NCBI GenBank assembly: GCA_009778675.1
Contig: WRFU01000006.1
Coordinates: 1 to 40,079, forward strand
DNA length: 40,079 nucleotides
Direction of reading: 5' to 3'
From: Candidatus Saccharimonadota bacterium
Lineage (GTDB): Bacteria > Patescibacteriota > Saccharimonadia > Saccharimonadales > Saccharimonadaceae
The notes under the pieces were generated by a model, which saw nothing but the letters and a program-made list of their open reading frames with translations, made no database searches and had not been told where the DNA came from. Below, piece after piece: positions 1 to 40,079 of the stretch. Numbering within the stretch: position 1 is the stretch's first letter; each line of letters begins with the position of its first letter. Both the position numbers and the translations under genes were made by a program.

Positions 1-1728
1 AAGCCGTACATTGGTTGGCTGGTATTATTAATCGCGGCCATCAGCGTGCAGGTTTGGGCGACGCTGCAACTGCCGAATTACATGTCGCACATTGTGAACG
101 ATGGTATCGTTGGCGGCGACCAGAATCTAATTTGGCAAAAAGGTGTTCAGATGGTAATTATTACCATTGTCGGTGGTATTGCCATGGTGTTGGCCAGTTA
201 CTTGGCGTCACGTATTAGCACGGGTGTAGCACGCGATTTACGCAAAAACACATTCGATAAAATCGAAAGCTTTAGCTTAAACGAAATCAATCAGTTTTCC
301 ACTGCCAGTTTAATTACCCGTACAACCAACGATATTCAGCAGATTCAGCAGGTGTTATTCATGATGTTGCGTATGGTGCTAATGGCGCCGATTATGGCTG
401 GTGGGGCAATTATTGAAGCTTTAAACAGCGCACCGAACATGACCTGGATTATTGCGCTAAGCGTCGTGATATTATTTGTTATTATTATAATTCTACTGAT
501 TGTGGCTTTGCCAAAGTTTACAATGCTGCAAAAATTAATTGACCGACTAAATCTAGTAACGCGTGAAAATCTAACTGGGCTTAGGGTCATTCGCGCCTTT
601 AATAACGAAAAGTACGAAGAAGACAAGTTTGGCACAGCTAACCAAGATTTGATGAAAGTTAACTTGTTTGTGAACCGGGTCATGGTGATAATGATGCCGC
701 TGATGACATTCATTTTTAACCTAACCACGCTGCTGATTATCTGGGTTGGTGCGCACTTGATTGCCGATGGCAACCTAGCGATTGGTAATATGATGGCCTT
801 CATGCAATACGCTATTCAGGTAATTATGTCGTTCCTAATGATTTCGATGGTCTTTATATTGTTGCCGCGCGCTCAAGTATCGGCCAAGCGTATTGTAGAA
901 GTGCTAGAGACTAAACTGTCAATTAAGCCGGCCGCTAAGCCGAAAACACCAAAAAACAATATGCATGGTGTGGTCGAATTTAAAGATGTGACATTCGCCT
1001 ACCCCGATGCTGATACGCCGGTGTTAAAAGGTATTTCATTTAAGTCGTTGCCTGGGCAGGTTACAGCGTTTATCGGCAGCACTGGTAGCGGTAAATCAAC
1101 TTTAATAAACTTAATCCCGCGGTTTTATGACGTAACTAAAGGCGCCGTGCTAGTAAATGGTGTAGACGTGCGTGATTTAAGCGCCAAGGTTTTAATGGGT
1201 AAAATTGGCTACATACCACAAAAAGGCGTGCTGTTTAGCGGCACGGTTAAAGATAACATTAATTATGGTAGTAACAAGGCCGATAGTAAACAAGTCCACG
1301 CCGCGGCCAAAGTAGCTCAGGCTTACAATTTTATCGAAAAGTTAGACGGCAAGTTTGATGCCCATATTGCCCAAGGTGGTCAAAATGTTAGTGGTGGCCA
1401 AAAGCAACGCTTAAGCATTGCCCGCGCTATTGCGCGTGATCCAGAAATTTATATTTTTGATGATAGTTTTAGCGCCCTAGATTTTAAGACCGACCGAGCC
1501 TTGCGCGAGGCACTAAAGCCAGTCACCAAAAATGCCGCAACGCTAATTGTAGCTCAACGTATTAGCACTATCGAAGACGCCGATCAGATTATTGTACTAA
1601 ACGAGGGTAAAATGGTGGGGCTTGGCACACACCAAGAATTAATGAAAACTTGCAAAGTTTACCAAGAAATTGCCCGCAGTCAGCTAAGCGAAGCTGAAAT
1701 CAAAAAGAGCTTGAAAGGTAAGAAATAA
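1..1728 (+). CDS. ABC exporter half-transporter, degenerate-site subunit (5' partial)
   Basis: This is a fused membrane-plus-ATPase subunit of a multidrug-type ABC exporter. The reading frame is open to base 1, so the gene begins upstream of the window and the GTG at 46 is internal. Several membrane helices occupy roughly the first 300 codons. The ATPase domain follows, with Walker A GSTGSGKST (1075-1101) and signature VSGGQ (1387-1401). The catalytic glutamate after Walker B is aspartate (IFDDS, codon 1462), and the H-loop histidine is glutamine (IVAQR). That combination is known from the degenerate half of heterodimeric exporters such as TM287/TM288. The next gene starts within its stop codon (TAATG), so the two are translationally coupled and probably heterodimerise. 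The substrate cannot be read from sequence. Confidence 0.95.
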   Translation, partial: KPYIGWLVLLIAAISVQVWATLQLPNYMSHIVNDGIVGGDQNLIWQKGVQMVIITIVGGIAMVLASYLASRISTGVARDLRKNTFDKIESFSLNEINQFSTASLITRTTNDIQQIQQVLFMMLRMVLMAPIMAGGAIIEALNSAPNMTWIIALSVVILFVIIIILLIVALPKFTMLQKLIDRLNLVTRENLTGLRVIRAFNNEKYEEDKFGTANQDLMKVNLFVNRVMVIMMPLMTFIFNLTTLLIIWVGAHLIADGNLAIGNMMAFMQYAIQVIMSFLMISMVFILLPRAQVSAKRIVEVLETKLSIKPAAKPKTPKNNMHGVVEFKDVTFAYPDADTPVLKGISFKSLPGQVTAFIGSTGSGKSTLINLIPRFYDVTKGAVLVNGVDVRDLSAKVLMGKIGYIPQKGVLFSGTVKDNINYGSNKADSKQVHAAAKVAQAYNFIEKLDGKFDAHIAQGGQNVSGGQKQRLSIARAIARDPEIYIFDDSFSALDFKTDRALREALKPVTKNAATLIVAQRISTIEDADQIIVLNEGKMVGLGTHQELMKTCKVYQEIARSQLSEAEIKKSLKGKK

Positions 1729-3863
1729 TGGCCGAGAATAAAACCGAACTTGAAGTCGAAACGGCGCAGCAGCCAAGACGGGGCATGATGCCCGGGCACG
1801 GCGGTCCAGGAGCCGCGGCGGCGCGTGGTTTAAGCAAGCCCAAGAACTTTGGTGCGACTGCTAAAAAGCTACTTGGCACGCTTAAAAGTTATCGTCTAAG
1901 TATCATTCTTACCATGGTGTTTGCGGTCATTGGCACTACCTTCACCATTGTCAGCCCGAAGATTTTAGGTAATATGACTAACCAAATTGTTGATGATTAT
2001 ATTTCTATTAAAGTTTATGACGAAGTTCACAAGCAATTGCCGGCTGGTTTAGTTTTGCCAAAAGGCACAACGGTCGAAAAATTACCAGCGCTGCTAGAAC
2101 AGATGGCCAAACAGCAAATCGAAGCCCAAATTGCTAGTGGTAAAATCACACCGCAGCAAGCGGCCGCTATGGCTGCTCAGCAGTCTAAGAGTAGCAAAGC
2201 TAGTCAGTTGCAACAAATGGCTAAGCAAGTCCCGGCCTACCAGATGGATCAAATCAAAAAATTAGATCTAAGTATTAAACCAACTATGCACTACGACGCC
2301 CTGGCTGGCATTGCTTTTTGGCTGATTTGCCTATACGTACTAAGCGCCCTATTTACTTATATACAGGGCTGGATTATTACTGATGTGACGCAAAAAATCA
2401 CTCTGAAATTCCGCCGCGATATTAGCACTAAAATCAACCGCTTGCCAATTAGTTACTTTGATCGTCACAGCTACGGCGATGTACTAAGCCGTGTGACAAA
2501 CGATGTCGACACTATTGCTCAGTCGCTAAACCAATCCTTGAGCCAAATTATCACTTCGATCACCACAATTTTGGGTATTTTAGTTATGATGATTACGATT
2601 AGCATCGCACTGACCGGCATTGCCGTGATTGTAGTGCCAATTAGCCTGATTGTGGTTGGGATTATCATTAAATACAGCCAAAAATACTTCCAGCGCCAGC
2701 AAGATCAGTTGGGTGACATTAATGGCCATATCGAGGAAACTTACGCCGGACACGTGGTAGTTAAAGCGTTTTCGGCGGAAAGTTTTGTTAATAAAAAGTT
2801 TACCAACATCAATGATTCACTGTACGAAAATGCTTGGAAATCACAATTCTTAAGTGGCCTGATGTATCCAATTATGAATATTATTGGCAACCTAGGTTAT
2901 GTTGGTGTGGCTGTAATGGGGGGCTGGCTGGCGATTAATGGTAAAATTTCGATTGGTGATATTCAGGCTTTTATCCAATATACTTCGCAGTTTAACCAGC
3001 CAATCATGCAGGTGGCACAAATTGGCGGCATTTTACAATCCACCATTGCGGCGGCCGAACGAGTGTTTGAATTCCTAGAAGAGCCCGAAGAAGCTAAAGA
3101 TGTTAAAAACGCTAAAACCCTAAAAAGTATCAAGGGCGAAGTGATTTTCGACAATGTTAAGTTTAGTTACGAAAAAGGCAAGCGCATTATTAAGGGCTTT
3201 TCGGCTCATATTCAACCTGGTCAGCAGGTGGCGATCGTCGGGCCGACCGGCGCTGGTAAAACTACAATGGTCAACTTATTAATGCGTTTTTATGATCCAG
3301 ACAGCGGCGATATCATGGTTGACGGCGTTAACACCCGCAACATGAAACGTAGTGATGTGCGCCAGATGTTTGGCATGGTGTTGCAAGATACCTGGCTGTT
3401 CAATGGCACAATCCAGGAAAATCTGCGTTACGGCGATCTGCAAGCCAATCAAGACGAGGTTAAAGTTGCTGCTAAAACAGCTCACGTTGATCATTTTGTG
3501 CACTCGCTACCACACGGTTACGATACGATTTTGGATGAAGATGCCGATAACATTAGCGCTGGCGAAAAACAGTTGTTAACCATTGCCCGCGCCATGCTGG
3601 CGAATGCCCCAATGATGATTCTAGACGAGGCTACCAGTAGCGTTGATACCCGCACCGAAATCTTGATTCAGCAAGCCATGGATAAATTGACCAAAGGCCG
3701 TACCAGTTTTGTGATCGCTCACCGCTTAAGTACCATTAAAAATGCCGATTTAATCCTGGTCATGAACGAAGGTGACATCATTGAACAAGGCAACCACCAG
3801 CAGCTGCTCGCTAAAAACGGCTTTTACGCCAACTTATACAATTCGCAATTTGTGGATAATTAA
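1728..3863 (+). CDS. ABC exporter half-transporter, catalytic subunit
   Basis: This is the 711-residue partner of the upstream ABC gene. It has an N-terminal Gly/Pro/Ala-rich cytoplasmic extension (about residues 15-40) and then the exporter membrane domain. An unusually long insert follows the first helix (about residues 85-185); it is Gln/Ala/Lys-rich and probably coiled coil, and should lie outside the cell. The ATPase domain has Walker A GPTGAGKTT, signature ISAGE in place of LSGGQ, an intact ILDEATSSVD and an H-loop histidine (IAHRLST). This half therefore supplies the complete Walker/Glu/His set, while its altered signature faces the degenerate partner site. Start ATG 1728 follows an AAAGGT ribosome site inside the preceding gene. 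A G-rich hairpin follows the stop. Confidence 0.95.
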   Translation: MAENKTELEVETAQQPRRGMMPGHGGPGAAAARGLSKPKNFGATAKKLLGTLKSYRLSIILTMVFAVIGTTFTIVSPKILGNMTNQIVDDYISIKVYDEVHKQLPAGLVLPKGTTVEKLPALLEQMAKQQIEAQIASGKITPQQAAAMAAQQSKSSKASQLQQMAKQVPAYQMDQIKKLDLSIKPTMHYDALAGIAFWLICLYVLSALFTYIQGWIITDVTQKITLKFRRDISTKINRLPISYFDRHSYGDVLSRVTNDVDTIAQSLNQSLSQIITSITTILGILVMMITISIALTGIAVIVVPISLIVVGIIIKYSQKYFQRQQDQLGDINGHIEETYAGHVVVKAFSAESFVNKKFTNINDSLYENAWKSQFLSGLMYPIMNIIGNLGYVGVAVMGGWLAINGKISIGDIQAFIQYTSQFNQPIMQVAQIGGILQSTIAAAERVFEFLEEPEEAKDVKNAKTLKSIKGEVIFDNVKFSYEKGKRIIKGFSAHIQPGQQVAIVGPTGAGKTTMVNLLMRFYDPDSGDIMVDGVNTRNMKRSDVRQMFGMVLQDTWLFNGTIQENLRYGDLQANQDEVKVAAKTAHVDHFVHSLPHGYDTILDEDADNISAGEKQLLTIARAMLANAPMMILDEATSSVDTRTEILIQQAMDKLTKGRTSFVIAHRLSTIKNADLILVMNEGDIIEQGNHQQLLAKNGFYANLYNSQFVDN

Positions 3864-3865
3864 AA

Positions 3866-3902
3866 GGGGCAAGGTTTTGCAATCTTTGCGAAGCCTATCC
3901 CC
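3866..3902 (+). terminator. hairpin after the ABC exporter operon
   Basis: Imperfect hairpin with GGGG and CCCC at its base and TTGCAA/TTGCGA inner arms, 3 bases after the stop of the catalytic ABC gene. There is no clean U-run, so termination is likely but not certain. The convergent YgjV-like gene ends just beyond it. Confidence 0.5.
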
Positions 3903-3912
3903 AGATAGGAAG

Positions 3913-4443
3913 CTAGGGCTTCTTCTTTGTCTTTTTAATTTTCAAAATGTCATATCTAATAATCGCCACTAATGTCGACACGGTAAAGAACGTATCAGAT
4001 ATTAGCAGCGAATAGGCACCGACCGAGCTGTCGTAAACCATCCAACAAATTATTAATATCAAAGTCAAAATTCTTAAGTTTTTTCCTTTTTTCTGAACAA
4101 TTGATAATGAATAAAGTGCGAATGCTAGTAGCGGCAATAAGTCAACAAATTGCCGAACAGAGAATACGCCAGTCGCTAGTGAAATTAAAATAAACACAAC
4201 AATTAGCGTTTTTGTAATCGGCTTTTTATGCTTATCATATCCATAAACTACTAAAGTTTGGATTATTGAAATTAAACTAACCAGCAGCCCAGACCAAGCG
4301 CCGATTAGTAAAAAATCGATACAATAAAACGCATTGGCTGCAATAAAAGCGATTAAAATATGGCGTTTCTTTTTTAACTGAATGCCGCCAATACTGATTG
4401 CTGAAGCGATTAATCCGGCAATCTGAGCGACTATCTCTGTCAT
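3913..4443 (-). CDS. YgjV-family inner membrane protein
   Basis: A 176-residue protein made almost entirely of short hydrophobic helices separated by basic loops (KKKR, KHKK, KKGK), with a lysine-rich C-terminus. The arrangement and the N-terminal pattern resemble the YgjV/Imp-YgjV family (Pfam PF10688), whose function is unknown. ATG 4443 is chosen because an extended -10 box (TGC TATAAT) on the minus strand ends 7 bases upstream, leaving no room for a ribosome binding site. It ends convergently against the ABC operon, 50 bp from its stop, and lies downstream of the DsbA-like gene on the same strand with its own promoter. The family call is by eye. Confidence 0.75.
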   Translation of the reverse strand: MTEIVAQIAGLIASAISIGGIQLKKKRHILIAFIAANAFYCIDFLLIGAWSGLLVSLISIIQTLVVYGYDKHKKPITKTLIVVFILISLATGVFSVRQFVDLLPLLAFALYSLSIVQKKGKNLRILTLILIICWMVYDSSVGAYSLLISDTFFTVSTLVAIIRYDILKIKKTKKKP

Positions 4444-4449
4444 TGGTTG

Positions 4450-4458
4450 ATTATAGCA
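4450..4458 (-). promoter_or_regulatory. extended -10 promoter of the YgjV-like gene
   Basis: The minus strand reads TGC TATAAT. The box ends 7 bases before ATG 4443, so the transcript should start at or within a base of the start codon. Confidence 0.7.
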
Positions 4459-4467
4459 CGCTTAAGA

Positions 4468-5205
4468 CTACGAGGCTGAGTCGTGTTTTGGTGGGGTTAT
4501 GTTGTACTTTTTTAGCTCTTTGTCGAGCAATTCACGAAACTTGGTGTCGTCGCTCCAAACATCGCTGCTAACCTCTTTGCCATTCAAATAAAAGCTAGGT
4601 GTACCCTGCAGATTGAACTTTTTAGCCGTAGCAGCATCAAAATTAAGTTTTTGGTCAATCCGCTTTTTAGTCGCATCGCCCGTGACATCTTTTTTAAGTT
4701 GATTCTTGTTGACACCCACCGTAGCAGCCAGGTTATATATATCATTCAACCGGTTATCAATACTACTCGAAATCCAAGTTTCTTGGTGTTCATACAGCGC
4801 ATCGTGCATTTTCCAAAAGACATCATTACCCTGTAAACTAGCTGCGATAGCAACAGTTGCAGCTGTCAAGGCATTAGGGTGCAGGCTAGGAATAGGATAA
4901 TTGCGGAACACAAACGCCACCTCGTCTTTATATTCTATACTCAAAGCATGAATTCGCGGGTAGGCATAGGCACAAGCACTGCACTCGTAATCGCCATATT
5001 CGATCAGCACCACTTTACTATCTTGTTTGCCATTCACCGAATCACCAATTTGACCATTTTGGGCACTAGGTCCAATAATTTTACCAATGTTTACATTTGA
5101 TATGTCTACTTTGGTCGCTTTGGGCGCTGCGACGTTAAAACCTACAATCACCGCCACAAATACGGCACAAACTAAACCAAAAATAATCCAAGTTTTCTTT
5201 CCCAT
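4468..5205 (-). CDS. membrane-anchored DsbA-like thiol oxidoreductase
   Basis: A 245-residue protein with one N-terminal membrane anchor (residues 5-25) and an extracytoplasmic thioredoxin-fold domain of the DsbA/Thioredoxin_4 type. The active site is GDYECSACAY (Cys75, Cys78). A cis-proline loop GTPSF lies near residue 205. It probably forms or shuffles disulfides in exported proteins, several of which in this window carry cysteine pairs. The start at 5205 is set by an extended -10 box (TGT TACAAT) ending 8 bases upstream. It is divergent from the CBS-domain gene; the two promoters lie back to back in a 52-bp gap. No VKOR or DsbB partner is seen nearby. Confidence 0.92.
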   Translation of the reverse strand: MGKKTWIIFGLVCAVFVAVIVGFNVAAPKATKVDISNVNIGKIIGPSAQNGQIGDSVNGKQDSKVVLIEYGDYECSACAYAYPRIHALSIEYKDEVAFVFRNYPIPSLHPNALTAATVAIAASLQGNDVFWKMHDALYEHQETWISSSIDNRLNDIYNLAATVGVNKNQLKKDVTGDATKKRIDQKLNFDAATAKKFNLQGTPSFYLNGKEVSSDVWSDDTKFRELLDKELKKYNITPPKHDSAS

Positions 5206-5212
5206 ATAGTCT

Positions 5213-5221
5213 ATTGTAACA
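5213..5221 (-). promoter_or_regulatory. extended -10 promoter of the DsbA-like gene
   Basis: Minus-strand TGT TACAAT, ending 8 bases before ATG 5205. It is back to back with the plus-strand promoter at 5243. Confidence 0.65.
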
Positions 5222-5242
5222 CAAAACTCTTAGCCTCATTTG

Positions 5243-5251
5243 TGGTACAAT
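5243..5251 (+). promoter_or_regulatory. extended -10 promoter of the CBS-domain gene
   Basis: TGG TACAAT ending 7 bases before ATG 5258. A leaderless mRNA is predicted. Confidence 0.65.
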
Positions 5252-5257
5252 ACCCAT

Positions 5258-6253
5258 ATGGTTTATGTGCTAATTCTAATTTATATTGTGATGGTAATTG
5301 TTTTTGGCGCTCGCCCTTTGCGTAGCAGTATGAGCCAGTTCGAACTAGAACGCCGAGCTAAAAAAGGCAATAAATCGGCTGCTGATATTTTAGCGCGCGA
5401 ACAACTACTGCCAGATGTTATGGTCCTAAGAAACCTTAAATTGGCACTGCTGACCATTTTATTTGTTTGCTTAGCTTATGTAGCCTACGATTTTGTAATG
5501 GCGCTACTACTAACTGGTTTGGTTTGGCTGTCGCTAGAGCCAATCAACAAAATTGGTATAGTCAAACAGTCGGTAAATAAGCTCTACCAAAGGGTTGAAC
5601 CGACAATCCTAAAGTACGTTGCCAAAGTTACCCCAGTGTTTAAATTCTTTCACACCGTCGGCCGGGAACTAGTGCCAAAGGTTGGCTCGAAAGAAGAATT
5701 AGCCGAAATCGTAGCTAATTTAGATGCCGAAGTTATACCAGTTTTAGAGCAAACGGCCTTATTGGAATTATTAGATTCTAGCGACAAACAGGTTAAGGAT
5801 ATTATGATACCAGCTAAACAAATTGAAACTGTTAAGGCCGATGAGTTGCTCGGGCCACTAGTGCTAGACAAACTGCATGGTACGGGGTTTTCGTGTTTTC
5901 CGGTGACAGACAAAGATATCAATCACGTGGTGGGTGTGCTTAATATCAAAGATTTGCTCGATCTTGATAGCAAAAAATCGGTCAAAGCCAAAACAGCTAT
6001 GGTAGGGGTGGTGCATTTTATCAGCCAAGATTATTCACTAGCCCGGGCTTTAAGTGCGGCTATAGACAACAATGCCCAATTTATGGTGGTGATTGACGAA
6101 AACCGTAAAACCACCGGATTACTGACGTTGCGCGATATTGTGACTGGCATTTTGGGCAAAGACATACTTAAAATAGACATCGATGATGACGAGCTAGTGG
6201 TAAGCAGTACCAACAAAACCTACAATAGCCCACCCGGCGGGGTAGACCTCTAG
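5258..6253 (+). CDS. CNNM/CorC-like membrane protein with CBS pair
   Basis: A 331-residue protein. The N-terminus has a hydrophobic helix (2-18) and a second hydrophobic stretch of one or two helices (about 63-98), simpler than a full DUF21 domain. A linker follows, then two tandem CBS motifs (about residues 180-235 and 245-300; KDIMIPAKQIETV, FPVTDKD, VGVLNIKDLL, FMVVIDENRKTTGLLTLRDIV). CBS pairs bind adenine nucleotides and regulate attached domains; CNNM/CorC proteins are linked to magnesium or sodium transport. The start is placed at 5258, not the GTG or ATG further upstream, because the -10 box ends at 5251. It is unclear whether the reduced membrane part transports anything. Confidence 0.8.
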   Translation: MVYVLILIYIVMVIVFGARPLRSSMSQFELERRAKKGNKSAADILAREQLLPDVMVLRNLKLALLTILFVCLAYVAYDFVMALLLTGLVWLSLEPINKIGIVKQSVNKLYQRVEPTILKYVAKVTPVFKFFHTVGRELVPKVGSKEELAEIVANLDAEVIPVLEQTALLELLDSSDKQVKDIMIPAKQIETVKADELLGPLVLDKLHGTGFSCFPVTDKDINHVVGVLNIKDLLDLDSKKSVKAKTAMVGVVHFISQDYSLARALSAAIDNNAQFMVVIDENRKTTGLLTLRDIVTGILGKDILKIDIDDDELVVSSTNKTYNSPPGGVDL

Positions 6254-6262
6254 CCATAACTA

Positions 6263-6297
6263 GGGAAAGTCCTTGTAATTCTTACAAGAGCTTTCCT
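6263..6297 (+). terminator. hairpin after the CBS-domain gene
   Basis: Two-tier stem GGGAAAG/CTTTCCT with CTTGTAA/TTACAAG above it, 9 bases after the stop. It has no long U-run. Confidence 0.55.
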
Positions 6298-6328
6298 ATG
6301 ATGTTTGCTGTTAACCCAAGTCCATTTC

Positions 6329-6354
6329 GTCATCCTGAACTTGTTTCAGGATCT
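6329..6354. repeat. REP-like palindrome, single copy
   Basis: ATCCTGAA (6332-6339) pairs with TTCAGGAT (6345-6352) around CTTGT, flanked by GTC and CT. The same element occurs twice, head to head, at 10615-10673. Very similar palindromes are widespread as intergenic repeats in bacterial genomes. Here it sits immediately upstream of the -35 box at 6360. Confidence 0.75.
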
Positions 6355-6359
6355 AATAC

Positions 6360-6388
6360 TTGACACAAACGCTAATCTGTGCTAGACT
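6360..6388 (+). promoter_or_regulatory. sigma-70-type promoter of the 6533 gene
   Basis: TTGACA (6360-6365), 17-bp spacer, TAGACT (6383-6388). The predicted start near 6395 leaves a leader of about 138 nt before ATG 6533, exceptional for this window. Confidence 0.65.
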
Positions 6389-6395
6389 TACAGAG

Positions 6396-6532
6396 TAACC
6401 GCATGCGGCCTTAATTTTTTGTTGCCTGCATGCAGGCAAATTCTTACTTTTGCGAATTTGCCTTTTGGCTACTTTCGCACTTTGACATAGGTTTATGTTT
6501 TGTTTCCAACCCGATTTGAAAGGAAAAAGTTC
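6396..6532 (+). promoter_or_regulatory. structured 5' leader, possible attenuator or riboswitch
   Basis: Within the leader, CCGCATGCGG is followed by a T-run at 6415-6420. Next comes a perfect 18-bp palindrome at 6422-6439. Its right half (AGGCAAATTC, 6434-6443) can instead pair perfectly with GAATTTGCCT (6454-6463), which is followed by TTT. The two pairings are mutually exclusive, as in transcription attenuators. The ribosome site GAAAGGAAAAAG precedes ATG 6533. No known riboswitch class was recognised. Confidence 0.45.
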
Positions 6533-7138
6533 ATGAAAGTAGTATTCACGGCTAACGAGATTTGCCACCCAAGTAATGATACTTTGAGCCTCGAAGATAT
6601 CTTCAGAGTCAAGCAAACCTTTTTGGCTGCATTCTCTCAAGAGATAAACGAGTATTGTCCGGCGACTTGCATCTTTGACGTTTGGTCAAATGGTCAAACG
6701 CCGCAGCTTGTAAATCGTTACAATATGGATTATCAAGTGGCAATCCCGCGTAATCAGCTTAAGGCCTGCGACAGTGACATAGAAAAAGCGATCGATGACA
6801 TCATTGCTAGATTCGACTTTGAAAGTGGCATGCATATCCGCAGCAACGGCGGCATAGTAGTGATTGAAGCTAGCCACGGGTGTCTGCTATACGGTTTTTC
6901 AACATGTGCCGATGTATCAGTCGCAAGCATCAATCACCTACTGATGGTTGTAGTCTGTACTTTGATGCACCTTGGTGTCCAAGACACAAAACTGCTTGAG
7001 TCAGTGAGTGTATTGCGGGAAAGGAATCCAGAGTCCTATAATTCGGCTACAGATATCGTCCTTGGTATAATTAATGATTATCCAGTTAAGGACTACTGGC
7101 TACGCCGACGGCCTGGTTCTATATTTTTTGAAGGTTAA
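6533..7138 (+). CDS. hypothetical cytosolic protein with structured leader
   Basis: A 201-residue soluble protein with no signal peptide or clear membrane helix, although VASINHLLMVVVCTLMHLGV is moderately hydrophobic. It has several cysteines and ends in an arginine-rich stretch (LRRRPG). The family is not recognised. ATG 6533 is preferred to 6500 because a strong purine-rich ribosome site (GAAAGGAAA) sits at the correct distance. It is monocistronic, between its own promoter at 6360 and the terminator at 7161. The long leader suggests control after transcription starts. The coding sequence looks genuine from its length and from the flanking promoter and terminator. Confidence 0.7.
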   Translation: MKVVFTANEICHPSNDTLSLEDIFRVKQTFLAAFSQEINEYCPATCIFDVWSNGQTPQLVNRYNMDYQVAIPRNQLKACDSDIEKAIDDIIARFDFESGMHIRSNGGIVVIEASHGCLLYGFSTCADVSVASINHLLMVVVCTLMHLGVQDTKLLESVSVLRERNPESYNSATDIVLGIINDYPVKDYWLRRRPGSIFFEG

Positions 7139-7160
7139 CTTATCAAATGTCAAAGGCGAG

Positions 7161-7184
7161 CCGCCCCTATGGGGCGGTTTTGCT
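7161..7184 (+). terminator. intrinsic terminator
   Basis: CCGCCCC (7161-7167) and GGGGCGG (7171-7177) around TAT, followed by TTTTGCTTTT. A strong terminator directly ahead of the aspS promoter. Confidence 0.85.
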
Positions 7185-7188
7185 TTTG

Positions 7189-7197
7189 TGCTATAAT
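7189..7197 (+). promoter_or_regulatory. extended -10 promoter of aspS
   Basis: TGC TATAAT (7189-7197), ending 10 bases before ATG 7207. The T-rich tail of the upstream terminator runs into this promoter. Confidence 0.65.
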
Positions 7198-7206
7198 ATT
7201 ACAGAT

Positions 7207-8520
7207 ATGAATAGTGAAAGAACTCTAATTCGAGATTTACCAAAAAATACTAACAAAACTGCCACCATTTATGGCTGGCTGCATAAAAAGCGCTTGCTGG
7301 GCGGGCTGAACTTTATAACGGTGCGCGACCGCAGCGGTGTGGCGCAAAGTTTAATTGAAAATAAAGCTGAGCTAGAAAAACTCCGCGGCCTGCAAATTGG
7401 CACGGTGGTAGAATTTATTGGTAAGGTGGTAAAAGACGACCGCGCACCAAATGGCGTAGAACTGCACGATGTTAAAGTTGAAGTTCTATCGCCAGTCACG
7501 GATGAACCGCCGATCGAAATCGACAAACCAATCAGCCACCAGTCTGAACATCTAGACACGCTATTTGAAAATCGTGTACTAAATGTGCGTAACCTGCAAG
7601 AACAAAAGATCTTCTTGATCCGCAGTGCAGTGGTGCAATATTTGCGTGAGTTTTTATTACAAAATGAATTTACCGAAATCGACACACCTAAGCTACTAGC
7701 CGAAGCTACCGAAGGCGGTTCTGAAGTTTTTCAGCTAGACTATTTTGGCAAAACCGCTACTTTAGCCCAAAGTCCGCAGTTCTATAAGCAAATCATGGTT
7801 GGGGCTTACGAGCGAGTGTTCGAAATAAACCATGCTTACCGGGCCGAGCCAAGCGCTACTACCCGCCACCTAACTGAATGTACAATGCTAGATTTAGAAA
7901 TGGGCTTTTGCGACCATGCGCAGGTACGCCAAATGGTCGGCGATGGCGTAAAGTATGTGCTAACCAAACTTTATAAAGTTTTTGCCCATGAACTAAAAAG
8001 TTTTAATGCCCCAGAATTAAGATTGACAGATGAAATCCCGGCTTTTAGCATTGCTAAGATCCACGAAATGTATACAAAAGCTACTAAAATCGATACCACC
8101 CAAGAAAAAGATTTAATCCCAGACGAAGAGAAATTTATTTGCGACTATGCCAGAAAACAATTTGGTAGCGACTTAGTTTATGCCACAGACTTTCCGTTAG
8201 AAGCCGCTAAATTTTATCATAAAATCGATGCCGAAAAAGCCGTTACTATGTGGGCCGACTTATTATTCCGCGGTGTCGAAATTGCCACGGTGCCAATGCG
8301 CGAGCATAATTACACTAAACTAGTCGAACAAATGAAAGCCGCTGGCCTAAACCCTAATGACTCAGGCTTCAAGTATTATTTGCAAGCTTTTAAATATGGC
8401 TTACCACCGCACGGGGGCTGTGGTTTGGGTGTTGATCGTTTAACCCAAAAAGCCATTGGCCTGAATAACATTAAAGAAGCTACGTTATTCCCACGCGACT
8501 TAAACAGGCTAGCGCCATGA
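7207..8520 (+). CDS. aspS: aspartate--tRNA ligase, archaeal type
   Basis: A 437-residue class II aminoacyl-tRNA synthetase that charges tRNA with aspartate. An N-terminal OB-fold anticodon domain (about 1-100) is followed by the catalytic domain. That domain contains ATEGGSEVF, LAQSPQFYKQ, motif 2 around FRAE-like AYRAEPSATTRHL, and motif 3 GLGVDRLTQKAIG near the C-terminus. There is no GAD insertion, so this is the short archaeal/eukaryal type rather than the roughly 590-residue bacterial type. Such enzymes are often non-discriminating and charge tRNA-Asn for later amidation, but this is inference. The start is at 7207 (MNSERTL), because the longer frame runs back through the promoter and terminator. 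Its TGA overlaps the next ATG. Confidence 0.95.
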   Translation: MNSERTLIRDLPKNTNKTATIYGWLHKKRLLGGLNFITVRDRSGVAQSLIENKAELEKLRGLQIGTVVEFIGKVVKDDRAPNGVELHDVKVEVLSPVTDEPPIEIDKPISHQSEHLDTLFENRVLNVRNLQEQKIFLIRSAVVQYLREFLLQNEFTEIDTPKLLAEATEGGSEVFQLDYFGKTATLAQSPQFYKQIMVGAYERVFEINHAYRAEPSATTRHLTECTMLDLEMGFCDHAQVRQMVGDGVKYVLTKLYKVFAHELKSFNAPELRLTDEIPAFSIAKIHEMYTKATKIDTTQEKDLIPDEEKFICDYARKQFGSDLVYATDFPLEAAKFYHKIDAEKAVTMWADLLFRGVEIATVPMREHNYTKLVEQMKAAGLNPNDSGFKYYLQAFKYGLPPHGGCGLGVDRLTQKAIGLNNIKEATLFPRDLNRLAP

Positions 8521-9032
8521 AAAAATGGTTATCTTTTTTAGCTATCAGCAGCGTAGCACTGTTGGTTGTGGCGTGCCCAGTTTGGGCGGCCGAAACGCCG
8601 GCTAATCAAAAACAGCTCGACATGGTGGCTTATCGCTGTTCGAGTGTCAAGGCTAATATTAAACGCTTACAAACCCAAGACGCCATAACTCGGGTTGAAC
8701 TTGGTCAAAACTACGAAAGTATATTGACCAAACTGATGGTACCGATGAACACTAGACTAGCGAAAAATAGTTTTGATGGTGGCAATATACTTAGTATCAC
8801 GGCAGATTTTAGTAGCAATTTAGATAATTTTCGCCAACATTATCAGCAGTACGACGAAACCATTAGTGATCTGTTAAATATCGATTGTACCAAAAAACCA
8901 GCCGATTTTTACAATAAATTGCTAACCGCTCGTGCCAAACGTTCGGATGTCCAAACAGACTGTGCTAATTTAAGCCAAAATATTAAGAGTTATCGTGAGG
9001 AGTTGCAACTTGTTACATTCCAAGTTAATTAA
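8517..9032 (+). CDS. secreted hypothetical protein
   Basis: A 171-residue protein with a clear signal peptide (MKKW, hydrophobic 5-22, AAE near residue 25). The mature part is helical, about 145 residues, with cysteines spaced along it (around 41, 122, 144) that could form disulfides. It starts inside the aspS stop (ATGA), so it is translationally coupled to aspS although the jobs look unrelated. No family recognised. A cysteine-bearing exported protein fits with the two DsbA-like proteins in the window. Its 3' end overlaps the next gene. Confidence 0.8.
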   Translation: MKKWLSFLAISSVALLVVACPVWAAETPANQKQLDMVAYRCSSVKANIKRLQTQDAITRVELGQNYESILTKLMVPMNTRLAKNSFDGGNILSITADFSSNLDNFRQHYQQYDETISDLLNIDCTKKPADFYNKLLTARAKRSDVQTDCANLSQNIKSYREELQLVTFQVN

Positions 9033-9366
9033 TAAATCAAAGTCCAAAAAACCAGAACATCGGGTAGACAATTTGGTGTGGCTAACCCTTGGCACTTTAC
9101 TGATTACTTTGGTGATAATGGCCGTGGCCTTGTGGCTGTATAGAATTAGTGGTACGGCTCAACTAGATTTAAGCCGTCCGGAATTTAATGGCGTACGACA
9201 ACAGGCCAAAGTCACCGAAGATGATGAATTTGAATCAAGTGGGACAATTACCCGTGGAACCGTTAATGATTTTATGAAATTGTTTAAAGCCCGAGCCGAA
9301 AAGATTGACGCTATTAAGGCTTTTGGTCCTGAACCTTTGAGTGACCAAGCCCTAAGTCTAGAGTAA
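9010..9366 (+). CDS. single-pass membrane hypothetical protein
   Basis: About 118 residues from TTG 9010, which has GAGGAG 7 bases upstream; GTG 8995 is an alternative that includes the ribosome site in the coding region. A lysine-rich cytosolic N-terminus (KSKSKK) is followed by one membrane helix (about residues 22-45) and an acidic extracytoplasmic tail. It overlaps the end of the preceding secreted-protein gene and probably forms an operon with aspS. No family recognised. It may act with the secreted neighbour, but only the gene order suggests this. Confidence 0.65.
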   Translation: MLHSKLINKSKSKKPEHRVDNLVWLTLGTLLITLVIMAVALWLYRISGTAQLDLSRPEFNGVRQQAKVTEDDEFESSGTITRGTVNDFMKLFKARAEKIDAIKAFGPEPLSDQALSLE

Positions 9367-9395
9367 ACCGTCTTTTTTTGACCACCCAAACGATG

Positions 9396-9401
9396 TATAA
9401 T
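9396..9401 (+). promoter_or_regulatory. -10 box of the SufS-like gene
   Basis: TATAAT ending 11 bases before ATG 9412. No ribosome site fits between them. Confidence 0.55.
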
Positions 9402-9411
9402 GGGTAAGATT

Positions 9412-10602
9412 ATGAGACTAGGCAAAAAGAGTGCGGTAGGCAATAACCAAACCGACTTTGGCTATTTGGCCGAAGGCACAGTTTATTTGGATTCAGCCTG
9501 CCAAAGTTTAAGGCCACAACCAGTTATTGATGCTTTAAACGAATATTACACTACCTATAATTCGTGTGGTGAACGGGTAAGATATGCCTGGGGCAAAAAA
9601 GTTGATGCTAACGTGGCAACTACGCGCTCAAAAATACTTAAGTTACTAAAGTATTCGCCCAAAGATTATTTTGTGAGTTTTACCCTTAACACCAGTTATG
9701 GTATTAACCTGCTGGTTAATCAGCTTAAGGTCGATGCTATCAAAAAAGTCGTCACCACCGATATCGAGCATAACTCGGTATTTTTGCCAACCATGGCTTT
9801 TGCCAAAAAGTACCATTTGCCACGCGAAGTTATTACTAGAAATGCCGATGGTTCAATTGATTTAAACCATGATTTCAGCGCTGCTTTGGTAGTAGTCAAC
9901 GTGGTGTCAAACATTGATGGCAGACGGTTACAAAACGTCCGTGATTTGGTAGCTAAAGTGCACCAACAGGGTGGTTTGGTGATACTTGACGCTGCCCAAG
10001 CCGTTGGCCACTACTATGATTGGCTAGCTAATGTTCCGGCCGATGCGATCTGTTCTTCGGCTCATAAAATGTATGCGCCGTCGTTAGGTGTTATGGTGGT
10101 TAAAAAAGATTTGCCAGCCAAACTAGACTTGACGTTTTTGGGTGGTGGCATGGTTGATGATGTAAATAGGGATAGTTACCAGTTGTCGTACCATAACCCC
10201 GCGCACATTCACACTGTGTTTGAATCTGGCTTACAAGCTTGGGGTGAAATTATTGCACTAGGCGCGGCTGTTGATTGGCTTATAGCTAACCACAAAGATA
10301 ACCAGATAGATAACTTAAGCCAGCAACTATATGACTGGCTAAAAGCACGACCAAATACGGTGGTGTTGAACCAAGAATCTACACCGGTGATATCTTTTTA
10401 CCATAAAAAAACTGATTCACACCTGTTAGCTGAAGGTTTAAGCGAAGTTGGTATTATGGCACGCAGTGGTTATTTTTGCTGTCATTATTATTTAAGCCAT
10501 GTTCAACATTACCCAGCCTTGGTGCGTTTGTCGCTGGGTCTGCATAATACCCAGGCCGATGTCGACAAAGTAAAGGCGGCTTTGGAAGGGGTATTACAGT
10601 AG
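9412..10602 (+). CDS. class V aminotransferase, cysteine desulfurase/SufS-like
   Basis: A 396-residue PLP enzyme of the NifS/SufS/CsdA fold. The Schiff-base lysine is Lys219 in SSAHKMYAP. A conserved aspartate-glutamine pair appears in VILDAAQAVGHY, and an early HNS motif is present (DIEHNSVFLP). Near the C-terminus, ARSGYFCCHYY places Cys356/Cys357 where SufS-type desulfurases carry the catalytic cysteine (RxGxxC). The likely reaction is cysteine to alanine plus enzyme-bound persulfide for Fe-S clusters or tRNA thiolation. No scaffold gene (SufU, SufB, IscU) lies beside it, so the acceptor is unknown. ATG 9412 is preferred over 9400 because 9400 lies within the -10 box. Confidence 0.88.
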   Translation: MRLGKKSAVGNNQTDFGYLAEGTVYLDSACQSLRPQPVIDALNEYYTTYNSCGERVRYAWGKKVDANVATTRSKILKLLKYSPKDYFVSFTLNTSYGINLLVNQLKVDAIKKVVTTDIEHNSVFLPTMAFAKKYHLPREVITRNADGSIDLNHDFSAALVVVNVVSNIDGRRLQNVRDLVAKVHQQGGLVILDAAQAVGHYYDWLANVPADAICSSAHKMYAPSLGVMVVKKDLPAKLDLTFLGGGMVDDVNRDSYQLSYHNPAHIHTVFESGLQAWGEIIALGAAVDWLIANHKDNQIDNLSQQLYDWLKARPNTVVLNQESTPVISFYHKKTDSHLLAEGLSEVGIMARSGYFCCHYYLSHVQHYPALVRLSLGLHNTQADVDKVKAALEGVLQ

Positions 10603-10614
10603 TGTTGCATCTGT

Positions 10615-10673
10615 GTCATGCTGAACTTATTTCAGCATCTAACCATAAGATCCTGAAACGAGTTCAGGATGAC
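10615..10673. repeat. REP-like palindromes, head-to-head pair
   Basis: Unit a at 10615-10640 (ATGCTGAA / TTCAGCAT) and unit b at 10648-10673 (ATCCTGAA / TTCAGGAT) in opposite orientation, separated by AACCATA. Together they form one long inverted repeat. The G/C swap between units is compensated inside each hairpin, so each arm keeps its own pairing. Unit b runs straight into GGAGGG, the ribosome site of the next gene. Confidence 0.8.
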
Positions 10674-10687
10674 GGAGGGAAGAGCTA

Positions 10688-11764
10688 GTGGTTTGTATTG
10701 CGGCCTTTATAATCTTAGCCTTTATGTCACTTAGTTTGCCAATCGTGCGGTTGTTCAACAAACCGGTCGCCGATCGAATCTGGCAGTCGTTAAAAAAAGC
10801 TTGGTATTGTGTTGCCCGACGGGCAACGTTGCGCAAATGTGACAGCAACTTTAAGGACGATGTCAAACATAGTTTATTAAAAAAGGTGATTATTAAACAC
10901 CCTAAAATGGTCAAACCACTAAGCACAGCAATCGAAGTCACCTCAGTACTAATCGTTATAATTACCATCTGGAGTTTATTGGTGGTGGTGCGTAGTGGTT
11001 TAAGCCTATATGTTTATGGCACTTGCGATATCGCGGCGCCATCATCTTGCTCATTAAATACCGCCGAAGCTTGTTCGATCGACGAGGCTCGGCCGACTTT
11101 CTGGCAGTCGCCAATTGCTTCGATCGGTTACTGGTTCAGCGATTTTGGCGAAGTTATCGCCGGCTTGCCAAACCGCATCAAGCACTGGGATGCCAACGAT
11201 TATTTGCCGAACAACCCGACTTTTTACGCTAAATATGATAAATCTAAGCCGATGGCGCTCGAAATCCTAGATCCAGGCTGCATAATCTGCCAGCGATCCT
11301 ACCTTAGCTACAAACGGTCTCACTTTATTAACACGCACAACCTAACCTATATCGCGTACCCAATAAAAAGTGAATCGGGCTTTAAATTTAAGAATTCTTA
11401 TCTGATAGTAACTTACTTGCAAGCCATTCGTGATGCCAAGCTACAAAATAACGGTCGGGCTACCGATTGGCAGATACTTGATAAAATCTTTATTGATAAA
11501 AACGCCCAAAACATTCCGTACCAGACGGCTTTTAACAATTCGTACTCGGCTACTCAGGCCGAAACTATACTGCAAAATTGGCTAAAGGATTTTGGTTTTT
11601 CATCAGATCAAGTGAACATAATCACTATCGCTACCAAGTCACAAAAAGTGAAAGACGAGTTAGCTGCCAATCGTAATATTGTGGATAACAAAATTCGCGC
11701 CAAACGAATCCCAACATTTATATACGACGGCCACAAACAAGAAGGCTTGTTTAAGGGCGAATAA
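10688..11764 (+). CDS. membrane-anchored thioredoxin-fold protein (CIIC)
   Basis: A 358-residue protein with two hydrophobic segments (about 1-20 and 84-110) and then an extracytoplasmic domain. Residues around 192-210 read LDPGCIICQRSY, a CxxC active site (Cys198, Cys201). A cis-proline-like loop RIPTFIYDG lies near the C-terminus, the position expected in a DsbA/thioredoxin fold. Further cysteines (CDIAAPSSC, EACS) precede the domain and could relay electrons. It is probably a disulfide exchange protein. The start is GTG 10688, because GGAGGG (10674-10679) lies 8 bases upstream, supplied by the edge of the palindromic repeat. It ends 9 bp from the convergent surface-protein gene. Confidence 0.72.
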   Translation: MVCIAAFIILAFMSLSLPIVRLFNKPVADRIWQSLKKAWYCVARRATLRKCDSNFKDDVKHSLLKKVIIKHPKMVKPLSTAIEVTSVLIVIITIWSLLVVVRSGLSLYVYGTCDIAAPSSCSLNTAEACSIDEARPTFWQSPIASIGYWFSDFGEVIAGLPNRIKHWDANDYLPNNPTFYAKYDKSKPMALEILDPGCIICQRSYLSYKRSHFINTHNLTYIAYPIKSESGFKFKNSYLIVTYLQAIRDAKLQNNGRATDWQILDKIFIDKNAQNIPYQTAFNNSYSATQAETILQNWLKDFGFSSDQVNIITIATKSQKVKDELAANRNIVDNKIRAKRIPTFIYDGHKQEGLFKGE

Positions 11765-11773
11765 GTATCCCCC

Positions 11774-14134
11774 CTAATATCCACAAATAGCCGTATATAC
11801 CACAACCCCACTATACACACCAGCTGGTGCAGCTAGGTCTGCCCTAGCACCAAAATAGATATTAAAGTTGTCATCTAGTTCAGTAGCAGTTGAAGTCTGA
11901 CGAATGATGAGTGGTGCAGTCTGTATAGGTACAGCGGCAAACTTAGCAGTCAGGCCAGGCACTGGTGCAGTGTAGCTAGTATCAAAACCATTGCCAGCAA
12001 TAGCATCAGTACTGTTCATGGCAAAACCCCAAGTGTTAATGTTGGTGGCGTCAAAAGCCGCTGGGTTGGTTAAACTACCAGTGATTGGGTTTAGGTAGTG
12101 GCCATTACCGTCACTGAGTCGGTTATCTGTACCTTGCATAGCAATAGATAAGTTGTAACCATTTGCGTCATTAGTCGTAACCGTCAGGTTATTGGTAGTA
12201 CTACCCATCGGGTTAGAGGCCGGGTTTAAGTTAATTGTGACATCCGAAGCAGCAGCCAGAGTTAAGTAAGTAGGGGCAACACCATAGAATGTAACATTAC
12301 CCTGCTCGGTGCTAGTGGTTGGCGTCCAAGGCTGAGTGGGGAAAGACACCAAGGTGGTGCTATCTTGCTCGCCACAGTCAGGTGTAGGATTAGCTACACT
12401 GCAAGACGTACCGTCTGTAGTGTACCAGCTGTAGTTAGCGTAGGTGCCAGTGGGAGCATCGATAGAACGATCAGTGGCATCATAGGTTGGGACGACTTGA
12501 CTGGCGGTGGTAGCGTTAACTGTGGGATAAATGTTTGGTGTGCCAGTAGAGCTGATCTTGGTGGAATAAGGCCCAGCAAAAGTTGCTACCGTGCCAACAG
12601 CTGCACCACCGACCTTGAAAGTAGCAGTACGGCGAGCATAAGAAGAGAAAGTGAAGTAGAACATGGTGCTAAAAATAGTCCCCTTACTGGTGTTTATGCC
12701 AGAGAATAATCCGGTTGGGATAGTGCCAGCTGTGGAGTTGTAGGCATAGCCATTGAAAGTGTAGTAGAACATGGAGTCAAAACTTGTGCCCTGGCTGGTA
12801 TTTAGGTGGTCGAACAGACCAGTTGGGATGGTAGCGACAGTGGAGTAAAAGGCATAGTAATAAAAAGTGCCATCAAACATACCACCAAAATTAGTCCCGT
12901 GGCTAGTGCCTAGGCTATCAAATAATCCGGCTGGGATTGTAGCGGCTGCGGAGTTATAGGCATAGTAATTGAAAGTGTCGTAGAACATGCAGTAAAAATT
13001 TGTTCCCTTACTGGTATTTAGGTGGTCGAACAGACCGGCTGGGATTGTAGCGGCTGCGGAGTTATAGGCATAGTAATTGAAAGTGTCGTAGAACATAGAG
13101 TCAAAACTTGTGCCCTGGCTGGTATCTAGATGATCGAACAGGCTAGCTGGGATAGTGGCGGTGGTAGAGTTGTGGGCATAGTCATAGAAAGTGGAGTAGA
13201 ACATGGAGTCAAAACTTGTGCCCTGGCTGGTATCGATAGAGTCGAACAGACCGGCTGGGATTGTAGCGGCTGCGGAGTTATAGGCATAGTAATAGAAAGC
13301 GGTGCTGAACATGGAGTCAAAACTTGTGCCCTGGCTGGTATCGATAGAGTCAAACAGGCCGGCTGGGATGGTGGCAGTGGTGGAGTTACGGGCATAGGAA
13401 GAAAAAGTTCTATGAAACATATAGCTAAAATTAGTGCTACCAGTGGTTAAAACGTTAGCAAATAAGTTAGCCGGGATTTCAGTGCCGTTATAAGCACCAT
13501 AGAATATAAAGGCGAAACGGTAGGCAGCACCTTGGGTACGCATTAAGTTAGTAAATGGTGTATCAATAGATTTAAACATGTACTTATTAGCAGAAGTATT
13601 AGCATCAGAATTATTATTGGTAAATCCGAAGGCATTAAACCAGCCGGTTGTAGCAGTACTAGGCCGAATGGTGATTTGATATTGACCCGCTGTGACATAG
13701 GTATGAGGGATACCACTAGTGATAGTACTGGTGTTACTACTACAAATTAAATTATTACCAGATTCAACGCCAAGACCAGTACAAGTTTGCGGTGCAGAAC
13801 CATCACCCCAGTCGATGATCCAGCTGTAAGCCCAAGTAGGAACTGTTATGCCATTATAACCAACGTAACCGCTCGTTGGTATCGAGAACGTGGTAGCTGT
13901 ACTATCATAATGTGTCGGATCGGTATCAAGCGTATTAGTCATGCGAGTGTCAATCGTAAACGCAAAACATTCCGGGTTATCCGCGCAGGCAGTGATAGTT
14001 GATGGATCGGCTGCCATGATAGCATCGGCAGCTGGTGGCAACAACAAAAAGTGCGCGATTGCAATAACCGTTGGTATAAAAACTACACTAGCAACCCAAA
14101 TAGTAAAAATGTTTATTTTTTTAGAGATACGCAA
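11774..14134 (-). CDS. surface protein with DUF285/BspA-like tandem repeats
   Basis: A 786-residue exported protein. The N-terminal signal/anchor (about 8-32) is followed by a PKD-like segment with IDWGDG and HTYVTAGQYQITI, typical of DUF285/BspA-like proteins. Residues about 225-505 hold seven complete 36-residue repeats and a partial eighth, of pattern FDxxxTSxGTxFxxMFxxTFxxYAxNSxxATIPxGL. The C-terminal region is Thr/Asn-rich and ends in a beta-sandwich-like module (APAGVYSGVVVYTAICGY). No LPxTG signal is present, so attachment is unclear. The start is TTG 14134, 7 bases after a TAAAAT box. It is likely an adhesin or host-contact protein; this is inference from the family. Confidence 0.85.
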   Translation of the reverse strand: MRISKKINIFTIWVASVVFIPTVIAIAHFLLLPPAADAIMAADPSTITACADNPECFAFTIDTRMTNTLDTDPTHYDSTATTFSIPTSGYVGYNGITVPTWAYSWIIDWGDGSAPQTCTGLGVESGNNLICSSNTSTITSGIPHTYVTAGQYQITIRPSTATTGWFNAFGFTNNNSDANTSANKYMFKSIDTPFTNLMRTQGAAYRFAFIFYGAYNGTEIPANLFANVLTTGSTNFSYMFHRTFSSYARNSTTATIPAGLFDSIDTSQGTSFDSMFSTAFYYYAYNSAAATIPAGLFDSIDTSQGTSFDSMFYSTFYDYAHNSTTATIPASLFDHLDTSQGTSFDSMFYDTFNYYAYNSAAATIPAGLFDHLNTSKGTNFYCMFYDTFNYYAYNSAAATIPAGLFDSLGTSHGTNFGGMFDGTFYYYAFYSTVATIPTGLFDHLNTSQGTSFDSMFYYTFNGYAYNSTAGTIPTGLFSGINTSKGTIFSTMFYFTFSSYARRTATFKVGGAAVGTVATFAGPYSTKISSTGTPNIYPTVNATTASQVVPTYDATDRSIDAPTGTYANYSWYTTDGTSCSVANPTPDCGEQDSTTLVSFPTQPWTPTTSTEQGNVTFYGVAPTYLTLAAASDVTINLNPASNPMGSTTNNLTVTTNDANGYNLSIAMQGTDNRLSDGNGHYLNPITGSLTNPAAFDATNINTWGFAMNSTDAIAGNGFDTSYTAPVPGLTAKFAAVPIQTAPLIIRQTSTATELDDNFNIYFGARADLAAPAGVYSGVVVYTAICGY
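12626..13462 (-). repeat. coding tandem repeat, 108-bp unit
   Basis: Seven exact-length 108-bp units (phenylalanine codons ending at 13462, 13354, 13246, 13138, 13030, 12922, 12814) and a partial eighth starting at 12706. Neighbouring units are nearly identical over long stretches, a substrate for slippage or recombination that would change repeat number by whole 36-residue steps. Confidence 0.9.
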
Positions 14135-14140
14135 AATGGT

Positions 14141-14146
14141 ATTTTA
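14141..14146 (-). promoter_or_regulatory. -10 box of the repeat surface protein
   Basis: Minus-strand TAAAAT, ending 7 bases before TTG 14134. Upstream at 14181-14212 are two direct copies of TACTTAATAA, 22 bp apart. Confidence 0.45.
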
Positions 14147-14180
14147 TGCTTCTCTCGCAATTTATTTTTTATTTTTACTC

Positions 14181-14212
14181 TACTTAATAAGTATTGTACC
14201 TATACTTAATAA
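14181..14212. repeat. direct repeat upstream of surface gene
   Basis: TACTTAATAA at 14181-14190 and again at 14203-14212, two helical turns apart. The first is part of the palindrome TACTTAATAAGTA. A regulator binding site is possible. Confidence 0.4.
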
Positions 14213-14319
14213 AAATACAAGCATTTTTTCAGTTTTCTTTTTGCTCATCTAGAAAACTTGACCTGTACCAATACCTTTTAGCATATCTGTGGCGCCATTA
14301 CCTACCAAAAATACCTAGA

Positions 14320-14342
14320 TTCGTTGTAATATATACAACGAA
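14320..14342. promoter_or_regulatory. perfect 9-bp dyad, candidate operator
   Basis: TTCGTTGTA, ATATA spacer, TACAACGAA. The A/T spacer and lack of a T-run argue for a protein binding site rather than a terminator. It lies about 100 bp upstream of the 14420 promoter. Confidence 0.5.
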
Positions 14343-14419
14343 CTAGCGTAAACTATTGCTACAGAGGTAGTTTATGTGTTAACATAAGCATATCGACGCC
14401 CAAGTAGGGGTAGTTAGTC

Positions 14420-14448
14420 TTGACTCTTTTTACCTGGCTTGTTATACT
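14420..14448 (+). promoter_or_regulatory. strong sigma-70-type promoter of small transcript
   Basis: TTGACT (14420-14425), 17-bp spacer, TATACT (14443-14448) with an upstream TGT. The transcript should start near 14455. Confidence 0.75.
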
Positions 14449-14524
14449 GTTCTTTGGCTTTTGTACACCGGTAGGGCTTACGAGCCTTACCGACACAAGA
14501 GCTGTGTGTTTAAAGGGAGAAACC

Positions 14525-14617
14525 ATGCCAATAGCAGTCAGTTTTGCTCCGTCACGGAGCAAAAAGATCGCAGTGGACGTGGTGCCTGCTCAGTGGCAAA
14601 CCTATATTGAGCATTAA
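14525..14617 (+). CDS. 30-residue small protein
   Basis: ATG 14525 has AAAGGGAG ending 6 bases upstream, one of the best ribosome sites in the window. The product begins MPIAVSFAPSRSKK and ends QTYIEH. It is slightly basic in the middle and has no membrane helix. A perfect 10-bp hairpin covers codons 6-14. It is unrecognised and could be a leader peptide or a free-standing small protein. It lies inside the autonomous transcript 14455-14692. Confidence 0.55.
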   Translation: MPIAVSFAPSRSKKIAVDVVPAQWQTYIEH

Positions 14618-14661
14618 ACCTGCTCACGTGCTAGTTTACTAGAACGTGACTAAATAATTCT

Positions 14662-14692
14662 AAAACCAACCCCAGGCACCGGGGTTGGTTTT
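14662..14692. terminator. strong intrinsic terminator, bidirectional
   Basis: AAAACCAACCCC (14662-14673) and GGGGTTGGTTTT (14681-14692) form a perfect 12-bp stem with a 7-base loop, with A-run and T-run at the base. Confidence 0.92.
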
Positions 14693-14744
14693 GCGTTTAG
14701 AGTAACCGAGGTTAGTTTTATTTTATTGTAGACTGTCAAAGCAC

Positions 14745-14773
14745 TTGCATTTTGTTTAGAACCTAGGTATCCT
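14745..14773 (+). promoter_or_regulatory. promoter of the IPNTG surface protein
   Basis: TTGCAT (14745-14750), 17-bp spacer, TATCCT (14768-14773). It gives a leader of about 42 nt containing GAGGGGGA. Confidence 0.55.
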
Positions 14774-14821
14774 CGACAATAAGAGTGATAAATATAAATA
14801 AATCGTGAGGGGGATTTGATT

Positions 14822-16813
14822 GTGCGTATTGGGTTAAGAATGGGCCAAAAACCGGTAGTAAAATTTGTATTGATTTTTTGTGCCATTGTGGCGGTAACAG
14901 GTGGCTCGTGGTTTGCGGTCAAACATGTTTTTGCTGCTAGCTACAATTTCTCAGATGTTGGCGCTATAACTTCGTTCCAAGTTAAAAATAGTGCCGGTAC
15001 GGTGTTAAATAGTACAACTGGGGTCGGATTTGCTAGTACGATGGTATTCACTTACGATATTAGCGGCGCGATTAACTCTAGCACATTATCCGCATTGCAA
15101 CCTGGTGATCAAATTATTATCACTATAGATTATGACCCAAATTCGACCTATCGGATGTCGACTTTAAACTACAACCCTAATTTAAATGACACTGCTGGTA
15201 TCACGCAGTTTAATGTTAGTACTAGTGACCAGAATATTATTCTAACTAAAACAGCTGCCCCCATTGGCAATAGCTTTTCATTTAATCTAGCCTCGTCTCA
15301 GGCAAGCGTTTCGTATATTGCGGCTAACTGGCAAGCGCTCTACTCGTCAGTCTGGATCGATGGCTTTCAGGGCCAAACAGTAACTTTTCCTAATAGCGCC
15401 AAAACATCATCACTTGAAAATAATCTTTGCCTTAATACTGGCCTATCGGCTAATGGGATCGGCAATGTATCTATAAGACCCTTGACTCTTACGACCCAGA
15501 TCTATAATAACTTGCTGGCTGGCCAAAATATCCAAACGCTTTATGCTAATTTGGCCAGTACCGACTATATCGTTGTTATGACACTAAACGCCAATAATCA
15601 AATCCGAAATATTACCGGTGGGAATACTCCAACTATGGTTTATGACATGATGCCATCTGGTACGCAGCTTAGCAGTGGTTTTGCTGTTGGGGTGCCGCCA
15701 TACTTTTCATTTAATCAAGTTACCATCGCACCTGATCTAAGCACCAGTGCTGTTTATACTGCACTGGCTACTAGTGGTAAGGGCGCATACGGTATTGTTA
15801 AGAATTCCAATGACAGCTATACGCTAGCTGTTAATTACGGCAAAATAATTGGTGATACCGCGGTAGCATATCCTAACACAAATGTAGCGGCAACAATGCC
15901 TAATACTACCGCTAACAACCAAATTCTGGCAAATTTGACGCAGCAGGCTGTTAATATGAATCTAGCTGCTATGCGATTTTATACCACTTTTGGGATAAGT
16001 TTCTATGACCCAGACGTCGTGAATACTGCGACATTTAGTTTTACGAATAATTTATTATCCACCTGCGGTTCAACAACTGTCACTTACAATAGCCAGGCTG
16101 TCAGCAATACGGCCGAAGGTTCATCGCAAATCGTCACACACTATTTAGATACGGCTGGCAATCCGATCGCTAGTCCGACTCATCAGCATGGCTACGCAGC
16201 TGCTGATGCACCAAGTGGTTACACGGGTAGTACTAGCGCCAATGTAGTGCCGGCCGATGTGGATAGCTATAGCTTAATAACTGATTCGGATCAATTGAAC
16301 ACTATTGCAAGTGATGTCGGTATTGTTAATAACGGCACAACATCGCAAGTCTTGGCCACTAGTGCGACTTTAGACTTCCCAACAATTAGTAGTGGCAGCA
16401 TAGTAGCGGCCTATTATTTTTACGAGCCAACACCAATAATGTTAACAGAGTCAACACCTATGACAATTACCTTTAATAGCAATGGTGGCAGCAGTGTGCC
16501 GACTCAAACTATTGAATATAACACACCGGCTAGCAGACCGATTGACCCAACCCGTGCCGGTTATACTTTTGATCATTGGTATATTTGCAGCGATCCCACC
16601 CAGGCCGAATATGACTTTACCACGCCGATTGCTGATGACACACAGCTTTGCGCTAGTTGGACAGCTGTGTCGCTAGCAAAAATTGTGCCTGGTATCCCAA
16701 ATACTGGCACTGCTGCAATGCCGATTTTTACAACCACAGCGATTTTGGCCAGCACCTTGCCAGTGGTTGGTATTGTTCTAATCATAAAAAAGCGGGTATC
16801 TAGGCAAAACTAG
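14822..16813 (+). CDS. sortase-type surface protein with InlB B-repeat
   Basis: A 663-residue exported protein. A signal peptide (about 8-38, ending VFAAS) leads into a long Thr/Ser/Asn-rich beta region (about 40-430). A MucBP-like segment (IVTHYLDTAGNPIA, about 440-540) is followed by a Listeria-Bacteroides InlB B-repeat (ITFNSNGGSSVPTQ to WTAV, about 545-615). The C-terminus is a cell-wall sorting signal: IPNTG, a membrane helix, then KKRVSRQN. A sortase should cleave IPNTG and attach the protein to the wall; no sortase gene is in this window. The start is GTG 14822, because GAGGGGGA lies 8 bases upstream while TTG 14816 is too close. Confidence 0.9.
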   Translation: MRIGLRMGQKPVVKFVLIFCAIVAVTGGSWFAVKHVFAASYNFSDVGAITSFQVKNSAGTVLNSTTGVGFASTMVFTYDISGAINSSTLSALQPGDQIIITIDYDPNSTYRMSTLNYNPNLNDTAGITQFNVSTSDQNIILTKTAAPIGNSFSFNLASSQASVSYIAANWQALYSSVWIDGFQGQTVTFPNSAKTSSLENNLCLNTGLSANGIGNVSIRPLTLTTQIYNNLLAGQNIQTLYANLASTDYIVVMTLNANNQIRNITGGNTPTMVYDMMPSGTQLSSGFAVGVPPYFSFNQVTIAPDLSTSAVYTALATSGKGAYGIVKNSNDSYTLAVNYGKIIGDTAVAYPNTNVAATMPNTTANNQILANLTQQAVNMNLAAMRFYTTFGISFYDPDVVNTATFSFTNNLLSTCGSTTVTYNSQAVSNTAEGSSQIVTHYLDTAGNPIASPTHQHGYAAADAPSGYTGSTSANVVPADVDSYSLITDSDQLNTIASDVGIVNNGTTSQVLATSATLDFPTISSGSIVAAYYFYEPTPIMLTESTPMTITFNSNGGSSVPTQTIEYNTPASRPIDPTRAGYTFDHWYICSDPTQAEYDFTTPIADDTQLCASWTAVSLAKIVPGIPNTGTAAMPIFTTTAILASTLPVVGIVLIIKKRVSRQN

Positions 16814-16814
16814 A

Positions 16815-18032
16815 CTATTTGTCATGGTTGAAATTCTGGCGCAGCCAACTATCCGCTGAGCCAGCTGACATCAAAACCACCAAATAGCCATCTTTTAGTA
16901 GCTGTTTAATATCTTGAACTAGCTTTTCATCTAGGTTGGCGGGCTGGGCGATTGACGGGTCAGCCAGGTTAGCAATTAGATCTTGCGGCGTTAACACCGG
17001 TAAGTTAGGGTCTTCACGCGTTAAATAAGTTGGCAGCCAAAACACGCGGCTAGCGCCAGTAAAAGCCCGGCTGTAACCGTCTTTAACCTGATGTTGGCGC
17101 GTATTTTGATGTGGTTGGTAGATAATAGCTACTTTATCTGATAGTTCACGTGCCATGGCCACGGTGTTAGCCACTTCTTCGGGATGATGGGCGTAATCGG
17201 TGTATAAATTGTTGGCTAATTTTTCAAACCGCCGGCTAGCGCCAGGGAAATCATTTAAAATACTAACTAATTTGGCTTGGTCGGTTTCTATCCCTAGCTT
17301 AATTAGCGCGTCTATCACCAGGGTGGCGTTAATACGATTATGTTTGCCCGGTAGATTTAGACCCCTTAAGGCGCTAGAACGACTTTTAATCACCGCTAAA
17401 CTTTGGTGCATGAATTGATCAAAAGCTTCATCGTAATCGGCTTTAGTGGGGTAAATATTAGGGTGATCAAACGAAACGTTGGTAATTAGCGCCAAATCGG
17501 GCTTAAACTTCAAAAAATTACGATCATATTCGTCGCACTCATAAACAAAATAGCGCCCATTTTGGTCTAGCTGGCCACTAGGTGCAAACGACAAAGTGGT
17601 GCCAACTAAATAACTAAGGGGTAGATTTAACTGTTTAAACGCCCAAATCAGCATAGCAGTCACGGTAGTTTTGCCATGCGTGCCGGCAATTGCCACTAGT
17701 TTTAGCCCCTTTTCTTTGATAATCAGGTTAATCAAATCGTCGCGTTTACTAGTTTTTATACCTAATTTACGCGCCAATACTAGTTCGGGGTGATCATCTG
17801 TTAGGGCTGAGGTATAAACGAACCAATCAACACCATGCTCATTGTAAACTTGTTGCAAAAACGCACCGTCTTGTGCCCCAATATCAAAATCAATACCGCG
17901 GGCGGTTAAATCATCATAAACAGCGCCGCGCGTAGTATCAGAGCCAAACACCTTAAAACCAGCGTCGTTCGCTAACAGCGCCAACGGGCCGATGCCAGTA
18001 CCATTAATGCCTGAAAAGAAAATATTCATCAT
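16815..18032 (-). CDS. murC: UDP-N-acetylmuramate--L-alanine ligase
   Basis: A 405-residue Mur ligase (404 if the second ATG is used) that adds L-alanine to UDP-MurNAc with ATP, the first peptide step of peptidoglycan synthesis. The N-terminal Rossmann domain begins FFSGINGTGIGPLA. The ATP loop is GTHGKTTVTAM near residue 115, followed by YECDEYDRNFL and TNVSFDHPNIYP in the central domain. The C-terminal domain contains YTDYAHHPEEV and QPHQNTR. The length is shorter than the usual 450-490. MurC is preferred over Mpl because of the overall motif set, but the substrate is inferred. A -10 box (TGT TACAAT) ends 6 bases upstream. Its stop lies 1 bp from the convergent surface-protein stop. Confidence 0.88.
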   Translation of the reverse strand: MMNIFFSGINGTGIGPLALLANDAGFKVFGSDTTRGAVYDDLTARGIDFDIGAQDGAFLQQVYNEHGVDWFVYTSALTDDHPELVLARKLGIKTSKRDDLINLIIKEKGLKLVAIAGTHGKTTVTAMLIWAFKQLNLPLSYLVGTTLSFAPSGQLDQNGRYFVYECDEYDRNFLKFKPDLALITNVSFDHPNIYPTKADYDEAFDQFMHQSLAVIKSRSSALRGLNLPGKHNRINATLVIDALIKLGIETDQAKLVSILNDFPGASRRFEKLANNLYTDYAHHPEEVANTVAMARELSDKVAIIYQPHQNTRQHQVKDGYSRAFTGASRVFWLPTYLTREDPNLPVLTPQDLIANLADPSIAQPANLDEKLVQDIKQLLKDGYLVVLMSAGSADSWLRQNFNHDK

Positions 18033-18037
18033 TGACC

Positions 18038-18046
18038 ATTGTAACA
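18038..18046 (-). promoter_or_regulatory. extended -10 promoter of murC
   Basis: Minus-strand TGT TACAAT, ending 6 bases before ATG 18032. Back to back with the promoter at 18069. Confidence 0.6.
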
Positions 18047-18068
18047 TGATGACCTGCCTAGGGTTAAA

Positions 18069-18077
18069 TGCTATACT
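18069..18077 (+). promoter_or_regulatory. extended -10 promoter of the 18101 gene
   Basis: TGC TATACT, about 24 bases before GTG 18101, leaving a short leader with GAGGTGAAAG. Confidence 0.6.
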
Positions 18078-18100
18078 ATTGAGAGAGAAAGAGGTGAAAG

Positions 18101-18733
18101 GTGGGCAAACCCAAGCTAAAACAGGGCCTAAAACATGTTAAGCTGCTATCAACATGGAAGTTGGTATTAATTTTAGTATTAATGTTATTCGTAACTGCCA
18201 CACTGTTACGTTTAAATAATGTGGGTATGATCAAGCGTCGCGATGCTGTTATAGCGGCCGATAAAGCCGGCAATAAGCAACAGCTCGAAGATCGTCTAAC
18301 TGATTTAAGGAATTATGTTTTTTCGACCATGAACGCTGATGCATCGGTCAGCCTGCAATATCAGTATGAACGCGACGCCAAGGCTGCCATCGATCAAGCA
18401 TCAAAACTTGCCAATTCCAACGTTAATGCCAATAGGCAGGCGGCCGATGTCTGTGATGCCCAAGCTAAACGATACGGCTGGGGCTATTCGGCGCCATACT
18501 TTAACTGTTTTGTGCGTGAGCTAGAAAATCACCCCAGTAACGAGGGTATAAGTCTGAAGGCCAAGCTACCTAATGTCGCCCTGTATAAGTTAAGTTTTGC
18601 TTCACCCCTGTGGACGCCATCGCTAGCGGGCTTAGCTGTGCTGATTTGTTTGCTGATCATGGTAGTGATTGTTGTAAGAATTACCATCTATCTTCTCCTT
18701 AGGCTACTACTGTTACGTCAGCCAAAAGACTAA
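18101..18733 (+). CDS. two-helix membrane hypothetical protein
   Basis: A 210-residue protein with a basic N-terminus, membrane helix 1 (about 17-38), an extracytoplasmic helical domain (about 45-175) and helix 2 (about 178-203). The outer domain has two cysteines in the segment ADVCDAQAKRYGWGYSAPYFNCF, likely disulfide-bonded. GTG 18101 is supported by GAGGTGAAAG immediately upstream. It is divergent from murC across a 69-bp gap and is followed by a separate promoter for the 68-residue gene. No family recognised. The architecture resembles an envelope sensor or scaffold, but nothing shows a function. Confidence 0.75.
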   Translation: MGKPKLKQGLKHVKLLSTWKLVLILVLMLFVTATLLRLNNVGMIKRRDAVIAADKAGNKQQLEDRLTDLRNYVFSTMNADASVSLQYQYERDAKAAIDQASKLANSNVNANRQAADVCDAQAKRYGWGYSAPYFNCFVRELENHPSNEGISLKAKLPNVALYKLSFASPLWTPSLAGLAVLICLLIMVVIVVRITIYLLLRLLLLRQPKD

Positions 18734-18740
18734 AAATCTA

Positions 18741-18769
18741 TTGACATCTGTTACCCCAGGGGCTACCCT
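18741..18769 (+). promoter_or_regulatory. promoter of the 68-residue protein gene
   Basis: TTGACA (18741-18746), 17-bp spacer, TACCCT (18764-18769). It is one of few promoters here with a consensus -35, and is followed by a leader with GGAGGAAG. Confidence 0.65.
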
Positions 18770-18801
18770 AATAGTGTAAGGTATTAACGGAGGAAGAAAA
18801 C

Positions 18802-19008
18802 ATGGCTTACGAGCATACAAACTCAAAGGGTGTTAAATACTACCTGCATAAACAAGATGTAGTTTTGCGTGGTGGCAAACCACAAACAATCTACTTCTTT
18901 GCTAAAGTAGCGAAGAATGCAAAGGGTATCCCAACTGATCTACCAGCCGGTAGCGTAGTTAAGGAAAACCCGCGCAACGGTTTCCTAACTGTTTCTAAAA
19001 AGAAATAG
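18802..19008 (+). CDS. small basic protein, 68 residues
   Basis: A compact, lysine-rich protein with no signal peptide or cysteine. The core IYFFAKVAKNAKGIPTDLP is followed by a short tail ending VSKKK. It has a strong promoter, an excellent ribosome site (GGAGGAAG, 7 bases before ATG) and a strong terminator, the profile of an abundant protein. Similar small proteins are, from memory, common in candidate-phyla bacteria, but no function is known to me. Charge and size would allow nucleic acid or ribosome binding; this is speculation. It stands alone between membrane-protein and cytosolic-protein genes, each with its own promoter. Confidence 0.8.
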   Translation: MAYEHTNSKGVKYYLHKQDVVLRGGKPQTIYFFAKVAKNAKGIPTDLPAGSVVKENPRNGFLTVSKKK

Positions 19009-19073
19009 TTTCATAGTTGCACCATAAGCGTTTTGGGATTATACTAAACCCAAACAAATAGGTGCCAAAAGAG

Positions 19074-19105
19074 AATCCGCTCTAGGCGACTAGGGCGGGT
19101 TTTTT
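19074..19105 (+). terminator. intrinsic terminator after the 68-residue gene
   Basis: CCGCTCTAG (19077-19085), loop GCGA, CTAGGGCGG (19090-19098), extended by AAT/GTT, then a T-run to 19105. Confidence 0.9.
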
Positions 19106-19127
19106 AGGCCATTTTATGGGGTGCGTA

Positions 19128-19156
19128 TTGACTTTTGTCATCATCTGTGCTACAAT
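19128..19156 (+). promoter_or_regulatory. promoter giving a leaderless mRNA
   Basis: TTGACT (19128-19133), 17-bp spacer, TACAAT (19151-19156) preceded by TGC. ATG 19163 lies 7 bases after the box, at the expected transcription start. It is the clearest leaderless case in the window. Confidence 0.8.
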
Positions 19157-19162
19157 GGAAGT

Positions 19163-19654
19163 ATGAGCCAAGAAAACACTAATGGCGAAACCGGCCACTT
19201 TGACGCTTATAAGATAATAACTTCTGGCGAGGGCTCAACTATTGAACACACGATAGATGTAGCAAGACTAGACCAGTTAAAGCAGGATCTTGAATCGCCG
19301 GATTTAGTTGAAACTGTAGATGAAGTAATCCAACGACTGGACGAAACCGCCGATGGTGTAGCGCCTAAAGATAATCTTCCCATTGATGCCATAATCGGCC
19401 ACATATTAGTGCATGCTTTTGGCAAGGCTAAAGATGAGAAATTAGCAAGGCAATGGTATGAACAATATTCTGTTTCTAGAGATGAAGCAGAGGGTAGCGA
19501 TCATGCCCCAACTCGTGTTGAACGTATAACTTATAGTCGTGAAGAGACAGGACAGAAACTTGGTATCGCCGTTACTGATGCGGCTAGCCTGCCTTATTCT
19601 GATGGCCCAATGCGAGCAGCTGGTGAATTTGCCCCTGGGCATGACAACGATTAG
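19163..19654 (+). CDS. acidic cytosolic hypothetical protein
   Basis: A 163-residue, strongly acidic soluble protein with no cysteine, signal peptide or membrane helix. The middle is predicted helical (about residues 28-110); the C-terminus is loop-rich and ends GHDND. ATG 19163 coincides with the predicted transcription start of a consensus promoter, so the upstream in-frame start at 19121 is rejected. A strong terminator follows within 13 bp. No family recognised; it is a single-gene transcription unit. Confidence 0.72.
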   Translation: MSQENTNGETGHFDAYKIITSGEGSTIEHTIDVARLDQLKQDLESPDLVETVDEVIQRLDETADGVAPKDNLPIDAIIGHILVHAFGKAKDEKLARQWYEQYSVSRDEAEGSDHAPTRVERITYSREETGQKLGIAVTDAASLPYSDGPMRAAGEFAPGHDND

Positions 19655-19666
19655 GTTAATAAATGG

Positions 19667-19693
19667 AAAACGGCGCTCTAAAGCGTCGTTTTT
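19667..19693. terminator. terminator between the 19163 gene and tRNA
   Basis: AAAACGGCGCT (19667-19677), loop CTAA, AGCGTCGTTTT (19682-19692), one G-T pair. The A-run and T-run let it serve both the plus-strand gene and the minus-strand tRNA. Confidence 0.85.
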
Positions 19694-19698
19694 AGTTT

Positions 19699-19774
19699 TG
19701 GTGGGGATGGTTGGGATCGAACCAACGACCAACCGGTTATGAGCCGGCTGCTCTAACCCCTGAGCTACATCCCC
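19699..19774 (-). tRNA. tRNA with CAU anticodon, probably tRNA-Ile2
   Basis: A 76-nt cloverleaf with 7-bp acceptor GGGGATG/CATCCCC, loop CTCATAA (anticodon CAU), TTCGATC T-loop, discriminator A and encoded CCA. The TGGTC variable region and the anticodon arm resemble tRNA-Ile2, whose C34 is changed to lysidine by TilS to read AUA; elongator Met is the alternative. A TATACT box lies upstream on the minus strand (19787-19792). Confidence 0.93.
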
Positions 19775-19802
19775 GCACCAAGTACTAGTATAACAGGCCA
19801 AG

Positions 19803-19811
19803 TGATATAAT
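19803..19811 (+). promoter_or_regulatory. extended -10 promoter of the DivIC/FtsB-like gene
   Basis: TGA TATAAT, ending 10 bases before ATG 19821. It is divergent from the tRNA promoter. Confidence 0.55.
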
Positions 19812-19820
19812 GAATATAAC

Positions 19821-20267
19821 ATGAACCTAAAAACAAACATTCGCAAAATAAAGTATCGGTTAAAACATGATTGGTTAACGATTAACAACGTTGTTACACT
19901 AGTAGCTTTACTGATTGCTTTTAATTGGGTATGGTCGTCGATTTCCACTATGCAACGTAATTATGAACTACAAAAACGAGTTGATGATAAAAAACGTCAG
20001 TTAACCGTTTTGCAGCTAGAAACCGCCACATTAGAATACGAGCGCAACTATTACAAAACCAATGAATACCAAGAACTGGCTGCTCGTGAAAAGCTAGGCT
20101 TGGCCTGGCCTGGTGAACACATGTTGATTACGCCAACTAGCACCGATACCACAACCAACGAGTCCGAAATTGCCCCATCTACTAGTACGGTTGAACGTAA
20201 AAAAAGCAATTTTGTGCAGTGGATCAATTTTCTGTTCGGCGCTAACCAAAATAGCTTGCAAAAATAA
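19821..20267 (+). CDS. DivIC/FtsB-like septum formation initiator
   Basis: A 148-residue bitopic protein. A short basic cytosolic tail is followed by one membrane helix (about 24-42) and a coiled coil (about 46-80, heptads through KRVDDKKRQLTVLQLETATL). The conserved post-coil segment YKTNEYQELAAREKLGLAWPGE, with PGE, is typical of DivIC/FtsB. A Ser/Thr-rich linker and a short hydrophobic C-terminus follow. These proteins join FtsL and FtsQ/DivIB in the divisome and regulate septal wall synthesis. The position near wall-synthesis genes fits. The C-terminal extension beyond PGE (about 50 residues) is longer than in FtsB. Confidence 0.88.
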   Translation: MNLKTNIRKIKYRLKHDWLTINNVVTLVALLIAFNWVWSSISTMQRNYELQKRVDDKKRQLTVLQLETATLEYERNYYKTNEYQELAAREKLGLAWPGEHMLITPTSTDTTTNESEIAPSTSTVERKKSNFVQWINFLFGANQNSLQK

Positions 20268-20304
20268 CAGAGGTGTGATAATATACTAAAGATCTTGACG
20301 CTAT

Positions 20305-20381
20305 CGCGGGGTAGAGCAGCCCGGTAGCTCGCTTGGCTCATAACCAAGAGGTCGTTGGTTCAAATCCAACCCCCGCTACCA
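20305..20381 (+). tRNA. initiator tRNA-fMet (CAU)
   Basis: A 77-nt cloverleaf with encoded CCA, very close to E. coli tRNA-fMet, including the D-loop AGCCCGGTA and T-arm TTCAAAT. Position 1-72 is a C-U mismatch (E. coli C-A), the hallmark of initiators. The anticodon stem is CTTGG/CCAAG, so only two of the usual three consecutive G-C pairs remain (29-41 is T-A). Possible promoter TTGCAA-17-TAATAT at 20256-20284. Confidence 0.96.
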
Positions 20382-20383
20382 AG

Positions 20384-20415
20384 ATAAACAGACCACTTCG
20401 GTGGCCTGTTTATTT
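20384..20415 (+). terminator. terminator after initiator tRNA
   Basis: ATAAACAG/CTGTTTAT and CCAC/GTGG with one mismatch, capped by the stable cUUCGg tetraloop, then TTT. Confidence 0.85.
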
Positions 20416-20434
20416 CCGTAATCTTGACCGATAC

Positions 20435-20463
20435 TTGACAGAATGCATATCTTTTGCTACAAT
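20435..20463 (+). promoter_or_regulatory. promoter of the 20482 gene cluster
   Basis: TTGACA (20435-20440), 17-bp spacer, TACAAT (20458-20463) with a TGC extension. A near-perfect promoter. Confidence 0.8.
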
Positions 20464-20481
20464 TTAAGAATAAGGTAATGA

Positions 20482-21441
20482 ATGATGCCAAGAATAAATA
20501 ATCCAGAACACCAAACACCTACTATTGCTACAACTGGCACAGCTGAAAAGCTACCAATAACTAGCGAAGAGCTTTTGCACGATGCTCAAATGCCACCAGC
20601 TGGCGAAACGCAGTTTGTGTTGTTGCGTAATCCCAGCGATCATCAAAACCGTGATTTAAAGAATGAAAATTATGGCACGTTAGACGAAGGTGCGGCTGAA
20701 CAAGCTCGCCAGTTAGCCTATGATTATTTTTCAAAAGCTCTAGAGAAGCTGACGCCAGATGAACGCGATAAAGTCAAAGTGCTAGTATTCGCTAGCCCAT
20801 CACCGCTAACTGAACCAGGAAAAGAGCCCGGCAAGAATAGACGGGCGGTACTAGGTGCGGCTAGTGAGATACAAGGCATTGGTTCAGCACTAGTGGAACA
20901 TGGAGCCCCAGAAACTAATATTTTAAATTGGACGGATGGTACGACTAGTGGTGATCAACAGGAAACTATTTTTCAGCCTGAAGGTCTAAAAGACCTACGT
21001 ATTTTGACTGAATCGCCAGATTTTGTTGATTTTATGATTCAAAAAGCCCGTGAAAACACAAAAGATAATCCAAATCGTAACTGGAGCCAAGAATTCTGGT
21101 CTTCGTACGAAGATGATACCTATGCCAAGGAACGTGAAGCCATGAAAGCCGAAGGCCCGATTGATATTGCTGATCGCATGCAGTGGCAACTGGCTATGAT
21201 AAACAATAGCATGCAGTATGTATTTGACGATGAACCTAGTGCTCGGTTGGTAGTTTGGGTGGTGGGTCAGTATGATAATATTAGCCCGTTTATTAAAGAA
21301 AAAGTCACTGGCGTTGGTTTTGACGATTTTCAACCTATGAAACACAACAGTGGTATTGCCATCAATGTAACGGCTGATGGCCAGGCTACAACTAAGATAC
21401 ATGGTAAAGCTTATAGTTTTGAAATGCCTACTACCAAGTAG
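20482..21441 (+). CDS. degenerate histidine-phosphatase-like protein
   Basis: A 319-residue soluble protein. Residues about 45-70 read QFVLLRNPSDHQ and later LDEGAAEQARQLAYDY, which mirrors the histidine phosphatase pattern (LIRHGES, LTEKGREQA). A segment VLVFASPSPLTEP then matches the strand usually carrying YSSPLxR. The nucleophilic histidine of RH is asparagine (RN). Near the C-terminus, VVWVVGQYDNISPFI aligns with the second catalytic histidine site and carries glutamine. If the alignment is right, this is a catalytically dead member with a binding role. ATG 20482 (or 20485) follows TAAGG. It leads a cluster with the P-loop and cyclotransferase-like genes. Confidence 0.6.
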   Translation: MMPRINNPEHQTPTIATTGTAEKLPITSEELLHDAQMPPAGETQFVLLRNPSDHQNRDLKNENYGTLDEGAAEQARQLAYDYFSKALEKLTPDERDKVKVLVFASPSPLTEPGKEPGKNRRAVLGAASEIQGIGSALVEHGAPETNILNWTDGTTSGDQQETIFQPEGLKDLRILTESPDFVDFMIQKARENTKDNPNRNWSQEFWSSYEDDTYAKEREAMKAEGPIDIADRMQWQLAMINNSMQYVFDDEPSARLVVWVVGQYDNISPFIKEKVTGVGFDDFQPMKHNSGIAINVTADGQATTKIHGKAYSFEMPTTK

Positions 21442-21453
21442 TATGATGGTGGC

Positions 21454-22095
21454 ATGGAAAAGGCGAATAATATAGAAGTTATGGAGCAACTAATCCCGAT
21501 CGATGAAATTAATTTAGCTGAGATGCTGGCAAATGATAGTTATAAATATGAGGCATTACGTGAGCTTATTAATGGTCTAAAACAACATAAACACGGCCGA
21601 TTTATCTTAGGGCCATCTGGCGTGGGTAAAACTACGTTTGAAGAAAATCAGATTCCAAACAAAGATGGTAAAATAGATTGGCTTGATGCCGATAAGTTAT
21701 GGTATACATCAGGTGCTTTGCCACCAAAAACTACTGAATGGTGGCGAAAATTGGGTGACGGGTTAAATGAGTACGATATAGCGGAGCTTGACCAGCGTTG
21801 TGATGAAGTGACAAAACAAGCTAAGGGGCTTGGCCTGTGGCTGATTGGTGCTTCAGATAACGGTATCGTGCCAGATGCGATTGTCATACCCGACTGGGAA
21901 CAGCATGTTGCACAAATTAAGCACCGTGAATCTGACCCAGCTGAATACGCACGTTTAGGCGGTGCCAAATCGGACAAGCTAGACCAAGTTAAGAGCCACA
22001 TCGCACAAATTTTAACTTGGGAAGCAAAAGGAGCACCCAGGTTTAAAACGGTATCGGAAGCGGCTGATTATTTAGCTAAACAAGAAGGAGAATAA
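21454..22095 (+). CDS. P-loop NTPase/kinase-like protein
   Basis: A 213-residue soluble protein. Walker A is GPSGVGKT (residues 53-60), after an N-terminal helix. WLDADKLW follows at the place where small-molecule kinases position substrate, and LGLWLIGASDN and DAIVIPDWEQH resemble the later core strands of the adenylate/shikimate kinase type fold. A helical C-terminus (about 160-210) has no recognised motif. The substrate is unknown. It starts 12 bp after the preceding stop, and the next gene starts 1 bp after its own stop, so this is an operon. Confidence 0.72.
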   Translation: MEKANNIEVMEQLIPIDEINLAEMLANDSYKYEALRELINGLKQHKHGRFILGPSGVGKTTFEENQIPNKDGKIDWLDADKLWYTSGALPPKTTEWWRKLGDGLNEYDIAELDQRCDEVTKQAKGLGLWLIGASDNGIVPDAIVIPDWEQHVAQIKHRESDPAEYARLGGAKSDKLDQVKSHIAQILTWEAKGAPRFKTVSEAADYLAKQEGE

Positions 22096-22096
22096 T

Positions 22097-22645
22097 ATGT
22101 CAGATAAAAAAGCCATAATTAAATATTTTGGTTTTGGTACCAATAAAGATTTAGCAATGATGCAGCATATAGTGGGACGTGATGGCATCAAAGGTGTACC
22201 TGGCCGATTGATTGGTTATGAGATCTGCATACAAAAGGCTAAACATATGCGTACATTGATCCCGCCTACCTCGCCTGCACCTAAAACGCCACGAGAGTTA
22301 ATAACTAATAATTGGTATGCTGACTTTCCGATGTTTGTTTCACGACCGAATCCTCTGGGTATTGCTTATGGCACAATTTGGTATTTAACACCAGATGAAT
22401 TAGATTTAGTACGTAATTGGGAGGCAGTTGATTTTGGTGTGCAGGATGATGCGTACGGCTGGGCGCTAGATGACAATGGTGAATTGCATCAAATAATAAC
22501 ACAAAGCTTTGTTCGCCCAGAACCAGTAGAAATTGACCAAGTGATTGAAGGCTCAGATTATGAGCCGTACATTGAAGACAAGCAAGCGATGCTAGATAAA
22601 GCAGACTTATTACGTAAAGAATATTTAGCTGAAAGAAGTAGTTAA
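22097..22645 (+). CDS. gamma-glutamylcyclotransferase-like (AIG2) protein
   Basis: A 182-residue soluble protein. YFGFGTNKDLAMM near the N-terminus corresponds to the YxxYGSN loop of the GGCT/AIG2 fold, and GIAYGTIWYLTPDELDLVRNWE carries the expected strand plus a glutamate in the catalytic position. The family converts gamma-glutamyl amino acids to 5-oxoproline or acts on related amide bonds. Substrate loops differ from canonical YxxYGSNL, so the true substrate is uncertain. ATG 22097 has AAGGAG at 22085-22090. It is the third gene of the 20482 cluster and ends convergently 3 bp from the flavoprotein gene. Confidence 0.75.
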   Translation: MSDKKAIIKYFGFGTNKDLAMMQHIVGRDGIKGVPGRLIGYEICIQKAKHMRTLIPPTSPAPKTPRELITNNWYADFPMFVSRPNPLGIAYGTIWYLTPDELDLVRNWEAVDFGVQDDAYGWALDDNGELHQIITQSFVRPEPVEIDQVIEGSDYEPYIEDKQAMLDKADLLRKEYLAERSS

Positions 22646-22648
22646 GTT

Positions 22649-24019
22649 CTATTCGATTTTACTGGCCGCTTGGCGGATGGCTTCGTTCCAGCTTAGGTGG
22701 GCGTGGGGGGCTTCGGCTAAATCGCTGGCCAGTAGATCATATCTGTTAGCTAAGGCTAACTCGTGAATCATACTGCCTGCTTCGGGCGACATGACACAAG
22801 CACCCAACAGCTTACCACGACGATTGGCGACTATTTTAACTAAGCCGTCTTTAAAATCATCAACGTGGCTACGCATAGTCAGGCTTAGCGGGCTTAAAGC
22901 TGTTTGGATCGATATCCCTTGTGCCTTGGCCTCGCTTTCGGTCAAACCAACCGATGCAATTTGGGGGTAAGTATAAGTAAAATAGGGTAAACCGTTGTAA
23001 TGAACTTCTTGCCGAGTGCGATACAAAATGTTGTGCGATACAGTTTGGCTTTCAAATTGAGCTTTGGTGGTAGAAATTTTACCGCCAATGCAATCGCCAG
23101 CTGCATAAATATGACGCATCGAAGTTTGAAGGAATTCATTAACTTCTATCCCATCCGAATTGAATCGAACACCAGCGTTACCTAAACCAAGATCGATATT
23201 TGGTTGTTGCCCGGTAGTAATAACGATTTCATCGGCTGTAACGGATTTTTCTTCGCCACCACGCTTGAAAATGATCTGTTTTTGGCCATTTTTGCTATCT
23301 ATAGCCACTACTTCGGACTTGGTTAAAACTGTAATGCCATACTGATCGTCAAATATCTTACCCAACAACTGACCAGCTTCAGGTTCCTCGCGGGGCAGTA
23401 AATTAGCGCTAGTTTCGGCAATTATAACCTTGCTACCAAAACTGGCGAAAATTTGGGCTATCTCTACACCAGTTGCCCCACCACCAACTACAAAGATGCT
23501 TTTTGGCAGGCGGCGTAAATTAACTAGTTCGCGTGGTGTTAAATAGCCGATACTTTCTAGGTTTTTAATATCTGGCACCAGTGGGTGCGAGCCAGTGGCG
23601 ATCAAAAAGTTTTTAGCCGTTAATTGTCTGCGGCCAGCCGATACCAGATGTGGACTTAAAAAGTGACCCTGGGCATGGAATATTTTAATGCCCAGTTTTT
23701 CTAATAATTGCTTATTTTGTCCGGTAGCTACTTGCTTGGTAACGTCCTGCTGGTAATTTAAAATAGCTGGGAAGTTAAAACGCAAAGTGTTAGAACTAAT
23801 ACCAAACCGCGCACCTTTTTTTGCGCTATCGTAAGTGGTAGCAGCATGGGCTAGTGCGCTAACTGGGACGTCGTAATAGTTGGCGGCCTCACCACCAAAA
23901 GCACCTTCTTCTATAATAGCTACATTTAGACCCGCACCTGCCACGGCTATAGCCGCTGGATAGCCGGCTGGACCACTGCCGATGATGATAAGGTCATAGT
24001 CGAACTTGATTTTTGCCAA
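22649..24019 (-). CDS. disulfide-reductase-fold flavoprotein lacking both redox cysteines
   Basis: A 456-residue class I pyridine nucleotide-disulfide oxidoreductase relative, closest by eye to dihydrolipoamide dehydrogenase. FAD motif GSGPAG is at residues 14-19, and the NAD(P) motif VVGGGATGVEIA near 177-189. The second FAD segment HIYAAGDCIGG is present, and a dimerisation domain ends in HAHLSWNEA, like the lpd HxxxxE. The usual GGTCLNVGCIPSK is replaced by GGEAANYYDVPVS (residues 42-54), so neither redox cysteine exists. It must use direct flavin chemistry (NADH oxidase, quinone or electron-acceptor reductase) or be regulatory. It is the last gene of a three-gene operon. SthA-type transhydrogenase is a weak alternative. 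Confidence 0.88.
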   Translation of the reverse strand: MAKIKFDYDLIIIGSGPAGYPAAIAVAGAGLNVAIIEEGAFGGEAANYYDVPVSALAHAATTYDSAKKGARFGISSNTLRFNFPAILNYQQDVTKQVATGQNKQLLEKLGIKIFHAQGHFLSPHLVSAGRRQLTAKNFLIATGSHPLVPDIKNLESIGYLTPRELVNLRRLPKSIFVVGGGATGVEIAQIFASFGSKVIIAETSANLLPREEPEAGQLLGKIFDDQYGITVLTKSEVVAIDSKNGQKQIIFKRGGEEKSVTADEIVITTGQQPNIDLGLGNAGVRFNSDGIEVNEFLQTSMRHIYAAGDCIGGKISTTKAQFESQTVSHNILYRTRQEVHYNGLPYFTYTYPQIASVGLTESEAKAQGISIQTALSPLSLTMRSHVDDFKDGLVKIVANRRGKLLGACVMSPEAGSMIHELALANRYDLLASDLAEAPHAHLSWNEAIRQAASKIE

Positions 24020-24030
24020 TTTAGCCTCCT

Positions 24031-24288
24031 TTAAATAATTTTGTTTGCTGTTTTATAAAATTCTGCCAGTTTAGGGTGTAACTTGGTTAAAGTTTGGGTT
24101 GCGACACGCCGAATGTCATCGGTCGTGGCAGATTTACGATTGTGCAACCATGCCTCGACATCGTGCACCACAGCACAAGCCAGGTCTTCTGCTTGACCAG
24201 CCGGCACTTTATACTGCGCGGCTACCAATAATATATTATTTTTTAACTTTTCGGCCGAAAAAGCTTTGGTGATTATAGTGCTATTCAT
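24031..24288 (-). CDS. small helical protein, weakly ATP-cone-like
   Basis: An 85-residue helical protein. The segment SATTDDIRRVATQTLTKLHP and the tail AEFYKTANKII recall the second half of ATP-cone domains, but the nucleotide-binding N-terminal motif is not evident, so this is a weak suggestion. Its start overlaps the stop of the membrane-protein gene by 4 bp, and the flavoprotein gene begins 11 bp downstream, so all three are likely cotranslated. It might act as an adaptor or sensor for the flavoprotein; only operon position supports this. Confidence 0.7.
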   Translation of the reverse strand: MNSTIITKAFSAEKLKNNILLVAAQYKVPAGQAEDLACAVVHDVEAWLHNRKSATTDDIRRVATQTLTKLHPKLAEFYKTANKII

Positions 24289-24992
24289 ATTACTCCTAAA
24301 ATTGGCATTAGTTTAAATACTATTAACACTGCGGCTAGCACTAAAAAGCCACAACCACCAATCAGTTTTAGGAAAGTTTTATTGCTCATGCGCCACTTTT
24401 GAATGCCCGACACACTGCCCTGTTTTTTGATGGCTAGGCAGGTTACTACCAGTGGTGAAATAGCGATTAGTGTGTAAACACCAACGGCCAGTAGCTGCCA
24501 AGTAGAATCTAACGATACCATGGCGCTAGCCGCCACTAATACTAAAACAAAAGCAAATGGCGCTTCGCCAACCACACTCACCATGCCTAGACCAAAAGCT
24601 TCGGTGGTTGAATCAGTTTTTTTAATACGTTTGGCCAAAAAATCACTAAAAGTACGCGGAATCCATAGCGTGGTGCCGGCCTTTTTGTAATAAAGCAACC
24701 AAGTTGCCAGTGCTAACCCCGCCAACATGCCAATTAATACACACCAAAAACCAGCCGGTAAGCTATGACCGCTTAGGTTTAAGATAACAAAACCCGTAGC
24801 CATAATAGCCAGCATAATTAATAATCCTACACCTGATACAAAACTACCGGCTAGATCTTTTGAATTTTTGTGTAGTAACTTAGCCATTAAACCTTGCCGG
24901 TGTAGCAATAACAAACAGCCAACACTTAATTGTAGACTAGCATGGATTAAAGCCGCTAAGACGATAATGCCAAAATCAATCGAAAATCCCAT
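24285..24992 (-). CDS. multi-pass membrane protein of flavoprotein operon
   Basis: A 235-residue integral membrane protein with about six helices. An early HASLQLSVGCLLLLHR and a mid-protein GLGMVSVVGEAPFAF carry polar residues within helices, as in small exporters or electron-transfer membrane proteins such as the DsbD/LysE superfamily. Assignment to a family is not possible by eye. It is the first gene of the operon with the ATP-cone-like and cysteine-less flavoprotein genes. A TAAAAT box at 25022-25027 (minus strand) gives a leader of about 23 nt with no evident ribosome site. Confidence 0.75.
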   Translation of the reverse strand: MGFSIDFGIIVLAALIHASLQLSVGCLLLLHRQGLMAKLLHKNSKDLAGSFVSGVGLLIMLAIMATGFVILNLSGHSLPAGFWCVLIGMLAGLALATWLLYYKKAGTTLWIPRTFSDFLAKRIKKTDSTTEAFGLGMVSVVGEAPFAFVLVLVAASAMVSLDSTWQLLAVGVYTLIAISPLVVTCLAIKKQGSVSGIQKWRMSNKTFLKLIGGCGFLVLAAVLIVFKLMPILGVI

Positions 24993-25055
24993 GTTTGTAT
25001 TTTTGCCCTATTTACCAGTTTATTTTACCATAAACATTATGGGGTAGGCAATTAT

Positions 25056-25616
25056 TTACTGTAATTTTTTAGTGCGCCATAAATATAGCGTGGTTAAACT
25101 AGCACCCAGCACCGCAAACATCATATCCCACATGGTGTCATCAACACCTGAATACTGAACATTTTGGGGGTCACCGTGGGTTATAAAATTAGAAAAGTAC
25201 TCGCAAGCTTCCCAGGACACAGCGATTAAAGCCGTCAGACCAATTAAAAATAAGATGATCCCCAGCGGGCTTTTACTTTTTATGCCCAAACGTTTAATAA
25301 TAAATAAGCCAAAATAGACACAAACTATACCCGAAACAAAGTGCACAACTTTATCCAACCCGTCAAAGTCAGCGTACCAACCAAAAACCGAGCCCAAAAT
25401 TGCCCCAAGTGTTAAAAATGCTAGGTAGGCGATTTCTAACTGTTCGGCTTTTTTGATCCGTAAAATGTCGAATAAAAAAATGGCTGGCAGGGTGACAATA
25501 GCCACATACAAGCGGCTAAAATTGCCGCTATGCCACTGGCTAATAATAGCAAACGCTAAAACTGCCACCAGGACAGTTTTGACAATACGGATGAACTTTT
25601 TTAAATTAAGTTTCAT
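25056..25616 (-). CDS. YjdF/DUF2238-like membrane protein
   Basis: A 186-residue membrane protein with about six helices. DGLDKVVHFVSG, SWEACEYFSNF and GVDDTMWDM form the conserved acidic/histidine set of the YjdF/DUF2238 type (DKxxHF, WExxE, DDTxxD), which could bind a metal. The function is unknown. The start is placed at ATG 25616; the longer frame would run into the tRNA. The tRNA 3' end lies only 12 bases upstream on the same strand, so both may be cut from one transcript. Confidence 0.75.
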   Translation of the reverse strand: MKLNLKKFIRIVKTVLVAVLAFAIISQWHSGNFSRLYVAIVTLPAIFLFDILRIKKAEQLEIAYLAFLTLGAILGSVFGWYADFDGLDKVVHFVSGIVCVYFGLFIIKRLGIKSKSPLGIILFLIGLTALIAVSWEACEYFSNFITHGDPQNVQYSGVDDTMWDMMFAVLGASLTTLYLWRTKKLQ

Positions 25617-25628
25617 ACAAACTAATAA

Positions 25629-25705
25629 TGGTAGCACCGGCAAGGTTTGAACTTGCGACCTCAGGCTTATGAGTCCTGCGCTCTAACCAACTGAGCTACG
25701 GTGCC
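25629..25705 (-). tRNA. tRNA with CAU anticodon, probably elongator tRNA-Met
   Basis: A 77-nt cloverleaf with encoded CCA. The acceptor is GGCACCG/CGGTGCT with a G-U first pair, so it is not an initiator. The loop CTCATAA gives CAU, and the T-loop is TTCAAAC. The AGGTC variable region and GCTACCA end resemble Gram-positive elongator tRNA-Met. An A-G mismatch closes the anticodon stem (31-39). Ile2 is the alternative. Confidence 0.93.
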
Positions 25706-25731
25706 GCATCGGAATAATTATAACATATCTG

Positions 25732-26352
25732 TTATTTAACAGCATGACATATCTGGATATGATTTTTGATAGTTGTCGGCTGCGGTTGCAACCCGTTTTT
25801 CCTAAAAGCGGCATTAATTTGCTGGGGAGTATAAATCATTTTGTCACCACTAGTTGAAAAATGAGTTAAGATAAACAAAATTAGTGGCCGCAGTAGCGTT
25901 GGTAGGTAAGGTTCGGCAATAAAAATAGCCCCGCCGGGTTTTAGCACATGGTAGGCTTCTCGCAGGAATTTACCAGTGTCAGGAAAATGATGATAAGCGG
26001 AGCTAACTGTTATAAGACTGATGGAATTATCCTTGGCGATTGAAAGATCTGATGCCGTGGCAACTGTAAAATGAAAACTAGGATTTTTCTGCTGAGCTAC
26101 CTTAACCATATTATTTGAAATATCTACGCCGTAGCCATCAATTTTGTAACGATCGCCCAACATTTTGAGCAGTGTGCCCGTGCCGCAGGCCACGTCTAAC
26201 ACTTTATCACCCGGTTTTATATTATAGGTTTTACCAATAACTTCGAGTAGTAGTTCTTTGTAATTTTGTGTGAATTTGCCGGTGCGATCGCTATCATAGC
26301 CGGCCGCGCGTTTATCGTAGGATTTTTTTGAAGTGGTTTCGTAGTGATCCAT
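25732..26352 (-). CDS. class I SAM-dependent methyltransferase
   Basis: A 206-residue enzyme. Motif I is VLDVACGTGTLLKML (about residues 49-63) and motif II YGVDISNNMV. A post-motif segment LITVSSAYHHFPD and LKPGGAIFIAEPYLP resemble UbiE/methyltransferase-11 proteins. It transfers a methyl group from SAM to an unknown small molecule. It begins 5 bp after the TetR stop on the same strand, so it is probably under the same autoregulated promoter. This suggests a role with the efflux pump, for example modifying a toxic compound; that is inference. It ends 26 bp before the tRNA gene. Confidence 0.85.
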   Translation of the reverse strand: MDHYETTSKKSYDKRAAGYDSDRTGKFTQNYKELLLEVIGKTYNIKPGDKVLDVACGTGTLLKMLGDRYKIDGYGVDISNNMVKVAQQKNPSFHFTVATASDLSIAKDNSISLITVSSAYHHFPDTGKFLREAYHVLKPGGAIFIAEPYLPTLLRPLILFILTHFSTSGDKMIYTPQQINAAFRKNGLQPQPTTIKNHIQICHAVK

Positions 26353-26357
26353 TTTTA

Positions 26358-26975
26358 CTAGTTCTCTTTTATGGCAAGCGGCAGAAAAATGTTATCAAGC
26401 AATTCTGCTAAGTACGCTGTATCAACAGATTTACCGCTGATCATTAGTTGAGCGCGAACTAGTTCAATTGGCAGGGCTAGCACTGATTCGGGAATGTTTG
26501 CATGCGCTTCGCCGCGTTTGACCGCCCGTGCGATGATAATTTTGGTGTGCGTTAAATTCGCTGCGCGCATGTTTTCTTGTAGGTCAAACGAGGCGGCCGC
26601 GCCAGACAAACAATCATTCATAATCCCCAGTGCCACGTCAATGCCAATATCGTCGAGTCGCTGGGCGTAGCGTTGTAACAACACCAACATATCGCCACGC
26701 AAACTGCCGGTATCGGCTGGTTTGTCAGCAAAGACTGAGCCGTTTTTTCGCAAAATCGCTAGCACCATTTCGACGCGGTTGTCCCAACGGCGAGCTAATA
26801 CACTACGACTAGTGTGTGCCCGGGCAGCGACACCTTTAAAACTGAGATGGCTATAGCCAACTGTCATTAATTCTTCGCTGGCCGCTTGAAGCAGAGCATC
26901 TTCAAGCACCTCGCCGCGACGTCTAGTTTCACGTATCGCCCGCGCTTTTTGGGCTGATTTAGTTAGAGCTCGCAT
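26358..26975 (-). CDS. TetR-family repressor
   Basis: A 205-residue regulator. An N-terminal helix-turn-helix domain occupies about residues 22-70 (VLEDALLQAASEELMTVGYS, FKGVAARAHTSRSVLARRW). A divergent, helical ligand-binding domain follows (about 85-200) with no conserved family motif. ATG 26975 follows AAGGAT at the right distance. The gene is divergent from the MFS exporter; two GATACA/TGTATC palindromes in the gap are the likely operators, one overlapping both promoters. Expected role: ligand-released repression of the exporter and of itself with the methyltransferase. Confidence 0.9.
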   Translation of the reverse strand: MRALTKSAQKARAIRETRRRGEVLEDALLQAASEELMTVGYSHLSFKGVAARAHTSRSVLARRWDNRVEMVLAILRKNGSVFADKPADTGSLRGDMLVLLQRYAQRLDDIGIDVALGIMNDCLSGAAASFDLQENMRAANLTHTKIIIARAVKRGEAHANIPESVLALPIELVRAQLMISGKSVDTAYLAELLDNIFLPLAIKEN

Positions 26976-27005
26976 TATATTTATCCTTAATATTAAAACT
27001 ATTTA

Positions 27006-27020
27006 GATACATATTGTATT
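27006..27020. promoter_or_regulatory. TetR operator 1
   Basis: GATACA TAT TGTATT, one mismatch from a perfect palindrome. It contains the -35 box of the MFS promoter and lies upstream of tetR. Confidence 0.75.
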
Positions 27021-27042
27021 CTATCAAAACGTGCGTTATACT
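27014..27042 (+). promoter_or_regulatory. MFS exporter promoter
   Basis: TTGTAT (27014-27019), 17-bp spacer, TATACT (27037-27042). The start near 27049 falls just before operator 2. Confidence 0.65.
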
Positions 27043-27050
27043 ACAAACAA

Positions 27051-27065
27051 GATACATGGTGTATC
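27051..27065. promoter_or_regulatory. TetR operator 2
   Basis: GATACA TGG TGTATC, perfect 6-bp arms. Its centre is 45 bp from that of operator 1, and it covers the first transcribed bases. Confidence 0.8.
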
Positions 27066-27084
27066 CTATAAAAAAGGAAAGAAT

Positions 27085-28515
27085 ATGAAAATAACAAGTA
27101 CTAATAAGAGTCGGGCTAAGCGAAGTTTTATGCCGTTAGCCGTTATTACTCTGGCACACTTAATGGCGGTGTTTGATAACACGATTATGATTGTGGCACT
27201 GCCAGTGCTGCAAATGTCGCTTAAAATTTCGGCGGTTGATCGGCAGTGGATTATTACGGCCTACACATTGGCTTACGCTGGATTATTGCTGTTAGGCGGC
27301 CGGTTGGCTGATCGGTTTGGTGCTAAACGCACGTTAATTGTGGGGGTAATCGGTTTCGCGTTAGCTTCCGCGGTTGGTGGCTTGTCGCAAAGTTTTGCAA
27401 TGTTAGTGGTGGCGCGAGCTATCGGTGGCGCTTTTGGTGCGATACTTACGTCATCGACCAAAACGCTGCTAGCTTTAACTTACACCGAAAAGCAACAGCG
27501 AGCCAAAGCCATGGGTGTATTTGGTGCCACCCTAGCGATGGGTAGTGTACTTGGTATGGCGCTCGGCGGTCTGATTATCGGCACGCTCGGTTGGCGTTGG
27601 TGCTTCTTTATTAATCTGCCAATCTCGATTTTTATTATTAGTTTTGGGCTAAAAGCACTACTTCGTGTGCCGGCTAAAAAACAAGTTCATATTGATTTAA
27701 CCAGTGCAGCGATATTTTCTATTTCAATTATTGCTCTGGTTTATGGGTTGGGCGGCGCTGCAGATAATGGTTGGGGCACGCCGATAGTAGTGGGCAGTAT
27801 AGCAACGTGCGTTATATCGGCAATTACCTTTATTATTATGCAGCAGCGCAAAATCCATCCACTACTACCGCTTAGAATTCTGCGCGATCGATTGCGCGGC
27901 GGGGCATTATTGGCGTCGATATTTGATAGTTTTGGTACGCTAGGGTTAATGTTGATCTTAACGTTCCAGCTACAAAAAGTGCAGGGTTTCACAGCGTTTG
28001 AAACTGGTTTAACGTTAATTCCGTTGATGCTAGCTACCACTATACTATCGGCTTTTGTAGCGCCACGACTAATGTGTAAAGTCGCACCAGTGTGGCTAAT
28101 CACCGGTGATGTGGTGTTTAGCGGGCTGGGTCTGCTAACACTGGCATTTTTGCAAGCTGGCGCTTGGTTCTGGCCGGTTTTAATCTTAGCAGAGATTTTA
28201 GAAGGCGTTGGTACTGGGCTTGGTACCGCACCAACAATGCACACTTCGCTGATTGGCATCGAACCCGAAGATGTTGGTATCGTGTCGTCGGCGTCGAGCG
28301 CGACCAGCCAAATGGGCAGTTCAATTGGCACGGCACTGCTTAACACCATCGCAGTTAGTGTGGTCGGTGTTGCCGCTACGGGGTCAATCATGGGCTATGG
28401 TTTTGCTATTGCCTGTGGTTACGGAGGAGTTTTACTACTGGTGGTGAGTGTTATTGTGTTTATGATAATGGGTTCGCCATCCGCTAAACGACGTGTATTC
28501 ACCAAAGTTAGTTAA
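27085..28515 (+). CDS. DHA2-type (EmrB/QacA) MFS drug exporter
   Basis: A 476-residue proton-coupled exporter with about 14 helices. After helix 1 (VFDNTIMIVALPVL, the DxTIVNVALP-type motif of DHA2 pumps) come motif A GGRLADRFGAKR and motif C-like GATLAMGSVLGMALGG near helix 5. The start at 27085 has AAAAGGAAAG upstream; 27031 lies in the promoter. It is divergent from a TetR repressor and its operators, the usual arrangement for inducible multidrug efflux. It ends 7 bp from the convergent TVP38-like gene. The substrate is unknown, but likely lipophilic or cationic. Confidence 0.92.
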   Translation: MKITSTNKSRAKRSFMPLAVITLAHLMAVFDNTIMIVALPVLQMSLKISAVDRQWIITAYTLAYAGLLLLGGRLADRFGAKRTLIVGVIGFALASAVGGLSQSFAMLVVARAIGGAFGAILTSSTKTLLALTYTEKQQRAKAMGVFGATLAMGSVLGMALGGLIIGTLGWRWCFFINLPISIFIISFGLKALLRVPAKKQVHIDLTSAAIFSISIIALVYGLGGAADNGWGTPIVVGSIATCVISAITFIIMQQRKIHPLLPLRILRDRLRGGALLASIFDSFGTLGLMLILTFQLQKVQGFTAFETGLTLIPLMLATTILSAFVAPRLMCKVAPVWLITGDVVFSGLGLLTLAFLQAGAWFWPVLILAEILEGVGTGLGTAPTMHTSLIGIEPEDVGIVSSASSATSQMGSSIGTALLNTIAVSVVGVAATGSIMGYGFAIACGYGGVLLLVVSVIVFMIMGSPSAKRRVFTKVS

Positions 28516-28522
28516 ATTGAAT

Positions 28523-29233
28523 CTATTTTTCGTTTTCGCGGATAAAAGCCATAATTCTTTTGCGGCTAAACCAGGCAATGGCCACAAGAACCACCGCTAT
28601 AGCTGCAATAATAGCTGCCAGTACAAAATTACCATCAGCCAAGCTATAACCAATCAAGTTACATAGTAGCACGGCTGGCACAGTCGCTAGGGTAACACTA
28701 ACCATGTAGCGCCATAATTTAATATGAGTCCTGGCCATCATGTAGGGCACAACTAAATTCGGGATGCCCGGCATTAAGTAAATCAAAAAAGCTAGGTATT
28801 CGGGGTGTTCCATGTGTTGAATATTATGAATCGACAAGAACTTAGTTTTCTTAGGTTTTATAAGGTGCGAAAATGTTCGGTTAAACTGTTTAAATAGTAC
28901 AAACAGCAAAAAATTACCAATGGCGAGCCCCAGAACGCTAATTAAGCTACCAAAGAAAATACCATAAACTAAACCACTTAAAATATGCACCGGGTTAGCC
29001 GAAATTACTGTAAACATGGCTAGCAGGATTTCTAAACTCAAAATGATTGGAATACCGCGAATACCGTTAGCGCGGATTAGATCCACTAGTTGGCGTTCAT
29101 TGCCGGCATTAGCAATAACATCGTTGATAATTGATTTAACGCTTATATACATGGCAACCACTAACCCGGCGACCAGTAGTGCCATGCCCACCAGAACCAG
29201 CCAGTTTTTATGCTTACTAAGCCACGGCTTCAT
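28523..29233 (-). CDS. TVP38/TMEM64 (SNARE-associated, VTT) membrane protein
   Basis: A 236-residue membrane protein with N- and C-terminal helices and a central VTT/SNARE-assoc domain. The domain contains the region NPVHILSGLVYGIFFGSLISVLGLAIGNFLLFVLFK and a later LMPGIPNLVVPYMMA (the PGxPxxxxxxxAG-like motif). Related DedA/TVP38 proteins are implicated in lipid or undecaprenyl-phosphate translocation and membrane homeostasis. ATG 29233 is preceded by TGC TACAAT (minus strand), ending 7 bases upstream, so leaderless. No operon partner. Confidence 0.85.
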   Translation of the reverse strand: MKPWLSKHKNWLVLVGMALLVAGLVVAMYISVKSIINDVIANAGNERQLVDLIRANGIRGIPIILSLEILLAMFTVISANPVHILSGLVYGIFFGSLISVLGLAIGNFLLFVLFKQFNRTFSHLIKPKKTKFLSIHNIQHMEHPEYLAFLIYLMPGIPNLVVPYMMARTHIKLWRYMVSVTLATVPAVLLCNLIGYSLADGNFVLAAIIAAIAVVLVAIAWFSRKRIMAFIRENEK

Positions 29234-29239
29234 GGATAG

Positions 29240-29248
29240 ATTGTAGCA
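29240..29248 (-). promoter_or_regulatory. extended -10 promoter of the TVP38-like gene
   Basis: Minus-strand TGC TACAAT, ending 7 bases before ATG 29233. Confidence 0.65.
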
Positions 29249-29391
29249 TGATACAATAGAATTATCTCGCCATACTTCGGTCCCTGGCTTAGATTATCTT
29301 ATTATTTCGCCCAAAAACGGCCGATTGGACAAAGGCCGAACTAGCGAATCCATCACGTCCAAAACTGTTAACTTTGCCAAAGGGGAATAAG

Positions 29392-29658
29392 ATGAATGAT
29401 GAGATTTTGCATGAGCGAGTGATGGTCGTAACGGTGTTTGCGCCAGGTTTAAATCCGTGCCGACCGATAAAATTTAAGCGTCATAATGGTCGTGAAATTA
29501 TGATTACCGAAATTGGTTTGGTGCACCCTAAAAATGATGGCATAAAAACTCGCCATGTTTTTGATGTAACTGATGGCGCGGCCGATTACCGACTGGAATT
29601 TGATAGCTTAACACTAACTTGGTACTTGACGTTCATAGGGGATAGATACAACCTATGA
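29392..29658 (+). CDS. DUF6504-like small protein coupled to Y-family polymerase
   Basis: An 88-residue soluble, beta-rich protein. The core pattern PIKFKRHNGREIMITEIG, then VFDVTDGAADYRLEFD and TWYLTFIGDRY, resembles DUF6504 proteins found beside imuB/dnaE2 translesion genes in Actinobacteria. The match is by pattern only. AAAGGGGAATAAG precedes ATG 29392. Its stop overlaps the polymerase ATG at 29655 (ATGA), so the two are translationally coupled, supporting a role as polymerase accessory. The 130 bp upstream shows no recognisable LexA box. Confidence 0.68.
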   Translation: MNDEILHERVMVVTVFAPGLNPCRPIKFKRHNGREIMITEIGLVHPKNDGIKTRHVFDVTDGAADYRLEFDSLTLTWYLTFIGDRYNL

Positions 29659-30926
29659 GGGGAATCATTGGTCCCCTCCATAAGGCATCGCCGCTAATTA
29701 TGCATATAGATCTGAATTCGTGTTTTGCAACTTGTGAACAACAGGCCAGGCCAATGCTGCGTGGTAAACCGGTGGCAATTAGTAATCGTACCAGCAAAAA
29801 CTCGGCGATTATTACCGCTAGTTACGAAGCCAAAGCTATGGGCGTAAAAGTCGGTATGCGTCGGCTAGAAGCGCTGCGGATTTATCCGGGAATAATTTTC
29901 ATAGAAGCCGAACCAAGTAAGTATCGCTATGTGTACCATCGGTTGCTTAGCATCATGAATGATTATTCGCCGCACGTCACCATGAAAAGTATCGACGAAG
30001 GCGTGATTGATTTTGCCCAAGCTCCCCCTCTGCAAGGCAAACCCTTGCAAGAGATTGGGTTGGAGATCAAGCAACGGCTGAAAACCGAAATCGGCTGCTA
30101 TATGCGCTGTAACATCGGTATCGCCACTAACCGGTTTTTGGCTAAAACGGCGGCTGGCCTGCATAAACCCGATGGGCTAGACGTTATAACATCGGCCAAT
30201 TTACGCCAGGTTTTAGCAAACCTTAAACTGACTGATTTAACTGGTATTGCGGCGCATAACGCAGCGCGATTAAACGCGGTTGGGATTTTTACACCGCTAC
30301 AGTTTTTAGACACTAGCGAAGCCACATTACGTCAAGTGGTATTTAAAAGTGTCTGCGGCACACAGTGGTATCAGCGGTTGCGCGGCTATGAAGTTGACGA
30401 TTACGGCAGTGATATCAAATCGGTCGGTCGCCAGTATGTGTTAGAAAGTAATAAATTAACCCGTGAACAAATTTTACAGCGATTGTTTCACTTAAGCGAG
30501 CAAGTTGGTGAAAAGTTGCGCAGTAAAAATCGGCAGGCCAGGGGCGTGTACGTGTATGCCAAAACCCACGCCCCACTTTCAAGGAATGGCCTTGAAAGAA
30601 GGGGTGGGTATTTTTGGCATCGGTGTGCCATGTTAAATCTGCCATTTTATACTAACCAGGCAATTTGGCAGGTTGCCAGGCAACTATTTATGGGTGCGCC
30701 GGCTGATATTCGTGAAATTGGTGTAACTTGCTATGGCATTTGCCAAGTAGATGATCAACAACTGAGTTTATTTGGTGATGCGTTAGCGCGTGAACAAAAA
30801 ATTACTAGCGCCATAGATGAGATTAATAACCGCTTTGGCAGTCGAACTATCCATGCCCTGGAAAGTTTGCCGACTAATAATTATGTGAAGGCGAAAATTC
30901 CGTTTGGCAGCACGCGTTACCTATAA
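29655..30926 (+). CDS. Y-family translesion DNA polymerase (DinB/UmuC)
   Basis: A 423-residue enzyme (408 if it starts at ATG 29700). MHIDLNSCFATCEQQARP holds the first metal aspartate and VTMKSIDEGVIDF holds the second Asp/Glu pair. A thumb/HhH region (about 180-250, LTGIAAHNAARLNAVGI) and a little finger domain (about 260-370) follow. QQLSLFGD near residue 373 is a probable beta-clamp binding motif. It inserts bases opposite damaged template at a cost in accuracy. ATG 29655 overlaps the upstream stop; a GAGGGGA/TCCCCTC hairpin (29657-29678) lies between the two candidate starts. Two further palindromes sit inside the coding region. Confidence 0.93.
   Translation: MRGIIGPLHKASPLIMHIDLNSCFATCEQQARPMLRGKPVAISNRTSKNSAIITASYEAKAMGVKVGMRRLEALRIYPGIIFIEAEPSKYRYVYHRLLSIMNDYSPHVTMKSIDEGVIDFAQAPPLQGKPLQEIGLEIKQRLKTEIGCYMRCNIGIATNRFLAKTAAGLHKPDGLDVITSANLRQVLANLKLTDLTGIAAHNAARLNAVGIFTPLQFLDTSEATLRQVVFKSVCGTQWYQRLRGYEVDDYGSDIKSVGRQYVLESNKLTREQILQRLFHLSEQVGEKLRSKNRQARGVYVYAKTHAPLSRNGLERRGGYFWHRCAMLNLPFYTNQAIWQVARQLFMGAPADIREIGVTCYGICQVDDQQLSLFGDALAREQKITSAIDEINNRFGSRTIHALESLPTNNYVKAKIPFGSTRYL
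29657..29678 (+). promoter_or_regulatory. hairpin at polymerase start
   Basis: GAGGGGA (29657-29663) and TCCCCTC (29672-29678) around ATCATTGG, directly after ATG 29655. It could limit translation or, with weak T content, act as an attenuator. Confidence 0.5.
30571..30604. repeat. palindrome inside polymerase gene
   Basis: CCCC A CTTTCAAGG (30571-30584) and CCTTGAAAG AA GGGG (30590-30604) around AATGG. In frame, it encodes PLSRNGLERRGG within the little finger domain. Confidence 0.7.
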
Positions 30927-30934
30927 AAATGAAG

Positions 30935-30957
30935 AGAGCCCCCGGAGGGGCTCTTTC
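30935..30957 (+). terminator. terminator after the polymerase gene
   Basis: GAGCCCC (30936-30942), loop CGGA, GGGGCTC (30947-30953), then TTT. It also lies at the 3' end of the convergent pyrE. Confidence 0.85.
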
Positions 30958-30980
30958 AAAAAGTACGTCAGATATGTGGA

Positions 30981-31643
30981 TTAATCAATCATGGGATAAC
31001 CTGGGTTTGCTTTTTCCCACTTCCAGCCGTACCCAGGTCGTCTTTTCATCGGCACTCTATGAGCACAAAGCGGACAATCAGCATTTTCGTATGTCTCTAT
31101 TGCCACTTTTGCCAGCGACATGAGTTTTTGCACGCCCAAAGTCTCGGCGGTTACTTGATCATTGGACCGGTCGACGACTACTATCACCGCCGAAACGATA
31201 CCACCAGAATCCTCGATTAGTTTTTTAGTGCCTAGAACCGCTTGCCCAGTCGTTAAAATGTCATCAACGATCACGAATTCTTGGCCCGGTACGCAATCTG
31301 CGAAGTCCATTTTGCTCGGCCAGCTGGCCATACCACGGTCCATTTCGCACCATAACCGTTTTAACCTGGCAAATGAGCCAGCTTGTATGGCGGTAGCTAA
31401 GGCGAATTCCTGGCCAAGTGTCCGCGGACCAATGATACCATACGGCTGCGAAATGTCGCGATGAATACCGGCTTTGATTATTTGCAGCCAAAGTTGGTGA
31501 CCGATATTTCCAAGCAGGTAACCGTTATCGGCAATCAGGCGCAAGTTAATGTATCCGCTACTATGATTGCCGCTAGATAATACTAGGTGGCTGCCTTGGA
31601 TAATGCATCCATTGTCCATGAGAACTTGTAGCAAATCCATCAT
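30981..31643 (-). CDS. pyrE: orotate phosphoribosyltransferase
   Basis: A 220-residue enzyme converting orotate and PRPP to OMP. The PRPP loop is FVIVDDILTTGQAV (about residues 119-132); upstream are SSGNHSSGYINLR and GPRTLGQEFA, matching the OPRT N-terminal motifs. The C-terminal CPLCAHRVPMKRRPGYGW adds a CxxC pair that could bind metal. Its start overlaps the pyrF stop by a few bases, so the genes are coupled. No pyrB, pyrC or pyrD is in the window. This suggests either dispersed genes or use of imported orotate to make UMP. Confidence 0.92.
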   Translation of the reverse strand: MMDLLQVLMDNGCIIQGSHLVLSSGNHSSGYINLRLIADNGYLLGNIGHQLWLQIIKAGIHRDISQPYGIIGPRTLGQEFALATAIQAGSFARLKRLWCEMDRGMASWPSKMDFADCVPGQEFVIVDDILTTGQAVLGTKKLIEDSGGIVSAVIVVVDRSNDQVTAETLGVQKLMSLAKVAIETYENADCPLCAHRVPMKRRPGYGWKWEKANPGYPMID

Positions 31644-32356
31644 TACACCGTCCCTTCGATATTGGCCAGAATCTTCGCATAATTTTCGGCATAAGTACCA
31701 TTTTTTGTAAGATCATGACCAATTACCAGAAAATCTGCTCCAGCCACGATGGCGTCATGTGGTGTCATTACCCGGGCTTGGTCATTCCGGTCGCTGCCAG
31801 GCAAGCGAATAGCAGGCGTAACAATTTTGATAGCACTACCAAATCTGACTCGTACTGCTGCCGCTTCATGCGCTGAACACACCATGTGTGTAACACCAAA
31901 CTTAATCAGTTTTTCGGCGTAATACAACACTTGATCAACGGCAGGCCTGCCATATCTCTTAAGGCAGGCTCCTTCTGATATATCGGTTAACACAGTAACG
32001 GCGCATGGGTTAGTACCAACTTTACGGCATTCTTCGGCAAATCGTTGCAGAGTCTCATCAGACGCATCACCCGCTAAGATATCCAACATCCATGGCTTTT
32101 CTTTCAGGTATATCGCGGCTGTTTCCAGACACTCATCTTGTATCCCGCCAATTTTGGCGTCTACAAATACCTGATGCCCACTACATTGTAGAGCTGAAAT
32201 ACTGCTGCCTTTGGTTGACATACTCTCAAAGTATCCCCGGCGTAGTTTGATCGCCAAGTTTGCCGGAAAATCAGGTTTACGCACTATGCTAAATAATTCG
32301 TGTGGATCTTTTAGATCCGCGGCAAAGATCAGATTCTGGATACTAGCTGTAGGCAT
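31643..32356 (-). CDS. pyrF: orotidine 5'-phosphate decarboxylase-like, altered DxKxxD
   Basis: A 237-residue TIM-barrel protein of the OMP decarboxylase superfamily. LIFAADLKDP is the first strand, and AVTVLTDISEG, MVCSAHEAAAVR, IVTPAIRLPGSDRNDQARVMTP and GADFLVIGHDLT match the later PyrF motifs. The active-site DxKxxD motif reads DAKIGG: the Asp and Lys remain but the final Asp, catalytic in known PyrF, is Gly. It may still make UMP, in line with its coupling to pyrE, or have shifted chemistry. ATG 32356 has GGAAGGAAG upstream; the longer frame to 32455 is rejected. Confidence 0.85.
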   Translation of the reverse strand: MPTASIQNLIFAADLKDPHELFSIVRKPDFPANLAIKLRRGYFESMSTKGSSISALQCSGHQVFVDAKIGGIQDECLETAAIYLKEKPWMLDILAGDASDETLQRFAEECRKVGTNPCAVTVLTDISEGACLKRYGRPAVDQVLYYAEKLIKFGVTHMVCSAHEAAAVRVRFGSAIKIVTPAIRLPGSDRNDQARVMTPHDAIVAGADFLVIGHDLTKNGTYAENYAKILANIEGTV

Positions 32357-32393
32357 ATTAACCACTTCCTTCCAAATTGTAAAATTGCGATTT

Positions 32394-32399
32394 ATTATA
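32394..32399 (-). promoter_or_regulatory. -10 box of pyrF-pyrE
   Basis: Minus-strand TATAAT, giving a leader of about 31 nt. No good -35 box, and no PyrR-type attenuator in the short leader. Confidence 0.5.
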
Positions 32400-32464
32400 A
32401 ATATCTGATATCTTAATCTTCCCACAGGGGAGGGGCCTTTAGCAAGCGTAAGCACAAAAAGGAA

Positions 32465-32493
32465 AGTCCCCGCTACGTAGTATAGTGGGGACT
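32465..32493 (-). terminator. terminator overlapping the 32473 gene stop
   Basis: AGTCCCC/GGGGACT arms with CTA/TAG inside; on the minus strand it is followed by TTTCCTTTTTG. The stop codon at 32473 lies within one arm. Confidence 0.75.
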
Positions 32494-32925
32494 AGCACAG
32501 CTGTGGTGTCTGTCTCGAGCCGCGTCGGCTTGGACCTGTAGGTTCCATAACGCACGAGCGCGCTCGGCTTGCTCTTGTTGTCTTGTGACTTCGGCGGCAG
32601 CGGCTGCTTGCTGAACTTGTAGCTCAGCATCATCGGCTTGCTTTTTAAGCTCATCTAAGCGCTGATTGATGGCTGAATTGTTAGCAAATGCCCAGGCAAC
32701 GCTAGTGGCAACGGCCATAAAAATATACGCTACGATAATAACAACCGCGCCAAAAACAGTATGCTGCGTTAAAGGTTTAGTGGGTAGAGCCACTCCTATG
32801 CCAGCTAACAAAATTAGCAGGCCAACGGCGGATATTTTGAGCGACCTTGCACAATTCTTGATAAAAGTTTCCCCCAAGTTGTCAGATTGATATTGCAGTT
32901 CGGCCAGTGTTAATAAACGAGCCAT
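32473..32925 (-). CDS. two-helix membrane protein with coiled-coil tail
   Basis: A 150-residue protein. Two adjacent membrane helices (about 30-47 and 57-80) follow a helical N-terminus. The C-terminal tail (about 83-140) is an Ala/Gln/Glu/Arg-rich coiled coil (LDELKKQADDAELQVQQAAAAA), predicted on the same side as the N-terminus. The last residues CASPHYTT are specified by the terminator hairpin. ATG 32925 has GAGGGT upstream. It is monocistronic with a consensus promoter. No family recognised; possibly a membrane scaffold, but this is only shape. Confidence 0.72.
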   Translation of the reverse strand: MARLLTLAELQYQSDNLGETFIKNCARSLKISAVGLLILLAGIGVALPTKPLTQHTVFGAVVIIVAYIFMAVATSVAWAFANNSAINQRLDELKKQADDAELQVQQAAAAAEVTRQQEQAERARALWNLQVQADAARDRHHSCASPHYTT

Positions 32926-32973
32926 TTTTTTACCCTCTTTTGTAGATGTAAGAGAACGCCACAGTCGCTAGTT

Positions 32974-33002
32974 AGTATAGCATTCTTAAATTAAGCTGTA
33001 AA
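32974..33002 (-). promoter_or_regulatory. promoter of the coiled-coil membrane protein
   Basis: Minus-strand TTTACA (33002-32997), 17-bp spacer, TATACT (32979-32974) with a TGC extension. The leader is about 42 nt. Confidence 0.7.
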
Positions 33003-33042
33003 GTACCTGACAATACAAAACAACCCCGATCTACATCGATTG

Positions 33043-33058
33043 CTACCATTGTAGCATA
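33043..33058. promoter_or_regulatory. short dyad upstream of yebC
   Basis: TGCTAC CATT GTAGCA within the 195-bp gap between divergent genes. It may be an operator or a small hairpin. The rest of the gap holds only the two promoters. Confidence 0.4.
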
Positions 33059-33104
33059 CTGCTTATGTTTTGTCAATGTTAGACTGGATTTTATAGAGTA
33101 GTTT

Positions 33105-33113
33105 TGCTAAAAT
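33105..33113 (+). promoter_or_regulatory. extended -10 promoter of yebC
   Basis: TGC TAAAAT, ending 8 bases before ATG 33121. Confidence 0.6.
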
Positions 33114-33120
33114 AAACAAT

Positions 33121-33840
33121 ATGTCAGGTCATAGCAAATGGTCAACCATTAAGCGCCAAAAGGGTGTCAACGACGCCAAACGCGGCGCAGTTTTTACTAA
33201 AATTGGCAACCAAATTGCCATTGCGGCTCGTAGCGGCACTGATCCAACGATGAATTCGAATTTAGCGCTGGCAATCGAAAAAGCCAAAGCGGCTAATATG
33301 CCAAACAGCAATATCGATCGAGCGATTGCCCGGGTGGCTGATAAATCCGCCGCCGCGCTAACCGAAGAAACTTACGAAGGCTATGGTTCGGGCGGCGTGG
33401 GTATAATTGTAGAAGTTGCAACTGACAATAAAAACCGGACTTTGCCAGAGGTAAAAATGGCACTGACCAAAAATGGCGGCCGGTTTGCCGATTCGGGTAG
33501 TGTCATGTTTCAGTTTAAGCGCCAGGGCGTGATCACGGTGGAAGGCAGCGGCGAAGATACATTGCTAACGGTGCTAGAGGCCGGGGCGTTAGATGCCGTC
33601 GAAGAAGATAATGAGATGATTGTTTACACCGAACAAAAAGATCTAATGAAAGTCCGCAAAAATTTACTAGACGCCGGGCTAAAAGTTAAAGATGCCGAAT
33701 TGCAATATGTGCCAACTACCACCGTGCCGATTACCGATCGCGAAACAGCCGAAAAAGTGCTAAAAGTTATGGACGCGCTAGACGATTTAGATGATGTGAC
33801 GGCTGTGCATACCAATGCAGATATTCAGATTGATTTATAG
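33121..33840 (+). CDS. YebC/PmpR/TACO1-family protein
   Basis: A 239-residue protein that starts with the family signature MSGHSKWSTIKRQKGVNDAK, then IAARSGTDPTMNSNLA and the middle GSVMFQFKRQGVI. All three domains and the usual length (about 240-250) are present. YebC-family proteins act as DNA-binding regulators in some bacteria, and newer work links them to easing ribosome stalling at proline stretches. In many bacteria the gene neighbours ruvC, and here ruvC is 3 kb downstream on the same strand. A leaderless start is predicted from the -10 box position. Confidence 0.96.
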   Translation: MSGHSKWSTIKRQKGVNDAKRGAVFTKIGNQIAIAARSGTDPTMNSNLALAIEKAKAANMPNSNIDRAIARVADKSAAALTEETYEGYGSGGVGIIVEVATDNKNRTLPEVKMALTKNGGRFADSGSVMFQFKRQGVITVEGSGEDTLLTVLEAGALDAVEEDNEMIVYTEQKDLMKVRKNLLDAGLKVKDAELQYVPTTTVPITDRETAEKVLKVMDALDDLDDVTAVHTNADIQIDL

Positions 33841-33858
33841 ACCCCTTTAAGATAAAAT
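33830..33858 (+). promoter_or_regulatory. promoter of the lamin-tail protein gene
   Basis: TTGATT (33830-33835), 17-bp spacer, TAAAAT (33853-33858), ATG 7 bases after the box. The -35 lies in the last codons of yebC. Confidence 0.7.
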
Positions 33859-33864
33859 TAACCA

Positions 33865-35457
33865 ATGAAAAAGCTGGGGCTTATTTTTTGTTTAATTATG
33901 CTGGTGTTTAATCTGATGCCGTGGCAACTAGTGCGAGCCGAAACTGTAGCTGAACCTGAACCACCAGCTGGCGAAGCGATTAACCAGGATCAAGCGCTCG
34001 ATTCTGTACCTGACATTAAGGCGTCAGATCCGGTCATAGTTAATGCGGCATCAGACACGCCGTTAGTCATGATCAGTAAAGTTCAAGTTGGTGATAGTTT
34101 AAATAGCGCGCATGAATTTGTCGAAATTTATAATTCTAGCAGCGAAACGGTTAATTTAAAGGGGTGGCAGCTGCAGTTTTTGACTTCGACCCATGATGGC
34201 GGCGATACGCCAACTCGAGTGTTAGCCAATTTTACTGAGGATTTATGGGTAGAAGGTTTTGGTTATTATTCGGTGGCTTATGGGGATTATTTAGCAGGCG
34301 AAGTTGATGACAGTTTTGCAACCAATTACAGTGGTGGGTCATTAGCTCAGGCTGGCTCGGTGCGGCTAGTTAGCGCTAGTGGCATTACAGTTGATTTAGT
34401 TGGTTATAAGAGTAGCAGCACCTCACCCAAGCAATTCGAAACCAAGCCAGCCGTTTATGGTGCGACTCAGATTTTTGGCCGCTGTTTAAACCCAGATCTA
34501 ACTATGCGCGATACCGATAATAATTATGAAGATTTTGGTGATTACGAAACGCCCAATTTAGGGCAAAGCTATGCTTGTTCGCAAACCGAGCCCGAACCTG
34601 ATACAACAGTGAACTTGTGCGAAAATTTGCTGGTCAGTGAAATTGGGGCTAACGTTATGCGGCAATTTATCGAAATCTATAATAACAGTGCCGAACCAGT
34701 ATCATTGCTAGGTTGTCGGTTACATGTTAAATCTGGTAACAGTTGGTCTAGCTATACTTTTGGCGATGAAACGCTAGCTGGCATGGGGTATCTAGCGGTT
34801 TATGTAGCAGACAATGGGCTTAAATTAACAGCTAGCCCATCATCAACCGGTGGTAACCCGGTGCAAATACTAGCTTCGTCTGATGCCTACGATCCAGTCG
34901 ATGAGGTTTATTATAAAAAGCAGCCAACTAATACCTCGTATGCCTTAGTTGATGGTACGTGGGTTAGCACTTATACGGTAACGCCGGGGTTGCCGAATGA
35001 ATTTGCGATTTGTCCGAGCGGTAAAATTATTAACCCTAGTACTGGTAATTGTATAAATAATAAAGAAGATGAGCCGCTGCCGGATTGTGGCGTAGGCAAG
35101 TTTAGGAATCCTGAGACTAATCGTTGTAAATCTTACAATAATCTAATTACTACTTTAGCGCCGTGTAAAGAAGGCCAGTATCGCAATCCACTGACCAACC
35201 GTTGTAAAAAGATTGAATCAGACGATGGTTTAACACCGTGTAAAGAAGGTTACGAGCGTAATCCAGATACCAATCGATGTCGTAAAATCCGGGCTAACAA
35301 CGGGGCAGATTACGGTGTAGAGACTAACGAATCGGCCGACAAATCAGCTTTTGTGGGCTGGATGGCTGTGGGTGTAGTAGGTTTAGCGGGTTTAAGTTAT
35401 GTGGGTTTTGAATTTAGGCAAGAAATCGGCAAATTTGTGCGCAAACTCCGTCACTAG
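33865..35457 (+). CDS. surface protein with two lamin-tail domains and Cys repeats
   Basis: A 530-residue exported, membrane-anchored protein. A signal peptide (about 1-24) precedes two lamin-tail (LTD) domains (about 70-225 and 252-375; EFVEIYNSS, VNLKGWQL, FIEIYNNS, VSLLGCRL). Four copies of C-x2-G-x3-NP-x-T-x2-C follow (about 383-472), then a C-terminal membrane helix (about 495-515) with a basic tail (KFVRKLRH). LTDs in bacteria usually occur in secreted nucleases or adhesins; no nuclease domain is seen here. The four paired-cysteine repeats would need disulfide formation, in keeping with the DsbA-like genes. Start ATG 33865, leaderless. Confidence 0.85.
   Translation: MKKLGLIFCLIMLVFNLMPWQLVRAETVAEPEPPAGEAINQDQALDSVPDIKASDPVIVNAASDTPLVMISKVQVGDSLNSAHEFVEIYNSSSETVNLKGWQLQFLTSTHDGGDTPTRVLANFTEDLWVEGFGYYSVAYGDYLAGEVDDSFATNYSGGSLAQAGSVRLVSASGITVDLVGYKSSSTSPKQFETKPAVYGATQIFGRCLNPDLTMRDTDNNYEDFGDYETPNLGQSYACSQTEPEPDTTVNLCENLLVSEIGANVMRQFIEIYNNSAEPVSLLGCRLHVKSGNSWSSYTFGDETLAGMGYLAVYVADNGLKLTASPSSTGGNPVQILASSDAYDPVDEVYYKKQPTNTSYALVDGTWVSTYTVTPGLPNEFAICPSGKIINPSTGNCINNKEDEPLPDCGVGKFRNPETNRCKSYNNLITTLAPCKEGQYRNPLTNRCKKIESDDGLTPCKEGYERNPDTNRCRKIRANNGADYGVETNESADKSAFVGWMAVGVVGLAGLSYVGFEFRQEIGKFVRKLRH
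35011..35289 (+). repeat. four 14-residue cysteine repeats (coding)
   Basis: CPSGKIINPSTGNC, CGVGKFRNPETNRC, CKEGQYRNPLTNRC and CKEGYERNPDTNRC, with variable linkers, near the membrane anchor of the lamin-tail protein. Confidence 0.85.
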
Positions 35458-35472
35458 ACACTCTTTCCTCTG

Positions 35473-35505
35473 GGGACAGGCTTTGCAGGAACTGCAAGAT
35501 GTCCC
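35473..35505 (+). terminator. hairpin after the lamin-tail gene
   Basis: GGGACA/TGTCCC outer and TTGCAG/CTGCAA inner stems, 15 bases after the stop. It overlaps the probable -35 region of the next promoter. Confidence 0.55.
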
Positions 35506-35511
35506 TATATA

Positions 35512-35520
35512 TGATAAAAT
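35512..35520 (+). promoter_or_regulatory. extended -10 promoter of the HD-domain gene
   Basis: TGA TAAAAT, ending 7 bases before GTG 35527. Confidence 0.6.
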
Positions 35521-35526
35521 TAAACC

Positions 35527-36189
35527 GTGAATTATAAAGATATATTAAATGATAAAGTTGTAGCTGCTGGTTACGCCGAAATTGATCGTGTTAATAATGT
35601 ACCATTTAACCACGGCATGAAGCATGTAAAAAACGTCGTGAATATTATGGACCGACTAACTGATGCTTTGGGTATTAAGGGTGATGAGAAAAATGATTTA
35701 TTGATAGCTAGCGCTTTACACGATATTGGCCAAGTAGAATCACGCGACAACCATAGTTATAAAAGTCGGCTGTTTGCTGAAAAGTATCTAGTGGGGGGGG
35801 GTATACCGCCAGTTAGACTAAACCGTATTTTGGAAGCTATCGAAAATCATAGTAATAAAGAGAATTTAGATAAACTGCCACTATTCGCTAATTTGATGGC
35901 TTTTGCTGACAAGATGGATTTTAGCTGTGATAGGCTAGATGACGATTGGCGAGATAAGATGGGTAATGTCAAGATGAAGCCGATCTACCAAGATATACTA
36001 AAAGTCGATTTTGCCAAGACGCCGAATACTTTTAAAGTGTTAATTACAACTGATGGTAAAATAAGCCCCAAGGATTTTGACCGATCGGACGGTTTTTGGG
36101 TCAAAATACCCGCCAATACTAAAGCTTTAGCTACTAAGCTAGGTCTTAAGCCACAAATTTTGGTTGATGGCATATCACTGGCTATATAG
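35527..36189 (+). CDS. HD-domain phosphohydrolase
   Basis: A 220-residue metal-dependent phosphohydrolase-like protein. HGMKHVKNVVNIM supplies His33, ALHDIGQ supplies the HD pair (His65, Asp66), IENHSN gives His108, and FADKMDF a distal Asp, the H...HD...H...D set. The substrate is unknown; relatives act on nucleotides or cyclic nucleotides. A run of nine G (35793-35801) encodes Gly90-Gly92 and is a likely slippage point. The start is GTG 35527, at the transcription start predicted from the -10 box. Confidence 0.85.
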   Translation: MNYKDILNDKVVAAGYAEIDRVNNVPFNHGMKHVKNVVNIMDRLTDALGIKGDEKNDLLIASALHDIGQVESRDNHSYKSRLFAEKYLVGGGIPPVRLNRILEAIENHSNKENLDKLPLFANLMAFADKMDFSCDRLDDDWRDKMGNVKMKPIYQDILKVDFAKTPNTFKVLITTDGKISPKDFDRSDGFWVKIPANTKALATKLGLKPQILVDGISLAI

Positions 36190-36194
36190 GTAAG

Positions 36195-36203
36195 TGGTAA
36201 AAT
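36195..36203 (+). promoter_or_regulatory. extended -10 promoter of the peptidase E gene
   Basis: TGG TAAAAT, ending 8 bases before ATG 36211. Confidence 0.6.
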
Positions 36204-36210
36204 AGAAAGC

Positions 36211-36858
36211 ATGAGGTTATTTTTAGCCAGCCAGGATTTTGGCGATTACGTTGATCGATTGAAAAAGTTAGTGGGCGCCAATAGAAAAGTTTTAATAATT
36301 CAGAATTCCAAAGATGATTGGAAACCTGAAGCTCGCCGTACTAGTTTAGTAAACAAAATGGAACTATTGGAAAAAGAAGGTTTTAAACCAACAGAGCTGG
36401 ATTTGCGAAATTACTTTAATAACAATAACTTGCCGGCGTTTATTGACAAGTTTAAACCAGGCTTAATTCTCGTAACTGGTGGCAGCCCGTTTATGGTAAG
36501 CCAGGCCATGCGACTAAGCGGCCTAACTAAGAAATTGTGGCAAGATTTAAAACAAGATAAATATGTTTATGCTGGTTTTTCGGCTGGCGCAATGGCGGCT
36601 GCGTTAGACTTACATCCATTCGACCGACTTGATCGAGCAGTAATTGTAAAAGACACTTATGGTGTTGAGTCTGATTATAAAGGTCTCGGCCTAGTTAATG
36701 AGTATATATTACCGCACGCTGACCATGCTGACCATACAGAAATAATTAAAGAACGCGAAGCAGCAATAACAGCCATGGGGGGGGGTGCAATACCAATAGT
36801 ATTGCACGATAGTGATGTGTTTGTAGTAGATGGTGACAAAAAAGAGGTGTTGCGGTGA
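36211..36858 (+). CDS. peptidase E-like (S51) protein
   Basis: A 215-residue cytosolic serine peptidase of the class I amidotransferase-like fold. The nucleophile elbow is AGFSAGAMAA (Ser124), preceded by LILVTGGSPF; LPHADHADH (about 170) supplies the histidine region. Family members cut Asp-X dipeptides, and related proteins include cyanophycinase. Nine G at 36777-36785 encode glycines near residues 189-191. The stop overlaps ruvC by 4 bases (GTGA), so the two are coupled. Confidence 0.87.
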   Translation: MRLFLASQDFGDYVDRLKKLVGANRKVLIIQNSKDDWKPEARRTSLVNKMELLEKEGFKPTELDLRNYFNNNNLPAFIDKFKPGLILVTGGSPFMVSQAMRLSGLTKKLWQDLKQDKYVYAGFSAGAMAAALDLHPFDRLDRAVIVKDTYGVESDYKGLGLVNEYILPHADHADHTEIIKEREAAITAMGGGAIPIVLHDSDVFVVDGDKKEVLR

Positions 36859-37331
36859 GAATATTAGGCATTGATCCGGGTACTGGGATTTTAGGGTTTG
36901 GCGTGGTTGATGTTATTAATAATAAATATCAGCTGGTGACGGCCGGGGTAATTAGTACACCAGCGCACACGCCGCTCGAAGATCGGCTACTAGAAATTTA
37001 TAACGGCTTAACTGAAATTATAAAAGAAACCAAGCCAAACGTTTGCTCGATCGAAAAACTGTATTTTGCTAGAAATATTACCACCGCTATCAGCGTAGCT
37101 GAAGCCCGCGGTGTCGCAATGCTAACAGCCAAGCAAAATAATATCCCGATTGCCGAATATACGCCGCTGCAAATCAAGCAAAGCCTGACTGGTTACGGCC
37201 GGGCCGATAAAAAACAAATTCAAGAAATGGTTAAACTGCAACTTAATCTAAGCCAAGTACCAAAGCCAGATGATGCTGCCGATGCTTTAGCCGCCGCAAT
37301 TACCCACGCCATGATGGATTGCGTGGTATAA
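36855..37331 (+). CDS. ruvC: Holliday junction resolvase RuvC
   Basis: A 158-residue endonuclease that resolves Holliday junctions with RuvAB. The catalytic acids are visible: Asp7 (LGIDPGTG), Glu67 (CSIEKLYF), Asp140 and Asp143 (KPDDAADALAAAI). FARNITTAISVAEARG and PLQIKQSLTGYGRADKKQIQ are classic. GTG 36855 overlaps the peptidase stop. RuvA and RuvB are not in the window. YebC lies 3 kb upstream, a partial remnant of the common yebC-ruvC neighbourhood. Confidence 0.97.
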   Translation: MRILGIDPGTGILGFGVVDVINNKYQLVTAGVISTPAHTPLEDRLLEIYNGLTEIIKETKPNVCSIEKLYFARNITTAISVAEARGVAMLTAKQNNIPIAEYTPLQIKQSLTGYGRADKKQIQEMVKLQLNLSQVPKPDDAADALAAAITHAMMDCVV

Positions 37332-37332
37332 T
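37324..37332 (+). promoter_or_regulatory. extended -10 promoter of the 37339 gene
   Basis: TGG TATAAT, ending 7 bases before ATG 37339. It overlaps the ruvC stop codon. Confidence 0.7.
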
Positions 37333-37338
37333 TAGAAT

Positions 37339-38049
37339 ATGAAGATCAATCGAAAAAAATTATTTATTACATTATTAATCATCGCTGTGGTGCTGTTTGT
37401 ATTGCACTTAATCCTCATGACTCGTACTACCAACTCGAGTGATTACTGGGAATTTGCCAAGTTCTTTAGCCTAGACGAAGAGGTTAGCATGCCAACTTGG
37501 TACAGCCAAACGATTTTACTATTTGTACCAGCCTTGCTACTGTTTTATATTGGTTGGACAAAGAAGAAAACTGGCGCCAAATTTGCTAATCATTGGCTGG
37601 CTCTAGGTGGCGTTTTTACCTTTTTGTCACTTGATGATGGTGCCATGATCCACGAAAAGTTTAGTACCATTAGCCGCTTGATTGGCCTGCAGAGTGATCT
37701 GAACCACGTTAACGCCGGCGTATTTGCCTGGAGTTGGTGGGTGCTGTATGTGCCGATTTTTATAATAATTGGTCTATTTTTCATAAAATGGTTCTTAAGT
37801 TTGCCAACTCGCACGAAAATATTATTCGCGGTGGCTTTAGTGCTGTTTATGGTCGGCCAAGTTGGCGGCGAAGTTATAACTGGTGCGATTACCCACAACA
37901 CCGGCGTTTACGCTGGCCCAGTTTGGCGGGGTTTAGATAAATTTGTTGGCAAAGGCTTAGGCTTGTCGCTATTCTTATGGTCAGTGGTGGATTACATTCA
38001 CTTTATGCCGGCCAAAGAAAAGTTACCACTAAAAATCGAAGTAGAATAA
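37339..38049 (+). CDS. polytopic membrane hypothetical protein
   Basis: A 236-residue membrane protein with about six helices. Polar residues inside the membrane region are striking: SLDDGAMIHEKF in the third segment, then DLNHVNAG and GGEVITGA. The Asp-Asp/His-Glu cluster could bind a metal, as in several small membrane hydrolase families, but no family is recognised. The leaderless start is at 37339. The stop directly abuts the convergent gatD stop (no gap), with no terminator hairpin between them. Confidence 0.75.
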   Translation: MKINRKKLFITLLIIAVVLFVLHLILMTRTTNSSDYWEFAKFFSLDEEVSMPTWYSQTILLFVPALLLFYIGWTKKKTGAKFANHWLALGGVFTFLSLDDGAMIHEKFSTISRLIGLQSDLNHVNAGVFAWSWWVLYVPIFIIIGLFFIKWFLSLPTRTKILFAVALVLFMVGQVGGEVITGAITHNTGVYAGPVWRGLDKFVGKGLGLSLFLWSVVDYIHFMPAKEKLPLKIEVE

Positions 38050-38766
38050 TTAACGCGGTCGTTTTTTTGCGATCGCCCGGGCTTGCTCGATCAAACTATC
38101 GTCTAGATCAGTTAAGCCAGCTTTGCCATATTTGTTCTGTAAAGCTTGGGCTATCAAAAAGTCGGCAATTCTAGGATTTTTTGGCAGCAATGGGCCATGC
38201 AAGTAGGTACCGATGGCATTTTTATAAATTACACCCTCCAGGCCGTCTTCGTCATTGTTGCCAGCGCCCATCTTAACCTTAGCTAAGGCTACGGCGTTTT
38301 TACCTAAATAAGTTTTACCGCTGTGGTTTTCGTAACCGATAATTTCGCCAAATTGGTCGCTTTGTGTAATAATATTACCGATCAAACGTTCATTGCCACC
38401 GATAGTCTCAATATCAAAAATCGAAATGCCATTAATTACTTCGCCGGTTAAGGTTTTAAAAAATCGGCCAAACATTTGATACATGCCGCAAATTGTCAGG
38501 GTCGGCGTGTTGGCTTCTACCAACCTTTTTAACTTTGGCGCGATAGTTTGTAGGTCTTTGGCGATTATATCCTGGCCAGAATCTTGGCCACCACCACCAA
38601 AAATAATGTCTGGTTGGGCTGGGAATTTGTTGCCAACATTGTAGGTTATCACGTTTGCTGTAACGCCGCGCCATTCTAAACGACGCTGCAAAGTTAGCAC
38701 ATTACCATGGTCGCCGTATAAATTCATATCTTTGGGGTATAAGTGCAAAATGGTTAGTTCTTTCAT
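38050..38766 (-). CDS. gatD: lipid II isoglutaminyl synthase, glutaminase subunit GatD
   Basis: A 238-residue cobyric-acid-synthase-like glutamine amidotransferase. The nucleophile is Cys in LTICGMYQMFG (about residue 94), the catalytic His lies in YLHGPLLPKNP (about 189), and IIFGGGGQDSGQDI is the conserved early loop. It supplies ammonia to MurT, which amidates D-Glu in the lipid II stem. Its ATG overlaps the murT stop by 4 bases, so the subunits are made together. Confidence 0.95.
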   Translation of the reverse strand: MKELTILHLYPKDMNLYGDHGNVLTLQRRLEWRGVTANVITYNVGNKFPAQPDIIFGGGGQDSGQDIIAKDLQTIAPKLKRLVEANTPTLTICGMYQMFGRFFKTLTGEVINGISIFDIETIGGNERLIGNIITQSDQFGEIIGYENHSGKTYLGKNAVALAKVKMGAGNNDEDGLEGVIYKNAIGTYLHGPLLPKNPRIADFLIAQALQNKYGKAGLTDLDDSLIEQARAIAKKRPR

Positions 38767-40016
38767 AGCACGCGCTCCACATCGGTGTATTTAGCCAGCA
38801 ATTTGCGGATTTCTAACATAGCCGTATAGGTGGCAAAAATGCGTTTGGGTTGTTTTAATTGCAAAAAATCGTGCAAAGCTTTAGAAATATCCGGTTGTGA
38901 TGTTGTGAAATCCACAACATCATATTTTAATCTTAAAGCCATGTCGTAAGCGCGGATGCCGCTGACCATGTTAACTTGTTGTAGGCTAGAAAAATCAACA
39001 TTCCACAGCCAGCTCATATCGCGACCATCGGCGTAGTTATCGTTGATAGAAATCATGTTAGCGTAATCGCCGCTGCTAAACGATTCTAACGCCAACTGAA
39101 ACCCGCTCGGATTTTTTACTAGCAATAACTCTAACGGCTGGCCGCTAACAGTGAATGATTCACCGCGACCAAAGGCAGATTTGATGGTTGATAGATCGCT
39201 GATCAAACTTATAGTGTTGGCATCTGGCAAAATTGTGGTGACTAAACTTAGCGCCGCCGCGGCATTAAATACATTATAAACACCTTTCAAATCTAAAGTG
39301 GTAGAATACGTTTTTTCGTTAATGGTGAAAACCGCCATTTGATTAGTTGTGTTAGTTAAAACCACGTTGGCTGGCAACTTGCTGGCTAACACTTTTTTGC
39401 GATTTTTATCAAGTAACTCGTCGTCTTCGGGAAAATGGACTTTTAATTCATCGCTTAGGCCAAAATAAGTAATTTTCGCTGGCGTTTTAATTTTGGCTAA
39501 CCGGCGATCTTCACGATTAATCACCACCGTATTCGTGGTTTTAGTGGCTAATTTAGCCAGTAGATCGGCTGTGTGATCAATCTCGCCGAACCGATCTAAT
39601 TGATCGCGCATAACATTTAGTAGCAGGCAATAAGTTGGTGTGATAGTTTCGATAAATCGCACGGCGTGGGCTTCATCGAGTTCTAGTACCGCGATATCAG
39701 CATCCAACTGCCCATGTAAATTAACATTTTCGAGTAACGCCGCAATCACACCACGCACAAAGTTACTACCGGTGCGGTTAGTAAAGACTTTTAACCCCTG
39801 CTTTTCAAGTAATTCCACCACAATTTTAGTGGTGGTAGTTTTGCCATTAGTGCCAGAAATTACCACCACGCCGTGGGGCAGGCCGCCCAGGCAATCACTA
39901 ACAAAATTATGGTCAATCTTTTCAATAATTAAACCGGGCAAAGCCGAGCCGCCGCCACGTAATCTAGCAATGTGCCGTGCAACCTTACCAATAACTACCG
40001 ATGAAACCTTGGCCAT
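38763..40016 (-). CDS. murT: lipid II isoglutaminyl synthase, ligase subunit MurT
   Basis: A 417-residue Mur ligase-type subunit. The ATP loop is SGTNGKTTTTK (about residues 53-63), the central domain has VLELDEAHAVRFI and LNVMRDQLDRFGEI, and the C-terminal DUF1727 domain has VSGIRAYDMALRLKY. With GatD it converts lipid II D-glutamate to D-isoglutamine. In Gram-positive MurT a four-cysteine zinc ribbon follows the INREDxRLA segment; here that stretch (about residues 185-220) has no cysteine and is shorter. The leaderless start is at 40016. Confidence 0.95.
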   Translation of the reverse strand: MAKVSSVVIGKVARHIARLRGGGSALPGLIIEKIDHNFVSDCLGGLPHGVVVISGTNGKTTTTKIVVELLEKQGLKVFTNRTGSNFVRGVIAALLENVNLHGQLDADIAVLELDEAHAVRFIETITPTYCLLLNVMRDQLDRFGEIDHTADLLAKLATKTTNTVVINREDRRLAKIKTPAKITYFGLSDELKVHFPEDDELLDKNRKKVLASKLPANVVLTNTTNQMAVFTINEKTYSTTLDLKGVYNVFNAAAALSLVTTILPDANTISLISDLSTIKSAFGRGESFTVSGQPLELLLVKNPSGFQLALESFSSGDYANMISINDNYADGRDMSWLWNVDFSSLQQVNMVSGIRAYDMALRLKYDVVDFTTSQPDISKALHDFLQLKQPKRIFATYTAMLEIRKLLAKYTDVERVL

Positions 40017-40022
40017 ACTTCT

Positions 40023-40028
40023 ATTATA
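40023..40028 (-). promoter_or_regulatory. -10 box of murT-gatD
   Basis: Minus-strand TATAAT, ending 7 bases before ATG 40016. A run of ten G (ten C on the sense strand), 40051-40060, lies at or just upstream of the -35 region. Confidence 0.65.
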
Positions 40029-40050
40029 TAAAAAAATGCGTTTAAATTCA

Positions 40051-40060
40051 GGGGGGGGGG
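40051..40060. repeat. G10 homopolymer upstream of murT
   Basis: Ten consecutive G, the longest such run in the window, 35 bp before the murT start codon. No coding sequence is seen from here to the right edge. Confidence 0.8.
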
Positions 40061-40079
40061 AAGTTTATTTATAAATATA

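Follow-up and report, generated by a model that had tools for sequence, protein, structure and literature searches.

Is the compact array of expression signals and hairpins at positions 14420–14692 of this DNA a gene, and, if so, does it matter as a protein, as an RNA or as both? We addressed this question in a stretch of 40,079 nucleotides (the window) from a member of the Saccharibacteria, bacteria that depend on hosts and have very small genomes in which many genes are unassigned. An earlier note had placed within these coordinates a promoter, a 5' hairpin, a ribosome site, an ORF containing a hairpin, and linker and terminator-like hairpins, and each of them was confirmed from the sequence (Table 1).

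Table 1. Features of the microgene and of its usual neighbors, in window coordinates
Feature	Position	Strand	Basis or detail
Extended -10 sigma-70-type promoter	14420–14448	+	TTGACT (14420–14425), 17-nt spacer, TATACT (14443–14448), TG upstream of -10; 10 of 12 promoter matches
5'-terminal hairpin, 9 bp + 10 bp, UACG loop	14456–14503	+	Predicted fold; outer 9-bp stem spans 14456–14503, inner 10-bp hairpin CGGUAGGGCU-UACG-AGCCUUACCG at 14469–14492
Shine-Dalgarno AAAGGGAG	14512–14519	+	Sequence; relatives have AAGGAG in the equivalent place
30-codon ORF MPIAVSFAPSRSKKIAVDVVPAQWQTYIEH	14525–14617	+	ATG 14525, TAA 14617; in-frame pN/pS
Helix P0, 14522–14530 (start-codon region) with codons 17–20 (14574–14583), H1 inside	14522–14583	+	MFE
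In-ORF hairpin H1, ORF 10–15/42–47 and 19–26/32–39	14534–14571	+	Comparative evidence
ORF hairpin UUUUGCUCCG-UCA-CGGAGCAAAA	14542–14564	+	Read from window sequence
GGUGCCU, proposed pseudoknot strand, complement of terminator loop	14581–14587	+	
In-ORF hairpin H2, UGCU-CAGU-GGCA in window	14587–14598	+	Covariation at ORF 63,74
Linker hairpin, sequence not conserved	14624–14649	+	Sequence and fold
Terminator-like hairpin, loop AGGCACC at 14674–14680	14662–14692	+	Fold and relatives; 12-bp stem AAAACCAACCCC-AGGCACC-GGGGUUGGUUUU
DsbA-like gene	4468–5205		
CBS gene	5240–6253		
Class II tRNA synthetase	7147–8520		

Single promoter-like or hairpin-like sites are unremarkable here (the promoter-like site alone is no rarer in the sequence than in shuffles, with a shuffle mean of 2.4), but the combined fold is remarkable: the 247-nt RNA reaches -98.9 kcal/mol, compared with -68.5 ± 4.6 for dinucleotide shuffles (z = -6.6, 0/200). 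In related loci, TTGA(C/T)N-16..18-TANNNT-like sites lie upstream in 88 of 99 cases, against 6.3 in shuffles. The U tract 3' of the + strand terminator stem is short (UUUUGCG), and a scanner called a terminator on the - strand only; almost every relative has an equivalent hairpin after the ORF, mostly with a better U tract. Judged by this and the further comparison with relatives given below, which settles the matter for us, the array is a gene and not a product of chance.

The earlier note had recognized no known RNA family, and Rfam likewise gave no match at the gathering cut-off and chance-level matches only at permissive thresholds; a search for tmRNA or tRNA at the locus found none. For the peptide, Pfam and NCBIfam profiles gave no match, the best PHROGs hit (E = 0.043) was not accepted, and a sequence-profile search of solved structures in the PDB gave no match (best E = 0.34). 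No description of the microgene was found in the open-access literature.

Distribution and coding constraint of the microprotein

A blastn search against 60 relatives recovered the ORF in 16 same-family genomes, with most matches ending near its start and stop, and a profile built from the peptides found in this way matches 148 of 394 genomes in the Saccharibacteria family to which the window belongs, spread over 46 of 61 genera and, with rare exceptions, at one copy per genome. The same profile matches 80 named loci, and the titles that name a group all name Saccharibacteria/Saccharimonadia/TM7 or Patescibacteria. A broader profile gives full-length matches in further families of the order, at least 15 of them, and in a sample of 287 genomes from the phylum it gives none outside the order. 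The gene is also carried by the genome of TM7i, a cultivated Saccharibacterium (CP075337.1, locus L135). The peptide (consensus MPIAIEFVPSRRKKIAVDVVPAEWQLYIAH) is 29–31 residues long, or 27 in one genus; M1 and W24 are its only residues that are invariant throughout the order, with R11 and V17 nearly so. The large genus g2 (loci L198, L199 and L157) carries a 27-codon homologue, for example MRIKKAKRSEEHKAKIAPAEWQQFIEI, that the profile searches mostly missed.

The ratio pN/pS is 0.29 in frame, compared with 1.2 and 2.0 in the other two frames, and together with this conservation it supports translation of the ORF. The peptide is charged throughout and lacks a hydrophobic stretch of membrane length. 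From these comparisons we take it that Saccharibacteria have a stand-alone gene for a conserved non-membrane microprotein of 30 residues, a widespread and core-like gene overlooked as too short for routine gene calling. A type I toxin–antitoxin system would call for a small hydrophobic membrane peptide, which the charged product is not; a simple scan, which is a weak test, found no antisense promoter at 14100–14900. The earlier suggestion of an antitoxin-like protein found no support, as the gene is single copy, has no recurring partner gene beside it and matches no family.

An AlphaFold model of the peptide has a strand-strand-helix arrangement at low confidence (mean pLDDT 66, pTM 0.22), which makes it too weak for a fold search. 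RNA binding would be in keeping with the basic SR(R/S)KK turn, and a putative self-regulation by the microprotein is a natural, possible extension of that idea.

A second short ORF, of 19 codons (MPIQVKSxSRAYKVxVRVV), was seen in loci L182–L195, L197 and L201 (for example, L184 2021–2080), directly 3' of the end of an RsmH-like gene (NPRARSAKLR..) and 5' of a gene starting MTYSSS. Most of the order's other families have this ORF, which the window's family almost entirely lacks, and the product resembles residues 1–20 of the 30-residue peptide.

RNA structure within and around the reading frame

Two checks proposed by the earlier note were peptide conservation and compensatory stem changes in relatives; the former is described above, and the latter were found both in the 5' hairpin and in base pairs of the ORF. 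In relatives, the predicted transcript opens with a 9-bp stem in which eight of nine pairs are doubly changed (58 doubly changed cells, compared with 17 in shuffles; the observed values were reached by 0 of 500 shuffles). The stem is 88% paired, against at most 58% when the partners are slid, and sliding abolishes the signal. Its loop carries UAAAGGUCGA, nearly invariant and found once per genome where sought. This motif is missing from the window, whose 5' hairpin is unrelated in sequence to that of the relatives; the place of the hairpin is conserved and its sequence is not. The idea of a regulon sharing a 5' motif was rejected: none of the 11 genomes tried has more than one copy of the 13-mer TTTAAAGGTCGAA, and that copy is at the microgene.

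Within the ORF, corrected mutual information over all column pairs of 96 distinct gapless ORFs gave 12-45, 25-33, 24-34 and 63-74 as the four strongest couplings, the last three of which are base pairs of helices also proposed by RNAalifold. At positions 25 and 33, where a codon base of Pro9/Ser9 faces the synonymous third base (G or A) of Arg11, the 96 ORFs have C-G 47 times, U-A 37 times, U-G 10 times and C-A never (Fisher 5e-17); these counts come from related, mostly metagenome-assembled genomes. On an independent tree built from the neighboring DsbA and CBS proteins, about 19 changes fall on base 25; in 11.2 of 13 supported independent pairs, base 33 changes the same way, the opposite direction never being taken (p about 0.001), a test that lessens the effect of kinship and does not remove it. 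The pair 63-74 (U-A 81, C-G 12) ties a synonymous base of Pro21 to Gln25 or Arg25, with few independent changes (2/5); its helix, H2, reads UGCC-GAAU-GGCA in relatives and is weak in the window, with low pairing probability. Bases 12 and 45 (window 14536 and 14569) are both synonymous third bases that stand opposed within H1 and are almost always non-Watson-Crick (C-A 36, A-C 32, U-U 14; independent-pair p about 0.01), a coupling that we interpret as a conserved mismatch within the helix.

In locus L100 the peptide has changed from SRRKK to SVSEE, and the hairpin is retained as GCUCAC-UCG-GUGAGU through changes in both arms. ORFs of the window's family fold better than their synonymous versions (mean z = -1.65, n = 32; -2.8 for the window's own), whereas distant families have no consistent excess of ORF structure, which indicates that the fold is not required for the protein everywhere. 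Because the excess stability is found in the window's family and on the whole not in distant ones, the RNA fold seems to be younger than the protein. In the window's family, the covariation and folding comparisons indicate that the mRNA itself is under selection to fold, with coding letters compensated, a clean natural case of one sequence under selection for protein and RNA fold together.

The structure also appears to join the ORF to the end of the message. GGUGCC in codons 19–21 is complementary to GGCACC of the terminator loop; 94 loci have the two sequences, 23 lack the two, and four are discordant, among them L079 (a near-hairpin that the script missed) and L081 (which retains five of six pairs). 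Locus L009 retains GGUGCC without the loop. Among synonymous versions of the window ORF drawn by codon usage, GGUGCC would be expected in 6.6% and GGUGCCU in 1.2%, and the codons GUG GUG CCU GCC (19–22) are used in 85–98% of loci, compared with 20–26% in neighboring genes. Most complete genomes have a single copy of the terminator-loop motif, and extra matches are not hairpins, which rules out AGGCACC as a general terminator loop of these genomes and makes it specific to this locus. Pairing of the ORF with the terminator loop as a pseudoknot is thus supported at the sequence level; with both strands nearly invariant, the support consists of complementarity and joint loss, the latter partly through shared descent. 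This match makes a specific claim on the control of very short mRNAs.

A further helix may occlude the start codon. In relatives, CAC-AU at the start codon can pair with AUGUG of codons 18–19, with the pairs present in 87–100% of loci, and the helix shows no covariation because its ORF side is frozen. In the window's minimum-free-energy fold, the register is shifted relative to that of relatives (A1-U56, U2-G55, G3-C54; CCAUG/CGUGG), and the start codon is paired with a predicted probability of 1.0. A C stands at -1 in 98 of 99 loci and at -3 in 88 of 99, in an A-rich leader with 11% C.

Possible workings of the folded message

The reading that we favor, with a probability of about 0.6, is that the mRNA of the microprotein governs its own translation and stability in cis through its fold. 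The message would be protected by being closed at one end by the 5' hairpin and at the other by the terminator-loop pseudoknot, and the helix joining the start codon to codons 18–19, with H1 enclosed, would keep translation down. Because this helix and the pseudoknot both use two bases, G57-G58, a completed terminator could compete with the helix and open the start codon. We can imagine, though we think it unlikely, a co-transcriptional switch in which codons 18–19 lock the start codon until the terminator loop captures codons 19–21 and opens it; the order of these steps is speculation. If such a switch were real, only the complete message would be translated, and one stretch of RNA would be read as protein and also serve a conserved tertiary fold.

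Autoregulated ribosomal-protein mRNAs offer a parallel, as they combine a structured leader and start-codon occlusion with a small basic product. The microgene has these in common with them (occlusion being predicted here), but its structure continues across the ORF as far as the terminator loop, and the peptide matches no ribosomal protein.

A doubtful alternative that nonetheless keeps some weight is that the fold serves message stability only, the 5' hairpin and the pseudoknotted 3' end guarding a very short mRNA with no control of translation. It would account for a hairpin that starts at the predicted 5' end, for structure along the whole RNA and for a start-codon helix that does not covary, but the cytosines at -1 and -3 of a C-poor leader and the re-registering of the helix in the window point to start-codon pairing too.

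We hold it improbable that the locus encodes a dual-function RNA that base-pairs in trans, with the unpaired 5'-loop UAAAGGUCGA or the GGCACC loop as its seed and the microprotein as a second product. The gene's own promoter and terminator-like hairpin, its conserved unpaired motifs and a structure conserved beyond coding needs are what such an RNA might have, yet GGCACC already has its complement in the same RNA and is lost jointly with that ORF partner, and the 5' motif is absent from the window. SR1 of Bacillus subtilis, which encodes SR1P, base-pairs with other mRNAs (PMC8501984, PMC8152036); it is likewise transcribed on its own as a small RNA, codes for a short protein and functions at the RNA level, whereas the best-supported pairing of the microgene lies within the transcript and partly within the ORF. 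VcdRP of Vibrio cholerae, a short RNA that combines a 29-residue protein with an RNA function and acts on other transcripts (PMC8672173), encodes a protein of similar size, but it belongs to another lineage.

We give little credence to the idea that the RNA covariation is an artefact of common descent and codon usage and that the microprotein alone matters. The loci are indeed related, and shuffles do not preserve relatedness, but the directional changes repeat on the independent tree, two synonymous sites (12 and 45) covary, slid controls lose the signal, the ORFs are more stable than synonymous versions and L100 retains its hairpin despite the change in its peptide.

Genomic setting

The usual gene order is an MFS-type transporter and/or a CorA-like gene, the microgene, a convergent DsbA-like thioredoxin gene, a CBS-domain gene and a tRNA synthetase gene of class II (Asp/Asn/Lys type), where the transporter names rest on sequence resemblance and the other three on Pfam matches of the window copies. 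Attenuator peptide leaders have a short ORF with hairpins and a terminator after it, a layout that the microgene has in common with them but mostly without a same-strand downstream gene. That the ORF is a transcription-attenuation leader peptide for a downstream gene, as the earlier note had entertained, fits the short ORF with its following terminator and the co-directional next gene in the window, but has almost no probability. In about 110 of 121 related loci the gene that comes next is convergent, which leaves nothing there to attenuate; the ORF has no run of regulatory codons, and the peptide is strongly conserved over its whole length.

The placement between two adhesin-type genes, which the earlier note had also pointed out, is true of the window and peculiar to its genome: here the DsbA-like, CBS and synthetase genes stay together, and the microgene lies about 9 kb off between two surface-protein genes. 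Because the usual neighbors sit together at that distance, we read its position as a relocation in the window's lineage. The move is informative, because the terminator loop is still AGGCACC although the convergent DsbA partner is gone. Near the microgene, window positions 11774–14134 on the - strand encode a 786-residue protein that has no Pfam match and contains several internal repeats (ATIPAGLFD...GTSFDSMF) that are nearly identical. Elsewhere in the window, three tRNA genes with the anticodon CAU lie within 6 kb, at 19699–19774, 20305–20381 and 25629–25705.
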